This document shows positions 1 through 64,000 of a stretch of 64,000 bases of DNA, in pieces; the stretch's first letter is position 1, and each line of letters begins with the position of its first letter. This DNA comes from Natronomonas salsuginis (lineage in GTDB: Archaea > Halobacteriota > Halobacteria > Halobacteriales > Haloarculaceae). A model generated the notes under the pieces. The model did no database searches. It saw nothing but the letters and a program-made list of their open reading frames with translations, and was not told the DNA's origin. The translations under genes were made by a program, and so were the position numbers. The stretch is from assembly GCF_005239135.1 (NCBI RefSeq), contig NZ_QKNX01000008.1, positions 1 through 64,000 of the forward strand, given 5' to 3'.

Positions 1-1203
1 GCGGGGTTGTTCGTCTTCGCCGCCGTCGTCGCCGTCGCGTTTCTCCTCGGGTATCGGACTCGTCTCGTCGGCGCGATCTCGCTGCTCCTGTTAGTATCGC
101 TACACGTTCGCTATCCGATGGTGCTCAACGGCGGCGATCGTCTGCTCCGGGTGCTCCTTCTCGTCGCTCTCCTGACGCCGCTCGGCGAGCGGTGGTCGGT
201 CGACGCCCTCCGGCGCGGCGACATCCGACGCCGCGTCGCAAGCGTCGGGACGGTCGCCCTCCTGTGTCAACCGGTCGTCGTGTTCACGACGAACGCCGTC
301 GAAAAACACCGCGGCGAGCACTGGTACGCCGGCGACGGCCTCGAACTCGCGCTGTCGGACCCGACGATGACGACCGAACTCGGCGCGCAGTTGCTCGCGT
401 ATCCGCCCCTTCTGACGGCGTTGAATTACGCCTGGGTGGCGCTTCTGGCCGGGGCGGCCGGCTTCCTGTTGCTCACCGTCGGCCGCCTCCGTACGCTCGC
501 GGCGCTCGCGTACCTCGGCGCGTTCGTCGGGATAGGGCTGTCGCTGTCGGTCGGGCTGTTCCCGTTCGCGCTCGCGGCGTCGGTGCTCCCGTTCGTCGCG
601 ACGCCGTTTTGGGATCGGCTCCCCGGCTCCGATCTGCGCGCCTGTCTCGGATCTCACCTCGTTCGGTTCGTCCCGTCGACCGGCCGGCCGCGTTCGCCCC
701 TCGACGCGTCCCGCGCCCGCCCGATCGCGACCGCGCTCTCCGTCGTCGTTCTTGCCTGGATGCTCGGCTTCGCGGGCGTCGACGTCGCGGGCGTCGACCC
801 GCCTGAACCGCTCGATTCCGAGCATCTCGACCAGCAGGACTGGGGGCTGTACGCGCCCGACCCGGCCGAATCGTACAGCTGGCACGTCGTCGTCGCCGAG
901 CGCGAGGACGGCTCGACGGTCGGTCTTGACGGCGGATCGGGCTCCTCCTTCGACCGCCCGCCCGACGCGAGCGCGGCCTACGAGACGTTCCGCCACCGGC
1001 GGTTCGCGAGCGCGGTCGACGGCTCGGCGCGGGTGGACGGCCCCCTCGCCGACCGGTACGCCGAGTGGGGGTGCGAGCGCGCGATGCCGACTGGCGGCGA
1101 CATCGAGTCGGTGGCGGTCTACCGTCTCCACCGCTCGAAACGGATCGACGGGGACGACACGAATCCGCAGCGGGTGACGATCCTCGATCGGGCCTGCCGG
1201 TGA
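1..1203 (+). CDS. HTTM-domain membrane protein, 5'-partial
   Basis: The reading frame is open from base 1, so the true start lies outside the window. About 260 residues hold repeated hydrophobic segments, followed by a soluble acidic C-terminal domain of about 130 residues. The pattern (membrane helices, then a motif around HLDQQDWGLYAPDP) matches haloarchaeal HTTM proteins, a family related to vitamin-K-dependent gamma-carboxylase. Family membership does not fix a reaction, and I infer none. The next gene is convergent, 37 bp away. The first ATG-like start inside the window would be a TTG at base 7, which is unlikely to be real because the hydrophobic region is already under way there. Confidence 0.75.
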   Translation, partial: AGLFVFAAVVAVAFLLGYRTRLVGAISLLLLVSLHVRYPMVLNGGDRLLRVLLLVALLTPLGERWSVDALRRGDIRRRVASVGTVALLCQPVVVFTTNAVEKHRGEHWYAGDGLELALSDPTMTTELGAQLLAYPPLLTALNYAWVALLAGAAGFLLLTVGRLRTLAALAYLGAFVGIGLSLSVGLFPFALAASVLPFVATPFWDRLPGSDLRACLGSHLVRFVPSTGRPRSPLDASRARPIATALSVVVLAWMLGFAGVDVAGVDPPEPLDSEHLDQQDWGLYAPDPAESYSWHVVVAEREDGSTVGLDGGSGSSFDRPPDASAAYETFRHRRFASAVDGSARVDGPLADRYAEWGCERAMPTGGDIESVAVYRLHRSKRIDGDDTNPQRVTILDRACR

Positions 1204-1240
1204 GCACGCCGCGGCCGACGCTGAAGCGCCCGTCTTTCGG

Positions 1241-2458
1241 TTAGCCGCCGAGCCACCAACCGTACAGCTGTCGTTGCTCCTCGGGCCCGACCGGCTTCTT
1301 CGACCGCCGGTAGGTCTTCCCTTTGAGCACCTGCCGCTCGATCGCGTTCGCGGCCAGCCGGAGCGCGTGCGACGCGCCGTAGCCCTCACCGTCGGCGGTG
1401 AAGTAGCCGCGATCGGTGACCAGCCTGATCCGGGCCAACACCAGCGGAACGCCCCGCGTTTGCTCCTTGTGCGCCTGCAGTTGGACGCTGGCTTTGACCA
1501 CGGTCATCTCCCCGTACTTCGCGGTTACCTCATCGATTAGCGCCGCCACGTCGTCGTAGCTCATCTCGTCGAGCAGATCGAGCCCGAACACCTGCACTGC
1601 GCGGCGATCCTCTCGCTCCCACGTGAGCGCTTCGATGACGTCCGTCTTGGTGACGATTCCGACCGGATCGTCGCTCTCGTCGGTGACGACGAGCGAGGAG
1701 ATCCCCCGATCGAGCATCGCCTCGACGGCCTCGTCGAGCGGCGCGGCGCGGCCGATCGTCGCGACCGTCTCGGACATGACGTTCCGGACGGGGAGATCGA
1801 GCATCCGATCGACGTCTCCCTCCCGCGAGCCGAAGCCGCCAGACGGTCCACCCGCCGATCGGCTCCCACCGCCGCGGCCGCCGAACCCGCCCGAGGAGCC
1901 ACCCTGACTCTTGCGCTCGTCGCGCGTCGTGAAGTCGATGAGGTCGTAGAGGCTCACCATCCCGACGAGATCACCGTCGTCGACGACCGGGAGGTGAGCG
2001 ATATGCGTCTCTCTGAGCGTGTTGAGCGCCTTTCCAAGCGTCGTCTCGGGCCTTGCGCTGGTCAGCTCCGCCGTGTACGCGTCCTCGACGGTGACGGCGT
2101 CGAGATACGGGCGGACGGCGTCGATGACCGCGTCGGCGGTCACCACGCCGACGATATTGCCGTCGTCGAACACCGGGAGGCTCTTCGCGTCGCCGCCGAT
2201 CATGAGCCGGGCCACCTCCCGGACGTCCTCCGTCCGATCGACCCTCGGGACGTGCCGGACCTGCGTGCCGACCTTCGTGGACGGCTGATTGGACGAGGCC
2301 GCCAGCTGTCGACGGCTGACGATCCCCTGGTAGTCGCCGCCGTCGGTCACGATGACGGCGTCGAGCTCTCGATCTTCGAACGCTCCGGCGACCTTCGACA
2401 GCGGCGTTTCAGCGTCGAATTCGGTGAAGTCCGTCGAGTGAACGTCGGCGATGTCCAT
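1241..2458 (-). CDS. Four-CBS protein with HPF/RaiA-like C-terminal domain
   Basis: A 405-residue soluble protein. CBS repeats lie near residues 8-60, 68-122, 125-180 and 218-275. Repeats 3 and 4 are separated by a Gly/Ser/Arg-rich linker (about 185-212). CBS pairs usually bind adenine nucleotides. The last 120 residues are not CBS. They contain an amphipathic helix (YDDVAALIDEVTAKYG), a strand with charged residues (TVVKASVQLQAHK) and a helix ending in a basic cluster (LKGKTYRRSKK). This order resembles the ribosome-hibernation HPF/RaiA fold. I infer a ribosome-associated, nucleotide-sensing factor, but the fold assignment is by eye. The start is ATG at 2458, and the gene stands alone. Confidence 0.75.
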   Translation of the reverse strand: MDIADVHSTDFTEFDAETPLSKVAGAFEDRELDAVIVTDGGDYQGIVSRRQLAASSNQPSTKVGTQVRHVPRVDRTEDVREVARLMIGGDAKSLPVFDDGNIVGVVTADAVIDAVRPYLDAVTVEDAYTAELTSARPETTLGKALNTLRETHIAHLPVVDDGDLVGMVSLYDLIDFTTRDERKSQGGSSGGFGGRGGGSRSAGGPSGGFGSREGDVDRMLDLPVRNVMSETVATIGRAAPLDEAVEAMLDRGISSLVVTDESDDPVGIVTKTDVIEALTWEREDRRAVQVFGLDLLDEMSYDDVAALIDEVTAKYGEMTVVKASVQLQAHKEQTRGVPLVLARIRLVTDRGYFTADGEGYGASHALRLAANAIERQVLKGKTYRRSKKPVGPEEQRQLYGWWLGG

Positions 2459-2587
2459 GTATACTCGGATAGACGTAGGCTCGCCAACCGGTTATGATTA
2501 TCTCCACGTCTCAGTCTCCGATAACGTCAGTTCGGACGGCCGCGTCGACGCCGGATCGGACCGCGCGCCTCGGTTTAGCCGTCGGAG

Positions 2588-2778
2588 TCACCGGTCGCCC
2601 GTTTCGCCCACTCCGCTTCGACGTCCCGATTCGCCAGTATCGTGCCCCTCGTCTCCCGACGCGAGTCGGATCGTCACGTAGGCGACGAGACCGAGTCCAG
2701 AGGCGAGGCGCGCGATCCGTGTTTCGATATCTCCGCGAGCGTCTGCTCGACGATGCGCGTCGCGAGCTGCAGCGCCAT
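2588..2778 (-). pseudogene. Possible frameshifted small membrane protein
   Basis: The 384-bp gap 2459-2842 has no intact gene I trust. On the minus strand an ATG at 2778 opens a natural-looking start (MALQLATRIVEQTLAEI) that turns into low-quality sequence and stops at 2674. The neighbouring frame continues with a hydrophobic stretch (ARLASGLGLVAYVTIRLASG) to a stop at 2588. Joining the two by one frameshift near 2730 gives a plausible protein of about 60 residues with one membrane segment. This could be a decayed gene, a sequencing error or chance. Nothing else was seen in the gap. Confidence 0.25.
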
Positions 2779-2842
2779 ATCTCCGTGAACGGAACCGCAA
2801 AAAGCGTTGGCGTGGGTACCGGTATCGAGTGCCCGGCAGACG

Positions 2843-3736
2843 TCAACGGGAAACGCTGACCTGATTGCGGAGATCGTAGGGGTGTTCGCCCGTGATCCAC
2901 GAGAACAGGTACTCCTTCGTGGCCGGATGGGTTCGGACGCCGTCGTGGCCCGTCTCGACGGCGACGTTCGTCGCACCCTCGAGTTCGGGGCTTTGTGCAC
3001 AGCCCCAGTACAGCGCGTCTTCGGTGCCGCGGATCGTGTAGTAGTCGACATCCCCCGGCGTCTCGTCGGCGTTCAGGCTGGCGAGCGGGTGCTTGTCGAG
3101 CGTCTCGTAGTCGGCGCGCAGAAACGGGCTCACCTGGTACTCGTCCGTCACCATGCCGGCCTCGGTACACCACGTGTTGAACACCGTCCCGTGGTTCGGT
3201 CCGGCGAGGCCGACGACGGTGTCGACCCACTCGTAGCGCCCCTCGGTCGCCAGCCAGTAGCGGATGCCCGTCACGCCGAGGCTGTGACCGACGAGCGCGA
3301 CCGTGTCCGCCCCCGTGTGCTCGCGGGCGTGCCCGACGAAGTCGTCGAGCTGATCGGCCATCTCAGGATGCGTCGACGCCCCGTCCTGGAGGGTGATCGC
3401 CCAGAGGTCGTCGCCGCCGTAACCACGCTCCAAGAAGAACTCGGCATGGTCCTCCCAGTCACAGGCGTCCCGCTGGGTGCCGTGCACGAAAACGACGGGC
3501 GTCGGCTCGCGCTCCCCGCCGAACGCCCCCGTCGGTTCGTCGACACCGTGGAACGCCCGACCGCCCCAGCCGCCGTAGGCCCCGTCGGTCGACCACGGGA
3601 GACGGCTATCGTCGGTTCGGTCGTGCTCGCAGTCGATCACGCACCCGCCGTTCCGCCGGGAGCGACGGATCCGTCGGACGATGCGGAACAGCGCCGGCGA
3701 GAACGGCCAGCTCCCAGGGGACGCACCGGTAGACAT
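2843..3736 (-). CDS. Alpha/beta-hydrolase, lipase (class 2) family
   Basis: A 297-residue protein with the alpha/beta-hydrolase core from about residue 78. An oxyanion strand (VVFVHGTQRDACDW) precedes the nucleophile elbow GHSLG (serine near residue 150), and a late histidine sits in ETGHDGVRTHP. These fit a secreted-type triacylglycerol lipase or esterase. The N-terminus is arginine-rich (RRIRRSRRNGG) without a clear signal peptide or twin-arginine hydrophobic core, so location is uncertain. It lies 190 bp downstream of phaC on the same strand, which could suggest a polyester-depolymerising role, but that is context only. Start taken at 3736. Confidence 0.75.
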   Translation of the reverse strand: MSTGASPGSWPFSPALFRIVRRIRRSRRNGGCVIDCEHDRTDDSRLPWSTDGAYGGWGGRAFHGVDEPTGAFGGEREPTPVVFVHGTQRDACDWEDHAEFFLERGYGGDDLWAITLQDGASTHPEMADQLDDFVGHAREHTGADTVALVGHSLGVTGIRYWLATEGRYEWVDTVVGLAGPNHGTVFNTWCTEAGMVTDEYQVSPFLRADYETLDKHPLASLNADETPGDVDYYTIRGTEDALYWGCAQSPELEGATNVAVETGHDGVRTHPATKEYLFSWITGEHPYDLRNQVSVSR

Positions 3737-3926
3737 CGCCTACGACCCCCTCGATCGTACGCCATCCCCGACGCAGCTAAACGGTCCGACGCTGCCGGTA
3801 CCCGTGGTATTGTTTATTAATCCGTACACGTCTGTCTTCTATAACGATAGAACATCATTTATATGCTGTGGTGTGAGAACATCTTTCAATACTCGGCTGA
3901 TCCGAAGCCGTTCCCGACGACGGCGT

Positions 3927-5222
3927 TCACTCCCGTGTCTGTTGGATCCAGCCGTCGAGACGGTTCGCGGGGATCCCCGCTGTCTCTGCGAGCGCGTCGG
4001 CGTCCGCATCGGCGAGATCGGCCACGGTTTCGACCCCGGCCTCGCGGAGACGCTCGGCGTAGATCGGTCCGATCCCGTCGATCGATTCGAGGTCGCCGTC
4101 CGAGTCGTGCGCACCGCTCTCGCCGCGTTCATCGGCCCCGATCCGGGACCGCTCCTCGAACCACGAACAGACGCTCGGCCACAGCTCGGCGTGGGCGCGC
4201 CCGGAGACGGCCAGTCCCATGTGCCCCGTATCCGATTCGAAGACGGTCGTTCGGCCCGGGAGCACCTCGTTGAACTTCCGTTGGGCCTCCGGCGGGACCA
4301 CGTGGTCGTAGTTGCCGATGACCTGGACGATCGGCATGTCCAGTTTCCCGAGATCGGCGTGCTCGCCGTCGATGTACATCTCGTTGTTGTATATCTTCTG
4401 CTCCTCGTAGACGGTCTCGACGAACTCGACGAACACCCGGCCAGGGATGTCGATGCTCTCGTCGACCCACCGCTCCATGCGGGCGAAGTTCTCGACGAAG
4501 TCCTCCTCGTCGATCCCGTCGAAGAAGCGGAGATACTTCGAGAGGTTGTCCCGGACGGGTTCGCGCAGCGAAAAGCCGGCGTCGACGAACTCCGCCGGGG
4601 CGTTGCCGTAGGTGTCGACGAGCTTCTGTACGTCGAAGAAGTCGTTCCCGACCCACTGGTCGAGAACGCTGTCGGTGTCTCGGAGGCTCGCCGAGACGGC
4701 CATCAGCGCGAGGTTCCTGACTTGATCGGGGTACAGCGACGCGTAGATAACGGATATCGCCCCGCCCATGCAGTAGCCGAAGAGGTTGATCGCGTCCTGT
4801 CCGGAGCGCTCGCGGACGACGTTGACGCAGTTGTCGACGTATCGGTCGACGTAGTCGTCGAATCCGAGGGCGTGATCCAAAAGCGACGGCTCGTTCCAGT
4901 CGATCATGTACACGTCGAATCCCTCATCGAGGAACGTTCGAATCACGGAGCGATCCGGCTGGAGGTCGAGGATGAACGGTTTGTTGAACAACGCGTAGAC
5001 GAACAGAATCGGCACGTCGCGTTGCTCCTCCGTCCGGGGCTCGTAGTGCAGCAGTTCGAGTTTGTTCTCTTCGTAGACGACCTCGCTCGGCGTCTCTCCG
5101 ACGTCGGCCGCCGCGATGTGTCGATTGGCGTCGTCGACGTGCGAGAGCTTGTCGACGAACTCCGCGGCGTTCTCCCAGGTCTGTCGCTGGAGATCGAACG
5201 CAGCCTCCGATAACTTCGTCAT
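3927..5222 (-). CDS. phaC: Class III poly(3-hydroxyalkanoate) synthase catalytic subunit PhaC
   Basis: Polymerises hydroxyacyl-CoA into polyhydroxyalkanoate on storage granules, working with PhaE. The 431-residue protein has the lipase-like box GYCMGG with the catalytic cysteine at residue 151. An aspartate in GNYDHVVPP and a histidine in DTGHMGL complete the triad. After the synthase core a short acidic linker leads into a helix-hairpin-helix-like module over roughly the last 55 residues (SIDGIGPIYAERLREAG ... ALAETAGIP). Haloarchaeal PhaC proteins are known for variable C-terminal extensions. The start ATG overlaps the phaE stop by 4 nt (ATGA), so the two are translationally coupled. Confidence 0.92.
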   Translation of the reverse strand: MTKLSEAAFDLQRQTWENAAEFVDKLSHVDDANRHIAAADVGETPSEVVYEENKLELLHYEPRTEEQRDVPILFVYALFNKPFILDLQPDRSVIRTFLDEGFDVYMIDWNEPSLLDHALGFDDYVDRYVDNCVNVVRERSGQDAINLFGYCMGGAISVIYASLYPDQVRNLALMAVSASLRDTDSVLDQWVGNDFFDVQKLVDTYGNAPAEFVDAGFSLREPVRDNLSKYLRFFDGIDEEDFVENFARMERWVDESIDIPGRVFVEFVETVYEEQKIYNNEMYIDGEHADLGKLDMPIVQVIGNYDHVVPPEAQRKFNEVLPGRTTVFESDTGHMGLAVSGRAHAELWPSVCSWFEERSRIGADERGESGAHDSDGDLESIDGIGPIYAERLREAGVETVADLADADADALAETAGIPANRLDGWIQQTRE

Positions 5223-5806
5223 CCTTCGTCCTCTACATGCTCGAGAACACGATCCACCTTTCGTTCGACGTCCTCGAGCCGTTCGAGTTTCCGTTCGACC
5301 TTCTTCTCGCGGCGTTCGAGTTCGACGAGGCGCTCACCAACTTCTCGAATATCGCGTTCGGCCGCAAAGCCCATCTCGTGGAGCGTCTCCTGGGCGCTCT
5401 CGTCGGCCATCCGTCTGAAATCGAGCGCGTCCTCGACGGTCTGCCCGGTCATCGCCGCGAACGTGTCCGTCGAGATCACCTTCTTGAACGCGTCGTTGGC
5501 CGCGTCGAGCCACAGGTCTCGAAACTCGTTCGGCGACACCTCCTTCCCGCTCGCCAGCTCGGCCATCTTCTCCGTGGTCTCCTCGGCGGCCTCCATCCAC
5601 ACCGAGTGCGCCTGCGAGTACCCCTCCATCCCCTCGTTGGCGTACTGCTTCTCGTTGATCGACTCGAACGCGTCTACCCATGACTCGACGAACCCCGCCT
5701 GCGCCTCCGCGCTGGCTTCCATGCTCTCGACCAACTGCTCGTTCATCTGCGCGACGAGCTCGTCCCACTGGTCCGGCATGGCGTTGGGGTTCGACTTATT
5801 TACCAT
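5219..5806 (-). CDS. phaE: PHA synthase subunit PhaE
   Basis: Accessory subunit of the class III synthase, needed with PhaC for activity. It is a 195-residue, acidic, helix-rich protein. The central part (MTGQTVEDALDFRRMADES) is typical of haloarchaeal PhaE, and the last 50 residues are a heptad-patterned coiled coil (ERREKKVERKLERLEDVERKV). I chose ATG 5806 (MVNKSNPNAMPDQWDEL) rather than the frame's first ATG at 5830, because the extra eight residues are out of character. No phaP or phaR neighbour is present. Upstream lies the tRNA-Phe relic region instead. Confidence 0.9.
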   Translation of the reverse strand: MVNKSNPNAMPDQWDELVAQMNEQLVESMEASAEAQAGFVESWVDAFESINEKQYANEGMEGYSQAHSVWMEAAEETTEKMAELASGKEVSPNEFRDLWLDAANDAFKKVISTDTFAAMTGQTVEDALDFRRMADESAQETLHEMGFAAERDIREVGERLVELERREKKVERKLERLEDVERKVDRVLEHVEDEG

Positions 5807-5875
5807 GCTTGTTACTGTCAGCCATCGCATTTAGCCGTTCTGTTCGATTCTTTCCCACCAATCACCTGACTACAG

Positions 5876-6121
5876 GCCATTGTGACGGTCGGATTCCGCG
5901 GTACCGTGAGCCGTGTTCACGACAGTTACCCTGCCTACGGTCGGAACTGGCCGAGTGCCTTGAGGCTTGTCCCCGAGGTGGCTCACTATCGGCCGACCGT
6001 TTCTGTTCGAGTTGGCATTCAGGTTCCGGATGTGATACGGTTGGCGCACTCGGTGCTGCTCGACTCATGTTCCTCCATGGTCCGACCGCAGACGCTACAA
6101 GCGTTCGAACGCTGCGTCTGA
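5876..6121 (-). pseudogene. Decayed zinc-ribbon protein relic (TnpB-like?)
   Basis: Minus-strand fragments in two frames read as one decayed C-terminus. One has a zinc-ribbon-like half (NACSVCGRTMEEHESSSTECANR), broken before its second knuckle is complete. One frame over is a tail beginning NLNANSNRNGRP. A CxxC ribbon followed by an N-rich N-x-N segment resembles the end of IS200/IS605 TnpB-like transposases, but no RuvC core is present and I would not name the family firmly. The rest of the gap between phaE and the repeat (5807-5875) shows nothing. Confidence 0.3.
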
Positions 6122-6236
6122 TTCCGCCTCTCGGACGTGAATTCGGTGCGAGACTCGTTGTGCTCGTCTTTCGACTTCCCGCTCGCTTCGCTCGCGGGAA
6201 CGGGGGCAGCTCGACGTTCAGTCGAGTACGTAACGC
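6122..6236 (-). pseudogene. Decayed tRNA-Phe copy with hairpin insert
   Basis: On the minus strand, remnants of tRNA-Phe are recognisable against the intact gene at 10118-10191. The anticodon arm (CTCGACTGAA-GTCGAG) and variable region are readable at 6236-6203. A perfect hairpin (TTCCCGC, 11-nt loop, GCGGGAA; 6176-6200) interrupts the sequence where the T-arm should begin. A degenerate hairpin (6151-6169) and a degenerate tRNA 3' end (6122-6148) follow. The copy cannot fold as a tRNA. Confidence 0.55.
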
Positions 6237-6262
6237 TCTCGAATACAATCATGTGAAAACTG

Positions 6263-6376
6263 GATGCAGCCTCCCGGATTTGAACCAGGGGAAGACTCAC
6301 TCCGTTCGTCTTCCAGGGCTCAAATCCGGTCGAGTCCCATTTCTGTCGCTCACGACTTTGTTCGCGACAGAGATGC
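6263..6376 (-). repeat. Left 114-bp direct repeat (tRNA-Phe 3'-end unit)
   Basis: Matches 10007-10120 with 3 mismatches in 114 bp. On the minus strand it reads as a hairpin (TCTGTCGC/GCGACAGA), then a second hairpin whose outer arm is a copy of the tRNA-Phe 3' end (GGTTCAAATCCGGGAGG) and whose core is a 7-bp stem with 11-nt loop at 6290-6314. No intact tRNA accompanies this copy. Confidence 0.85.
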
Positions 6377-6438
6377 AAAGGACTTCACCAGAGCCAAATA
6401 GCTAAGAATTCATTTACCGAACGTCTTTCGTCGAGGGG

Positions 6439-7726
6439 CTAGTCTCCGAAATTCCGGCTCTTGAATTTGCTAATTCCTTCCTCGATCGCGTTCCCAGGTG
6501 ACTTGATTTCATCATTAAAAAAGTAGGCTTCAGCAGAGCGTCCGATTCCCCACGTTGTCCCATAAGCGATGACAGCCGATACCGCCGAGCCGAGGCCAGG
6601 GAGCATCTGTATCGCAGCTCTTGCCAACTCCCGAACTCCGGCACCTGCTCCGATTGAAACTCCTGCGGTGCTCATATAGTCGGTTACAGTTTCTGTCTCA
6701 ATTTCTCGACACGAGAAACTCCCAATCAGCCAGATGAGCATTAATTGCATTGTGCTAAGTACGGCGATGTCTGCGACTGGAGTTGGGAAAGCACCGACAC
6801 CTCCGGCGATTTTAGCGAAGCGGTCTGTAACGTCCCTAGATAGTTTCCGCATTAGTTTTTCGCGCTGTTGTCGTTGGGCTTGAGCGAACTGAAGTCGAGC
6901 TTGTTCAGGTAAAAAATCGCCGATGAGTGTGGCGAGGGTCTCATCATTCCAGTAAGGTTCGGAGTGGAGGTAGGTTGGGACAACGCCGACGTACTTATCG
7001 GAATCGAACGTATAGCCATATACCGGTTGGTTCTGTGTAATGGGAGTTTTTTCGAAGGTTGTCTCGGTTTCCTTCTCTAGTACACGATGGACAAAATCAA
7101 GATTCTCCTTAATTACCCCGGCTTGCGATGGGTTTTTTACCGGGTTCGAGCTTTTCGCCTTGGGGTATATGGGTATCCACTTGATTGAGACAAAAAAGAA
7201 TCGAAGGGAAGGCCGTCCCGAATTCGTTTCGAAGCTGACTTACCGTCTCGAAGTCTTGTTCACCAGCTCGTAGCTGCCCCGGCGTCATCACGTGAATAAG
7301 AACATCTGGGCGATACTCTTCTAAATCCTCTCTCATAAATTCGACAGTATCGACCGGGATTTCGCCATCGGCTGGGACGGTTTCAAATAGGCCTCGTGAA
7401 TCGACGACATCCCAACTGGCATAATGGTCCGTGAATGGAATATTATAGAGTTTCGACCCCGTAGTTTCTGGTTCAATGGCACCGATATCGGCTACGTCCT
7501 TCCCGGCGAGCGCATTTATAAGCGAGGATTTACCAGCGCCAGATCGTCCGAATACGTATAATCGGGGAGGGCGAGATTCATCAACTAATTCGTCAATTTC
7601 TTGGAAAGCTTCACCCAGCAATTTCTTCATTAACTCCTTACTCTCCTCGTTTTTGAGAGGCGCCATTTCGGCTATGTGGTCCATCCGATCCCGAAACTCA
7701 TTGAACTCATCCGGGTCTAGAGCCAT
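6439..7726 (-). pseudogene. Era-like GTPase with C-terminal DUF697-like domain, one frameshift
   Basis: The N-terminal part (7726-7109) has a G1 motif GRSGAGKSS, a G3-like DSRG and a G4 NQVD, so it is a GTP-binding domain. The C-terminal part (stop at 6439) has two hydrophobic stretches and a GAGAGVRELARA segment like DUF697 membrane domains. The two halves are in different frames. Beyond NQVDTHIPQGEKLEPGK the first frame stops at 7109. The second frame continues smoothly (NPSQAGVIKENLNFDVHRVLEKE) through to the C-terminal part. The joint fits one extra base in the A6 run at 7133-7138. Intact, it would be about 430 residues. A sequencing error in the homopolymer would also explain it. Confidence 0.7.
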
Positions 7727-7840
7727 ATGATCCCGATATATGAGCAGTACTTAAAAACACTCTGACGAGTTTCAAAGCCAAGACAATTTTCATTGTGAAT
7801 AAAAACGGCTCTGTATTTCAGAACAGAGAAGCTATAATAA

Positions 7841-8308
7841 ATTCTTGCCCAGTACTGCATCCATCCTCTGTATTCAGCAGCCAGTACCTATCAATCTCTG
7901 AGGATTTCAATAGAGCCAAAGAGCTGGATACTTGGCTCTGGGATTTTCTCCATCTCAGTCTTCGCCGCCGGATTGTTCGTCCCAGTCTTCTCGTTCCCGG
8001 TTATCGAGGCACCAACGATTGCCTCTCTCACATTCACAGCACTAGTCAAACCACTGATGGTGATCGGCGCACCGCTACTGTTCTCTTTCTTCCTGATCAT
8101 CCTTGAAGAACGACGACTTGGGACCCGCGACAGAGATATGGCCGAAGAAATCGATCGGATTTCAAACGAAAACAGGTACGAAACCGTGGTCGTGTCCTGC
8201 GGTGATGCACACCTCGACAGCCTTCCTGACCTCTTAGAAGAGAAAGAATGGGAGACAGAAGTCAACGAATCCGACCATAGCTGGGCCGCCAAAATCTGGC
8301 GCTGGTAA
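7841..8308 (+). pseudogene. 5'-truncated membrane-anchored protein remnant
   Basis: The frame is open from just after a stop at 7838-7840 and has no ATG. The only candidate start is a TTG at 7973, inside a hydrophobic run. The readable part has two membrane segments (SISVFAAGLFVPVFSFP and PLMVIGAPLLFSFFLIIL), then a soluble tail with VVVSCGDAHLDSLPDLLEE and ending KIWRW. The tail is reminiscent of the end of TraB/PrgY-type proteins (a GxxH motif before a leucine-rich helix), but this is weak. I read it as the 3' part of a gene that lost its 5' end. Confidence 0.45.
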
Positions 8309-8470
8309 CGTTCAACCCCCCGCGATCCGAAATCGTTCAACTCACACTCAGATAGCGGCACACTCCAGGCACTTCCAAATAGTATCCAAACCAGGATGAA
8401 CATCCTTGTCACAATCGAAGAGCCGCGCCAAAACGCATAAGTCATTATCACAGTAATCATTATTCAAAGT

Positions 8471-9862
8471 ATGACGTTCTATGACCGGGGAGAGGAGCTT
8501 ACTGCGCTTTCAGACGCGTTTGAGTCGCCTGGTTCAGACGTGTTCGCCGTCTACGGGCGTCGGCGTGTCGGCAAAACCGAGTTGCTGAAGGAGTTCTGTA
8601 CTGATCGGCCGCATATGTACTTTCTCGCGGCACAGGAAGCCGAACACCGCCAACGCGAGAAGTTCATCGACAAGGTCGCGGCGTTCTTCGATGACCGCAC
8701 CCCGCGGATCGACGGGTGGGACGAGGCCTTCGACTACCTCGGGGAGAAACTCCAGTCCGAGGCAGTGGTGGTCGTCATCGACGAGTTTCCGTACCTCGTC
8801 ACGGAGAACGACTCGGTTCCATCGTACGTGCAGGGATTCGTCGACGAGCAACTCCAAGGAACCGATTCGATGCTGATTCTCTGTGGGTCGAGCGTGAGTA
8901 CGATGGAATCAGAGGTACTCGGCCACGAGAGCCCGTTGTATGGACGTCGTACGGGACAGCTCGACGTGCGACCCTTCTCGTTCCAGCAGGCGCGTGAAGT
9001 CATCGAGTACGAGATGGTAGACGCGATTCGATCCTACGCGATCACCGGTGGGACACCGATGTATCTCACGCTGTTCGATTACGGGCGATCGCTCGCCGAA
9101 AACGTCCGATCGCAGGTGCTGTCGCCGTCGGCGATATTGTACAACGAGCCGGAGTTCTTGCTCCGAACCGAGCTCCGGAATCCCGCGCGGTACATGAGTA
9201 TTCTCGAAGCGGTCGCGCTGGGGCACACGACGCCGAACGAGATTTCAGGGGCGACGGGAATCGATGTCGGTCCGCTATCGAAGTATTTGCAGACGTTGCG
9301 GCAGCTCCGACTGATCGATCGGGAAGTCCCCGTGACAGCGTCGGGAAAGAAGTCCAAGCGGTCGCGGTACCGCGTTGCGGACGAATTCCTTCGGTTCTGG
9401 TTCCGGTACGTCGAGCCGAACCGTTCCAGTATCGAGGAAGCACCAGAGATCGTGTACGATGGAACGATCGCGCCGGATCTCCCAATGCACGTCGCCACCA
9501 CGTTCGAGGACGTGTGTCAGGAAGCCGTGTGGGAAGGAATTCGACGCGGTGAGTTCGAGGCGTACTCGGAGGTTGGCCGCTGGTGGTACGGCGAAGACGA
9601 GATCGATATTCTCGGGCTCGCACCGAACGACAACCGGATCCTGTTCGCCGAGTGCAAGTGGACAGCGAAGCCAGTCGGGACGGCGCTCGTCGAGGATCTG
9701 CAGACAAAAGCGGGGAACGTTAGATGGGGGTCAGATGAGCGGGAGGAGTGCTTCGCGCTGTTCTCAAAGAGCGGGTTCGTTGAGGGACTCGAAGATCAAC
9801 TCGACGACCACTGGTCGCTATGGGATCTCGCAGAGATAGATGACCTCCTCACGCTGTCCTGA
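8471..9862 (+). CDS. Archaeal AAA ATPase with DUF234-type nuclease-like C-terminus
   Basis: A 463-residue protein. It has a P-loop GRRRVGKTELL near residue 28 and a Walker B VVVIDEFPYL near 98, followed by a CGSS sensor segment. A winged-helix stretch (residues about 255-310) leads to a C-terminal domain with an E-x(n)-D-x(n)-ECKW pattern (DEIDILG ... LFAECKWT) like PD-(D/E)xK nucleases. This is the PF01637 plus DUF234 architecture, common in archaeal accessory DNA. Its biological role is not established. It stands alone with an AT-rich upstream region and is the only intact gene in the island. Confidence 0.82.
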   Translation: MTFYDRGEELTALSDAFESPGSDVFAVYGRRRVGKTELLKEFCTDRPHMYFLAAQEAEHRQREKFIDKVAAFFDDRTPRIDGWDEAFDYLGEKLQSEAVVVVIDEFPYLVTENDSVPSYVQGFVDEQLQGTDSMLILCGSSVSTMESEVLGHESPLYGRRTGQLDVRPFSFQQAREVIEYEMVDAIRSYAITGGTPMYLTLFDYGRSLAENVRSQVLSPSAILYNEPEFLLRTELRNPARYMSILEAVALGHTTPNEISGATGIDVGPLSKYLQTLRQLRLIDREVPVTASGKKSKRSRYRVADEFLRFWFRYVEPNRSSIEEAPEIVYDGTIAPDLPMHVATTFEDVCQEAVWEGIRRGEFEAYSEVGRWWYGEDEIDILGLAPNDNRILFAECKWTAKPVGTALVEDLQTKAGNVRWGSDEREECFALFSKSGFVEGLEDQLDDHWSLWDLAEIDDLLTLS

Positions 9863-10006
9863 AGAATTCTGTCGATGCGAGCGGTGGCAAGATTTGGTTT
9901 GCCTGTCGGTGGATCGTCCAAGGCCTATTTAATCAGAATCGAGCGGCTTGATCTAGTAAACAAATTGCGCGCACCCATAACTAGCGGGCATTTGAACTGT
10001 GAGTAT

Positions 10007-10120
10007 GATGCCGCCTCCCGGATTTGAACCAGAGGAAGACTCACTCCGTTCGTCTTCCAGGGCTCAAATCCGGTCGAGTCCCATTTCTGTCGCTCACGAC
10101 TTTGTTCGCGACAGAAATGC
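10007..10120 (-). repeat. Right 114-bp direct repeat, unit following tRNA-Phe
   Basis: Directly downstream of tRNA-Phe (minus strand). A 10-bp hairpin (TTTCTGTCGC/GCGACAGAAA) is followed by a long hairpin. One outer arm of that hairpin repeats the tRNA-Phe 3' end, including the discriminator A. Its core is GGAAGAC, loop tcactccgttc, GTCTTCC at 10034-10058. It differs from 6263-6376 at three bases. Confidence 0.85.
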
Positions 10121-10191
10121 CGCCTCCCGGATTTGAACCGGGGACAGCTCGATCTTCAGTCGAGTGCTCTCCCAGTCTGAGCTAAGGCGGC
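10118..10191 (-). tRNA. tRNA-Phe (anticodon GAA)
   Basis: A 74-nt cloverleaf with 7-bp acceptor GCCGCCT/AGGCGGC, anticodon stem CTCGA/TCGAG, loop CTGAAGA and T-stem CCCGG/CCGGG. CCA is not encoded. The gene is the anchor of the repeat units downstream and the likely attachment target of the island at 6377-10006. Confidence 0.97.
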
Positions 10192-10339
10192 TCGCATTCA
10201 CACCGACGCCGACGCTATCAAAAAGGGTTTCGAAAGCCGGCCGTGGTGTCGGAGTCTGCGATTTTCGCCGCCGCGCGACGACGGTCTGTCCCCGGACCGT
10301 CGGGCGGAGGTCTATGTGTCCGCAGCCCCTCTTGGAGGC

Positions 10340-11899
10340 ATGCGCCAGCCGATAGTCGGGACCGGTCCGGAGTACACAGTCGGGGCCGACGAGGTACCGT
10401 GGATCCTGGGCACCCAACTCACCGAGCAGTGTGGGCCACTGGCCCGCGCCGCCGAGGACAGTCGAGTGCTCCTCATCGAGGCGCACGATTTCGCCCGCCG
10501 GATGCCATATCATCACCACAAGCTCACACTGGTCTTCGCTGCGATGCGACAGTTCGGCGATCGTCTCCGCGCGGACGGCTACGACGTTCGCTACATCCGG
10601 GCGGACACGTTCGGAGCGGGGCTCGAGCGGTTCTTCGAGGACAATCCCGAAGCGACGCTGGTGTCGATGCGCTCGCCCAGTTACGGCTCCGAACGGCGGT
10701 TTCGCGAACTGGTCGCAGCCGCGGGGGGAGCCGTACGATTCGTCGAAAATGAGCTGTTCGTCAGCACCCGGCGAGCGTTCGACGAGTGGGCGAACGACGA
10801 CGGCTCGTTCAAACACGAGCCGTTCTACCGGTGGATGCGTCGGGAGTCCGGCGTGTTGATGGAGGACGAGGAACCGCTCGGTGGCGAGTGGAACTTCGAC
10901 GAGCACAACAGGGAGTTTCCACCCGACGAGTGGCGTGCACCGCCGATCCCGTCGGTCGAACACGATGACCGGACCGCGGAGACCGCTGCCTGGGTCGCCG
11001 AGACGTTCGACACGTGGGGCCGTACCGATGGGTTCCGGTGGCCAGTCACGCGAGAGCAGGCCCGCGACCTCCTCGACCACTTCGTCGACGAACGGCTGCC
11101 CGAGTTCGGCCCCTATCAGGACGCGATGCGACGCGACGACTGGGCGATGACGCACGCGCTGTTGAGCAGTTCGCTGAACGTCGGGCTGCTCCACCCGGTC
11201 GAGGTCATCGAGGCCGTCGAGAACGCGTACCACGAGCGCGAGCACGTCGGTCTGGCCTCCGCGGAGGGGTGTATCCGACAGGTACTCGGCTGGCGGGAGT
11301 TCGTGCGACACGTTTATCGCCACACCATGCCGGAGTTGGCGACCGCGAACGCGCTGGGGGCCCCCCGCGACCTTCCCGAGTTCTACTGGACTGGAGAGAC
11401 GGCTATGCGCTGTCTCGCGGACACTGTCGATGACGTCCACACGCGCGGATACGCCCACCACATCCAGCGGCTGATGGTACTCGCGAACTTCGCGACGCTG
11501 TGGGGCGTCGAGCCGAGCGAGCTCAACGAGTGGTTCCACGCCACTTTCGTCGACGCCTACCACTGGGTGACGACGCCAAACGTCGTCGAGATGGGGCAGT
11601 ACGGTCACGGCGCCTTCGCCACGAAGCCGTACGTCTCCTCGGCCAACTACGTCGACCGGATGTCGGACTACTGTGAGGGCTGTCGATACGACGAGAACGC
11701 TGGCTCCGGTGCCGATGCCTGTCCGTTCAACGCCCTCTACTGGGACTTTCTCGACCGCAACGAGACGCCGCTCCGAAGCAATCACCGGATGGGGCTGATG
11801 TACAGCCACGTCGATACCAAGCGCGAATCGGGGGAGATGGACCGACTCCGGGATCGGGTCGATCGACTGCGCGAACTGGCCGCGAACGGCGAGCTCTGA
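10340..11899 (+). CDS. Fe-S photolyase/cryptochrome-related protein (FeS-BCP type)
   Basis: Predicted light-dependent DNA repair flavoprotein. It is about 519 residues, matching the prokaryotic photolyase-related family whose founding members repair (6-4) photoproducts. The four cysteines expected for the 4Fe-4S cluster are visible: one in SAEGCIRQVLGWREF, two in YCEGC and one in DACPFN. The FAD-binding helices contain the family pattern TRGYAHHIQRLMVLANFA. I chose ATG 10340 because the frame's earlier GTG (10316) adds only eight residues and lies close to the tRNA. A GGAGG stretch sits immediately before the ATG, too close to be a standard ribosome site, so the start is not certain. Confidence 0.88.
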   Translation: MRQPIVGTGPEYTVGADEVPWILGTQLTEQCGPLARAAEDSRVLLIEAHDFARRMPYHHHKLTLVFAAMRQFGDRLRADGYDVRYIRADTFGAGLERFFEDNPEATLVSMRSPSYGSERRFRELVAAAGGAVRFVENELFVSTRRAFDEWANDDGSFKHEPFYRWMRRESGVLMEDEEPLGGEWNFDEHNREFPPDEWRAPPIPSVEHDDRTAETAAWVAETFDTWGRTDGFRWPVTREQARDLLDHFVDERLPEFGPYQDAMRRDDWAMTHALLSSSLNVGLLHPVEVIEAVENAYHEREHVGLASAEGCIRQVLGWREFVRHVYRHTMPELATANALGAPRDLPEFYWTGETAMRCLADTVDDVHTRGYAHHIQRLMVLANFATLWGVEPSELNEWFHATFVDAYHWVTTPNVVEMGQYGHGAFATKPYVSSANYVDRMSDYCEGCRYDENAGSGADACPFNALYWDFLDRNETPLRSNHRMGLMYSHVDTKRESGEMDRLRDRVDRLRELAANGEL

Positions 11900-11929
11900 G
11901 CGAACGCGAGCCGGCCGCACCGCGCCGAG

Positions 11930-12439
11930 TCAGTATCGGAGGACCGCATCGAGGATACCGACCGTTTGCCCGATTCCGACGCAGACCAAGCCGGCTAGCC
12001 ACAGCGGGAGGACAGCCTCGAAGAGCCCGATCGTGTACAGCGACGCGCCCACCAGACAGGCCGCGGCTGCGCTGAAATATATCCAGCCGCCCCCTGCGAC
12101 CCGTCGTCCCGTGTAGACGAATCCGGCGGCAGGGAGGAGCATCCAGCCCCCGAGGGCGATCCCCGACAGAACGAGGGTCGCCGCGTCGACGCGGAAACTG
12201 AACACGCCAGCCAGCGTCACGAAGACCCCGACGGCGATGATCCGCCACCAGACGTGCAACACCCCTTCGCGCATGTCTCCCCGTCCGGTCACCGCGAACC
12301 CCGCGAGCAGCACGGTCATCACGACGTGCGCGATGAACAGCGTCCGAGGGATTACGACTCCCAGATGTGCGGCGATGACGAACGTCCACGCGAACGGTAC
12401 CAGTAGTGCCGGACCGAGCTCCCGGGATCGGCGGAACAT
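11930..12439 (-). CDS. Multi-pass membrane protein, unknown function
   Basis: A 169-residue protein with about five hydrophobic segments (for example VPFAWTFVIAAHLGVVI and LWLAGLVCVGIGQTVGI) separated by short charged loops. I do not recognise a family. It lies convergent to the photolyase with a 30-bp gap and downstream of the tRNA-Val repeat array. Confidence 0.7.
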   Translation of the reverse strand: MFRRSRELGPALLVPFAWTFVIAAHLGVVIPRTLFIAHVVMTVLLAGFAVTGRGDMREGVLHVWWRIIAVGVFVTLAGVFSFRVDAATLVLSGIALGGWMLLPAAGFVYTGRRVAGGGWIYFSAAAACLVGASLYTIGLFEAVLPLWLAGLVCVGIGQTVGILDAVLRY

Positions 12440-12480
12440 ATCGATACTCGACCATCGGGGCGGCAGCCCAAATCACTACT

Positions 12481-12756
12481 GTCCGTTCGCTCCGCTCGTT
12501 ACGTTGCGGCACAAAATGGATCCGAGCGGAGTCGAACCGGAGCCAGACGTGCTCGCTCCGCTGCGCGCGACTGGCAGGGTCCGATTCCTTTGGCCCATTT
12601 TGTACCGCGGACTCCTCGCTTCGCTCGTCGCGTTGCGGCACAAAATGGATCCGAGCGGAGTCGAACCGGAAAAAAGACTCACTGCGTTCGTCTTTTAGGG
12701 TTCGATCCGCCCAACGTACGATTCGCTCGTCGCGTTGCGCTCCTCGCAGAATCGCA
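12481..12756 (-). repeat. Tandem array of tRNA-Val 3'-end units
   Basis: Read on the minus strand after tRNA-Val there are two units and a partial third. Copies of the tRNA 3' end start at 12669 and 12540, so spacing from the tRNA is 111 and then 129 nt. Each copy is the second arm of a long hairpin whose first arm is its near-complement. The first unit has the core AAAAGAC, loop tcactgcgttc, GTCTTTT (12672-12696). The second has GCCAG/CTGGC arms around a longer loop. Between units lies a stem ATTTTGTGCCGC/GCGGTACAAAAT (12596-12648). Confidence 0.8.
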
Positions 12757-12829
12757 TGGGTCCGGGCGGAGTCGAACCACCGATCTCGTCCTTGTAAGGG
12801 ACGCGTCATAACCACTAGACCACGGACCC
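12757..12829 (-). tRNA. tRNA-Val (anticodon UAC)
   Basis: A 73-nt cloverleaf with acceptor GGGTCCG/CGGACCC, anticodon stem CGTCC/GGACG, loop CTTACAA and T-stem GGTGG/CCGCC. CCA is not encoded. It is followed on its own strand by two tandem repeat units that copy its 3' end. Confidence 0.97.
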
Positions 12830-12916
12830 GACGTCCTGAGGGAGCCTCCGGGGGCGGATAACGCTTACCTTCTCGGACGGCAACCCTTAGGCGCGTTCGC
12901 CACGTCCTCCCGATCA

Positions 12917-13456
12917 ATGGACTCGCGGTGGCTCACCTACGGCGTCGCGGCAGTCGCGTTCGTGCTCGCCGCTGGCGTGCTCGCGTTCTCCACGGGCGCG
13001 ATCGTGCCGTTCCTCGGCGACGGGTACGATCCGGCGGCCGAGCCGGCGAATGGGACGCACGACGGCTACAAGCACACGACCGTCACCGTCCACGACGCCG
13101 ACTCCGGCGAAGAACTCGGGCACGTTGAGGCGGCGATCGCCGACACGTCGCGAACGCGGTACCTCGGCCTCAGCGCCACCGACGACCTCCCCGAGAATCG
13201 CGGTATGCTGTTCGTCCACGACGGCGTCGCCGAACGGACCTACGTCATGCGAAACATGTCTTTCGGCATCGACATCGTCTTCGCCGACGCCGATGGGACG
13301 ATCACGACGATTCACGAAGCGCCCGAGCCGGCCCCCGACGAGGACGGCAACGCACAGGAGTATCCCGGAACGGGTCAGTACGTTCTCGAAGTGAACCGCG
13401 GGTGGATGGCCGAGCGGGGAGTCGAGGTCGGCGACGAGGTCCGATTCGATCTGTAA
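12917..13456 (+). CDS. DUF192 family protein with N-terminal membrane anchor
   Basis: A 179-residue protein. Residues 7-32 form one hydrophobic segment (signal or anchor), and the rest is an acidic extracellular-type domain. The DUF192 hallmarks are present: TRYLGLSATDDLPENRGMLF, then RTYVMRNMSFGIDIVF and a C-terminal GYVLEV-like strand (GQYVLEVNRGW). The biochemical role of DUF192 is unknown. It stands alone between tRNA-Val and the ABC exporter. Confidence 0.85.
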   Translation: MDSRWLTYGVAAVAFVLAAGVLAFSTGAIVPFLGDGYDPAAEPANGTHDGYKHTTVTVHDADSGEELGHVEAAIADTSRTRYLGLSATDDLPENRGMLFVHDGVAERTYVMRNMSFGIDIVFADADGTITTIHEAPEPAPDEDGNAQEYPGTGQYVLEVNRGWMAERGVEVGDEVRFDL

Positions 13457-13522
13457 CGGTTTGGTACATGCCGACTCGCCTCTAGGCCAAACGTTTTGCC
13501 CGCCGACCGGTGACTAGCGGTA

Positions 13523-15454
<1,932 letters not shown>

Positions 15455-15519
15455 TTGAGGGCGTTCGCTGCCGCCCCACCGACCGGCGTTTTCAAGTCAT
15501 CGCCGTCCCTGCGTGAGGT

Positions 15520-16386
15520 ATGCTCCGGCTCGCGGTTGCGACGAACGCCGAGACCCTCGAACGGATCCGCGACCCCCTCGCGGAGCGCGGTATCGAGGCG
15601 ATCCACCTCCCGACGACCGAACGCGCACAGCCGCTTTCGGAACCGCTCGTCGAGGAGCGCTTCGACGCGGGGTTCGTCTACCCCTCCCGACTGATGGAAG
15701 GCGGCGTCGCCGACGCGCTCCTCGACGTCCCGTGGGTCAACGGTCGGGAGGCGATCCTCCGCAGTCGGAACAAAGCGGGCGCGCTCGCCCGGCTCGGACG
15801 AGCCGGGATCCCGACGCCCGAGAGCGTTTACGTCTCGAACCCCGCCGCCGAATCCGAGCTTCGGGCCGCCTTCGAGCGGTTCGAGCCGCCCGTCGTCGTC
15901 AAGCCCAACTCGACGACCCGCGGCGTCGGCATCGCGAAGGCGCACGACCTCGACTCGTTTCTCGGCCTCTGCGACTACCTCTCCGTCATCCACGACTTCC
16001 GGGTCGCCGACGACCGCTCGTTTCTCGTGCAGGAGTACCTCCCCGAGGCTCGGGACTTCCGCGCGATGGTCATCGACGGCGAGTACGTCGGCGCGGTCGA
16101 ACGCCGACTGCCGGACGACGACCGGGCCGCGGGTCGCTGGAAACACAACGTCCACCGGGGTGCGGTGGCGACGGGCGTCGAACTCGCCGACGAACACCGG
16201 CGACTCGCCGAGGCGACCGCTCGCGAACTCGATATCGATTGGCTCGGCGTCGACGTCCTCGTCGCCGGCGATCGGGCCGTCGTCAACGAGACGAACGCGC
16301 GCCCGACCGTCGACGCCGAGACGAAGTACGAAGCGGGGTTTTACGACCGACTCGCGGCGCTGATCCGTCGGACCGTGGATTTATAA
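15520..16386 (+). CDS. RimK-like ATP-grasp ligase
   Basis: A 288-residue ATP-grasp enzyme of the RimK/glutathione-synthase-like group, which joins a carboxyl to an amino group through an acyl phosphate. Visible features are the nucleotide-binding KPNSTTRGVGIAKA (lysine near 128), the hinge FLVQEYLPEARDFR and the metal-binding end GVDVLVAGDRAVVNETNARP. No LysW-type carrier or glutamate-ligase partner is adjacent, so the substrate is unknown. A GAGGT stands 3 nt before ATG 15520. Convergent with the reductase, separated by a 180-bp structured gap. Confidence 0.85.
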   Translation: MLRLAVATNAETLERIRDPLAERGIEAIHLPTTERAQPLSEPLVEERFDAGFVYPSRLMEGGVADALLDVPWVNGREAILRSRNKAGALARLGRAGIPTPESVYVSNPAAESELRAAFERFEPPVVVKPNSTTRGVGIAKAHDLDSFLGLCDYLSVIHDFRVADDRSFLVQEYLPEARDFRAMVIDGEYVGAVERRLPDDDRAAGRWKHNVHRGAVATGVELADEHRRLAEATARELDIDWLGVDVLVAGDRAVVNETNARPTVDAETKYEAGFYDRLAALIRRTVDL

Positions 16387-16566
16387 ACGATCGCGGCGGT
16401 GGATGGCGACTCGGGTTATATATCACCCGTGCCCGGCGCAATCGCCCACAATTGGCGGATAGGATCCACGGGCACTGCTTCCGTCGCGGTTGCGTGGCAG
16501 TAGAGGGGTATATAAACACCGTCGCTCCCCCGCTAATCCGCTTAAAAATGCGGCCGATGGCGACTA
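16387..16566. other. Structured convergent intergenic region with two TATA-like boxes
   Basis: No ORF. TATA-like sequences sit at 16415-16424 (ttatatatca) and 16508-16517 (gtatataaac), both close to palindromic and so usable in either direction. Between them is an inverted repeat (GTGCCCG 16429-16435, CGGGCAC 16469-16475) with an inner stem (GCC 16444-16446 with GGC 16454-16456). It may be a bidirectional terminator or a small RNA with its own promoter. Confidence 0.4.
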
Positions 16567-18321
16567 TCAGTCGTCCGCGAGCGACGGGGCCGGCGAGGCG
16601 TCCATCTCCGCGTCCTCGGCGTAGGGGTACCATGTCATCTTCGTGTTCCCCATGTAGGGATCTTCGTAGGACGTTTCCTCGGTCTCGGCGAGCCCGTTGA
16701 GGTCGTCCTCGTCGTGGCGGGCGATGAACTCGCGGAAGGACTCGCCGTCGGCCCGCTCGTCCTCGTAGATCCGGAGCAGGTTCCGGATATACCCGGGCAC
16801 CTCGTCGGCGGCGACGCGCATCTCCACCCAGTCGGCGAACTGTGGGTTCTTCCCAAGGCCGCCGCCCAGGCCGATGTCGAACGCCTCGACGGGTTCCCCG
16901 TCCTTTCGGGTCTTCATCCCGCGCAGAGAGATGTCGGCGATCTGGGGCTGCGCGCAGGAGGCCGTACAGCCCGACAGGTGGATGTGGAACTCCGAGACGC
17001 CGTCGGGGACGTCCACGTTGTCGGTTAGCCAGCGGGCGTATCGGACCATCCGGTTCTTCGTCTCGACGATCGACAGCGAGCAGTACTCCGTGCCGGTACA
17101 GGCGATCGACCCGCGGAGGAACGGGTGTGGCTCTGGCGAGTAGTACTGCAGCAACTCCTCGGCGAGGAAATCATCGAGGTCCTCCTCGTCGATGTCGGCG
17201 ACGATGACGTTCTGCCGCTGGGTGAGGCCGACCAGTTCGGAGCCGTACGCCTCGGCGAGGTCCGCGAGTTCGATCACGTCCTCGGCCCCCATCCGCCCGA
17301 CGAGCACCGAGAGGCCGACGAAGTAGTCGCCGTCCGTCTGTTCGTGGACGCCGACGTAATCGCCGACCTCGTCGGCTCTACCGGCGTTGTAGCTGTACTG
17401 ATCGCGGAGGTCATCACCGGCCGACCGGAGCTCGAAGTCGACGTAGTCGTCCTGGAGGACGTGCCGGAGCTTCTCGGGCCCCCACTCGTCGACGAGGAAC
17501 TTGATCCGGGCGTTGAAGCGGTTCTCGCGGTCGCCGTGGTCGCGGAACAGCGCGGAGATGCCGCCGGCCACCTCGGGGACCTCCTCTGGCGTGACGAACA
17601 CGTCGATATCGCGGGCGAAGCGTGGTTCCTTGCGGGCGAGGCCGCCGCCGACGGTGACGTTGAATCCCTTCGTCGCCTCACCTTCGATCTCCTTCGTCGC
17701 GGGCTCGAAGCCGAGGTCGTTGATCTCCGCCTGCCCCGATCCACGGGTGTCACCGGTGACGGCCACCTTCCATTTTCGCGGGAGGTTCGAGTGGTCGTCG
17801 TTGCCCGTGAACGCCTCGTTGAGCGACTGAATGACCGGCCACGCGTTGACGTGCTCTTTTCTGTCCCGTCCGGCGACGGGCGAACCAACGATGTTCCGCC
17901 ACGAGTCGCCACACGCCTGGATCGTCGAGAGCCCGTTGGCTTCTAGTGTGTCGAATATCTCGGGGATGTCCCCCAGCTGGATCCAGTGCAGTTGGATCGA
18001 CTGTCGGGTCGTCCAATCGCAGTACGCGCCACCGAATTCGGGGTTCTCGACCGGCCCTCTGGCGTACTCGTCGGCGATCTCGCCGACGACGCGCAACTGA
18101 TCGGGCGCCATTCGGCCGTTCGGGAGGCCGATTCGCATCATGAAGTAGCCCTCTTGGCCCTTCCGCTGGTGGTACAGCCCCCACCATTTGAACCGTTCGA
18201 ACCACGCGTCGCGTTCGTCCTCCGGGATGGCGCTCCAGCCCTCCTCGGCGAACCGATAGAGGTGATCTTTGACCTCCATCCCGTACGCTTCGTCCTTCCA
18301 GCCCTCGACCTTGCTCGGCAT
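16567..18321 (-). CDS. nirA: Ferredoxin-dependent nitrite/sulfite reductase
   Basis: A 584-residue siroheme/4Fe-4S reductase that makes six-electron reductions of nitrite to ammonia or sulfite to sulfide. Two ferrodoxin-like half domains are visible (GLPNGRM ... and GLTQRQNV ...). The cluster and siroheme cysteines are ACTGTEYC (C-x5-C) and GCTASC (C-x3-C). I chose ATG 18321 (MPSKVEGWKDEAYG) over longer openings, which run into Arg-rich shadow sequence. The pair of active-site residues needed to tell nitrite from sulfite cannot be judged by eye, and no nitrate-reductase neighbour is present. The symbol follows haloarchaeal usage and is tentative. Confidence 0.88.
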   Translation of the reverse strand: MPSKVEGWKDEAYGMEVKDHLYRFAEEGWSAIPEDERDAWFERFKWWGLYHQRKGQEGYFMMRIGLPNGRMAPDQLRVVGEIADEYARGPVENPEFGGAYCDWTTRQSIQLHWIQLGDIPEIFDTLEANGLSTIQACGDSWRNIVGSPVAGRDRKEHVNAWPVIQSLNEAFTGNDDHSNLPRKWKVAVTGDTRGSGQAEINDLGFEPATKEIEGEATKGFNVTVGGGLARKEPRFARDIDVFVTPEEVPEVAGGISALFRDHGDRENRFNARIKFLVDEWGPEKLRHVLQDDYVDFELRSAGDDLRDQYSYNAGRADEVGDYVGVHEQTDGDYFVGLSVLVGRMGAEDVIELADLAEAYGSELVGLTQRQNVIVADIDEEDLDDFLAEELLQYYSPEPHPFLRGSIACTGTEYCSLSIVETKNRMVRYARWLTDNVDVPDGVSEFHIHLSGCTASCAQPQIADISLRGMKTRKDGEPVEAFDIGLGGGLGKNPQFADWVEMRVAADEVPGYIRNLLRIYEDERADGESFREFIARHDEDDLNGLAETEETSYEDPYMGNTKMTWYPYAEDAEMDASPAPSLADD

Positions 18322-18407
18322 ACCGCGATGCAGTGTCGCCGAACATATACGACCACCCGTGTCGTCAATCCTCCCCGCGACTCCCCCGTAGCGGACAGTC
18401 TCTCCGG

Positions 18408-18749
18408 TTACCCGGTCGACGACGCGAGCCGCTGCCTGCGCCTCGGGACGTGGACGCTCGCCGGGTCGACGCCGAAGAATCGTCCCGATTCGGGATCGAC
18501 GACGCGGCCGAGCGTCAGCCAGTCCGTGACGCCGCTCTCGCCGCACTCGATGCACCGCCCGGCGATCCGCCCCTCGATCGCCGGGTGATCGACGCCGATC
18601 TCGACGAACCTCTCGGCCAGGAAGTCGGCCATTTCGCACGAACAGACGTCGTGGCGTGCGAGCCACCACAGGTCGCTCACGTTCACGACGCGCGAGTCGT
18701 TGACGCTCAGCCACGCCCCGTCGTCGAGTTGGTGTACCGAGGTCGCCAT
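18408..18749 (-). CDS. Small conserved-type protein with Cys pairs
   Basis: A 113-residue protein (ATG 18749, MATSVHQLDDGAWLSVNDSR). It carries two Cys groups, CSCEM near residue 37 and RCIECGESG near 65, which could bind zinc or a cluster, and a tryptophan pair between them. I do not recognise the family. It lies 86 bp upstream of the nitrite/sulfite reductase on the same strand, which suggests a shared function, but the sequence does not show it. Confidence 0.65.
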   Translation of the reverse strand: MATSVHQLDDGAWLSVNDSRVVNVSDLWWLARHDVCSCEMADFLAERFVEIGVDHPAIEGRIAGRCIECGESGVTDWLTLGRVVDPESGRFFGVDPASVHVPRRRQRLASSTG

Positions 18750-18975
18750 ACACCCGAAACGTCCGCGCCCGGAGTAAGCCCGTCGACACCCCACGGCGGT
18801 TGCCGGGCGTCACGAACTGCGGTGACGGACGATTTCGACTTAATCGACGTACTCCGGCCGAATGTGTCGAGCCGGCTCGTCGTCGAAAGGGGACGTTGCT
18901 TCCGGTATTCGGGATCTCGGGCAGCGTTTAGGGGTGCAGCGTCGCTTAATACTCGACAGGACCTACGACGGGCCA

Positions 18976-19059
18976 ATGAGAGACAGACAGCGGAAGACAA
19001 AGCGGCAGCACACATCTGCTGACGTCGCTCCCGAACTGTACGAGGAGGATCGGCGATGA
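18976..19059 (+). CDS. 27-residue small protein, N-terminal basic, C-terminal acidic
   Basis: Starts ATG 18976 (MRDRQRKTKRQHTSADVAPE). The first 12 residues are strongly basic and the last ten acidic. Its stop overlaps the start of the next small gene in an ATGA, a sign of translational coupling. The 226-bp region upstream (18750-18975) shows no other gene. Confidence 0.5.
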   Translation: MRDRQRKTKRQHTSADVAPELYEEDRR

Positions 19060-19184
19060 CCGGACGCGTCGACGATGCGGACGAGGACCCGGAGCCGATC
19101 GACACGAGCCACCTCGACGACATCGTCGAGGGTGCGGGCTGTACGGAGATCTGGGAGCACCTCTCCGACGAGCGAGACGAGTGA
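19056..19184 (+). CDS. 42-residue acidic small protein
   Basis: Starts in an ATGA overlap with the preceding 27-residue ORF. Strongly acidic; the C-terminal half reads DIVEGAGCTEIWEHLSDE, with one cysteine. The composition is fully haloarchaeal, unlike the other frames here. I know of no function. Confidence 0.6.
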   Translation: MTGRVDDADEDPEPIDTSHLDDIVEGAGCTEIWEHLSDERDE

Positions 19185-19248
19185 CCGTGTGTGTACGCTG
19201 CACGCCGCGGCGAGACGTTTTTCACCCCCGTTACCGTATCACCGCCTC

Positions 19249-19902
19249 ATGAGTCAAAATCCCGGCGACGATCCCCCAACGGACCGCGAGTCGCCGGTCG
19301 GCGAGCCGGTCATCCGTCGCGATCCGGCGGTCGCGGGCGAGAAGGCGGTCCGCTTCGACCCGAGCGACCCCGAAAGCGTCGCCGAGGCCGCCGACACCGT
19401 CCGTCGGTTCGCCTCGAACACCGCCGGGAGCGAGGACAACGTCTACATGCTCCGCGGGGCGGCCGCTTGCGCAGCGCTGGTTCGCGGCACCGGTTCGTAC
19501 AAGGCCGCCGTCGAGCGGGCCGGCGGCGAGGCGACGGTCTCGTTCATCCGAAAGTGGGCCCGAGTGCACGACCTCCCCCGGTCGATCCGTCGCCACGTCG
19601 CCCTGGGGGAGATCGCGCCGACGGCGGCGAAACACATCGCCCGTGTCTCGGGTGAGTCACGTTTTCTCCTCGCGTGGGCGACCCTCGATCACAACTTGAC
19701 CGTCCGAGAGGTTCGCTCGATCGCCTCCGGGGTCAACGAGGGCCAAGGCGTCGCGGACGCGCTCGCGATCGAGGGAATCGATCTCGGGCGCCTCACCGTC
19801 TCGTTGCCGCCGGGAACCTATCGGGAACTCCGTCGGCACGCCGCGCTTGAGGAGACCGATCCCGGGCAGATCGTCGCCCAAGCGTTGATCGAGTATCTCT
19901 AA
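19249..19902 (+). CDS. Haloarchaeal conserved protein with ParB-like helix-turn-helix
   Basis: A 217-residue protein (ATG 19249, MSQNPGDDPPTDRES). After an acidic leader, residues about 60-160 form a helical domain (GSYKAAVERAGG, SFIRKWARVHDLP, GEIAPTAAKHIARVSGE) that resembles the DNA-binding middle of ParB/KorB. It has no N-terminal ParB nuclease fold. The likely role is DNA binding, but the target is unknown. It lies 40 bp upstream of tRNA-Lys on the same strand. Confidence 0.75.
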   Translation: MSQNPGDDPPTDRESPVGEPVIRRDPAVAGEKAVRFDPSDPESVAEAADTVRRFASNTAGSEDNVYMLRGAAACAALVRGTGSYKAAVERAGGEATVSFIRKWARVHDLPRSIRRHVALGEIAPTAAKHIARVSGESRFLLAWATLDHNLTVREVRSIASGVNEGQGVADALAIEGIDLGRLTVSLPPGTYRELRRHAALEETDPGQIVAQALIEYL

Positions 19903-19942
19903 TCGAAAGAGTTTATCGACGACCACGGTAAGGGAGTGGTGA

Positions 19943-20016
<74 letters not shown>

Positions 20017-20177
20017 TGCAGTGAATCCGTGAGCGTAGCGAACGCGAGGAGCGGCACAGATCGATGGTCGGACCTCACACACTCACCGCACCCCCGGCCG
20101 CTTTTCATCACGGTCTTTCCGCCGTGAGACGCGGCGACGAACAATGATTTAAGGCACCGCCGCACGCCAGACGTTCC

Positions 20178-20756
20178 ATGGACTACGACCTCGCCATCGA
20201 GAACGCGCCCGAGACGATCCCGGGCGGCACCGGAATCCTTCTGATCCACCCGAGCACCGGCGAGACCGACCGCATCGACACGGACTTTCTGAAGACGGAC
20301 ACGGACCGGATCCTCGTCATCTCGACGCGGACGACCGCCCGCGAGGTTCAACAGAAACTCGAGTACTACGACGTGGACGAGACGAAAGCGGACATCTTGG
20401 ACACGCTCTCGGTCGAGCGTGGGTACTCGCGACGATCCTCCGAGCACGTTCACTACGTCTCCGCACCCGACGACCTCGACGGGATCGTCGAGACGACCCG
20501 CCGATTTCTGGACGAACACGGGGGCAAACGGCGGATTAGCCTCGACTCAGTCACGGAGATGGCGTACTACGCCGATGAGGAGCGCGCCATCGAAACGGTC
20601 GAGAAACTGCTCGCGTTGCTCGAGGAGTACGACGCAGTCGGGCTGTTTCACCTCTCCGAGGAGGTTCACGACGCGGCCACTGTCGACGCGTTCAAGACGC
20701 TGTTCGACGGCGTCGTCACCCTCGACGCGGACGGCACCGTCGAGAGCGACTTTTAA
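20178..20756 (+). CDS. RecA/KaiC-fold protein lacking a P-loop
   Basis: A 192-residue acidic protein whose strand-helix order and phrases (ILVISTRTTAREVQQKLEYYDVD, RISLDSVTEMAYY, AVGLFHLSEEVHD) match haloarchaeal RecA-superfamily ATPase homologues of the KaiC type. The position expected for Walker A reads GGTGILLIHPSTGETD, with no GKT/S. ATP binding is therefore doubtful and it may be a regulatory or structural paralogue. It precedes the aIF2 gamma cluster by 84 bp on the same strand. Confidence 0.75.
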   Translation: MDYDLAIENAPETIPGGTGILLIHPSTGETDRIDTDFLKTDTDRILVISTRTTAREVQQKLEYYDVDETKADILDTLSVERGYSRRSSEHVHYVSAPDDLDGIVETTRRFLDEHGGKRRISLDSVTEMAYYADEERAIETVEKLLALLEEYDAVGLFHLSEEVHDAATVDAFKTLFDGVVTLDADGTVESDF

Positions 20757-20840
20757 CGCCCCGCCGAAGCGTGGGCTTGCCAGCGTCGTCGGAACAGTAG
20801 GTTTATCAGTCGCAGGGGTGGATATTCACGTCATTACTAA

Positions 20841-22070
20841 ATGACGCAGAAACACCGACAACCGGAGGTGAACATCGGGCTGGTTGGCCACGTCGACCAC
20901 GGAAAGACGACGCTCGTCGAGTCGCTCTCCGGCGAGTGGACGGATCAACACTCCGAGGAGATGAAACGCGGCATCTCCATTCGCCTCGGCTACGCCGACG
21001 CGACGTTCCGGGAGTGTCCGGGGCTCGACGAGCCCGAGCGCTACACCGTCGACGAAACCTGTCCGGACGGCTCCGAGAGCGAGCACCTCCGGACGGTGTC
21101 GTTCGTCGACGCCCCCGGTCACGAGACGCTGATGGCGACGATGCTGTCGGGCGCGGCGATCATGGATGGTGCGGTGTTGGTCATCGCGGCGAACGAGCCG
21201 GTTCCGCGCGCCCAGACCGAAGAGCACCTCATGGCGCTCGATATCATCGGGATCGAGAACATCGTCATCGCCCAGAACAAGATCGACCTCGTGGATCGCG
21301 AACAGGCGGTGCGAAACTACGAGCAGATCGAGGAGTTCGTCGAGGGAACGGTCGCCGAGGACGCGCCGATCGTCCCGATCTCCGCCCAGCGCGACGTCAA
21401 CGTCGATCTGTTGATCCAAACGGTCGAGGAGGAGATCCCGACACCCGAGCGCGACCCCGACACGGACGCGCGAATGCAGGTCGCCCGCTCGTTCGATATC
21501 AACCGACCGGGGACGACGTGGGAGGATCTCATCGGCGGAGTCATCGGCGGATCGCCCACCCGAGGCCGTCTCACGGTCGACGACGAGATCGAGATCAAGC
21601 CCGGCCGAGAGGTCGAGGAGGGTGGTCAGTCCGAGTACCAACCGGTCGAGACCACGATCCGATCGCTTCAGGCGGGCGGCGAGTTCGTCGACGAGGTGAC
21701 GCCTGGCGGACTGCTCGGCGTCGGGACGGGACTCGATCCCTCGCTGACGAAGGGCGACGCGCTCGCCGGACAGGTCGCGGGCCCACCGGGATCGCTGCCC
21801 CCCACGCGGGAGGCGTTCACGATGGACGTCGACCTGCTCGATCGAGTCGTCGGCGAGAACGCCGAGGAGATCGAGCCGATCAACACCGGCGAACCGCTGA
21901 TGCTCACCGTCGGGACGGCGACAACTGTCGGTGCGGTGACCAGCGCCCGCGACGACGAGTGCGAGGTCAATCTGAAACGCCCCGTCTGTGCGCCCGAGGG
22001 CGCGAAGATCGCCATTAACCGCCGCGTCGGCGCGCGCTGGCGGCTCATCGGCGTCGGGACGCTGCGGTGA
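20841..22070 (+). CDS. eif2g: Translation initiation factor aIF2 subunit gamma
   Basis: The GTPase core of heterotrimeric aIF2, which brings Met-tRNAi to the small ribosomal subunit. The protein is 409 residues with G1 [10 protein letters not shown], switch region and G3 DAPGH, and G4 NKID. Two beta-barrel domains follow, ending in a [12 protein letters not shown] strand. The zinc-knuckle cysteines of some archaeal homologues are partly present (ECPG, ETCPDG). It heads a seven- to nine-gene plus-strand cluster, and its stop overlaps the PIN gene start. Confidence 0.97.
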
Positions 22071-22444
22071 TGCGCGTGGTGCTCGACGCGAACGCGCTGA
22101 TGGCCCCCGTCGAGGTCGGCGTCAGGACGTTCGAGGAACTCGATCGGCTCCTCGGGGAGTACGAAGCGCTCGTTCCCGAGGCGGTTATCGCCGAACTCGA
22201 CCGGCTCGGGGAGGGGAACGGGAAGGAGGCCACGGCCGCGAGCGTCGGTGCCGATCTCGCTCGGCGGGAGTGTCGCCCCGTCGGCCACGACGCGAGCTAC
22301 GCCGACGACGCCGTGCTCGAACTCGCCGAGCGTGTCGACTACGCGGTCACGAGCGATATGCCGCTCAGAGGGCGGCTGTTGGAAGCGAACGTTCCCGTAA
22401 TCTGTTTACGGGGGCGAACCAAATTCGAGATCACTGAACCATAG
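22067..22444 (+). CDS. PIN-domain RNase (Utp24/FAF1-like)
   Basis: A 125-residue PIN nuclease fold with the four acidic metal ligands in their usual places: [30 protein letters not shown] and [12 protein letters not shown]. Position between aIF2 gamma and Rpo7 is conserved in archaea, where this protein is thought to act in rRNA processing (eukaryotic relatives cut pre-18S rRNA). Starts in an ATGA overlap with aIF2 gamma. Confidence 0.88.
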
Positions 22445-22445
22445 T

Positions 22446-23015
22446 ATGTACAAACGGGTCCGACTCAAAGATACGGTGGAGGTTCCGCCCAGGTTCCTCG
22501 CTGACGTCTCGCCCGAGCTGGTCAAGCGGCTGCTGCAGGACAAGCTCGAAGGACAGATGGATGGGGATGTCGGGAGCGTCGTCTCCGTGACGAAAGTCCA
22601 CGACATCGGCGACGGCGCCGTGCTTCCGAACCGTCCCGGCGTCTACTACGAGGCCGAGTTCGACGCGGTCACCTTCGATCCGCAGATGCAGGAGGTCGTC
22701 GACGGCGAGGTCGTCGAGGTCGTCAACTTCGGCGCGTTCGTCGGGATCGGCCCGGTCGACGGGCTGCTCCACGTCTCTCAGATATCCGATGAGTATCTGG
22801 CGTACGACGGGGAGAACCAACAGCTCGCATCGCGGGATTCGAACCGCGTGTTGAGCGTCGGCGACGCCGTTCGCGCGCGAATCGTCACGAAGAGCATCGA
22901 CGAGCGGAACCCCCGCGACTCGAAGATCGGGCTGACCGCGAAGCAGCCGGGGCTCGGCAAGCACGGCTGGCTCGAGGACGAACGGCAGCGCCGCGAGGCG
23001 CAGGCGGGTGATTAG
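22446..23015 (+). CDS. rpo7: DNA-directed RNA polymerase subunit Rpo7 (E')
   Basis: Stalk subunit of archaeal RNA polymerase, partner of Rpo4. It is 189 residues. An N-terminal RNP-like domain (YKRVRLKDTVEVPPRF) precedes an S1/OB domain (GEVVEVVNFGAFVGIGPVDGLLHVSQI) with a basic-acidic C-terminal tail. It starts 1 nt after the PIN gene stop and abuts Spt4, so the genes form one operon. Confidence 0.96.
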   Translation: MYKRVRLKDTVEVPPRFLADVSPELVKRLLQDKLEGQMDGDVGSVVSVTKVHDIGDGAVLPNRPGVYYEAEFDAVTFDPQMQEVVDGEVVEVVNFGAFVGIGPVDGLLHVSQISDEYLAYDGENQQLASRDSNRVLSVGDAVRARIVTKSIDERNPRDSKIGLTAKQPGLGKHGWLEDERQRREAQAGD

Positions 23016-23213
23016 ATGGCGACTCGACTGGTGTGTCGCGACTGTCACCGCGTGCTCGACGTCGAGAGCGGCGAGCAGTGTCCGGCGTGCGGTTCGAACT
23101 CCCTCAGCGAGGACTGGGCCGGCTACGTCGTCATCGCCCACCCTGACCAGAGCGAGATCGCCGAGGCGATGGGGATCACAGAAGCAGGTCGATACGCGCT
23201 GAAGGTCCGCTGA
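23016..23213 (+). CDS. spt4: Transcription elongation factor Spt4 (RpoE'')
   Basis: A 65-residue zinc protein that pairs with Spt5 (NusG-like) to raise RNA polymerase processivity. Two CxxC knuckles are visible, CRDCHRVL and CPACGSNSL, followed by a strand WAGYVVIAHP. It starts immediately after the rpo7 stop. Confidence 0.95.
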   Translation: MATRLVCRDCHRVLDVESGEQCPACGSNSLSEDWAGYVVIAHPDQSEIAEAMGITEAGRYALKVR

Positions 23214-23214
23214 G

Positions 23215-23754
23215 ATGTCGACGATTCTGGCGAAGCTCCCGATCGAGATGCGCGAGGATCTCAAAGCGCCGCTCGGCCCGATCTACACCGACACCGACGA
23301 ACTCCTCGCCGAGGCCGGCGACCCGATCGTCGCAGTCGGCGACATCGTCACGTACCACCTTCTGGAAGCCGACCGGCGCCCCGACATCGCCATCGTCGAC
23401 GGAAAGACGAAGCGCGAGCGCGTCGAGCGCGAGGTGCTCGACGCCATCGACGGCTTCGACGACCGGATCGACGTCGTGAACCCCCAATCGACGATCACCG
23501 ACGATCTCCTCGAGGCGCTCGCGAGCGCGGTCGGTCGGTCGGCGTCGACCGTCATCGTCGTCGACGGCGAGGAGGACCTCGCCGCGATTCCGGCCGTGCT
23601 CGCCGTCCCCGAGGGCGGCTCGATCGTCTACGGGCAACCCGACGAGGGGATGGTGCTCGTGTCGATCTCCGACGAGACCAGGGCGCGCTGTCGGGACCTC
23701 TTAGAGCGGATGGAGAGCGATTACGAGCGGATCGCCGAAATCCTCGCCCCGTAG
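23215..23754 (+). CDS. GTP-dependent dephospho-CoA kinase (DUF359)
   Basis: Predicted last step of archaeal CoA synthesis, phosphorylating dephospho-CoA with GTP. It is 179 residues. Family landmarks are KAPLGPIYTDTDEL, VGDIVTYHLLEA, IVDGKTKRE, then VVDGEEDL and GSIVYGQPDEG near the C-terminus. Starts 1 nt after spt4, as in many archaea. Confidence 0.92.
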   Translation: MSTILAKLPIEMREDLKAPLGPIYTDTDELLAEAGDPIVAVGDIVTYHLLEADRRPDIAIVDGKTKRERVEREVLDAIDGFDDRIDVVNPQSTITDDLLEALASAVGRSASTVIVVDGEEDLAAIPAVLAVPEGGSIVYGQPDEGMVLVSISDETRARCRDLLERMESDYERIAEILAP

Positions 23755-23785
23755 CGCTTTTTACACATCGACCCGTCGGACGGGC

Positions 23786-23980
23786 ATGGACCGAGCGTGG
23801 GTACGCGAGTACTGGCCCTTCCTCATCGGTGGCGCGATCATCGTCGTCGGGAACGTCTATCTGTACGGCGTGCAGGGTGGCGATTGGCAACCGGCCGGAT
23901 TCCCGTTCGTGGTCGCCCTCCTCGTCGTGTTGCTCATCGAGGTCGGACGTGAGCTGTACGATCGTCGAATCGGTGCGTAG
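23786..23980 (+). CDS. Small two-helix membrane protein
   Basis: A 64-residue protein with two hydrophobic helices (FLIGGAIIVVGNVYLYG and FPFVVALLVVLLIEVG) joined by a short loop, charged at both ends. Family not recognised. It lies 31 bp after the dephospho-CoA kinase and 62 bp before S24e on the same strand. Confidence 0.6.
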   Translation: MDRAWVREYWPFLIGGAIIVVGNVYLYGVQGGDWQPAGFPFVVALLVVLLIEVGRELYDRRIGA

Positions 23981-24042
23981 CGTCCGTCTGCGGCTTCGAA
24001 ATCCTTTTACGCGTTTCGGCGAAACGTTCGGACAACGTAACC

Positions 24043-24381
24043 ATGGAAGTCGAAATCATCGACGAAGACGAAAATCCGATGTTGCACCGGACCGACGTCC
24101 GGTTCCAGCTGACCCACGAGGAAGCGACGCCGTCGAGGCTTTCGGTTCGAGACTCGCTCGCCGCGAAGCTGAACAAGGACGCGAGCGAGGTCGTCGTTCG
24201 GATGCTCGACACGAAGTACGGGATGCGAAAGACCATCGGTCACGCGAAGGTCTACGACGACGCCGAACATGCCCAGGCCGTCGAGCAGGGCCACGCCCTC
24301 GAACGCAACAAGATCGCCGGGGCGGACGACGCCGACGACGACGTCGACGCCGATGCCGAGGTCGAAGCGGAGGAAGCCTGA
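24043..24381 (+). CDS. rps24e: 30S ribosomal protein S24e
   Basis: A 112-residue ribosomal protein with the S24e core ([51 protein letters not shown]). A long Asp/Glu-rich tail ([17 protein letters not shown]) is typical of haloarchaea. The next gene, S27ae, starts 1 nt after its stop. Confidence 0.96.
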
Positions 24382-24382
24382 G

Positions 24383-24517
24383 ATGGCGCGCTACGAACTG
24401 TACAACGAGGACGGCACCACGGATCACGAGCACTGCCCGCGCTGCGGCGACACGTTTCTCGGCGAGTACGGCGACCGTAAACACTGCGGCAAGTGCAGCT
24501 ACACCGAATTCAACTAG
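24383..24517 (+). CDS. rps27ae: 30S ribosomal protein S27ae
   Basis: A 44-residue zinc ribosomal protein with CPRCG and CGKC knuckles. It is separated by 1 nt from S24e and followed 3 nt later by Kae1-Bud32, the usual archaeal order. Confidence 0.95.
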
Positions 24518-24520
24518 GCC

Positions 24521-26143
24521 GTGACCCGCGTGCTCGGTATCGAGGGGACCGCCTGGTGCGCTAGCGCGGCCGTCTTCGACGTCACGGGCGACGACGTTCG
24601 GATCTTCTCCGATGCCTACCAACCCGACAGCGGTGGAATCCACCCGCGCGAGGCAGCCGAACACATGCGGAGTGCAATCCCGGCGGTCGTCGCCGAGGCC
24701 GTCGAACTGGTCGAATCGAAACACGGCGCTCCGGGCGGGGCGATCGACGCGATTGCGTTCTCCCGCGGGCCAGGACTCGGACCGTGTCTGCGGATCGCCG
24801 CGACCGCCGCCCGCGCGCTCGCCGGATCGCTCGACCTCCCGCTCGTCGGCGTCAACCACATGGTCGCTCACCTCGAGATCGGTCGCCACCGATCGGGGTT
24901 CGACGCACCCGTCTGCCTGAACGCCTCGGGGGCGAACGCCCACGTGCTCGGCTATCACGACGGGCGGTACCGGGTGCTCGGCGAGACGATGGACACGGGG
25001 ATCGGCAACGCGATCGATAAGTTCACCCGCCACGTCGGCTGGACGCATCCCGGCGGGCCGAAGGTCGAACGGCGAGCGAAAGACGGTGAGTACGTCGCGT
25101 TGCCCTACGTCGTCAAGGGGATGGACTTCTCGTTTTCCGGGATCACCTCCGCGGCGCAGGACGCCATCGACGACGGGACGCCGGTCGAAGACGTCTGCCG
25201 TGGCCTCCAGGAGACGACGTTCGCGATGCTCACTGAGGTGAGCGAGCGCGCGCTCTCTTTGACCGGCGCGGACGAACTCGTCCTCGGCGGCGGCGTCGGG
25301 CAAAACGGGCGGCTTCGCGAGATGCTCGAGACGATGTGCGCCGAGCGCGGGGCGTCGTTCTACGCGCCGGAACCGCGATTTCTCCGCGACAACGCCGGCA
25401 TGATCGCGGTCCTCGGCGCGAAAATGTACGAGGCCGGCGACACGATCACGATCGATGAGTCGCGGGTTCGACCGGACTTCCGCCCCGACGAGGTACCCGT
25501 GACGTGGCGAGCGGACGACGGCAGTGATCGAGCCCCCACAGGCACGGAGCCGGCGCAAACGCGGGGCGCGGAGGCGATCGTCGACCTCGACCGCGACGGG
25601 GGATCGGCGTACAAACGTCGGCTCTCGAAGGCGTATCGACACCCCGAACTCGACGCCCGGCTTCGGCGACGGCGGACGCGTTCGGAGGCGCGGTTGACCA
25701 GCGAGGCCCGTCGCGTCGGCGTCCCGACGCCGGTCGTCTTCGACGTCGATCCCCGCGAGGGACTGCTCGAACTCCAGTTCGTCGGCGACGCCGACCTCCG
25801 GGACGCGATCTCCGAGACGCGCGTTCGGCGGGTCGGCGAGCACCTCGCGCGGTGTCACGGCGCGGGGTTCGTCCACGGCGATCCGACGCCGCGAAACGTT
25901 CGCGTCCGTCGGGGTGAGGCCGCCGACGACCTCGTCTATCTCATCGACTTCGGCCTCGGCTACCACAGCGATCACGTCGAGGACTACGCGATGGATCTGC
26001 ACGTCTTCGAGGGCGCGGTCGCCGGCACGGCCGACGATCCCGCGGCGTGCATCGGCGCCTTCGAGGACGCCTACCGAGCTGTCGGCGACGAGCGGGTTCT
26101 TGGCCGGTTGCGGGAGATCGAAACCCGCGGTCGCTACCAGTGA
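24521..26143 (+). CDS. kae1-bud32: KEOPS Kae1-Bud32 fusion (tRNA t6A synthesis)
   Basis: Transfers threonylcarbamoyl to A37 of ANN-decoding tRNAs. The 540-residue fusion has Kae1 in residues 1 to about 325, with the metal-binding HMVAHLE, the ATP-binding FSFSGITSA and LVLGGGVGQNGRL. After a linker, the Bud32 kinase spans about 360-540 (GSAYKRRLSKAYRHP, catalytic HGDPTPRNV and metal-binding IDFGLGY). It begins with GTG at 24521. The fused form is common in Euryarchaeota, and Bud32 normally regulates Kae1. Confidence 0.95.
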   Translation: MTRVLGIEGTAWCASAAVFDVTGDDVRIFSDAYQPDSGGIHPREAAEHMRSAIPAVVAEAVELVESKHGAPGGAIDAIAFSRGPGLGPCLRIAATAARALAGSLDLPLVGVNHMVAHLEIGRHRSGFDAPVCLNASGANAHVLGYHDGRYRVLGETMDTGIGNAIDKFTRHVGWTHPGGPKVERRAKDGEYVALPYVVKGMDFSFSGITSAAQDAIDDGTPVEDVCRGLQETTFAMLTEVSERALSLTGADELVLGGGVGQNGRLREMLETMCAERGASFYAPEPRFLRDNAGMIAVLGAKMYEAGDTITIDESRVRPDFRPDEVPVTWRADDGSDRAPTGTEPAQTRGAEAIVDLDRDGGSAYKRRLSKAYRHPELDARLRRRRTRSEARLTSEARRVGVPTPVVFDVDPREGLLELQFVGDADLRDAISETRVRRVGEHLARCHGAGFVHGDPTPRNVRVRRGEAADDLVYLIDFGLGYHSDHVEDYAMDLHVFEGAVAGTADDPAACIGAFEDAYRAVGDERVLGRLREIETRGRYQ

Positions 26144-26192
26144 TCGAGCGCGAGGGCATGTCTATAAGTCCCGCCCTCTCGTAGGAGCGAGC

Positions 26193-26468
26193 ATGACCGA
26201 GAAGCCACAATCCGGCGAACTGTTCGGGGTTCCGTATAACTTCGCTCGACCCTCTCTCGGGCGGATGCTATCGGCGTACTGGCAGCCAGGAAAGGGGATG
26301 CTCGTCGAGAAACCGTTTGGGATCGGTTACACGCTGAACCTGGCGAACTGGCGCTCGTGGATCGTGCTGGGCGTCGCGGCGGCGCTGTTCTACCAACAGC
26401 AGGGATCGACCGGCTCCGTCGACGAGGAGGTCGGCGAGGAACCGGTCGAAGTGATCGTCGACGACTGA
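26193..26468 (+). CDS. DUF5808-like small membrane protein
   Basis: A 91-residue protein starting ATG 26193. The core has the phrase FGVPYNFARPSLGRM, then KPFGIGYTLNLANWRSWIVLG with one hydrophobic segment and an acidic tail. It matches the DUF5808 pattern as I know it; no function is known. It sits in the 440-bp space between kae1 and hisS. The remaining 26469-26586 has no gene. Confidence 0.7.
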   Translation: MTEKPQSGELFGVPYNFARPSLGRMLSAYWQPGKGMLVEKPFGIGYTLNLANWRSWIVLGVAAALFYQQQGSTGSVDEEVGEEPVEVIVDD

Positions 26469-26586
26469 TCGCCACGGACACTCTCTGTTTCTTCACGATG
26501 TCGGATAGCCCTGGCGACGTGATCTCGATCGTCGCCCGACCGACGAGGATCGCACCTTTTAGGGTCTCGCCACCGAACTTCAGGCC

Positions 26587-27888
26587 ATGTACGACGGCCT
26601 CAAGGGATTCAGGGATTTCTACCCCGGCGAGATGTCCGCCCGCCGGGCGGTCACGGACACCATCGAGGAACGCGTCCGGCGGTACGGCTTCCGGGAGATC
26701 GGGACGCCGGCGCTCGAGCGAACGCAGATGTACGTCGACAAATCCGGCGAGGAGATCGTCGACGAACTGTACGCCTTCGAGGACAAAGGGGGCCGATCGG
26801 TCGCGCTGACGCCGGAGCTGACGCCGACGGTCGCCCGGATGGTCGTCGCCAGGCAGGGCGCGCTCTCCCGGCCGATCAAGTGGTTCTCGACTCGCTCCTT
26901 CTGGCGCTACGAACAGGTCCAACAGGGGCGATTTCGGGAGTTCTACCAGACGAACGTCGACATCTTCGGATCGAGCCGGCCGGAGTCCGACGCCGAGATC
27001 CTCGCCGTCGCCGCCGACCTCATGACGGACCTCGGCCTCGAGGTCGACGAGTTCGAGTTCCGCGTCTCCCACCGCGACATCCTCGGCGGCCTGCTCGAAT
27101 CGCTCGACAGCGAGGTCGAGACCGCGGACGCGATCCGCGCGGTCGACAAACGCGAGAAGATCGACCGCAAGGCGTACTACGACCTCCTCGTCGACGCGGG
27201 GCTCTCGCGCGGCGAGGCCGAGCGCTTCGACGACGTGCTTGGGACGGACGACCTCGACGACCTCGTCGCGTTCGCCGACACCGAGCGCGTTTCCGCCGCC
27301 GTCGAGAACCTGCGCGCGGTCCTCGAGGCCGCGGCGGACTTCGGCGTTCGCGAGTACTGCACCGTGTCGCTCGAGACCGCGCGCGGGCTGGATTACTACA
27401 CCGGCGTCGTCTTCGAGTGTTTCGACACCGCCGGCGAGGTCTCTCGCTCCGTCTTCGGCGGCGGCCGCTACGACGACCTCATCGGGGGCTTCGGCGGGCA
27501 GCCGACCCCCGCCGTCGGCGTCGGCATCGGCCACGAGACGCTGTCGCTTCTGTGTCAGCGCGCCGGCGTCTGGCCCGACGAGACCGTCGAGACCGACTAC
27601 TACGTGTTGACAGTCGGCGACACCCGTGACGTGGCCGCGAGGATCGCACGCGACCTCCGCGAACTCGGTCACGTCGTCGAGTCGGATCTGCACGGTCGGG
27701 GCTTTGGCGACCAGCTCTCGTATGCCGACGGCATCGGTGCCGAAACGGTCGTGATCGTCGGCGAACAGGACCTCGAAGACGACTGCGTGACGATCAAGGA
27801 CATGCGCTCCGGCGAGCAGACGAAGGTGCCGCTGGCGGAGTTTCCGCCAGCGGAGGGGCGACCGACGTATGACGAGTACGCCGAGTAA
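26587..27888 (+). CDS. hisS: Histidyl-tRNA synthetase
   Basis: A 433-residue class II aminoacyl-tRNA synthetase. Motif 1 lies near GLKGFRDFYPGEM, motif 2 near TRSFWRYEQVQQGRFREFYQ and the histidine-binding GLDYYTGVVFE near residue 265. Motif 3 is in AVGVGIGHETL. The anticodon-binding domain closes the protein. Start ATG 26587. Confidence 0.96.
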   Translation: MYDGLKGFRDFYPGEMSARRAVTDTIEERVRRYGFREIGTPALERTQMYVDKSGEEIVDELYAFEDKGGRSVALTPELTPTVARMVVARQGALSRPIKWFSTRSFWRYEQVQQGRFREFYQTNVDIFGSSRPESDAEILAVAADLMTDLGLEVDEFEFRVSHRDILGGLLESLDSEVETADAIRAVDKREKIDRKAYYDLLVDAGLSRGEAERFDDVLGTDDLDDLVAFADTERVSAAVENLRAVLEAAADFGVREYCTVSLETARGLDYYTGVVFECFDTAGEVSRSVFGGGRYDDLIGGFGGQPTPAVGVGIGHETLSLLCQRAGVWPDETVETDYYVLTVGDTRDVAARIARDLRELGHVVESDLHGRGFGDQLSYADGIGAETVVIVGEQDLEDDCVTIKDMRSGEQTKVPLAEFPPAEGRPTYDEYAE

Positions 27889-27974
27889 GCACCGCTTATC
27901 GATCGCCGCTGCTCGTGCGAAGCGGTGGTAACGTCTGACGCACATTTATACGTTCGGGGGGACGAAACGGATGT

Positions 27975-28271
27975 ATGTCTGGGAACCGAGTGGAGGAACT
28001 CGAGGCCAAAGTGCGGCAACTCGAGGCGACGATCGACGGGTTGACAGACGAACTCGTCGAAACGAAAGAGCGGTTGGGAGCCATCGAGGACGAGGCGGGT
28101 ATCGAACTCGAGGTACTGGAGGGACGACTCACGCGATCCGGCCGGTCCGACGAGTCAGACGCCGAGGACCCGACCGACGGCGAGACATCGGCACACAAAA
28201 GTAGCGAGGACGGCGAGGGGGAGACGGAGGAGACGGCGGACACCCTCGGCGACGACATTATCGTCGCCTGA
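27975..28271 (+). CDS. Short coiled-coil acidic protein upstream of smc
   Basis: A 98-residue protein. Residues 5-50 are heptad-patterned (RVEELEAKVRQLEATIDGL), the remainder is a disordered acidic tail ending DDIIVA. The family is not certain (DUF7518-like). It starts 21 bp before smc on the same strand, so co-expression with the condensin genes is likely. Confidence 0.75.
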   Translation: MSGNRVEELEAKVRQLEATIDGLTDELVETKERLGAIEDEAGIELEVLEGRLTRSGRSDESDAEDPTDGETSAHKSSEDGEGETEETADTLGDDIIVA

Positions 28272-28292
28272 TCGGGTCGACCACCACACCCC

Positions 28293-31200
28293 ATGCACAT
28301 CAAAGCGCTCGTCCTCGACAAGTTCAAGAGCTTCGGCCGCAAGACCCGAATCCCGCTGTACGAGGATTTCACTACCATTAGCGGGCCGAACGGCTCCGGC
28401 AAGTCGAACATCATCGACTCGGTGCTCTTCGCGCTCGGACTCGCCCGAACGTCGGGCATTCGGGCGGACAAGCTGACCGATCTGATCTACAACCCCGGTC
28501 ACGACGACGACGCCGACGACTTCGGCGGCGAGCGCGAGGCGAGCGTCGAGGTGATCCTCGCCAACGACGACGGCACGCTGGCGCGCGAGCAGGTCGTCTC
28601 GGCGGCTGGCTCCGAAAAGATCGGCGATATCGAGGAAATCTCGATCCGGCGGCGCGTCAAACAGACCGACGAGGAGACCTACTACTCGTATTACTACCTC
28701 AACGGCCGCTCTGTGAACCTCTCTGACATCCGTGATCTGCTCGCTCAGGCCGGCGTCACGCCGGAGGGGTACAACGTCGTCATGCAGGGTGACGTGACCG
28801 AGATTATCACGATGACCTCGGGCTCCCGCCGGGCGATCATCGACGAGATCGCGGGCGTCGCCCAGTTCGACGACAAAAAGGGAGACGCCTTCGGCGAGCT
28901 CGAGACGGTCCAAGACCGCGTCGACGAGGCTGAACTCCGGATCGAGGAGAAGCGCGAGCGATTGGATCGGCTCGAGGACGAACGCGAGACGGCGCTGGAG
29001 TACAAAGAGCTCAAGTCGGAAAAGGAGGAGTACGAGGGATATCTCAAGGCGGCGGAACTCGAAGAGAAGCGCGGCGAACTCGAGGCGGTTCGCGAGGGGA
29101 TCGACGACCGGGAGGCCGAACTGGACGACCTGCAACGCGAACTCGACGAACGACAGGGTCGCCTCACCAGACTCGAGGAGGACCTTGCCGATCTCAACGC
29201 GGAGATCGAGCGGAAGGGGGAGGACGAACAGCTCGAGATCAAACGCGAGATCGAGGAGATCAAAGGCGAGATCGCCCGGCTCGAAGACCGCATCGACGCC
29301 GAAAACGAGCGCATCCAGGAGGCCGAGGCCAAGCGCCGGCAGGCGTTCGTCCAGATCGACCGCAAGGGCGAGACCGTCGAGGAGCTCGAAGCCGACATCC
29401 GAAACCGGAAGGTGGAGAAGTCCTCGCTGAAGGCCGACGTACAGGAGAAAGAGGCCGAGCTCGCGGAGGTCGAATCCGAGATCGAGGCGGTCGACACGGA
29501 GTACGAATCCGTCCGCGACGCCCTCGAAGAGCGTCGCGAGGCGCTGCAGGAGCTGAAAGACGAGCGGAACGAACTCCAGCGCACGCAGGATCGACTGCTC
29601 GACGAGTCGCGCCGGCGGACGAACGAGGAGCGAGAGACGAAAGAGCAGATCGAGGCCGCGGAGGAGAAACTCCCTGAACTCGAGGCCGAACGCGCCGATC
29701 TTGAGAACGAACTCGAGAAGGCCGAAGCGAACCGGGGGACGATCACCGAGGTCGTCGAGGATCTCAAGGTCGAAAAGCGCGACCTGCAGGAGGAACTCGA
29801 CGCCGTCGAGGACGAGATCTCGGCGAAACAACAGGAGTACGCCGAACTGGAGGCACGCGCCGGCGAGAGCGGCGACACTTCCTACGGGCGCGCGGTGACC
29901 ACCGTGCTGAACGCCGAGATGGACGGCGTTCACGGCACGGTCGGCCAGCTGGGCGGCGTCGCCGCCGAGTACGCGACGGCGTGTGAGACGGCCGCAGGCG
30001 GCCGATTGGCGAACGTCGTCGTCGACGACGACGGCGTCGGTCAGCGCTGTATCGAGTACCTCAAATCGAGGAACGCGGGTCGGGCGACGTTCCTTCCGAT
30101 GACGAAGATGCGGGGTCGATCGCTCCCGTCCGCGCCCGATCTGCCGGGTGTGGTCGACTTCGCGTACAACCTCATCGACTTCGACGGCAGCTACGCCGAC
30201 GTGTTCTCCTACGTCGTCGGCGACACGCTCGTCGTCGAGGACATGGAGACGGCCCGCGACCTGATGGGCGAGTTCCGGCTCGTCACCCTTGACGGCGATC
30301 TCGTGGAGAAGTCCGGCGCGATGACCGGCGGCTCCAGTTCGGGATCGCGCTACTCGTTCACGAAAAGCGGCAAGGGACAGCTCCAGCGGGTCGCAGAGCG
30401 AATCACGGAGCTCGACGACCGAAAGCAGTCGCTCCGGGACGAACTGCGCGACGTCGAATCGCGGCTCGACGACGCGCGGGATCGCCAGACGGACGCCGCC
30501 GAGCAGGTCCGAGACATCGAGGCCGATATCGAATCGATCGACGAGAAGCGTGAATCGATCGAGGACCGGATCGACTCGCTCGAGACCGAACTCGAAGAGA
30601 TTGAAGGAGAGCGGGGGTCCGTCGCCGACCGAATGGACTCCATCGAGGCCGACATCGGCGCGATCGACGAGCAGGTCGCGTCGGTCGAGTCCGAGATCGA
30701 GGAGCTCGAGGCAGAGATCGCCGACTCCGATATCCCGGAACTGACGGAGCGCGCCGAGGAGATCCGCGAGGAGATCGGCGAGCTCGAGGATCGGATCGCC
30801 GAGATCGACGGCGACCTCAACGAGTTGGAACTCGAGAAGCGCTACGCCGAGGAAGCCATCGAGGAGCTCCACGACGACATCGAGGCGGCTCAGAACAAGA
30901 AGGCGGAGGCCGAAGAGCGCATCATCGACCTCGAAGACGACATCGAGGCCGAACGGGAGACGCTCGAGGAGAAGGAGGCCGCCGTCGCCGACCTCGAAGA
31001 GGAGTTGACCGATCTCAAAGCCGACCGCGAGGAGCTGAAAAACGAACTCGCCGACGCGAAGGCGGCACGCGACGAGCAGAAGGAGGCTGTCTCCCGCGTC
31101 GCGTCGAAACTCGACGAGCTCCGGGACGCCGAATCGCGACTGGAGTGGGAGGTCGACGAACTCGACTCGCAGGTCGAGGGGTACGATCCCGAGGAGATCC

Positions 31201-31871
31201 CCGACCACGAGACGGTCACATCGGAGATCACGCGACTGGACGCCGAGATGACCGCGCTCGAACCGGTCAACATGCTCGCGATCGACGAGTACGACGAGGT
31301 CGAGGGCGAACTCGACGATCTGGAGTCGAAACGCGAGACGCTGATCGAGGAGGCCGACGAGATCAGGGACCGGATCGACCAGTACGAGTCCCGCAAGCGC
31401 GAGACGTTCATGGATGCCTACGAGGGTATCAACGAGGAGTTCGAGGACATCTTCGCGCGGCTGTCGAGCGGAAGCGGCGAACTCGTCCTCGAGGATCCCG
31501 ACGACCCCTTCGAGGGCGGGCTGACGATGAAGGCCCAGCCGGGCGACAAGCCCGTCCAGCGTCTCGACGCGATGTCCGGCGGTGAGAAGTCGTTGACGGC
31601 GCTGGCGTTCATTTTCGCCATCCAGCGGTACAACCCGGCCCCGTTCTACGCGCTCGACGAGGTCGACGCCTTCCTCGACGCCGCGAACGCGGAGATGGTC
31701 GGCGAGATGGTCGAGGAGCTGGCTGGCGACGCGCAGTTCGTGGTCGTCTCCCACCGAGCGGCGCTGTTGGAGCGTTCCGAGCGCGCCATCGGCGTGACGA
31801 TGCAAGAGGACAACGTGTCGGCCGTGACGGGGATCGACCTGTCGAGTATGGGGGTGGCTGCTGGTGACTAG
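28293..31871 (+). CDS. smc: Chromosome segregation ATPase Smc
   Basis: A 1192-residue condensin ATPase. The N-terminal head has Walker A GPNGSGKSN near residue 32. Long coiled coils run on either side of a hinge (about 515-670, with the GGSSSGSRYSFTKSG turn). The C-terminal head has signature MSGGEKSLTALAF and Walker B FYALDEVDAFLD. It is of normal length. Its stop lies 7 nt inside the start of scpA, so the two are coupled. Together they organise and segregate the chromosome. Confidence 0.97.
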   Translation: MHIKALVLDKFKSFGRKTRIPLYEDFTTISGPNGSGKSNIIDSVLFALGLARTSGIRADKLTDLIYNPGHDDDADDFGGEREASVEVILANDDGTLAREQVVSAAGSEKIGDIEEISIRRRVKQTDEETYYSYYYLNGRSVNLSDIRDLLAQAGVTPEGYNVVMQGDVTEIITMTSGSRRAIIDEIAGVAQFDDKKGDAFGELETVQDRVDEAELRIEEKRERLDRLEDERETALEYKELKSEKEEYEGYLKAAELEEKRGELEAVREGIDDREAELDDLQRELDERQGRLTRLEEDLADLNAEIERKGEDEQLEIKREIEEIKGEIARLEDRIDAENERIQEAEAKRRQAFVQIDRKGETVEELEADIRNRKVEKSSLKADVQEKEAELAEVESEIEAVDTEYESVRDALEERREALQELKDERNELQRTQDRLLDESRRRTNEERETKEQIEAAEEKLPELEAERADLENELEKAEANRGTITEVVEDLKVEKRDLQEELDAVEDEISAKQQEYAELEARAGESGDTSYGRAVTTVLNAEMDGVHGTVGQLGGVAAEYATACETAAGGRLANVVVDDDGVGQRCIEYLKSRNAGRATFLPMTKMRGRSLPSAPDLPGVVDFAYNLIDFDGSYADVFSYVVGDTLVVEDMETARDLMGEFRLVTLDGDLVEKSGAMTGGSSSGSRYSFTKSGKGQLQRVAERITELDDRKQSLRDELRDVESRLDDARDRQTDAAEQVRDIEADIESIDEKRESIEDRIDSLETELEEIEGERGSVADRMDSIEADIGAIDEQVASVESEIEELEAEIADSDIPELTERAEEIREEIGELEDRIAEIDGDLNELELEKRYAEEAIEELHDDIEAAQNKKAEAEERIIDLEDDIEAERETLEEKEAAVADLEEELTDLKADREELKNELADAKAARDEQKEAVSRVASKLDELRDAESRLEWEVDELDSQVEGYDPEEIPDHETVTSEITRLDAEMTALEPVNMLAIDEYDEVEGELDDLESKRETLIEEADEIRDRIDQYESRKRETFMDAYEGINEEFEDIFARLSSGSGELVLEDPDDPFEGGLTMKAQPGDKPVQRLDAMSGGEKSLTALAFIFAIQRYNPAPFYALDEVDAFLDAANAEMVGEMVEELAGDAQFVVVSHRAALLERSERAIGVTMQEDNVSAVTGIDLSSMGVAAGD

Positions 31872-32955
31872 CGAGGATGAGCGAAGCGAATCCTCGAAGA
31901 TGCGAGCGGGAGGAGCGGAGCGGCGACTCGCGAGCAGCGAGGATGAGCGAAGCGAATCCTCGAAGATGCGAGCGGGAGGAGCGGAGCGGCGACACGCGAG
32001 CAGCGAGAACGACCGTTCCGAACTCCGAACTGACGGCGGAGCGGCTGACGAGATCCCGCTGAACATCGCGGGCCACGACGCCGAGAAGAAGCGCCGCGAG
32101 GCGGACGCTGACGACGACGGCATCCTCTCCGAGTTCGACGTCTCCGATCCCCGCGAGAGCGCCGACGACGAGGTCGAACCCGTCGAGTTGCTCGTCCAGT
32201 TGGCCGACGACGGTGAGATCGATCCGTGGGACATAGACGTGGTGACGGTAACGGACAAGTTCCTCGATCGGCTCGACGGCTCGGATCTGCGGACTGGCGG
32301 ACGGGCGCTGTTTTACGCCTCCGTGTTGTTGCGGATGAAAAGCGACGCGATGTGGGCCGACGACGAGCCCGAGGAGCCAGAGTTCGAGCCGGAGCCGTGG
32401 GAGCTCGCCCCCGGCGAGGAGCCCGAGGGGTTCGAGCCGGACCCGTTCGATCGGCTCGAACGGGAGATGGACCGGCGGATCGAGCGAAAGCGCGCGCGCG
32501 GAATGCCCGAGACGCTCGACGAACTGGTTCGGGACCTCCGCGAACACGAGCGTGACACGTGGTGGAAGTCCTCGCGGACGTACGACACCTCCGGCTCCCC
32601 GTCGGGCTACAGCCGCGGGACGCAGACGCTCGATTACCACACGGGCGACGACTTCCGGCTGGACGACGAGCCGACCGCCGAGGAGGTGACCGGCCAGACC
32701 CACGACGAGCACATGGAGGACATCATCAACGACGTCTACCGCGCGCTCCGGACGCACTACGACCGAGGTCGCGAGGAGGTGTTGTTCGCGGAGGTTCGAG
32801 AGGCGGGCGGCAGCGTCGTCAACACGTTCCTCGGGCTGCTGTTTTTAGCGCACCGGGGGCAAATTCGGCTCCAACAGGACGATCTCTTCGGGGATCTGTG
32901 GGTTCGCGATCCTGCCACGACTCCGGTCGAGGAACCCGCCTCGGCCGACGACTGA
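31864..32955 (+). CDS. scpA: Condensin kleisin subunit ScpA with repeat-extended N-terminus
   Basis: A 363-residue kleisin that bridges the Smc heads. The conserved N-terminal helix reads EPVELLVQLADDGEIDPWDID, followed by GGRALFYASVLLRMKSD. A long acidic middle leads to the C-terminal winged helix (VVNTFLGLLFLAHRGQI). The GTG start at 31864 overlaps smc by 8 nt. Directly after MTSE the frame contains two copies of a 22-residue repeat (see 31870-32001). This part is unlike ScpA elsewhere and is probably an in-frame repeat insertion. Use of an internal start downstream is possible. Confidence 0.9.
   Translation: MTSEDERSESSKMRAGGAERRLASSEDERSESSKMRAGGAERRHASSENDRSELRTDGGAADEIPLNIAGHDAEKKRREADADDDGILSEFDVSDPRESADDEVEPVELLVQLADDGEIDPWDIDVVTVTDKFLDRLDGSDLRTGGRALFYASVLLRMKSDAMWADDEPEEPEFEPEPWELAPGEEPEGFEPDPFDRLEREMDRRIERKRARGMPETLDELVRDLREHERDTWWKSSRTYDTSGSPSGYSRGTQTLDYHTGDDFRLDDEPTAEEVTGQTHDEHMEDIINDVYRALRTHYDRGREEVLFAEVREAGGSVVNTFLGLLFLAHRGQIRLQQDDLFGDLWVRDPATTPVEEPASADD
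31870..32001 (+). repeat. Two 66-bp tandem repeats in frame inside scpA
   Basis: Units 31870-31935 and 31936-32001 differ at one base. Each encodes SEDERSESSKMRAGGAERR plus three residues, and each contains a perfect hairpin CGAGGAT, loop gagcgaagcga, ATCCTCG (31872-31896 and 31938-31962). The loop is the exact complement of the loop in the tRNA-Phe relic hairpin at 6183-6193. Confidence 0.9.
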
Positions 32956-33080
32956 GGCGGACTGCGGTCGGCCGCGGTTCGTCCCCCGTAGGGGTGTCAC
33001 AAATTTCTCCACGTCGAGCGCTTGGTTTTTCACCCGCGCTTTGGGAAGGTTCCACTAGATGTACATAATAACTAATACAT

Positions 33081-33197
33081 ATGGCAAAACGTACCATCGA
33101 TGCACGAAAGTTCCGAGAACGGCTGGCGGAGACACGGGAGCGCGTCGACCCTGACGACGTGATCACGGCGCTGTCGTACGTCCACGAACACGCTTGA
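33081..33197 (+). CDS. 38-residue basic/acidic small protein
   Basis: ATG 33081 to TGA 33197 (MAKRTIDARKFRERLAETRE, ending SYVHEHA). It is helix-forming with charged heptads. An AT-rich stretch (acataataactaatacat) lies directly upstream, unlike the GC-rich surroundings, and could be its promoter. Convergent with the phosphoribosyltransferase. Function unknown. Confidence 0.5.
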   Translation: MAKRTIDARKFRERLAETRERVDPDDVITALSYVHEHA

Positions 33198-33215
33198 CGG
33201 CGGTGAGCCGGGACG

Positions 33216-33908
33216 TTACTCGGCGAGCCGCCAGCCGTCCTCGCTCCGATCCGCGACCCCCCGGCGCTCCATCTCCGAGAGCACCTCATCGAGTCGGCCG
33301 GGCTGAGCGACCTCCATCTCGATGCGTTCGAGGTCGTGATACACCGACAGGTAGTGGCGAACGTCCTCGCTGGTGAACGCCTCGGCGTCGGCCTTCGCCA
33401 TCACGCCGCCGATGAGATCGATCATGTCCTCGATGAAGTTCCACGGGTAGACGACCCACGTCCACGTCTCGAGGCGCTCGCCGACGAATTCGGGGTCGAA
33501 CTCACTCGTCTGCAACAGCTGCAGCGTCGCGGTCCGGACCGAGGCTGCGTTCCGTTCGATGACGTACTCGTGAGCGCGCCGGATCGAGCCGCCGGTGTCG
33601 GCGATATCGTCGATGATGAGGACGTCTTTGTCCTCGACGCTGCCCTCCGGCATCGGATACCTCACCTGTGGTTCGTCGGCCTTCACACCGGTTCCGATGT
33701 AGTGTTCCATCTTCAGGCTCGTCAGGTCGTCGAGCCCGAGAAAGTCACAAATACACCGTCCCGCGAACCAGCCGCCGCGTGCCAGCGCGACGACCACGTC
33801 GGGGTCGAACTCGGCAGCCTTGATCGCGTCGGCCACCTCGCGACAGAGGCCGTAAATGTACTCCCAGTTGGTGACGGTGCAGTTGAACTCCTCCGGGAGG
33901 TCGCTCAT
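33216..33908 (-). CDS. Purine-type phosphoribosyltransferase
   Basis: A 230-residue PRTase. The PRPP loop VLIIDDIADTGGSI lies near residue 96-109, preceded by the flexible-loop and ALARGGWFAGR (PPi-binding) segments. This fits xanthine/hypoxanthine-guanine salvage enzymes (Gpt/Hpt-like), though base specificity cannot be read. The C-terminal 70 residues form an added helical domain (SEMERRGVADRSEDGWRL) resembling a small winged helix, seen in this haloarchaeal group. Confidence 0.85.
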   Translation of the reverse strand: MSDLPEEFNCTVTNWEYIYGLCREVADAIKAAEFDPDVVVALARGGWFAGRCICDFLGLDDLTSLKMEHYIGTGVKADEPQVRYPMPEGSVEDKDVLIIDDIADTGGSIRRAHEYVIERNAASVRTATLQLLQTSEFDPEFVGERLETWTWVVYPWNFIEDMIDLIGGVMAKADAEAFTSEDVRHYLSVYHDLERIEMEVAQPGRLDEVLSEMERRGVADRSEDGWRLAE

Positions 33909-34016
33909 ACCACCTCTGGTCGGTGTCGGACCTAATAGCTGCCGACCTCACAGACATCGTCGTCGTCGTCGTCGCATCGGCGGGTGGCTTTTTACGCGCC
34001 CGACCGAACGCCCGCC

Positions 34017-34919
34017 ATGGATACTCGACGCACACTGCTCGTCGACGCGTTCGCGACCGAGCCGCTCTCGGGCAACCCGGCCGGCCTCGTCCCCGACGCC
34101 GACGGGCTTTCGACGGAGGCGATGGCCGCGATCGCTCGCGAGCTGCACGCCTCGGAGACGGCGTTCCTCCTCGCGAGCGACGCGGCTGATCGTCGAATTC
34201 GCTACTTCACGCCCGCGGGCGAGATCGACCGCTGCTGGCACGCCACGGTCGCCACGGTCGCATGGTTGGCCGAAGCGGGACGGATCGAGGACGGCACACA
34301 CACCTTCGAGACGAACGTCGGCACGCTCGAAACCGAACTCGACGACGAAACGGTCTGGATGGACGGCGAGGTCGTGGCGGTGACTCGCTCCGATCTCGGC
34401 TACGATCGAGTCGCGTCGGCGCTCGGGGCGGACCCGGCGACGCTCGAGGATATCGGTGCCGACCTTCCGCTGGCGATCGCCTCGACGGGGCTCAGGTATC
34501 TCGTCGTTCCGATGAACTTCCTGCAGGCGCTTTCGGGACTGGAGCCGGACCTGCAGGCGATCGAAGCACTGAGCGTGGAGCTCGACGTGACCGGCGTCTA
34601 CGCGTTCACGTTCGACACGCTCGATGGCGACTCGACGCTGCACGGCCGGATGTTCGCGCCTCGCGCCGGGATCGAGGAAGACCCCGTGACGGGGACTGCC
34701 TCAGGCGCAGTCGCGGCTTATCTCCGGGAGTTCGGCGCCTTCGACGGCGAGTTCCCGGACGAGATGACGTTCGAGCAGGGTCACTTCGTCGACAGGCCGG
34801 GACGGGTACGGGTTCGCGGCGAGACCGACCCGATCGCCGTCGGCGGCCGCGCGGTGACGGCGCTCGACGGCACGATCGCCGTCCCCGCGTTCGAGGCCGA
34901 CGAGATCATCGAAGCGTGA
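34017..34919 (+). CDS. PhzF family isomerase/epimerase
   Basis: A 300-residue protein of the PhzF/diaminopimelate-epimerase-like fold. The family start VDAFATEPLSGNPAGLV carries the GNPA motif. The catalytic glutamate sits in HASETAFLL, and the late EDPVTGTASGA closes the active site. Substrate unknown; family members are isomerases in phenazine and other pathways. I use ATG 34017, since the upstream 11 residues in frame look random. Confidence 0.9.
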   Translation: MDTRRTLLVDAFATEPLSGNPAGLVPDADGLSTEAMAAIARELHASETAFLLASDAADRRIRYFTPAGEIDRCWHATVATVAWLAEAGRIEDGTHTFETNVGTLETELDDETVWMDGEVVAVTRSDLGYDRVASALGADPATLEDIGADLPLAIASTGLRYLVVPMNFLQALSGLEPDLQAIEALSVELDVTGVYAFTFDTLDGDSTLHGRMFAPRAGIEEDPVTGTASGAVAAYLREFGAFDGEFPDEMTFEQGHFVDRPGRVRVRGETDPIAVGGRAVTALDGTIAVPAFEADEIIEA

Positions 34920-35037
34920 CGACGCGATGTTCGAGTCGCTTCGCGACGCCCTCCTGCGTTTGTGGCCGCTCCTCGGTCGTGGACACGTCGAACGACGAAC
35001 GAATGGTCTAAGTTGGGGGCCTCTAAACCGTCCAACG

Positions 35038-37323
35038 ATGACAGCAGACGGGACAGACAGTCTCGATACGCCCGTACTCTGGTTGGACGAAATCAGGTCC
35101 GATGACATCGGATCGGTCGGCGGCAAGGGGGCATCTCTCGGTGAGATGACCGCCGCGGGACTGCCCGTCCCGCCGGGGTTCGTCGTGACCGCGGGGACAT
35201 ATCGCGCGTTCATCGAGGAGACCGGTATCGACGAGGAACTGTTCGACGCGGTCGAGATCGATTCGGACGACTCCGAGGCGCTCTCGGGAGCCGAAGCAAA
35301 GGCGGAGGAACTCATCCTCGAAACGGAGATCCCAGGGTCCGTCCGCGAGGACATCCTCGCGGCCTACGACGACCTCGACGACGGCGAGGCGTTCGTCGCG
35401 GTCCGGTCCTCGGCGACCGCGGAAGACCTTCCCTCCGCCTCCTTCGCGGGCCAACAGGAGACGTTCCTCAACATCACGCGCGATGATCTCATCGAGCGCA
35501 TCAAACAGTGCTGGGCGTCGCTGTTCACCCAGCGCGCGATCTACTACCGGAACGAACAGGGTTTCGATCACGATATCGTCGACATCGCCGTCGTCGTCCA
35601 GCGGATGGTGGAGGCCGACAAGTCGGGCGTCATGTTCACTTCCCATCCCTCGACCGGGAAGCCGAAGATCATCATCGAGGCCGCGTGGGGTCTCGGTGAG
35701 GCGGTCGTCTCTGGCGCGGTGTCGCCGGATAACTACGTTATCGACCGCGAGACGGGCGAGACCGTCGAAGCGACGGTCGCGGATAAGAAGCTCATGATGC
35801 TCAAAGACGAGGAGACGGGCGAGACCGTCGAGCGCGCGGTCCCCGACGACAAGCGGAACGCCCGCGTCCTCGCCGACGAAGAGCTCGCCAAACTCGTCGA
35901 GCTGGGCGAACGCGCGGAGACTCACTATGACGAACCGCAGGACGTCGAGTGGGCCATCGTCGGCGACGAGGTGTTCATGCTTCAGTCCCGTCCGATCACG
36001 ACGATTTCGGAGGAATCGGCGGCCGAGGCGGCCGCCAACGGCGAAGGCGGCGGCGACCTAATCTTGAACGGACTCGGCGCCTCGCCGGGGATCGCATCGG
36101 GTCCGGTTCGAATCGTCAGAAAGCTCGATCAGCTCGACAAGGTCGGCGAGGGCGACATCATCGTCACCGAGATGACCACCCCAGACATGGTGCCGGCGAT
36201 GAAGCGCGCCAGCGGCATCATCACCGATGAAGGCGGCATGACGAGCCACGCCGCAATCGTCGCCCGCGAGCTCGGTGCGCCCGCGGTCGTCGGTGCCGGC
36301 AGCGCGACCGAACAGCTCGAGGACGGGCGGATCGTCACCATCGACGGAGACAAGGGGAGCGTCACCGAGGGTGCCGTCGAGCCGGACGAGCAGACCGATT
36401 CGGTCGACGACGTCCGACCCCAGAACCCGGTCAAGCCGATGACTGCGACCGAGGTGAAGGTGAACGTCTCCATTCCAGAGGCCGCCGAACGCGCCGCCGC
36501 GACCGGCGCGGACGGCGTCGGCTTGCTCCGCATGGAACATATGATCCTCTCGACGAACAAGACGCCCGAGCGGTACATCGAAGATCACGGCGAGGACGCG
36601 TACGTCGAGGAGATCGTCGACGGCGTCCGTGGCGTCGCCGACGAGTTTTACCCCCGGCCGGTTCGCGTGCGGACGCTCGACGCCCCCACCGACGAGTTCC
36701 GCCAGATGGAGGGCGGTGAGAACGAACCCCACGAACACAACCCGATGCTCGGCTATCGCGGGATCCGACGCAGCCTCGACCGACTCGAACTGTTCGGTTA
36801 CGAACTCGAGGCGTTTCGCCGCCTCTTCGAGATGGGTTACGACAACGTCGAGATCATGTTTCCCTTGGTCAACGACGCGGAGGATGTCATCCGGGCGCGG
36901 GACCTGATGGAGTCCGCGGGCATCGATCCCGACCGACGGAACTGGGGTGTCATGATCGAGACGCCCGCGGCGGCGTTGGGCGTCGAGGCGATGGCGGAGG
37001 CCGGTATCGACTTCGCCTCCTTCGGGACCAACGACCTCACCCAGTACACCCTCGCCGTCGACCGGAACAACGAACACGTGGCGGATCGGTTCGACGAACT
37101 GCACCCCGCGGTGCTTCGACTTATCGGCGACACGATTCAGACCTGTCGCGAGCACGACGTCGCGACGAGCATCTGCGGACAGGCCGGCTCGAAACCAGAC
37201 ATGGTTCGGTTCCTCGTCACGGAGGGCGTCTCCTCGATCTCCGCGAACATCGACGCTGTTCGCGACGTCCAACACGAAGTCAAACGGAAAGAGCAGAAGT
37301 TGCTGCTCGATTCGGTCCGGTAA
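35038..37323 (+). CDS. ppsA: Phosphoenolpyruvate synthase
   Basis: Makes PEP from pyruvate and ATP for gluconeogenesis. It is a 761-residue protein. The N-terminal ATP-grasp-like domain has KGASLGEMTAAGLPVPPGF and VRSSATAEDLPSASFAGQQE. The swivelling domain has the phosphorylated histidine in GGMTSHAAIVARELG. The C-terminal barrel has FGTNDLTQYTLAVDR and ICGQAGS, with the catalytic cysteine. Chosen start ATG 35038, since the upstream extension is Arg/Leu-rich and lacks conservation. Confidence 0.96.
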   Translation: MTADGTDSLDTPVLWLDEIRSDDIGSVGGKGASLGEMTAAGLPVPPGFVVTAGTYRAFIEETGIDEELFDAVEIDSDDSEALSGAEAKAEELILETEIPGSVREDILAAYDDLDDGEAFVAVRSSATAEDLPSASFAGQQETFLNITRDDLIERIKQCWASLFTQRAIYYRNEQGFDHDIVDIAVVVQRMVEADKSGVMFTSHPSTGKPKIIIEAAWGLGEAVVSGAVSPDNYVIDRETGETVEATVADKKLMMLKDEETGETVERAVPDDKRNARVLADEELAKLVELGERAETHYDEPQDVEWAIVGDEVFMLQSRPITTISEESAAEAAANGEGGGDLILNGLGASPGIASGPVRIVRKLDQLDKVGEGDIIVTEMTTPDMVPAMKRASGIITDEGGMTSHAAIVARELGAPAVVGAGSATEQLEDGRIVTIDGDKGSVTEGAVEPDEQTDSVDDVRPQNPVKPMTATEVKVNVSIPEAAERAAATGADGVGLLRMEHMILSTNKTPERYIEDHGEDAYVEEIVDGVRGVADEFYPRPVRVRTLDAPTDEFRQMEGGENEPHEHNPMLGYRGIRRSLDRLELFGYELEAFRRLFEMGYDNVEIMFPLVNDAEDVIRARDLMESAGIDPDRRNWGVMIETPAAALGVEAMAEAGIDFASFGTNDLTQYTLAVDRNNEHVADRFDELHPAVLRLIGDTIQTCREHDVATSICGQAGSKPDMVRFLVTEGVSSISANIDAVRDVQHEVKRKEQKLLLDSVR

Positions 37324-37371
37324 ACGGCCGGAAACACAACGGCTAAACGGCCCCACCGTTTGGAAACGGAT

Positions 37372-38424
37372 ATGCAGCGGTCCGAGCCTCAGGATTTCTC
37401 CCGCGTGCTGTCGTCGATGTGTACGGTTCCGCATCCGACGGCTCGCGAGGCGGCCGAACGCTTCTTAGCGACCAACCCCGGCGACCCCGGAACGTACGCG
37501 ACGGTCTCGAAGCTCGAACGGCAGGCAGTCGATCTGCTCGGCGAGATCACCGGCCTCCCCGACGCGGCCGGCTACGTCGCGTCGGGCGGCACGGAGTCCA
37601 ACATCCAGGCGATCAGACTCGCCAGAAACCGCGCCGACACGCGGACGCCGAACTTCGTCGCGCCGGCGTCGGCGCACTTTTCGTTCCACAAGGCCGCAGA
37701 CGTCCTCGGCGTCGAACTCCGCACCGCGCCGCTCGAGGACTACCGGGTGCACCTCGACGCCGTCGCCGAACTGATCGACCCAGACACCGTCTGTATCGTC
37801 GGCGTCGCCGGCACGACCGAGTACGGCCGGGTCGATCCGATCCCCGCGCTCGCGGACATGGCCCACGACGTCGGCGCGCTCTGTCACGTCGACGCGGCGT
37901 GGGGCGGCTTCGTCCTCCCGTTCACGAAACACGCGTGGAACTTCGCCGACGCGGATATCCACACGCTAACCATCGACCCCCACAAGATGGGGCGGGCGGC
38001 GGTCCCCGCGGGCGGACTGCTCGCCCGCGGTCCCGAACTACTCGACGAGTTGGCCATCGACACGCCGTATCTCGAATCCACCTCGCAGATGACGCTGACC
38101 GGGACGCGAAGCGGTGCCGGCGTCGCGAGCGCGGCCGCCGCACTCTCGGAACTGTGGCGCGACGGCTACGAGAAGCAGTACCACACAGCTCGGTCGAACG
38201 CCGACTGGCTCACCGCCGAAGCTCGCGATCGCGGCTTCGACGTCGTCGAACCCACGCTACCGATCGTCACGATCGACTTCCCCCACGCGTTGATCGCCGA
38301 CCTCCGCGAGGCCGGCTGGCGGATCTCCCGAACCGAGGCCGGCGAGGGCCGCGTGGTCTGTATGCCCCACGTCACCCGGCCGATGCTCGAGGCGTTCCTC
38401 GCCGATGTCGATCGACTCGCCTGA
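37372..38424 (+). CDS. mfnA: MfnA-type pyridoxal-dependent decarboxylase
   Basis: A 350-residue group II decarboxylase. The PLP lysine is in TIDPHKMG. A histidine stacking on the cofactor is in [10 protein letters not shown] and the aspartate in CHVDAAWGG. Archaeal members decarboxylate tyrosine (methanofuran) or aspartate (beta-alanine for CoA). In a non-methanogen the aspartate reaction is more plausible, but that is inference. Start ATG 37372; a TTG 12 nt upstream is possible. Confidence 0.88.
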
Positions 38425-38480
38425 TCTCCCGCCGCCGCGAGAACGGGAGTGTTTTACCGCCCTGGCTCCGGATACCGTGT

Positions 38481-40580
38481 ATGCACGAGGAGTTCCCGAC
38501 GGATTCCCCAGCGGTGGTCACCTGCGGGTTGCCCTACGCCAACGGCGACCTCCACGTCGGCCATCTCCGGACGTACGTCAGCGGCGACGCCTACTCGCGG
38601 GCGCTCGACCGGATCGGCCAATCGGTCGCGTTCGTCTGCGGATCGGACATGCACGGAACGCCGATCGCCGTCAACGCCGCGGAGGCGGGCGTCGATCCGG
38701 AGACGTTCGCGCTCGAATACCACGAACAGTACGAGTCGACGTTCCCGGAGTTCAACGTCGAGTTCGACAACTACGGCCACACCCACGACGAGACGAACAC
38801 GGAGATGACCCAGTCGTTCGTCCGCTCGTGGATCGACGGCGACCACGTCTTCGAAAAGGAGATCGAGGTCGCGTGGGACGCCGAGACCGACCAGCCCCTC
38901 CCGGACCGGTTCGTCGAGGGGACCTGCCCGTACTGCGGCGAGCTCGCCCGCGGCGACGAGTGCGACGAGGGCTGTCAGCGCCACCTCGAACCCGGCGAGA
39001 TCGAAGAGCCCGTCTCGACGATCACCGGCAACCCAGCCGAGTACCGCACCCGGCCGCACAAGTTCCTCCGCCTTTCGGACTTCCAGGAGTACCTGCAGGG
39101 GTTCATTGACCGCCTCGAGGGCACGGACAACGCGAGGAACCAGCCACGTGAGTGGATCGAAGGCGAACTGCAGGACCTGTGTATCACCCGCGGTATGGAC
39201 TGGGGGATCGATTTCCCCGGAGAGGGAGAGGAGGACCTCGTCCTCTACGTCTGGGTCGACGCGCCGATCGAGTACGTCTCCTCGACGAAGCAGTACACAG
39301 AGCGCGTCGGTGCCGACGAGTTCGACTGGGAGGCCGTCTGGAAGAACCACGGTACCGACACCGAGCCGGATGGCGGTGAGATCGTCCACGTCATTGGCCA
39401 CGACATCATTCAGCACCACACGGTCTTTTGGCCCGCGATGTTGCGCGGGGCGGAGTTCAACGAGCCGCGCGCGGTGATGGCCTGCGGGTTCGTCAACCTC
39501 GCCGGAAAGGCCTTTTCGACCTCCCGGAACCGGGCAGTCTGGGCGGACGACTACGTCGAGTCCGGATTCCACCCGGATCTGTACCGGTATCACATCGTCA
39601 CGGGTAGCGAGTTCACCGCCGACGTCGACTTCTCGTGGGACGGCCTCCAAGAGCGGGTCAACAACGAGTTGGTCGGCACGCTCGGGAACTTCCTGTACCG
39701 TTCGCTGCTCTTCGCGGAGCGCAACTACGACGGCACGCCCGACGCCGAGGTGAGCGAGGAGGTCGAAACCCGGATTGAGGAGGCGATCGAGGAGTTTCGC
39801 GAGGCGGTCAACGACTACCGGGTCCGCGGCCTCGGGCGCGTGCCGGTCGAACTGGCGAAGTTCGGCAACGAGTACATCCAGCGCCACGAGCCCTGGAAGC
39901 TCACCGACAACGAGCCGGAGACGGCCGCCCAGGTCATCCGCGACTGCGTCCAGCTCTCGAAGGCAATCGCCGTGTTGATGGAGCCGGTGTTGCCCGAGAA
40001 GGCCGACGCGCTGTGGGCACAGCTCGGCGAGGACGGTCGCGTCGCGGACGTCGAGGTAGAGGCGGCGCTGTCGAGTCCGCCCGCCGCGTTCGATGCGCCC
40101 GAGGAGTTGTTCGAGAAGATCGAGGACGACCGCGTCGAGGAACTCAACGAGCAGCTCGAAGCGCGCGTCGAGGCGGCGACCGCCGACGAGGAGGCGGAGG
40201 GCGACGACTCGAACGCCGGTGACGAAGCCGCCGACGTCACCGACCTCGATCCGATCGCCGACGACCGCGTGAGCTTCGAGACGTTCTCCGAGCTCGATCT
40301 CCGCGTCGGCGAGATCGTGAGCGCCGAACCGATCGAGGGAGCCGACAAGCTCGCGAAGCTCGAGGTCGACATCGGGCTCGAGACGCGGCAGATCGTCGCC
40401 GGGATCAAACAGCTCCACGACCTCGACGAGCTGCCCGGAACCCGGATCGTCGTCGTCGCGAACCTCGAAAAGGGCGAGCTGTTCGGCGTCGAGTCCGACG
40501 GTATGCTGCTCGCCGCCGGCGAGGAGGCGGACCTTCTGACCACCCACGGGGACGCGGTTCCCGGGACGAAAGTGCGGTGA
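38481..40580 (+). CDS. metG: Methionyl-tRNA synthetase with C-terminal tRNA-binding domain
   Basis: A 699-residue class I synthetase. HIGH is HVGH in YANGDLHVGHL. The zinc domain has CPYCGELARGDECDEGC, and the KMSKS loop is KAFSTSR. The alpha-helical anticodon domain ends near 540. A Glu-rich linker leads to an EMAP/OB tRNA-binding domain in the last 110 residues (SELDLRVGEIVSAEPIEGADKL). Start ATG 38481, 57 bp after mfnA. Confidence 0.96.
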   Translation: MHEEFPTDSPAVVTCGLPYANGDLHVGHLRTYVSGDAYSRALDRIGQSVAFVCGSDMHGTPIAVNAAEAGVDPETFALEYHEQYESTFPEFNVEFDNYGHTHDETNTEMTQSFVRSWIDGDHVFEKEIEVAWDAETDQPLPDRFVEGTCPYCGELARGDECDEGCQRHLEPGEIEEPVSTITGNPAEYRTRPHKFLRLSDFQEYLQGFIDRLEGTDNARNQPREWIEGELQDLCITRGMDWGIDFPGEGEEDLVLYVWVDAPIEYVSSTKQYTERVGADEFDWEAVWKNHGTDTEPDGGEIVHVIGHDIIQHHTVFWPAMLRGAEFNEPRAVMACGFVNLAGKAFSTSRNRAVWADDYVESGFHPDLYRYHIVTGSEFTADVDFSWDGLQERVNNELVGTLGNFLYRSLLFAERNYDGTPDAEVSEEVETRIEEAIEEFREAVNDYRVRGLGRVPVELAKFGNEYIQRHEPWKLTDNEPETAAQVIRDCVQLSKAIAVLMEPVLPEKADALWAQLGEDGRVADVEVEAALSSPPAAFDAPEELFEKIEDDRVEELNEQLEARVEAATADEEAEGDDSNAGDEAADVTDLDPIADDRVSFETFSELDLRVGEIVSAEPIEGADKLAKLEVDIGLETRQIVAGIKQLHDLDELPGTRIVVVANLEKGELFGVESDGMLLAAGEEADLLTTHGDAVPGTKVR

Positions 40581-40623
40581 CCCGCGTCGACACGCCTTTC
40601 CGATCGCCGCCGGTAGCGCGATC

Positions 40624-40890
40624 ATGAGCCGGGATCACGACGAGGCGAGCGGCGGATCGGACGACGCGGCTGGCGTCCCAAGCGACGGCGACGGGGGACC
40701 GGACGGTCAGTGGCGGTTCTCCCTCGATGACATCGAGGCGCGCGAGACAGCGGTTGAGGCGGCAGCCGAAGCTGAACGCCGACGCACGGAACCGATCGAA
40801 CCTGGTACGCCGTCCCCCGAGAACGTCCTCTTCGTCCTGCTCGGCGTCGCGCTGGCGCTCTTTATCATCTCTCGGCTGTTCGTCGGATAG
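40624..40890 (+). CDS. Small tail-anchored membrane protein
   Basis: An 88-residue protein with an acidic soluble N-terminal part, a basic-acidic helix (EARETAVEAAAEAERRR) and a single C-terminal hydrophobic helix (NVLFVLLGVALALFIISRLF). This is a tail-anchor layout. Family not recognised. It lies between metG and the NfeD-like gene. Confidence 0.7.
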   Translation: MSRDHDEASGGSDDAAGVPSDGDGGPDGQWRFSLDDIEARETAVEAAAEAERRRTEPIEPGTPSPENVLFVLLGVALALFIISRLFVG

Positions 40891-40940
40891 CGGCCCACTC
40901 GCGTCCGAAGCGTTAACCACCGCGGAACCCTACCACGTGT

Positions 40941-41516
40941 ATGGCTGAACTGTTCGGGCTGTCACTGCCGTTCTTTTTGATTCTCGTGGGGGCGGCCCTG
41001 ATGGTTATGGAGGCGTTCGCCCCCGGCGCACACTTCATCGTCGTCGGGATCGCACTGCTCGCGGCCGGGCTCGTCGGCTTACTGTTGGGCAGCATCCTCC
41101 CGGCAGCGGTGTTGCCGATCGTTCTGGCAGCGATCGTCCTCGTCGCCGGTGGGGTGGCGCTGTACGGCTATCGGCAGTTCGATTTCTACGGCGGGAAGGG
41201 AACGGGGCAGACGAGCGACTCGAAATCGCTTCAGGGGAAGACCGGCCGCGTCACCCAACGCGTCACGAAAAGCGACGGTGAAGTGAAACTCGAAAGCGGC
41301 GGCTTCAATCCGTACTATCAGGCCCGGGCGCTCGACGGCGAAATCACCGAGGGGGAGGAGGTGATGGTGGTCGACCCCGGGGGCGGGAACGTGTTGACGG
41401 TCGAATCGCTCTCGGCGTTCAAAGACGAGATCGACGAGGAACTCGCCGCGGATCGCACCCGGCGGGAGGGCGAAAACGGCGAGCGTGACCCAGAAAGCGA
41501 GGGCGAACCGGCCTAA
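40941..41516 (+). CDS. NfeD-like membrane protein
   Basis: A 191-residue protein. Three or four hydrophobic segments occupy residues 5-85, and an OB-fold-like soluble part follows (GKTGRVTQRVTKSDGEVKL ... GEEVMVVDPGGGNVLTVE). This is the NfeD short form. Family members often pair with an SPFH/stomatin protein or protease, but none is adjacent. The stop overlaps the convergent SDR stop by 4 nt. Confidence 0.82.
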   Translation: MAELFGLSLPFFLILVGAALMVMEAFAPGAHFIVVGIALLAAGLVGLLLGSILPAAVLPIVLAAIVLVAGGVALYGYRQFDFYGGKGTGQTSDSKSLQGKTGRVTQRVTKSDGEVKLESGGFNPYYQARALDGEITEGEEVMVVDPGGGNVLTVESLSAFKDEIDEELAADRTRREGENGERDPESEGEPA

Positions 41517-42235
41517 CCCAGCCGCGCTTCCCACTCGTCGGCTGTCATCGACTCGGCCGTCACATCGCCGGGCTCCTGTTCGATCAGCAACACGGCGGCC
41601 CCGTCCATCACGTCCGGGTCGAGGATCGTCTCGTACTCCGCCTCGCCGAGATGATCCCAAAACCCCGTCTTGGCCCGGCCGCCGGGATCGAGGCAGTTGA
41701 CGTTGATCGCCGGTTCCAGTTCGTACGCCAGCGTCTTCGAGAACCCCTCGAGCGCCCACTTCGAGGCGACGTACGGCCCCCAGCCGGCCGATCCGCGCCG
41801 ACCGAGCCCCGAGGAGATGTTGACGACGTTGCCGGCTTCCATGGTTCGGGCGGCGTGTTTCGCACAGAGGAACGCGCCGGTGACGTTTACATCGATTATC
41901 TTTCGCCAGTCGTCGGCATCGATCTCCGCGACTGTCCGGCGTTCGTCGTAGAGGCTCAACATGCCGATCGCCGCGTTGTTGACGAGCCCGGTGAGTTCGC
42001 CGTACTCCTCGACCGTCGTCTCGACGAGCGCTTCGACCGCCGCTTCATCGGTCACGTCGGCCGGACAGACGAGTGTCTCCCCGTCCGCGGCGTCCGCGAC
42101 CGCCCCCAGTTCGTCGCCGCTTCGGGCGGTCAACACGGTGTTCGCACCCTCGCGGGCGAACCGCTTCGCCATCGATTCGCCCAGCCCCCGGCTCGCGCCG
42201 GTCACGATCACCGTCTCGCCGTCGAGTCGTTCCAT
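41513..42235 (-). CDS. Short-chain dehydrogenase/reductase
   Basis: A 240-residue NAD(P)-dependent oxidoreductase with cofactor motif TGASRGLG, VNNAAIG, serine in VNISSGLGRRG and the catalytic YVASK. The C-terminal region is complete. Substrate unknown. Start ATG 42235. It is divergent from the second SDR with a 76-bp gap, so both may share a control region. Confidence 0.9.
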   Translation of the reverse strand: MERLDGETVIVTGASRGLGESMAKRFAREGANTVLTARSGDELGAVADAADGETLVCPADVTDEAAVEALVETTVEEYGELTGLVNNAAIGMLSLYDERRTVAEIDADDWRKIIDVNVTGAFLCAKHAARTMEAGNVVNISSGLGRRGSAGWGPYVASKWALEGFSKTLAYELEPAINVNCLDPGGRAKTGFWDHLGEAEYETILDPDVMDGAAVLLIEQEPGDVTAESMTADEWEARLG

Positions 42236-42311
42236 GTGGATCCGGTCGCGTGGACCGCTCAAAAATCCGAGGGACGACACGGTTTTGCCCCCGGCGGCCG
42301 TCGGCGCGGCC

Positions 42312-43004
42312 ATGACGCGAACCGCAGTCATCGCCGGCGTCGGATCGGGGCTGGGCGAATCGATCGCGCGACGGTTCCTCGAGGAGGACTGCCGAGTCGG
42401 CCTTTTCGCCCGCTCGGAGACGTATCTCGAGGAACTGTCGGCCGAACTGGGAGCGGACGCCCTCGCCGTGCCGACCGACATCACCGATCCGGAAGCGGTG
42501 GAGGCCGGCTTCGAGGCGGTCCGGTCCGCGTTCGGCCCGGTCGACGTGCTCGTCAACAACGCCAGCGGCGGCGCGTGGCAGGGTCTGTGCGACATCTCTC
42601 CGGACGCCTTCGAGGAGGCGTTGCGCGTCTCCACACACGGCGGTCTGTTGTGCTCGCAAGCGGCGGTTTCGGACATGCTCGACGGTGACGGCGGCACCGT
42701 CATCTTCACCGGCGCGACCTCCGCGATCCGCGGTCGCGACGGCGCAATCGGCTTCAGCGCCGCGAAGTTCGCCGCCCGCGGCATGGCCGAATCGATGGCC
42801 AGAGAGCTCGGCCCCGAGGGGATCCACGTCGCCCACGTCGTCATCGACGGGGGGATTCGGCCGCCCGGTGGCGATAGCGAGCGCGACGACGAGCAACTGC
42901 TCGACCCCGACGCGATCGCGGATTCGTACTGGCACCTCGTCACCCAAGAGCGGTCGTCGTGGACGCTGGAGTTGGATCTCCGGCCGCACGTCGAGCCGTT
43001 CTGA
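42312..43004 (+). CDS. Atypical SDR with FxxxK in place of YxxxK
   Basis: A 230-residue SDR-fold protein. The cofactor-binding loop is AGVGSGLGES and the NNAS motif is VNNASGG. A serine (137) stands in TGATSAIRG, but the tyrosine of the active site is phenylalanine (F148-S-A-A-K152). A subfamily of SDRs with this substitution and the phrase GIHVAHVVIDGGI is known to me. Standard alcohol/ketone chemistry is therefore doubtful. It is divergent from the ordinary SDR. Confidence 0.85.
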   Translation: MTRTAVIAGVGSGLGESIARRFLEEDCRVGLFARSETYLEELSAELGADALAVPTDITDPEAVEAGFEAVRSAFGPVDVLVNNASGGAWQGLCDISPDAFEEALRVSTHGGLLCSQAAVSDMLDGDGGTVIFTGATSAIRGRDGAIGFSAAKFAARGMAESMARELGPEGIHVAHVVIDGGIRPPGGDSERDDEQLLDPDAIADSYWHLVTQERSSWTLELDLRPHVEPF

Positions 43005-43306
43005 AACGCGGCGTCACCGCTGGCCTCGCTATGTTTTCTCGGCGCGGATCTCGAAGGCCTGTTTGAACTGCAGCGGCGCGCTGCCGGGCGTTTCGACGCT
43101 CGCCTCGCCGCCCTCCGCGAGGACGCCGCTCGTTCCTAAATGGTAGTAATTCGATAGGATATTGTTTTTGGCCGCCTGAGAGGCCCTTTGGAACCTGTTT
43201 TCACGGCTCAAAAATACAACAGTATGCAAATATGTTGGCCAATGTAGACGCCAGTAGCTCGCCGTACGCCAGCGCGTCGAAAAATGCGAGGTGCAGTCCT
43301 CGCCGT
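43005..43306. other. Convergent gap without a confident gene
   Basis: 302 bp between two converging genes. It is strongly AT-rich at 43137-43240 and contains a GGCC...GGCC palindrome at 43172-43187 after a T5 run, which may serve as a terminator. A 66-codon minus-strand ORF (43029-43229) has a haloarchaeal-looking last half (GGEASVETPGSAPLQFKQAF) but an unlikely first half, so I do not call it. Confidence 0.4.
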
Positions 43307-44893
43307 TTATTCCGCGGAGATGACGTCGTCGATGCGCGCGATCATCGTGGCCGCCTCGGTGGCGGACTCGACGGCTTCGCGCTTGACCGCGGCGGGGTCG
43401 AGGATGCCGTACTCGACGGGGTCGCCGACATCGCCCGACTGACCCTGGCTGATGAGTCCGGCTCGGCCCTCGGCGTCATGGACCGAGCGGAGTTCGACCA
43501 GCGCGTCGATGGGGTCCATGCCGGTGTTCTCCGCGAGCGTTCGCGGCAACACGTCGATCGCGTCGGCGTACGCCTCGATGGCGAGCTGCTTGCGCCCCTG
43601 AACGCTCGCGACGCTCGTGCGGATATGATCGGAGATGGCGACCTCGGTCGCGCCGGCCCCGGGAACGACGCCGCCGGCGTCGAGCGCGGCCGTGACGACG
43701 TCCAGCGCGTCCTCGAGGGCGCGCTCGAGTTCGTCGGCGACGTGTTCGGTTCCGCCGCGGGCGAAGACGGTAACGGTCTCGGCGGCCGCACCGCCTTCGA
43801 TGAACGCGAGGTCGTCGTCGCCGAAGGACTCGACGCGGACGACTTCGGCGTGACCGAGATCGTCGGCTTCGAAGTCGTTCAGCGTGCCGACCGTTCGCGC
43901 GCCGGTCGCACGGGCGATTGAGCTCGCCTCGTCGTCGTCGACGGAGTCGAACGCAAGCACGCCCTCCTTGGCGAGATACGAGGCGACGAGGTCGTCCACG
44001 TCACCCGTGACGAACGCGACGTCGACGTCGGCCCCGGCGATCGACTCGGCGTAGCCGCGGAGTTCGGCTTCCTCGGCCTCGATCGCGGCGTTGAGCTGGT
44101 CGACGTTGGTGATATCGTACTCGGCGTCGATCTCGGCCTCGCGGACCTCGAGATCGAGATCGAGCACGGCAACCGACGCGTCATCGACCCGCGTCGGCAT
44201 GTCGTCGTTGAGCGGTTCCTCCTCGCTGATGACGCCCTGTACGAGCTCGGTCGCCGAGGCGCCCGCTCCCCGCTGGGTTCGGATCGTGATCGCGTCGCGG
44301 TCGACGCCGTCGTCGCTTCGGACCTGCTGGACCGCGGCGACGATCGTCTCCGCGAGCGCGGCGGCGTCGATGTCCCCGGTTCCCTTACCGGTCATCGACG
44401 TCTCGGCGACGGCGGCGAGCAGCTCGTCGTCGAGTTCGTCCGTTAGCGTGACCTCGTCGATCGCCTCGAGGGCGAGGCGAGCGGCCTCTCGATACCCCTC
44501 GACGATCGTCGTCGGGTGGATGTCGTCCTCGACGAGGTCCTCGGCCTGCGCGAGCAGCTGTCCCGCGAGGACGGATGCCGTCGTCGTGCCGTCGCCGACC
44601 TCTTCCTCTTGGGTCTCGGCGACCTCGACGATCATCTGTGCCGCTGGGTGTTCGATGTCCATTTTCTGGAGGATGGTCGCGCCGTCGTTCGTGATGACGA
44701 CGTCGCCCGAGTCGGAGACGAGCATTTTGTCCATCCCGCGGGGGCCGAGCGTGGTTCGTACGGACTCGGCGACGGCCTTGCCGGCGGTGATGTTCGACGA
44801 CTGGGCATCCTTGCCACGGGTACGCTCCGTGTCCTCGTTGAGAATGAAGAGCGGCTGTCCGCGCCGCTGACGCATTTGCTGTGACATGTTCAT
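43307..44893 (-). CDS. Thermosome (group II chaperonin) subunit without Gly-Met tail
   Basis: A 528-residue chaperonin subunit that folds proteins in an ATP-driven double ring. Nucleotide motifs are [30 protein letters not shown] and [11 protein letters not shown]. Many archaeal subunits end in Gly/Met repeats; this one ends IDDVISAE. It is therefore the shorter, CCT3-like type in haloarchaea and probably assembles with other subunits encoded elsewhere. Two nearby ATGs exist (44893 and 44887), of which the second gives the usual [12 protein letters not shown] start. Confidence 0.92.
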
Positions 44894-44914
44894 CTACTAT
44901 GTCGTCAGCGGTTC

Positions 44915-44923
44915 TATATAAAC
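44915..44923 (-). promoter_or_regulatory. TATA box of the thermosome gene
   Basis: TTTATATAG on the minus strand, 22-30 nt upstream of the ATG. At that distance transcription would start at or just before the start codon, as in leaderless haloarchaeal mRNAs. Confidence 0.6.
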
Positions 44924-44979
44924 GTTCCGTAACGAGCGGGAGATGGAGATCCGTTTGACTGGCGTCCCCTCCGTGGATT

Positions 44980-45879
44980 TCATCGCCGATCGTGGACCGC
45001 CACGGCCCGGTCCGCTCGCGAGGAGACCCCTCGCGAATTCCGACGCGGACTTCTGTCGGCGTATCGGGCTCGAAGCCCGTCCGCGTAGCCGCGGCCGCCG
45101 CCGAGCACGACGTCCCGCCCGTTCCCGATCCACGATGTCGGCTTCGCGTCGCCGCGGGCGACGTCTCGAACCCCGCCGCCCGCGTCCGCGATGGCGTGTC
45201 TGAGCGTCCGGAGTGGGACGGTCGGATAAATCCCGTAGTTCTTCGCCAACCGGTACGACAGTGACCGGTAGCGCATTCGCCAGTCGCGCTCTGTCGTCCC
45301 GCCGTCCGCCGCCGCCTCCCTGGAGACGCACATGTCGGCCGACCAGGCGACCTCGTGTCCGAGCCCGGCGATCCGGTGGGCCGCATCGCGCGCGCCGCCG
45401 ATCCCGAGGTACTCGTCGAACCCGTCGAGGGTGGTCGCGAGCTCCGTCGAGAACGCGACGTTGCCACCGTTGAAGTACGTCACCGTCCGCCCCCGTATCC
45501 GTCTGGACTCGGCGGTGTCGGTCGCGACGCCGGTGTCCAGTCGCTCGTGGGTCGGGCCCGTCACGGCCGCCGCCTTCTCCAGCGCAACCGTGACTGCGTC
45601 GAGCCATCCGGGTTCGACGGCCATCGTGGGCGAAACGAATCCCACGGCGTCGCCGCGGACTCGATCCAGTCCGGCGTTTCGAGAGACGTTGACGTTCCGC
45701 TCGTCGATCTCGACGAGGACGTCGACGTCCGTCCGATCCCGGACCATCCCGCTCGTCCCGTCGGTGGAGGGCCCGTTAACCACGACGACCTCGTAGGGGT
45801 TCTCGGCCGCGATCGCGTCGAGACACCCCCGTAACTCCTCACGGTCGTTCAACGTCGGAACCACCACCGAGACGTTCAT
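44980..45879 (-). CDS. Family 2-like glycosyltransferase
   Basis: A 299-residue GT-A fold enzyme starting MNVSVVVPTLNDREEL, with NVSRNAGLDRVRGD and a typical acceptor region (NGGNVAFSTELATTLDGFDEYL). The place where DxD metal ligands are expected reads GFVSPTMAV, with no acid pair, so metal use is uncertain. No membrane segment is seen. It probably adds sugars to a lipid or surface glycan. Start ATG 45879. Confidence 0.85.
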   Translation of the reverse strand: MNVSVVVPTLNDREELRGCLDAIAAENPYEVVVVNGPSTDGTSGMVRDRTDVDVLVEIDERNVNVSRNAGLDRVRGDAVGFVSPTMAVEPGWLDAVTVALEKAAAVTGPTHERLDTGVATDTAESRRIRGRTVTYFNGGNVAFSTELATTLDGFDEYLGIGGARDAAHRIAGLGHEVAWSADMCVSREAAADGGTTERDWRMRYRSLSYRLAKNYGIYPTVPLRTLRHAIADAGGGVRDVARGDAKPTSWIGNGRDVVLGGGRGYADGLRARYADRSPRRNSRGVSSRADRAVAVHDRR

Positions 45880-45924
45880 ACCCAAGGTAGCGTGGCCGAT
45901 CACCAAAAGTACCGTGTCTGCGCG

Positions 45925-46635
45925 CTACTCCCGAATCCGGGTGTCCCAGTACGACACCGAGGCGAGGTGATCCCCGATCGGCGTCCGGCCGAGCGCTCTG
46001 TCAGCCGCGCGGAACGGGCGGGCGATCCAATCCGGAATGGCTCGGTAGAACCCGTACGGGAGCACGAAGTCGTGGGCGACGTCAGCGAGCTCGAGCCCCG
46101 ATCCCACGATCAATTCCCGCGCCTCTCGCCCGGAGTACAGTCGCGAACCCATGGGGAGCGCCCAGTTGTAGATCGATCGTGTGGAGTATCGGTTGAACGT
46201 ATCGAAGAACACCTGTGATTTCGAGACGCGGCACATCTCCTCGATGAACCCCTCCGGATCGGGGGCGAGGTGGAAAAACCGCATCGCAAAGACCGTGTCG
46301 AAGTGATCATCCGGGAACGGGAGTCGCCCGGCGTCCGCCTGCATAAACGATAGCGTCTCCGCGACGCCGGCCGCACGCGCTTTCCGGCGGCCCTGTTCGA
46401 GCATCGCCTCGGAGATATCCATCCCGACGATATTCGCACCGCGGTCGGCCAGCATGACGGTGAACCGCCCGGTTCCGCAGGCGACCTCGAGAATCCGCTT
46501 GTCCTCGACCGGTGCGAGGGCGTCCAACACGGCCGCCTTCTCGCGGCGATCGATGAAACGCCCGCCACCGGAGAACCGTTTGTCGTCGTACGCATTCGCG
46601 ACGTCGTTCTCTTGGTACCACTCCTGTCCCTTCAC
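45925..46635 (-). CDS. Class I SAM-dependent methyltransferase
   Basis: A 236-residue methyltransferase with SAM motif LEVACGTGRFTVML near residue 49, DISEAMLEQGRRKA, then GRLPFPDDHFDTVFAMRFFH. This resembles UbiE/COQ5-type lipid or small-molecule methyltransferases. Substrate unknown. It lies 45 bp upstream of the glycosyltransferase on the same strand, possibly one unit. Confidence 0.88.
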   Translation of the reverse strand: MKGQEWYQENDVANAYDDKRFSGGGRFIDRREKAAVLDALAPVEDKRILEVACGTGRFTVMLADRGANIVGMDISEAMLEQGRRKARAAGVAETLSFMQADAGRLPFPDDHFDTVFAMRFFHLAPDPEGFIEEMCRVSKSQVFFDTFNRYSTRSIYNWALPMGSRLYSGREARELIVGSGLELADVAHDFVLPYGFYRAIPDWIARPFRAADRALGRTPIGDHLASVSYWDTRIRE

Positions 46636-46732
46636 GCTATCAGGATCGACCTTCCCAGGACATAAAAGGATGCTGGATACGTCGGGAACCCGCCACTCGC
46701 CGTCACTGTCGGGCCGGCCTCATCAGACGGTC

Positions 46733-46742
46733 AAATATATAA
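46733..46742 (+). promoter_or_regulatory. TATA box upstream of the HTH gene
   Basis: AAATATATAA in a 193-bp divergent gap (46636-46828) that is otherwise AT-rich. It lies 87 nt before the ATG of the HTH gene, implying a leader of about 60 nt. Confidence 0.45.
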
Positions 46743-46828
46743 GGGATAATTATACACACTTGATTGTATTCATTGTTTTGTCATACATATGGGGAACGTT
46801 TACCCACTCCGTTCGACCACTGGCTGAT

Positions 46829-47107
46829 ATGAGCACCATCACGGAGGACCGCTCACGCCAGGCCGAATCGCCGTTCGCCGATCCGGAGTTCCGCGAGACG
46901 CTTCGCGGACTCCCCCCGAGCGCGAAGCTCGTCGCGAAGGTCCTCGACGACACGCCGCCGCTCTCGCAGGGCCAACTCGCCGAGGAGTCGCTACTCCCGG
47001 ACCGGACCGTCCGATACGCCCTCACCCGGCTCGAAGAGGCATCGCTCGTCGACTCGCGATACTCCTTTCGCGACGCCAGAAAGCAGGTCTACTTCCTCGT
47101 CGTCTGA
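46829..47107 (+). CDS. MarR-like winged-helix DNA-binding protein
   Basis: A 92-residue protein made of one winged helix: ASAKLVAKVLDDTPPLSQGQ, LLPDRTVRYALTRLEEASLV and a wing YSFRDARKQVYFLVV. It is typical of small haloarchaeal regulators of the MarR/TrmB type. No ligand domain. It may control itself or the divergent methyltransferase. Confidence 0.85.
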   Translation: MSTITEDRSRQAESPFADPEFRETLRGLPPSAKLVAKVLDDTPPLSQGQLAEESLLPDRTVRYALTRLEEASLVDSRYSFRDARKQVYFLVV

Positions 47108-47142
47108 TCTTCCGGGACGCACCCCCGATCCAATACGGCCGG

Positions 47143-48288
47143 CTATTCGGACATCGACTCGCCGAAGCCGACCAGCTCCGCCTCCGCCATCGCCCGCTCG
47201 GCCGCCGCGTCGATGTCGAACTCCGCGACGACCTCACCGTCGCGCACCAGAGGTTCGAGCAGCGGCGTCCCCTCCGCGGGGGCCTCCGCGTCGGCCAACT
47301 CGACGTGGTGTCCGCCATCGGGCGTCCGGTAGACCGATTTCACCCCCGAGAGCTTTCCGCGCTTCGCCGTGGGCTCGCCCTCGAGTTCGACGATATCCAG
47401 CGCGAAATCGATCGGATCGCCGTTCGTGATGTAGCTGCCGACGCCGAACCCATCCACCACGTCCGCGAGCTCGTCGATCGCCGCCGGCGTGATACCCCCG
47501 CTCACGAAGATGTCGACGTCCTCGTGACCCGCCATGTCGAGCTTCCACCGTGTCTCTCGGATGATGTGTCGGAAATCGCCGCGTCGGGAGCCGGTCGTGT
47601 CGAGCCGAACGCTGTCGAACCCCAACTCGGCCGCGCGAATCGCCTCGTTGACCTCGTCGTCGTAGGTGTCACAGAGCGCGATGCGCGGCACGTCCGCGTC
47701 GACCGCCTCGTCGAAGGCGCGCCACGCGTCCTCTTGATTCCCCGGCCCGAAACAGATCATCAACGCGTGCGGCATCGTCCCCGAGGCCGCTCGGCCCATG
47801 AGATCGCCGGCCGCCACGTGCGAGAATCCGTCGAATCCAGCCACAAGGGCGCTTCGATCCACCGTTCCGGCGATCGACGGATGAACGTGTCGCGCGCCGA
47901 AGCTCAAAAGCGACGTCTCCGGGGCGGCCAGACGCGCTCGTAGCGCGGCAGTCGCCATCCCGGACGGGTGCGAGAGGAAGCCGAGAATAGACGTTTCGAG
48001 GCGTGCGAACTCGAGATACGGCCCCTCGATCCGCATCACTGGGCCGCCGTCGAACAGGGTTCCCTCGGGGATCGCGTCGGCGTCCACGTTCCGTCCCTCG
48101 AGAAGTCGTGCGACGTCAGCCACTCCCGCCAACAGCTCGAACTCCCCCGTCGGGAACTGGTCGGCGGTCACCTCTACGACCACACGCGGGTTCTTTCCCG
48201 CGTGTGCGAGCGCTTCCTCCGTCCGAAGGAAGTACGCGTCCGTCGCCCGCCCCTCGTCGATGGCGGATTCCGGAACGATATCGAACAT
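47143..48288 (-). CDS. pncB: Nicotinate phosphoribosyltransferase
   Basis: Makes nicotinate mononucleotide for NAD salvage. It is 381 residues. The family sequence is visible in the barrel: SFGARHVHPSIAG, SGTMPHALM, IALCDTYDDEV, VRLDTTGSRRGD and FVSGGITPAAI. Start ATG 48288. Confidence 0.93.
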   Translation of the reverse strand: MFDIVPESAIDEGRATDAYFLRTEEALAHAGKNPRVVVEVTADQFPTGEFELLAGVADVARLLEGRNVDADAIPEGTLFDGGPVMRIEGPYLEFARLETSILGFLSHPSGMATAALRARLAAPETSLLSFGARHVHPSIAGTVDRSALVAGFDGFSHVAAGDLMGRAASGTMPHALMICFGPGNQEDAWRAFDEAVDADVPRIALCDTYDDEVNEAIRAAELGFDSVRLDTTGSRRGDFRHIIRETRWKLDMAGHEDVDIFVSGGITPAAIDELADVVDGFGVGSYITNGDPIDFALDIVELEGEPTAKRGKLSGVKSVYRTPDGGHHVELADAEAPAEGTPLLEPLVRDGEVVAEFDIDAAAERAMAEAELVGFGESMSE

Positions 48289-48318
48289 ATCTGCTCATCT
48301 CGCGGCAGTTCGAAAAAG

Positions 48319-49197
48319 CTACGCTTCCCGTCCGGCGTCGCCGGTCGGGTCCGGCTCCGGTTCGGTGACGGCGTCGAGCAGCGCCGTCTCGTCCGCGTTG
48401 AACCCCTGTCTCGCGAAGAACGCCGCGACGTTGTGACAATCGCGTTCGAGGAATTCCCGGCTGTTCGGGTGGTTGACGGTGATCGCCTGCCCCAGATCGA
48501 GCAGACAGAGCTCGCCGTCGTGGACGACGATGTTGTACTCCGAGAGGTCGCCGTGGACGAGGCCGGCGCGGTAGAGCCGCCGCATGTACTCGCGGACGAC
48601 CTCGAACGCAGTCTTGGGGTTCTCGACGTCGACCTCGCTGAGTCGTTTCGCACGGCGGTTCTCTCCGCCGAGATACTCCATCACGAGGACGTTTCGCTCG
48701 ATGGCGATCGGCTCCGGAACGCGGACGCCCGCCCGCTGGGCCCGCTTGAGGTTCGCGAACTCCTTTTTGGTCCACGCGACGACGACCTTCTTTTTGTCCG
48801 AGCCGATCCCCTCGAACCGCGGATCGCCGTCGAGGTAGTCGCGCATCTGCCGGAAGTCGGAGGCGTTGATGCGATAGACCTTGACCGCGATCTCGCTGTC
48901 GGGGCCCAACGCCGTGTACACGTTCGCCTCCTTCCCCGTCGAGATCGGACCGCCGAAGGCGTCGATGTAGCCGTCTTGGACGAGTTTGTACAGCGCGCCG
49001 AGCGTCGCGTCGTCGAAGACAGACGCCTCAACTTTGAACTGTTCAGTGTCTTTGATCCGCTTGCGAAACTCGAGGAACTCGCGATCCTGCTTGCGGGCGA
49101 TGCGGTCAGCTTCCGTGTCGGCGACGTCGATGTTCTCCCACTCGTCGCCGACGGGTTCGTCCGCGTCGACCTCCAACAGGCCATACTCCTCGGTCAT
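48319..49197 (-). CDS. rio1: RIO1 family protein kinase
   Basis: A 292-residue atypical serine kinase associated with small-subunit maturation. The nucleotide-binding STGKEANVYTAL contains the P-loop, the lysine is in AVKVYRI, the hinge is VMEYLG, the catalytic loop is HGDLSEYNIVV and the metal loop is LLDLGQA. The N-terminus has an acidic and helical extension. It ends 31 bp before pncB on the same strand. Confidence 0.95.
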   Translation of the reverse strand: MTEEYGLLEVDADEPVGDEWENIDVADTEADRIARKQDREFLEFRKRIKDTEQFKVEASVFDDATLGALYKLVQDGYIDAFGGPISTGKEANVYTALGPDSEIAVKVYRINASDFRQMRDYLDGDPRFEGIGSDKKKVVVAWTKKEFANLKRAQRAGVRVPEPIAIERNVLVMEYLGGENRRAKRLSEVDVENPKTAFEVVREYMRRLYRAGLVHGDLSEYNIVVHDGELCLLDLGQAITVNHPNSREFLERDCHNVAAFFARQGFNADETALLDAVTEPEPDPTGDAGREA

Positions 49198-49244
49198 TCG
49201 CTTCGGCTACGCGCCGGCGACTGAAAGCATCACCGATAGAGCCG

Positions 49245-50381
49245 TTATCGATCGTCGATCGGCGTGACTGTCCGATCCTCCGAGCCGACGTAGCGGGCGC
49301 GCGGTCGGATGAGACGGTTGTCGTCGTACTGTTCGAGGACGTGCGCGATCCAGCCGCCGACGCGACTCATCGCGAAGATCGGGGTGTAGATGTCGACCGG
49401 GATCCCCATCTGGTAGTAGGTCGAGGCCGAGTAGAAGTCGACGTTCGGCGCGAGCCCCTTCTCCTCGCCGAGGTACTCCTCGATAGTCACCGAGTAATCG
49501 TGCCACTGAGGTGTGCCCGCGGCCTCGCCGAGAGCTTCGGACTCGGCCGAGAGGATCCTCGCGCGCGGATCCTTCACGTTGTAGACACGGTGACCGAACC
49601 CGGGAACGCGATCGCCCGCGGCGAGTCTGTCCTCGACCCATGGCACCGGTTCTTTGCCGGAGTCGTCGAGTTCGAGCAACGCCTCCATCACGTCCTGGTT
49701 CGCCCCGCCGTGGAGGCTCCCAGAGAGCGTCCCCACTGCCGAGGTGACCGCCGCGTGGAGGTCAGCGAGCGTCGAAGCGGTCACCGTCGCCGAGAACGTC
49801 GAGGCGTTCAGGCCGTGGTCGGCATGCAACACGAGCGCCATGTCGAACGTCTCCGAGAGCACGTCGTCCGGCTCCTCGTCGTTGAGCATGTACAGGAAGT
49901 TACTCGCGTGGTCGAGATCCTCGCGGGGGTCGACCGGCTCGTCCCCGTCTCTGATCCGCGAAAACGCGGCCAGCGCGGTCGGGATCTTCGCCGTGATGCG
50001 ACGACCTTTCCGGAGATTCGCCGCCTCGGCGGTCGGGTCCGCGTCCGCGTCCGGATCGTACGCCGAGAGATCGGAGACGATCGTCCGAAGCGCCGCCATC
50101 GGCTCCTCGTCGGCCTCGGCCAGATCGCGGACGAGTCGCTGGACGTCGTCGTTGATGTGTCGCTCTTCGGCCATCGACGATTTGAAATCGGACAGTTCGG
50201 CAGCGCTCGGGAGTTCACCGTGCCACAGCAGATAGACGACTTCCTCGAAGCTTGCATTCCGTGCGAGGTCATCGATAGTGTAGCCACGATAGATCAACTT
50301 CCCGGCGTCGCCGTCGATAAAACTCAACGACGATTCGGCGACTAAAACGCCTTCTAGCCCTTTTTTGAGCTCCTCGGTCAT
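49245..50381 (-). CDS. citZ: Citrate synthase
   Basis: A 378-residue enzyme condensing acetyl-CoA and oxaloacetate at the entry to the citric acid cycle. Visible are LHADHGLNASTF, SLHGGANQDVMEAL, the catalytic GFGHRVYNVKDPRA and DFYSASTYYQMGIP with the late aspartate. It has the normal length of archaeal type II citrate synthase. Divergent from the AstE-like gene across a 184-bp gap. Confidence 0.95.
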   Translation of the reverse strand: MTEELKKGLEGVLVAESSLSFIDGDAGKLIYRGYTIDDLARNASFEEVVYLLWHGELPSAAELSDFKSSMAEERHINDDVQRLVRDLAEADEEPMAALRTIVSDLSAYDPDADADPTAEAANLRKGRRITAKIPTALAAFSRIRDGDEPVDPREDLDHASNFLYMLNDEEPDDVLSETFDMALVLHADHGLNASTFSATVTASTLADLHAAVTSAVGTLSGSLHGGANQDVMEALLELDDSGKEPVPWVEDRLAAGDRVPGFGHRVYNVKDPRARILSAESEALGEAAGTPQWHDYSVTIEEYLGEEKGLAPNVDFYSASTYYQMGIPVDIYTPIFAMSRVGGWIAHVLEQYDDNRLIRPRARYVGSEDRTVTPIDDR

Positions 50382-50565
50382 GTTATACCGGTTTCCGTGC
50401 CCGGGAGAAAAGAGTTACCGTTTCCGTGGACGGTCGTTTACGGTCCGTTTTTCACACCCCTACCGCCGCTGGTCGATTCACAACCGACGATCTCCTACCG
50501 GCTGATGGGCGGTCCCGAACGATCGATCAGTAGGTCTAATACCAGCCACGAATCCAGTACACACA

Positions 50566-51522
50566 ATGACGACCCTCGGCACCGCGAGTGCAGCACCCGG
50601 TGAGATCGACATCGGTCGGCTCCCGGTCGGCGAAGCACGCGACGGCTCCGAAATCGGACTTCCAGTCGCCGTAATAAACGGACGCCACGAGGGCAAGACG
50701 CTCTACATTCAAGCGGTGTCCGACGGCGACGAGCTCAACGGACTCGGCGTCATCCGCCGGTTCGTCCCGCAACTCGACCCGGAGGAACTCGCCGGAACGA
50801 TCCTCATCGTCGGTATCGCCAACTACTACGGGTTTCTCGTCGCCGAGCATCGAAACCCCATCGACGACACGAAACTCAACCGAACGTTTCCCGGTAACCC
50901 ATCTGGAACCGCCTCTGAACGGATCTCGGCGGCGATCTTCGATGCGGTAAAACGTGCCGATCTCGCGCTCGATCTCCACCAGGGCTCGACGTCGTGCATG
51001 ATCAATGAGACGCGCGTCAGATGCGGTTCCAGACACCGTCTCCACCACGACTGCCTCGAACTTGCGAAGGTGTTCGGCTGCGGCTACATTCTCGATCTCA
51101 AAGGCCCCGACGGCCAACTCGCGCGCGCGGCTCCAGACAAGGGAATCCCGACCGTCGATCCCGAGTTGGGAGGCGCGGTCGGCTGGGACGAAACGTCCAT
51201 CCAGAAGGGCGTCAAAGGGGTGTTCAACGTCCTCTATCACTACGGATTCCTCGACGGTGAGATCACCACCACGACGCAGACCCGCGCGTCGAGTTTCGAA
51301 CAGTACGGATCGCCGTCGGGCGGCCTCGTCAGTTTCGAAGTCGGCCTCGGCGACGAGGTTGAACGCGGGGACACGCTCTTCGAGGTCACCGATCCGTTCG
51401 GGACGGTCAAAGCCAAGGTCACCGCCGACTCCAACGGAATCTTCTGGCGGCACCGCCGGCTCCCGCAGGTCGCCACCGGCGAGTACGTCTGTTCGGTCGG
51501 CACGAGTATCGATCGCGTCTAA
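50566..51522 (+). CDS. Succinylglutamate desuccinylase/aspartoacylase family protein
   Basis: A 318-residue zinc-hydrolase fold of the AstE/AspA type. The second zinc histidine is clear in DLALDLHQGS, and the Arg and Asn of NPIDDTKLNRTFPG bind substrate. The first ligand pair is normally HGDE or HGNE but here reads D53-G-D-E. The C-terminal barrel contains a biotinyl-like GDEVERGDTLFEVTDPFG. Likely an N-acyl amino-acid deacylase; the substrate is not evident. Confidence 0.85.
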   Translation: MTTLGTASAAPGEIDIGRLPVGEARDGSEIGLPVAVINGRHEGKTLYIQAVSDGDELNGLGVIRRFVPQLDPEELAGTILIVGIANYYGFLVAEHRNPIDDTKLNRTFPGNPSGTASERISAAIFDAVKRADLALDLHQGSTSCMINETRVRCGSRHRLHHDCLELAKVFGCGYILDLKGPDGQLARAAPDKGIPTVDPELGGAVGWDETSIQKGVKGVFNVLYHYGFLDGEITTTTQTRASSFEQYGSPSGGLVSFEVGLGDEVERGDTLFEVTDPFGTVKAKVTADSNGIFWRHRRLPQVATGEYVCSVGTSIDRV

Positions 51523-51662
51523 ACGAACACTCTCCGGGCGAGCGTTTATATCAGATCGCGCGGGTACCGTCCCGTGTGACGTGATCGCTACACTTGGATC
51601 ATCGCTCCCGACGGCGTCGTTCCGCTTTCGGGACCGGGCGGAAAACGTAGCTGTGGCCGCCC

Positions 51663-52931
51663 TCACCGTTCCGGATGCGTCGGCGCGTCGAATCCGCCCC
51701 GCACGAGCGGCTTAGCGATGTGTCGCCGCGCCCGCGGTGGGACTTCGTACCACCCCTGCTCGAGCGCGCGGTCGAGCGGCTCCTCGGTCTTTCCCGTGGC
51801 AGACGTTCCACACGCCCGACACCGGTAACCCTGCTCACGCCCGGCGGACTCCATCGTTCGACCGCACTCCGGACAGGTTGGCGTCGTCCGTTTCGTCTCG
51901 ACGCGCTCCCGAACGGCGAACTTCTCCAGCTTTACCGTTCCGTGACTCACCTCGCCACAGACGGTGAGTTCGTCTCCGACGCGAAGCTCGCGGACGCGTT
52001 CGCGAAATCGCTTGGTCGGTTCGAAGGCGACGCACTCGATGGTCGCTGGACCGTCAGCGAGTTCGAAGAACACGTGACCGCCTCGGCGCGTTTCGGGTGC
52101 GGACGTGACCGCTCCGTCGAGGCGGTATGCGTAGCCGTCGCCAACGGCTTCGACAGTGCCGTCCCGAAGATGCCCGTCCGTCCCCTGATTCGTGAGGAAC
52201 GTTCGCTCGCGATCGATCGGTTCGCTCTCGATCCGTTTCGCGACCGACCGACAGGCTTCGGGCTCGTCACCCCGGATACCGTACAGGACCGGTCCCGGTG
52301 TCCGCGGCACACAGACTGTCTCGCCGGTGCCGCGGTCGACCGTGTCCCACACGGTCGGATAGCGCTCGTTCGCGGCATCGAGGACGCTTTCCGGATCGAC
52401 CGTCCGCTCGGTTCCCCACCGCTCGGGCGCTCTGTACGCGATGTGTTCGTAGGTCCACGCGTCGAGCGCCCGCCACGCGCCGATCGCGGCCAGTGCCCCG
52501 ATGAGCCCACGACCGTTCTTCCACCCACGGTGTGCGTATCCAGCGTCTTCGAGAAGTCTACGCGCGTTCTCGCGAGTGTGATGGTCGGCGATCGCCTCTC
52601 GAGCGAACGAGACGACCGCATCGGAGACGCGCGCCGGATCGTCTGCTGCGACGACGAGCCCGGGATTCGTCCGATCGTCCGCCGATTCGGCGATGTCGTC
52701 AATAACGCGCTGAGCGACGTCGAACGCCACACCGTCCGCTATCTCCGCATGAATCGCGAGTGCTGCGTTTCCCCGTGTCTTGTGTACGACGGCCGGATTG
52801 CATCGAATCAACAGGAGACGTTCGACTGTCGCCCCCCGGTCGGTGAGTCGACGGGCGACCGTATCGGCGACGTACGTCGTGCACATCCCCCGTTCTCGGG
52901 AATCCGTGTCGTCGATCCCGATGATCGTCAC
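51663..52931 (-). CDS. tiaS: tRNA-Ile2 agmatinylcytidine synthetase TiaS
   Basis: Couples agmatine to C34 of tRNA-Ile2 so that it reads AUA. The 422-residue protein starts MTIIGIDDTDSRERGMC with the family's ATP-binding opening. It contains RCNPAVVHKTRGNAA and HRGWKNGRGLIGALAAIGA. An OB domain follows (RVGDELTVCGEVSHGTVKLEKF), and a zinc ribbon CPECG ... CRACG. Start ATG 52931. Confidence 0.95.
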   Translation of the reverse strand: MTIIGIDDTDSRERGMCTTYVADTVARRLTDRGATVERLLLIRCNPAVVHKTRGNAALAIHAEIADGVAFDVAQRVIDDIAESADDRTNPGLVVAADDPARVSDAVVSFAREAIADHHTRENARRLLEDAGYAHRGWKNGRGLIGALAAIGAWRALDAWTYEHIAYRAPERWGTERTVDPESVLDAANERYPTVWDTVDRGTGETVCVPRTPGPVLYGIRGDEPEACRSVAKRIESEPIDRERTFLTNQGTDGHLRDGTVEAVGDGYAYRLDGAVTSAPETRRGGHVFFELADGPATIECVAFEPTKRFRERVRELRVGDELTVCGEVSHGTVKLEKFAVRERVETKRTTPTCPECGRTMESAGREQGYRCRACGTSATGKTEEPLDRALEQGWYEVPPRARRHIAKPLVRGGFDAPTHPER

Positions 52932-53048
52932 TGCCGGTCGTATGCCACCGATGCGTAACGACGTTTCGATCCGTTGCTCCCTGCGATCCGGAAGAAATCC
53001 CCGCTATCGGGGAAACACATTTAAACGGGAAAACGCTTACATATCGCT

Positions 53049-54011
53049 ATGTCCCGATCCGCACTGGTCGGTAACATCACCGCGATGTTCGAAGACGCTG
53101 GCTTTACAGTGAGCGACCGGTGTGCGATCCGCCCGAAGAGCTTCGATATCGCCGCGAGACGGGGCGATGACGTGCTCCTGCTCAAAGTGCTCGCGAATAT
53201 CGACGCGTTCGACGGATATACTGGTGCCGAGATGCGTAGACTGGGCGAATATCTTCACGCGACGCCGATCGTCGTCGGCCTCCGGACGCGCGACGAGGAA
53301 CTGAACCCGGGCGTCGTCTACTTCCGACACGGCGTCCCGGTGTTCTCGCCCGATACCGCGATGGACCTGTTTATTGAGGGCGTGCCGCCGCTGATTTACG
53401 CCGCGCCGGGCGGGCTGTACGTCAACATCGACGGCGATCTCCTCTCGGATATCCGGAACGAGCACGACATGTCCCTCGGGAAGTTGGCGAACGAACTCGG
53501 CGTCTCCCGCCGAACCGTCTCGAAGTACGAGGACGGCATGAACGCGAGCGTTGAGGTCGCGGCCCAACTCGAAGAGCTGTTCAACAAACCGCTCGCAAGC
53601 CCTGTCGACGTTTTGGACGGGGCAGAGGACGTCCGTGACGTGGTCGATACGCCGGAGGAACCAGAGGCTACCCCCGACGACGCCGACATCGTCACGGTGC
53701 TCACACGCGTCGGTTTCGAAGTTCACCCAACCGCCCGTGCGCCGTTCAAGACCGTCAGCGAGGACGAATCCCGCGAGCGAACGATGCTCACCGGCCACTC
53801 GAACTTCAACCGAACCGCGGAAAAGCGGGCCCGGATCATGTCCTCGGTCGGTCAGGTGACGCGGACGCGCTCCGTCTACGTGGTCGATCGAGCCGGCGGT
53901 CAGGAGTCCGTCGAGGGGACCGCACTCATCGAGCGCGAGGAGTTCGAGCGCATCGACGATCCCGAGGAACTCGAGAACCTGATCCGCGACCGCGGCGAGA
54001 TCGAGGCCTGA
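53049..54011 (+). CDS. Putative HTH-type transcriptional regulator (archaeal family)
   Basis: A 320-residue protein. The N-terminal domain ([21 protein letters not shown]) resembles a nuclease-like fold used for binding. The XRE helix-turn-helix lies about residues 138-165 ([21 protein letters not shown]). The C-terminal domain has the conserved [15 protein letters not shown]. This is a widespread archaeal regulator family without a known target. A TATA-like stretch (ACATTTAAACGGG) lies upstream. Confidence 0.9.
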
Positions 54012-54051
54012 CCCTCACTGATCGACTCGAGAGCCTTCCGGCGGTGGACGA

Positions 54052-54506
54052 TTATTCGTCGACGATCATCGAGCCGTCGGCGTGGATCGCGATCTCACAG
54101 CCACAGTACTGAAACGTCATGTGTCTCCGGTTCCCGCCCTCGCCCGGTTCGGATAGTGTGTTGATGATTTCCGGATCGATCGCGTCGTACAGCGGCGGGA
54201 GTTCGGTCGCCTCAATCTGTTTGTGGGTTGCGAACGCGTCGATGACCGCCGACGCCGGATCGTCCGATTCGTCGATCTGAAATCTCGACCGCCGAGTGAG
54301 TCGCGTTATCTCGATGTCTCAACTGGTTTCTCTTTCGCTTCCAGCCACCGGCCAGCTACCAGGGACGTCGACGCCGTTCGAGCTTGCCGCGGTAACGAGC
54401 TCTTGGAGAACCTCGTGAAATTCGTCCGCCGTTGTCACCGGAGTGTCGGGGTTGTCGGTTGGTCGTTGTGTGCGGCCTGGTTTTGCTTTTCATTGTCTCG
54501 TGTCAT
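54052..54506 (-). pseudogene. HalOD1-domain protein, broken by frameshift and stop
   Basis: Readable as MTRDNEKQNQAAHNDQPTTP, then after a frameshift near 54450 PVTTADEFHEVLQELVTAAS ... GSWPVAGSERETS. A TGA follows where tryptophan (TGG) would fit, and the frame continues DIEITRLTRRSRFQIDES to the HalOD1 output domain (ATELPPLYDAIDPEIINTL, ending HADGSMIVDE). HalOD1 is a small haloarchaeal signalling domain. Two independent lesions make it a pseudogene. Confidence 0.8.
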
Positions 54507-54789
54507 GTGTACGAATTGCTCTCTCCGATCGCGAGCAACTGCTCGACGTGTTCCTCACGACCCGTCGAAACCCTGCATGGCAGGTGTGACACTCGGTGTA
54601 CGTGACCGCGGAAGCTCTGGGGCCGCTCTCTACGTCAGGGCAGTCGTTTTCTGGCTGAATACGTACTGAGCTCGGCCGAACATCGAATTCTATATCGCAC
54701 TATTTAGTTTATTTCTCCGCGCAAACGACCACGCATGCTGCCTCACGAAAGCCGAAGGGCGTTTCAACTGCCGCAACCGAGATGGTGGT
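54507..54789. other. Gap before hemC with a possible zinc-finger relic
   Basis: No intact gene. On the minus strand a frame reads QPENDCPDVESG ... AVTYTECHTCHAGFRRVV, a CxxC pair in haloarchaeal-like sequence without a start. It runs into the start region of the HalOD1 pseudogene. It may be another decayed small gene. An AT-rich TATA-like patch (54690-54720) probably serves hemC. Confidence 0.3.
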
Positions 54790-55857
54790 ATGACAGAGAC
54801 GATCCGGCTCGCAACCCGGGGGTCGGCCCTCGCGCTACGACAAGCCCAGCGCGTGGCCGACGCCCTCGGGAGCCGCCGTCGGGACGTAGAACTCGTTTCG
54901 GTCGAGACGACCGGCGACGCCGTCCGAGACGAGTTGATCCACCGACTCGGAACGACCGGTGCGTTCGTCAGGAGCCTCGACGAGAAGGTGTTGGACGGTG
55001 ACGTCGACGCCGCCGTTCACTCCATGAAGGATATGCCGACCGAATTTCCCACCGAACTCGTCGTTGCGGGTGTTCCGGAACGCGCCGCGCCGGGAGACGT
55101 ACTGGTCACGCCCGACGGAACGGCGCTTTCTGCCCTCTCCCGAGGAGCGACGGTCGGGACGTCGAGTCTGCGACGGAAGGCGCAACTCCTCGCGGCGCGA
55201 CCGGATCTCCGAGTCGAACCGCTTCGCGGAAACGTCGATACGCGCGTTGAAAAGCTCCTCGCGCCGAATCTTCAGGCTGAACACGAGCGGCGTCTCGAAG
55301 CGACCGAAAGCGATGACGCCGACGAGGAGGACCCGTACGCCCGCTCGCCGGAGGAGTGGTTCGACGATCTCGACGAGTTCGAGCGGCAGGCGCTCGGCCG
55401 GGACGTCGAAACCGAATTCGATGCGATCGTCCTCGCGGAGGCCGGGCTAGACCGAATCGGGTTGCTCGATGCTATCGAGTACACTCGACTCCCGAAGACG
55501 TTCGTCTCCGCACCGGGGCAAGGTGCGCTGGCCGTGACGGCGCGCAACGGCGACCTCGCCGACCGGATCCGGGGCGCGCTCGATCACCCGCGAACGCGGG
55601 TCGAAACCACCGTTGAGCGGACGATCCTCGGCACGCTCGGCGGGGGCTGTGTCGCCCCGATCGGTATCTACGCGATCGTACAGGGTGAGTTCGTCCAGAC
55701 ACGCGTTCGCGTCCTCTCGCAGGACGGCAGCGAGGAGATCGACATGGCTCGGGATATCCCGATCGAGAATCATCCCGAAGCAGCGGTGGAATTCGCCGAT
55801 GCCCTCGCCCGCGAGGGTGCAACGGACCTCATCGAGCGGGCACGGAGGGACGAATGA
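54790..55857 (+). CDS. hemC: Hydroxymethylbilane synthase
   Basis: Links four porphobilinogens into hydroxymethylbilane. It is a 355-residue protein with TRGSALALRQAQ, the arginines in GTSSLRRKAQLL and the dipyrromethane-cofactor cysteine in LGGGCVAPIG. It carries an acidic insertion at about residues 160-205 (ATESDDADEEDPYARSPEEW) not found in bacterial enzymes. It is the first gene of hemC-cobA-hemD and overlaps cobA by 4 nt. Confidence 0.96.
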   Translation: MTETIRLATRGSALALRQAQRVADALGSRRRDVELVSVETTGDAVRDELIHRLGTTGAFVRSLDEKVLDGDVDAAVHSMKDMPTEFPTELVVAGVPERAAPGDVLVTPDGTALSALSRGATVGTSSLRRKAQLLAARPDLRVEPLRGNVDTRVEKLLAPNLQAEHERRLEATESDDADEEDPYARSPEEWFDDLDEFERQALGRDVETEFDAIVLAEAGLDRIGLLDAIEYTRLPKTFVSAPGQGALAVTARNGDLADRIRGALDHPRTRVETTVERTILGTLGGGCVAPIGIYAIVQGEFVQTRVRVLSQDGSEEIDMARDIPIENHPEAAVEFADALAREGATDLIERARRDE

Positions 55858-56627
55858 CCGGGACGGTGTACCTCGTCGGGAGCGGTCCCGGCGATCCGGA
55901 CCTGTTGACGGTCAAGGCCAGGCGGCTCATCGAGACGGCCGATGTCGTCCTCCACGACAAGCTTCCGGGTCCGGAGATCCTCGAGTCGATCCCCGCGGCG
56001 AAACGCGAGGACGTCGGCAAGCGAGCGGGCGGGGAGTGGACACCCCAAGAGTACACCAACAGACGGCTCGTCGAACTTGCGAACGAGGATCAAACCGTCG
56101 TCAGGCTCAAGGGTGGCGATCCGTTCGTCTTCGGCCGCGGCGGCGAGGAGGCCGAACACCTAGCAGAACACGGCGTCCCCTTCGAGTACGTTCCCGGCGT
56201 GACGAGCGCCATCGCGGGCCCCGGCGTGGCGGGGATCCCGGTCACGCACCGCGAACACGCCTCGTCGGTTTCGTTCGTCACCGGTCACGAGGATCCGACG
56301 AAGGACGAATCGGCGATCGACTGGGCGGCGCTCGCGACGACCGGCGGGACCCTCGTTGTCCTGATGGGTGTTGGAAAGTTGCCACTGTACATCGACGAGC
56401 TAACGTCTGCGGGAATGGCTCTCGAGACGCCGGTCGCGCTGATCGAACGGGCGACGTGGCCGGACCAACGGGTCGCGGTCGGGACCCTCGAGACGATCGT
56501 CGACGTGCGGGACGAGGCCGGCATCGAACCCCCGGCGATCACCGTTATCGGCGACGTTGCAGCCACGAGAGCCCGCGTCGTCGACTTTCTGCGAAACGGG
56601 GCCGACCCGGGGGTGTCGCAAAAATGA
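55854..56627 (+). CDS. cobA: Uroporphyrinogen-III C-methyltransferase
   Basis: Methylates uroporphyrinogen III at C2 and C7 towards siroheme and cobalamin. The 257-residue SAM enzyme has GSGPGDPDLLTVKA, DVVLHDKL, VVRLKGGDPFVFGRGGEEAEHL, the PGVTSAIAGP loop and VVLMGVGKL. Siroheme would serve the nitrite/sulfite reductase found elsewhere in the window. ATGA overlap with hemC. Confidence 0.95.
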   Translation: MTGTVYLVGSGPGDPDLLTVKARRLIETADVVLHDKLPGPEILESIPAAKREDVGKRAGGEWTPQEYTNRRLVELANEDQTVVRLKGGDPFVFGRGGEEAEHLAEHGVPFEYVPGVTSAIAGPGVAGIPVTHREHASSVSFVTGHEDPTKDESAIDWAALATTGGTLVVLMGVGKLPLYIDELTSAGMALETPVALIERATWPDQRVAVGTLETIVDVRDEAGIEPPAITVIGDVAATRARVVDFLRNGADPGVSQK

Positions 56628-56667
56628 ACCGTATACCGCTATACCAAATGCCGTCTGGAGGGGCGAT

Positions 56668-57384
56668 ATGAGCACGATCGCCTTTTTCCGGCCGGCCGAT
56701 GATCGGGCCGAGTCGGCCGCGGAGTTCATCGGATCGCTGGGTGCGGAGCCGCTCTCGGATCCGATGTTGGCCGTCGAACCGACGGGCGACACGCCACGGA
56801 CGGACGCCGCGATCACGATCCTGACGAGCAAGACCGGCGCGGAACTCGTCGCCGAGACCGACTGGACGCCCGGCGGCGAGCTGGCCGCCATCGGCACGCC
56901 GACCGCTGAGGCGCTCGAAGCTGTGGGATACACCGTCGATCGCCTCCCGTCGGAGTTCTCCTCGTCGGGGCTCGTGTCGGAACTGGGGGCCGATGCGCCG
57001 GGCGCGTCGATCGAAGTCGCTCGCTCCGATCACGGCTCCGACGTCCTCACCGACGGGCTGAACGACGCTGGCGCGTACGTCCACGAAACCGTTCTGTATC
57101 GGCTGGTTCGTCCCGACGGCGCGGGTGCGTCGACCGTCGCCGCGGCCGAGGGCGACCTTGGCGGCGTCTGCTTCACCTCCTCGCTGACGGTCGAACACTT
57201 CCTGGCGGCGGCCGACGACCGCGGTCTCCGGCGCGAGGCGATCGACGGGTTGAACCGCGCCGTCGTCGGTGCGATCGGCGAACCGACCCGAGAGACCGCC
57301 GAGGCGCTCGGCGTCGACGTCGATGTCGTCCCCGAAACGGCGCAGTTCGACGCGTTGGCCGAAGCCGTCGTCGATCGATTGTAG
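56668..57384 (+). CDS. hemD: Uroporphyrinogen-III synthase
   Basis: Closes and inverts the tetrapyrrole ring. It is 238 residues, sequence-variable as usual for HemD. Two-lobe structure is visible, with AAIGTPTAEALEAVGYTVD, DVLTDGLNDAGAYVHETVLY and CFTSSLTVEHFLAAADDRG. The order hemC-cobA-hemD supports the call. Start ATG 56668, 41 bp after cobA. Confidence 0.9.
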   Translation: MSTIAFFRPADDRAESAAEFIGSLGAEPLSDPMLAVEPTGDTPRTDAAITILTSKTGAELVAETDWTPGGELAAIGTPTAEALEAVGYTVDRLPSEFSSSGLVSELGADAPGASIEVARSDHGSDVLTDGLNDAGAYVHETVLYRLVRPDGAGASTVAAAEGDLGGVCFTSSLTVEHFLAAADDRGLRREAIDGLNRAVVGAIGEPTRETAEALGVDVDVVPETAQFDALAEAVVDRL

Positions 57385-57440
57385 CGCGATCGGCCGGCCG
57401 CGAAAGGAGGGCTTTTGCCGCCCCGGAACGACCCACGCAC

Positions 57441-58439
57441 ATGGACGGGCCGCTTTGGACGGACCTACACGCTCCGGACCACTCGGAGCTTCCGCAATCG
57501 GAGGTTCGTGACCACCTCGAGCGCGCGGTTTCGGAACCGATGAACCTCGTCGTGTTCGGCCCACGCGGCGTCGGCAAGACGGCCGCCGTGCGCGCGCTCG
57601 CACGCGAAACACACGCCGACCCCGACAACGACTTCGTCGTCATCAACGTCGCCGACTTCTTCAACCGGACGAAAACGGAGATAAAAAACGACGAGCGCTT
57701 CGGCGGCTTTCTGCAGGGTCGATCGAGCCTCTCGAAGCGCGATATGATCAGCCACGTGCTAAAAGAGCAGGCCTCTTACCGCCCGGTGTCGGGCGATTTC
57801 CGCACGATCTTGCTCGACAACGCCGAGGCGATCCGCGAGGACTTTCAGCAGGCGTTGCGCCGGGTGATGGAGCGACACTACGAGGCGACGCAGTTCGTCA
57901 TCGCGACCCGTCAGCCGTCGAAGCTCATCCCGCCGATCGAGTCGCGCTGTTTCCCGATCGCGATGCGCGCGCCGACGCACGCCGAGACCGTCGAGGTCCT
58001 CGAACGGATCGTCTCCCGCGAGGGGGTCGAGTACGACGACGACGGCCTCGAATACGTCGCCGGCTACGGCGACGGTAACCTCCGGAAGGCGATTCTTAGT
58101 GCACAGACGGCTGCCGAGGACGCGGGCGCGGTGACGATGGATGCCGCATACGACGCGCTGGGGGACATCGGCATGCGAGATCGCCTCGAGTCGATCCTCG
58201 CGACGGCAGACGACGGCGAGTTTGAGGATGCCCGCGGCGGCCTCGACGAACTGATCTACGACGAGGGATACGACGGCGAGGAGATCCTGAGCGAACTCCT
58301 CGTCGCCGCCCGCGGTCGATACAGCGGCGACGCGCTCGCTCGCGTCCATCAACTCGCGGGCGAAATCGAGTTCGAACTCACCCAGGGTACGTCCGATCGC
58401 GTCCACCTCGGTCGGCTGCTCGCAGAGCTGAACCGATGA
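57441..58439 (+). CDS. rfcC: Replication factor C small-subunit-like clamp loader
   Basis: A 332-residue AAA+ clamp-loader subunit. Walker A is GPRGVGKT (residues 40-47). The Walker B box reads ILLDNAEA, with asparagine (127) instead of the catalytic glutamate. The SRC motif is ESRCFP near 173. The C-terminal collar helices are present. In haloarchaea with several small subunits this variant is probably a stimulatory or structural partner with reduced ATPase. The symbol follows that usage and is tentative. Confidence 0.85.
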   Translation: MDGPLWTDLHAPDHSELPQSEVRDHLERAVSEPMNLVVFGPRGVGKTAAVRALARETHADPDNDFVVINVADFFNRTKTEIKNDERFGGFLQGRSSLSKRDMISHVLKEQASYRPVSGDFRTILLDNAEAIREDFQQALRRVMERHYEATQFVIATRQPSKLIPPIESRCFPIAMRAPTHAETVEVLERIVSREGVEYDDDGLEYVAGYGDGNLRKAILSAQTAAEDAGAVTMDAAYDALGDIGMRDRLESILATADDGEFEDARGGLDELIYDEGYDGEEILSELLVAARGRYSGDALARVHQLAGEIEFELTQGTSDRVHLGRLLAELNR

Positions 58440-58915
58440 CGAACTTCGGTCAGATCGCGCCCGCCGAAGCGGTCTTCGGCGTCTGTCGTCCGGGCCACCT
58501 CGGCGAGAGCCTCAAGGAGTGGACGGCGACGCTCTCGACGGGAAACGTCGGTCGCGTCGTCTGTCTGCTCTCCGAGTCGGAGGCCAGACGCTACCAGTTG
58601 CCCGACGCCTACGCCGATCGGTTCGAGACGACGCACGCGCCGATCCGCGACAGACACCTGCCGGACGCCGACGTGCTCGAAACCGCCCTCGACGCGATCC
58701 GAACGGCCGACTCGGACGGCGACGGCTGCGTCCTCCACTGCAACGCTGGGCTCGGTCGAACCGGCGTCGTCGGGGCCGCGTGGCTGACGAGCGCTCGCGG
58801 CTATGAACCCGCGTCGGCGATCGAAACCGTCGAAAACGCCGGTCGTTCGCCGCGGGAGGCGGTCCGATGCGGCAACGCGACGGATGACGAGTTGCTCAGG
58901 TTGCTCGACCGATAG
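58436..58915 (+). CDS. Dual-specificity/tyrosine phosphatase-like protein
   Basis: A 159-residue protein with the phosphatase loop HCNAGLGRTG (C-x5-R) and a general-acid candidate aspartate in RDRHLPDAD. Coupled by ATGA to the RFC-like gene. Substrate unknown; the linkage may point to DNA-replication control, but only by location. Confidence 0.85.
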   Translation: MTNFGQIAPAEAVFGVCRPGHLGESLKEWTATLSTGNVGRVVCLLSESEARRYQLPDAYADRFETTHAPIRDRHLPDADVLETALDAIRTADSDGDGCVLHCNAGLGRTGVVGAAWLTSARGYEPASAIETVENAGRSPREAVRCGNATDDELLRLLDR

Positions 58916-58918
58916 CGG

Positions 58919-59875
58919 TTAGTCGAGGAGATGCACGTACCGGACCAACGAGGTGTGCACTCGACGATCGAACCGATCCGTGACCGTCCACCCGGCCGCC
59001 TCCGCGGCGTCGTTCCACGGCCGATCGCCGACGAGAACCGCCCGCGGGGCGGCGCGTCGAACTTCTCCGAGTGCCTCGCCGACGAGTTCCTCCAGTGATT
59101 CGCCCTCGATCTTCGATTGGCGGCCGTAGGGGGCGTCGAAGACCGCGCCGTCGAACCCCCCGTCGACGAACGGGAGCCGCGTCGCGTCGCCCCGGACGAC
59201 CGAGCCGGCGTCGAGATACGCCTCGAGGTTCCGGCGCGCCCCCCGGACCATCTTCTGTTGAGCGTCGACGCCGACGACGTCCGCCCCGGACAGACCGGCT
59301 TCGACGAGGATCCCGCCGGTTCCACACATCGGATCGAGGATCCGCTTTCCGGGTGCGGCCCCGGCGATGTTCGAGAGCGCCCGGGCGTCCATCGGATCCA
59401 TGCTCCCCGGCTGAAAGAACGGTTTGTCCGTCGGCTTGCGCGTCGAGAAGTCCCGGACGGTCTCGGTTTCGAGCCACCCCAACGCGGCCACGCCCTCCGA
59501 GAAGAGGGCGACGAGCGTCCAGTCGGGTTCGTCGAGGTCGACACCGAAGCCGCGATCGACGAGGACGCTCCCGAGTCGGCGTTCGATCGCTTGGGTGTCG
59601 ATTCCGGTCAGTCCCCGCACGTCGCGGGCTCGGACCGCCACCGTTCCCGTTCGCTCGATAGTCGCCGCCTGCAGCAGGGCGACCGCCGTCCCCACGTCGG
59701 GCTCGCAGGTCCCGATCAGTCGACAGACCCGACGGGTGTACGCGAGGGCGTCGGGTCGATCCACGCCTCGCGCCGTGGCCAGTCCGGGCGCGAGGAGTTC
59801 GACCGCCGAGCAGCGGCTTTCGGCCTCGCGAACCGCGAAGGCGTCCGAATCGCCCGCCAACTCCAACAGATACAC
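58919..59875 (-). CDS. trmG10: tRNA (guanine-10-N2) dimethyltransferase Trm-G10
   Basis: A 318-residue enzyme making m2G/m22G at position 10 of tRNA. A short THUMP region lies in the first 150 residues (VAVRARDVRGLTGIDTQAIERRLG). The Rossmann methyltransferase has DPMCGTGGILVEAGL and the catalytic DAPYGR. The stop is 3 bp from the convergent phosphatase stop. Confidence 0.93.
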   Translation of the reverse strand: MYLLELAGDSDAFAVREAESRCSAVELLAPGLATARGVDRPDALAYTRRVCRLIGTCEPDVGTAVALLQAATIERTGTVAVRARDVRGLTGIDTQAIERRLGSVLVDRGFGVDLDEPDWTLVALFSEGVAALGWLETETVRDFSTRKPTDKPFFQPGSMDPMDARALSNIAGAAPGKRILDPMCGTGGILVEAGLSGADVVGVDAQQKMVRGARRNLEAYLDAGSVVRGDATRLPFVDGGFDGAVFDAPYGRQSKIEGESLEELVGEALGEVRRAAPRAVLVGDRPWNDAAEAAGWTVTDRFDRRVHTSLVRYVHLLD

Positions 59876-59957
59876 GTCCGAACGTGTCCGGCCACGAAAG
59901 ATAAACGGCCCGGTCGGATTGCCGGCGCTACCTGATTCAAGGAGAGATCCCCGCTCT

Positions 59958-60752
59958 TTAGAGCGCGTCCCGCAAGGCAGCGTTCATCGCGTCGATCGGC
60001 GCGTCGCGTCCGGTCCAGATCTCGAACGCCTCGACGCCCTGAAACAGCAACATCCACGCGCCGTCGATCGTCGTCGCGCCGATGGCCCGCGCCTCGGTGA
60101 GCAGCCGGGTGTCGATCGGCGCGTAGACGGCGTCGAGCACTGCCAGCCCCCCGTGCAGCGCCGCCTTCGGCACCGGCGTCTCGTCCGATTCCATGCCCAC
60201 GCTCGTCGCGTTGACGAGCACGCTCGCATCGGCCAGCGCCGCGTCGAGAGCGTCGAGGCCGCTCGCACTCGCGTTCGGCTCGGCTTCGGCGAGCGATTCT
60301 GCGCGCTCGACGGTCCGGTTCGCGATGTGCACCTCCATCCCCGCGTCGGCGAGCGCGAACGCCGCGGCGCGACCGGCCCCGCCCGCACCGACGACGACCG
60401 CCCGACCCGAAAGCGCCACGTCGTGGTGCTCGAACGACCGGACGACGCCGGCGGCGTCCGTGTTGTACCCCGTCGGTTCACCGTCGAAGGCGACGGTGTT
60501 GACCGCGCCGATTCGCTCGGCGAGGGGGTCGGCGGCGACGACCGCCGCGACGTCCTGCTTGAACGGAATCGTCACGTTCAGCCCCGCGATCCCGAGCGCG
60601 TCCGCGCCGTCGATGACGCGCTCGATCGAGCCCCGTTCGGGCTCGAACGTCACGTAGCGAGCGTCTATCCCGCGCTCCTCGTAGGCCGCCTCGTGCATGG
60701 GCGGCGACACCGAGTGCCCGACCGGATTTCCGATGAGACCGAAGACCTGCAT
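59958..60752 (-). CDS. aroE: Shikimate dehydrogenase
   Basis: Reduces 3-dehydroshikimate in aromatic amino acid synthesis. It is 264 residues with [16 protein letters not shown], the catalytic lysine in [19 protein letters not shown] and NADP loop [14 protein letters not shown]. The gene is of usual length. Confidence 0.95.
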
Positions 60753-60963
60753 ACGCGAGCGACCCCGCGAGCGGGCAAAAGGATTCCGCGATTCAGCTCT
60801 CGCCGTCCCGCTGGAACCATCGTTCTCCCGCCCGCTCGACGGTTGCTCCGGTGAGCGGCGGGACTGCGTTTAAACGAATCTCCTGGTATACCGTATGTCG
60901 GGATACGAAATCTACCTGAGGTCGGATCACACGGCCTTTGTTCACCGCTCTCCGAGAGTGAGT

Positions 60964-62289
60964 ATGCTCGCAGTCGTCGTCTCTCGCGCGGACGAAGCCT
61001 CCGAACACATCGGCGAACAGCTCCTCGACCTCGCAGAGTGGGACGAACTCGAGGACGAGCGCCGGTCGGACGCCAACGGCGGCGGCCGCTACTACCGAGC
61101 CGAGGGCGTCGAACTCCGGACGTTCGACGACCTCCACATTCACCTCGACGGCGTCGCGGCCACTTTCGACGATCCCGATCTGTTGGTCTTCGCCTCCCGC
61201 CACGCCGGCGACACCGGGCCGTTGCTCACCGCTCACGCCACCGGAAACTTCGGATCGGCCGAATACGGGGGCCGAGCGGGATCGCTCGCCCGCGCCGCGC
61301 CGAACGCCCTCTCGGTCGTTCGCGGCGCGCTCGAAACGCACGCGCCGTCAGGATACGACATCGGCGTCGAGTGTACCCACCACGGTCCGAGCACCGTCGG
61401 TTGTCCGTCGTTGTTCGTGGAGGTCGGGAGCGACGAACCGCAGTGGCACGATCCCGAGGCCGCCCGGGCGGTCGCGCGCGCGATCCTGGAGCTCCGCGGC
61501 GTCGCCCCCCACCGCGAACGGACGGTCGTCGGCTTCGGCGGCAGCCACTACGCCCCGCGGTTCGATCGTGCGCTGACCGAGACGGACTGGGGCGTCGGCC
61601 ACGTTGCGGCCGACTGGGCGCTCGACGAGCTGGGCGACCCCCGCGACGCGCGCGCCGTCGTCGCCAAGGCGTTCCAGATGAGCGGAAGCGAGTTTGCACT
61701 GCTCGACGGTTCCCACCCCGATCTCGAGGTCGCTATCGACGAGTTGGGGTTCGAACGCCTCTCCGAAACGTTCCTCCGGGAGACGACCGGCGTCTCCCTC
61801 GATCTCGTCGGGCGAATCGAACGAGCGCTCGGGTCGATCGATGACGGCACCCGACTCGGAGCGTCCGCGACGGCGCACGACGGCGAGTTCCTCACTCGAG
61901 ATCTCCCCGCGGAACTACTCGAGGAGGCCAACGGGATCGATCGCGGTGCCGTGCTGGAAGCAGTCGATTCGACCGCGATCGCCTACGAGACCGCTGATAG
62001 CGGCTCGCTCGTCGCCGGATCCATCGCGCTTTTCGACGCCGACGGATACCGCACCGTGATCCGCAAACTCGCGGCCGTCCTCGAGAAGAAATACGACGTC
62101 GTCGACGTACGGGATTCGGAGGTGTTCGTTCGGCGGGAGGCGTTCGATCCCGAACTCGCCCGGGCGGCCGGCGTCGAGGACGGCCCCGCGTTCGGGCGGC
62201 TTTCGGCCGGCGAAGCGGTCGAAGTCGACGGGGCGCAGGTCGCGCCCGCCGCCGTCCGAACGACGCGCGAGCGGTGCTTCGAGATCTGA
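60964..62289 (+). CDS. dtdA: D-aminoacyl-tRNA deacylase (archaeal/plant type)
   Basis: Hydrolyses D-aminoacyl-tRNA (DTD2 type). The 441-residue protein contains TGNFGSAEYGGR, YDIGVECTHHGPST, RTVVGFGGSHYAPRF and GVGHVAADWALDEL, the conserved core. The C-terminal 150 residues are a haloarchaeal extension. I chose ATG 60964 (MLAVVVSRADEAS) over 60895, whose extra 23 residues look uncoded. Confidence 0.92.
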   Translation: MLAVVVSRADEASEHIGEQLLDLAEWDELEDERRSDANGGGRYYRAEGVELRTFDDLHIHLDGVAATFDDPDLLVFASRHAGDTGPLLTAHATGNFGSAEYGGRAGSLARAAPNALSVVRGALETHAPSGYDIGVECTHHGPSTVGCPSLFVEVGSDEPQWHDPEAARAVARAILELRGVAPHRERTVVGFGGSHYAPRFDRALTETDWGVGHVAADWALDELGDPRDARAVVAKAFQMSGSEFALLDGSHPDLEVAIDELGFERLSETFLRETTGVSLDLVGRIERALGSIDDGTRLGASATAHDGEFLTRDLPAELLEEANGIDRGAVLEAVDSTAIAYETADSGSLVAGSIALFDADGYRTVIRKLAAVLEKKYDVVDVRDSEVFVRREAFDPELARAAGVEDGPAFGRLSAGEAVEVDGAQVAPAAVRTTRERCFEI

Positions 62290-62339
62290 CCCACCCGGCG
62301 GAATCCTCGACCGTTCCGGAGACCAAGCAATTGGGGCGT

Positions 62340-62918
62340 TCACCCGGGTAACAACAGGTTGAGAATCGCGACGACGATCCCCGCGAGACCCATCCGAACG
62401 CCGGCCACGATCACGTTTTGCTTCGAGACCGACCCGAGGTACGCCCCGAACAGGAACAACACGGCGACCCCGATTCCGACGGCGACGAAGACGGCTTCGA
62501 GCAGGCTGAAGACGACGCCGTGGAGGAGAAACGGCAGGAGGGGCAGGACGATACCGATGATCGGCCCGACGCCGCTCGCGATCGCGTTGATTTTTCGGGC
62601 GCTCGTCCGCCGCGATTGGGCCCTCGTGTCGCCGAGATCGGTCAGCATCGCCCGCTCGATCCGGTGCAGCTCGGCCCGCTTTTCGGCCCGCTCGATCTCC
62701 CAGACGCTCCAGACGCCCGAGGTTCCGAGCCCGACGGCCGCGCCGATTCCGATGGTGAAGACCGTTATCCCGTCCGTCACGCCGGACATGTACGCCCCGA
62801 CGACGACGCCGATGCTCGTCAGCGTCCCGTCGAACCCGTTTGAGATGAAGTATCGCCGGGAGATCGATCGCACGTCCTCGTCGTCGGTGAGCGCTCGGAG
62901 GGCGGACAGTCGACCCAT
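62340..62918 (-). CDS. VIT/CCC1-like membrane transporter
   Basis: A 192-residue protein with five membrane helices, starting near SISRRYFISNGFDGTLTSIGV, which carries the family's G-x-D-G-x3 pattern. A cytoplasmic helical hairpin (residues 78-100) lies between helices 2 and 3 in this family. Relatives move Fe or Mn ions. DUF211 lies 4 bp upstream on the same strand. Confidence 0.8.
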   Translation of the reverse strand: MGRLSALRALTDDEDVRSISRRYFISNGFDGTLTSIGVVVGAYMSGVTDGITVFTIGIGAAVGLGTSGVWSVWEIERAEKRAELHRIERAMLTDLGDTRAQSRRTSARKINAIASGVGPIIGIVLPLLPFLLHGVVFSLLEAVFVAVGIGVAVLFLFGAYLGSVSKQNVIVAGVRMGLAGIVVAILNLLLPG

Positions 62919-62921
62919 GGC

Positions 62922-63215
62922 TCAGCGGTCCTGAGGCGTTTTGACCCGCTCGACCGTTCGATCCCCGCAGACGACCTGATCGATCGAATGGACCGTTCCC
63001 CCGAGGTCGTTGACGGTCTCCTCGATCGCCGCCGCGTCGATCGCTTCGCCCTCGATCGTGAGTGTGAGATTCTGGACCTCGCGGTCGGTTTCGAGCAGCG
63101 TCACGTTGACGCCGTCGATACCGGCGTGGTCTGCGATCGCGGTGGCGACCACGATCGCATCGGGCTCGTGGGGTTTCAGGACGTCGAGGACGAGGCGGCG
63201 TATCTTGGTGTTCAT
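62922..63215 (-). CDS. DUF211 family protein
   Basis: A 97-residue ferredoxin-like-fold protein (MNTKIRRLVLDVLKPHEPD) with GVNVTLLETDREVQNLTLTIEG and the DLGGTVHSIDQVVCG end. It matches the archaeal DUF211 family. Adjacent to the VIT-like gene with a 3-bp gap. A metal-related role is possible by context only. ATG 63215 is preferred over the frame's 63236. Confidence 0.88.
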   Translation of the reverse strand: MNTKIRRLVLDVLKPHEPDAIVVATAIADHAGIDGVNVTLLETDREVQNLTLTIEGEAIDAAAIEETVNDLGGTVHSIDQVVCGDRTVERVKTPQDR

Positions 63216-63266
63216 AGTCACGCCATCGACCTGCACACGCTTAGTTCCGGGTCCGTCTCCCGATGA

Positions 63267-64000
63267 TCATCGGGACGGATCAGTTCCGGTGGTTCGTCGG
63301 ATGAGCGCGGCGATCGCGACGTAGATCGGGAGACACACGAGGAGTACGACGGCGATGATCCCCCAGTCGGTCAGACCGAGCGGGACGGTCCCGAAGTACT
63401 GATTGAGAGGCGTGTACAGCACGGCCAATTGAAGAACGGCCGACCCCGCGACCGCGGCTGCGAGCCACGGGTTCGACAGCGTCGGGGTCTCGCGCAGCCA
63501 GCGGATGACGTAGAGCTTCTCGAATTCGAGGAAGACGAAGCCGGTGAACACCATCGTCATCGCGTACGGCGTGACGACAGCTGCGCCCTCCAGCGCGAAC
63601 GCCATGAGCCCGAGCATGACGACCGTGGTGACGGCTCCGGTAGCGGCGATCACGCCGAGCATCCGACGCCCGACGATGCCCCGCTCGGGATCGCGCGGCG
63701 GTCGGTTCATCACGCCTTCGCCTTTCGGATCGGCACCGAGCGCCAGCGCCGGCAGACCGTCGGTCAACAGGTTGATCCAGAGCAGTTGCACGGCCGGCAA
63801 AATGAGGTAGCCGTACAGCGAAGCGATGAAGACGAGCGCGACCTCGGCGACGTTCGCACTGAGGAGATAGGCGACGAACTTCCAGATGTTGTCGAAGATG
63901 GCTCGGCCGCGTTCGACGGCCCGTTCAATCGTCTCGTAGTTGTCGTCCAGGAGGACGATATCCGACGCCTGTCTCGCGACGTCGGTGCCGCGGATCCCCA
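63267..64000 (-). CDS. P-type cation-transporting ATPase, C-terminal part
   Basis: The frame is open to the window end. It carries the region after the P domain: the DDNYETI segment, then LWINLLTDGLPALALGAD of the sixth transmembrane helix with the acidic ion-binding residue, and the last four hydrophobic helices. This is characteristic of the calcium-type P-type ATPases. The phosphorylation site lies outside the window, so the ion is not certain. Confidence 0.88.
   Translation of the reverse strand, partial: GIRGTDVARQASDIVLLDDNYETIERAVERGRAIFDNIWKFVAYLLSANVAEVALVFIASLYGYLILPAVQLLWINLLTDGLPALALGADPKGEGVMNRPPRDPERGIVGRRMLGVIAATGAVTTVVMLGLMAFALEGAAVVTPYAMTMVFTGFVFLEFEKLYVIRWLRETPTLSNPWLAAAVAGSAVLQLAVLYTPLNQYFGTVPLGLTDWGIIAVVLLVCLPIYVAIAALIRRTTGTDPSR

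Follow-up and report, generated by a model that had tools for sequence, protein, structure and literature searches.

Short non-coding units lie directly 3′ of essential tRNA genes in most of the haloarchaea sampled, where each ends in a copy of the 3′ end of the tRNA that it follows. The units are real and general, and we propose that they are probably non-autonomous mobile DNA hairpins that target the T-loop, duplicate 22 bp of it with the adjoining 3′ end and rely on a recombinase acting in trans. The proposal draws on a common plan with sharp boundaries, empty and filled versions of the same sites, turnover of arrays, covariation within the hairpins, and the presence of one inner hairpin behind different tRNA types. 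No prior description was found in Rfam or in the open-access literature searched, and the units are apparently undescribed.

Two arrays of units in the window

The window analysed here is a stretch of 64,000 nucleotides from the 2.9-Mb genome of the haloarchaeon Natronomonas salsuginis (contig NZ_QKNX01000008.1). The initial annotation had described hairpins with copied tRNA 3′ ends behind tRNA-Phe and tRNA-Val, the latter with two units and a partial third, and both the coordinates and the identities of the copies confirm this (Table 1). It had counted a single unit at tRNA-Phe. That unit, at 10009-10117, stands, but a second and near-identical one at 6265-6374, about 3.6-3.7 kb away, had been missed. 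A remnant matching that at 6180..6228 is also found directly 3′ of tRNA-Phe in a relative (L256 of G117).

Table 1. Features of the tRNA-Phe and tRNA-Val arrays in the window.
Feature	Position	Strand	Basis or remark
tRNA-Phe(gaa), anchor of first array	10118..10191	-	ARAGORN and Rfam RF00005
Hairpin h1 of Phe unit 1, immediately 3′ of the tRNA	10083..10117	-	Sequence; DNA fold z=-4.3
Inverted T-loop arm (A′) of Phe unit 1	10061..10073	-	CCGGATTTGAGCC; complementary to GGTTCAAATCCGG with one G-T pair
Inner hairpin h2 of Phe unit 1, class nnnAGACGAACGNAGTGAGTCTnnn	10031..10060	-	Sequence; class seen again in many genomes
22-bp repeat, copy of tRNA-Phe positions 52-73	10009..10030	-	Identity 22/22
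3.6-kb payload bounded by the two Phe units	6378..10008	.	Gene-bearing, including small ORFs
DUF234/ATPase_2 protein, Phe payload	8471-9862	+	
MMR_HSR1-type GTPase, Phe payload	7109-7726	-	
h1 of Phe unit 2, beyond the payload	6340..6374	-	
A′ and h2 of Phe unit 2	6287..6329	-	
22-bp repeat ending Phe unit 2	6265..6286	-	One mismatch to tRNA-Phe
Old tRNA-Phe remnant	6180..6228	-	Anticodon arm and 5′ T-stem; hairpin breaking the T-arm
tRNA-Val(tac), anchor of second array	12757..12829	-	ARAGORN and Rfam RF00005
Val unit 1	12668..12756	-	h1 12715-12756, inverted arm 12698-12713, h2 12668-12697
22-bp repeat, Val copy 1	12646..12667	-	19/21 to the tRNA over the scored part
Val unit 2, h2 class nnnAGTCGC..CACGTCTnnn	12539..12645	-	h1 12598-12645, inverted arm 12577-12597, h2 12539-12576
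22-bp repeat, Val copy 2	12517..12538	-	19/21 to the tRNA
Partial third Val unit, h1 only	12470..12516	-	Direct repeat D1 and sequence

A photolyase/cryptochrome-like gene (window 10316-11899) lies between tRNA-Phe and tRNA-Val. In relatives the gene is not beside either tRNA, and the two tRNA genes are sometimes only a few hundred bp apart. Synteny around the photolyase gene was tried as a route to the empty site; as it is not conserved, it was replaced by searches anchored on the tRNAs.

Plan and boundaries of the unit

The order of elements is constant: the tRNA gene is followed by a first hairpin (h1), an inverted T-loop arm (A′, GGATTYGAACC), an inner hairpin (h2) and the copy, which reads GGTTCRAATCC and then continues with the rest of the 3′ end of that tRNA. 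The units are about 85-115 bp long. The copy comprises 22 nt, tRNA positions 52-73, with a sharp start at GG|TTC and an end at position 73. Across this interval, its identity to the tRNA was 0.96-1.00 in the 187 units whose copies have at most two mismatches, while the background identity outside the copy was 0.14-0.50 upstream and 0.37-0.58 downstream.

The first arm had been described as a near complement of the copied end. This holds over the T-loop, where A′ is a good inverted copy for about 10-13 nt, but the outer part scored only slightly higher against its own acceptor than against those of other tRNAs (4.06 vs 3.59, p=9e-5). Near-perfect arms over the full length are few (e.g. L085 and L249), and the idea that A′ is an inverted copy of the full acceptor end was given up for most units since the outer part barely tracks the acceptor. 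In units whose copy has diverged from the tRNA in the T-loop, A′ agrees with the tRNA in 23 cases and with the copy in 3, so that A′ and the copy of the same unit are not tightly held to pairing.

Association with the local tRNA and distribution

The claim that units copy the identity of the tRNA that they follow is borne out across the whole N. salsuginis genome. When the 300 nt downstream of every tRNA was searched with up to 4 mismatches allowed in 21, the tRNA's own 3′ end was found again behind 10 of the 40 tRNAs, compared with 12 matches in 1560 when tRNA ends were swapped and none in the 40 upstream regions. Of the 146 family genomes, 115 contain the A′-h2-copy pattern and none contains it reversed. 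It was also found in 58 of the 81 genomes sampled from the order, and in 0 of 312 other genomes in a phylum-wide sample. Of the 122 pattern matches within 400 nt 3′ of a tRNA, most reproduce the end of that tRNA, with agreement at 20-22 of 21-22 positions.

The same plan appears in DPANN archaea. The Woesearchaeota genome G530 has it behind four tRNAs (two Gln and two Ser) and G662 has it behind tRNA-Ser genes; the arrangement in G599 and G771 resembles these. The woesearchaeotal units in G530 and G662 (L135, L357, L361, L410 and L415) have other inner hairpins, and their occurrence raises the question of one enzyme or convergence. A looser pattern was detected in 13 of 281 genomes of a class sample beyond the haloarchaea, and many of these matches are probably due to chance. 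Bacterial matches were treated as chance as well, being mostly single and having no adjoining tRNA or poor copy identity.

Gain, loss and turnover of units

Orthologous tRNA-Val loci provided two pairs of empty and filled sites. The difference between G127 and G124 is 135 bp including an exact 22-bp direct repeat (113 bp without it), and that between G134 and G121 is 108 bp, again including an exact 22-bp direct repeat (86 bp without it). In both pairs the same flank resumes beyond the unit. On our reading the difference would have arisen by insertion rather than loss, although both pairs could also be precise deletions between the repeats. Recombination between repeats can remove units just as insertion can add them, and the closeness of the repeats allows plain homologous recombination to alter their number. 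At the tRNA-Ser(tga) locus, relatives carry 0, 1, 2 or at least 3 units, and the order of the cassettes varies.

Two loci 3′ of tRNA-Ser(tga), L297 in G073 and L303 in G068, have another hairpin-rich insert. In the non-functional copy, it follows TTCAAA inside the T-loop.

Dispersed inner hairpins with local ends

The initial annotation had concluded that the units are not one dispersed repeat. The arms and the copy are indeed local, but the inner hairpin belongs to a dispersed family. An inner module is identical at 58 of 60 positions behind tRNA-Arg and tRNA-Asp, with an h1 and a tRNA end particular to each locus, and R57/Y in both arms tracks the local tRNA. In G662, one unit recurs behind two tRNA-Ser genes that differ from each other, and at both the acceptor end is that of the local gene, which is what target duplication gives. 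This weakened the alternative in which cassettes bring their own tRNA end. Motif A of h2 fell inside units in 21 of 22 scored occurrences, the 22nd being a Val unit of the window; its short core GARCGNAGYGAG occurs elsewhere too. The near confinement of motif A to units argues against a generic dispersed haloarchaeal hairpin.

A plasmid of Haloarcula halophila (NZ_CP119561.1; L279, 2990-3070) carries a unit that lacks the copy and splits a tRNA-Cys gene exactly at GG|TTC. Taking out 68 nt restores a predicted tRNA. An automatic scan for further tRNAs split in the T-loop returned false matches only, apart from this one. The split gene belongs to a cluster of many tRNA genes on this plasmid, beside a type B DNA polymerase gene.

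The local character of the ends bears on a mechanism that needs no dedicated enzyme, in which h1 and h2 trigger template switching during replication and the tRNA end is copied by fold-back into alternating inverted copies. Repeated fold-back would produce the order copy, h1, inverted arm, h2 and copy, both arms follow the variants of the local tRNA, and some inverted arms, as in L085, are near-perfect over the whole end. However, fold-back alone would generate neither a conserved and site-confined motif A nor inner hairpins common to several tRNA types, and the ends of the units are fixed at position 73 and GG|TTC. We consider template switching quite unlikely as the source of the units.

The inner hairpin as DNA or RNA

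The structure covaries, with 97.6% of cells paired and 64 double-change cells vs 20.4 in shuffles, and the signal vanished on sliding. The inner stem had 3 G-T and 5 A-C combinations vs 35 and 2 in the tRNA acceptor stems of the same loci (Fisher p=8e-4; the inner-stem counts are small and the sequences are related). The outer-arm pairs alone gave 82 G-T and 36 A-C, mostly from two positions. A C-GNA-G turn was present in the inner hairpin of 180 of 207 units, with 74 expected from shuffling; GCGAAGC is a DNA mini-hairpin of exceptional stability. G-U pairs would be expected to be frequent in an RNA, yet the strongly covarying inner stem has G-T about as rarely as A-C. A DNA hairpin is thus favored over RNA, and judging from these sequences h2 looks like the former.

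The decoy and trailer RNA options of the initial annotation are weakened accordingly by the composition of the inner stem and by the interruption of a tRNA gene. As a structured trailer RNA, the unit would be co-transcribed with the tRNA and provide a hairpin for tRNA 3′ processing, an RNase Z decoy or a small regulatory RNA. The units do lie always on the tRNA strand and directly 3′, in a very constant layout, and they are strongly folded. Nevertheless, their inner stem is nearly all Watson-Crick, unlike the tRNA stems of the same data, the folding energies of the sense and antisense strands are alike (p=0.18), the same tRNA occurs without a unit in close relatives, and the unit in tRNA-Cys disrupts its gene. 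Rfam identified only tRNAs in the window and nothing in the Val array up to E=1. A trailer RNA thus appears unlikely. Serial duplication of tRNA ends by an integrating or copying element, the remaining option, fits best in light of the empty and filled sites with their 22-bp repeats, the rearranged arrays and the inner module shared across tRNAs with a local 3′ end.

Payload genes

Four arrays, namely that of the window, L152, L177 and L192, include intervals that contain genes and end in a hairpin plus a repeat. The payload of L192 comprises HicA, a DUF7387 partner, a PIN-like protein and a TrmB-type regulator. L177 encodes a nucleotidyltransferase whose small partner we read as HEPN-like. 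By resemblance, the L152 genes encode a PIN-like protein with a regulator; the closing hairpin there is degenerate. By sequence, the payload is toxin-antitoxin-like in these three of the four cases. No integrase was detected among ten payload proteins scanned. Neither an integrase nor a transposase was recognised in the window payload, and the integrase search of the N. salsuginis genome gave no match there. Since 20 further array regions had no payload, genes between repeats are the exception; where they occur, they may move with the units.

Comparison with known systems

Islands inserted by tyrosine integrases at tRNA genes share with the units a direct repeat of the tRNA 3′ end that leaves the tRNA intact, and the T-loop is the attB location of mycobacteriophage Ms6 (PMC1762012). 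The units could thus be scars of lost islands of this kind, whose usual mark is such a repeat, and the gene-bearing segment between the two Phe units is in keeping with that origin. Unlike islands, however, the units are about 100 bp long, have no integrase, and occur in arrays with an inverted arm and h2. Two ordinary islands in the same genome, one of 11.1 kb with an integrase at Arg-gcg (L267, G000:C2) and one of 1.7 kb at Glu-ctc (L270, G000:C4), have longer repeats that extend upstream to the anticodon arm, with neither the inverted arm nor h2. On this difference, ordinary attachment scars were rejected as a candidate. Scars would also not bear a conserved hairpin family nearly confined to tRNA-end sites. 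Finally, many as the units are, searches of IMG/VR, INPHARED and PLSDB for an A′-h2-copy attP on a circular virus or plasmid yielded none that was convincing, and the one strong plasmid match was the interrupted tRNA-Cys. An origin as island scars is quite unlikely on this evidence.

The units resemble integrons in forming arrays of imperfect, covarying DNA hairpins at which recombination is putative, and some intervals hold toxin-antitoxin-like genes. Integron attC sites have the consensus RYYYAAC...GTTRRRY. The outer box of the units, TTYGAAC...GTTCRAA, is similar, with the junction after G. The units differ in that they are anchored on a tRNA gene rather than attI and that each has, at its flank, 22 bp copied from the local tRNA. 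Nearly all are gene-free, whereas integrons tie most sites to a promoterless gene cassette. A search for the integron integrase (TIGR02249) found none above cut-off in 21 genomes. Integron cassettes and attC sites do have archaeal examples (PMC9668308).

Casposons and CRISPR acquisition, both of which use Cas1, offer a parallel in their repeat-insert-repeat arrays. Like the units, casposons insert at tRNA 3′ ends and duplicate the target, and the Aciduliprofundum boonei casposase reads the T-loop-like TCAAATC at a tRNA end, beside the duplicated site (PMC6614799). The duplication there is 14-15 bp, compared with 22 bp in the units, and casposons carry a gene for Cas1 and end in inverted repeats, whereas the units have neither a gene nor such ends.

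PATEs, the palindrome-associated elements related to IS200/IS605 that were described in Haloquadratum (PMC3119063), are likewise small non-autonomous haloarchaeal DNA elements with near-terminal hairpins. The units, however, target the T-loop and 3′ end of tRNAs. IS200/IS605 elements and PATEs insert without target duplication, in contrast to the 22-bp repeat in both pairs of empty and filled sites; the split tRNA-Cys of L279 is the one insertion case without this repeat. The Y1 transposase (PF01797) was absent from the own genome and from the unit-bearing G003, G009, G015, G016, G026 and G027. These searches for IntI and Y1 found no enzyme that moves the units. A tyrosine recombinase of the T-loop class and a Cas1-type integrase are the leading ideas for the candidate enzyme.

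Proposed model

We propose that a two-hairpin element, consisting of h1 and A′-h2, inserts at the 3′ end of a tRNA gene. Insertion would leave positions 52-73, from GGTTCRAATCC to the discriminator, as a 22-bp direct repeat on either side, with the tRNA intact. A′ and h2 would fold as single-stranded DNA, presumably the form acted upon, such that the T-loop sequence GG|TTCRAA is formed again in the outer stem. This sequence would probably be recognised by a recombinase or integrase acting in trans, in a manner comparable to the integron integrase on attC and the casposase at tRNA ends. Repeated insertion, together with loss between repeats, would build the arrays, and the interval between repeats may occasionally carry genes.

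In a broader and more tentative version, which we regard as possible but less than probable, the units represent a separate, array-forming class of DNA capture on tRNA genes. Folded hairpins would be inserted at the T-loop by an integrase, either of the host or acting in trans, with positions 52-73 duplicated each time, and the system could carry cassettes of the toxin-antitoxin type. Such a class would combine features of integrons and CRISPR and be neither, and would span most haloarchaea and some Woesearchaeota.

As T-loop-targeted mobile hairpins, the units would account for many short duplications of tRNA ends in the genomes of haloarchaea and would define a new T-loop-directed insertion reaction. 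They would offer a natural repeat-insert-repeat array to set against integrons and CRISPR.

One variation concerns h2 itself. In some units its apical part looks inverted, with AGACTCGCTACGCTCGTCT replacing AGACGAGCGNAGCGAGTCT, for example at G359:C1:183061 and G060:C2:1992467.
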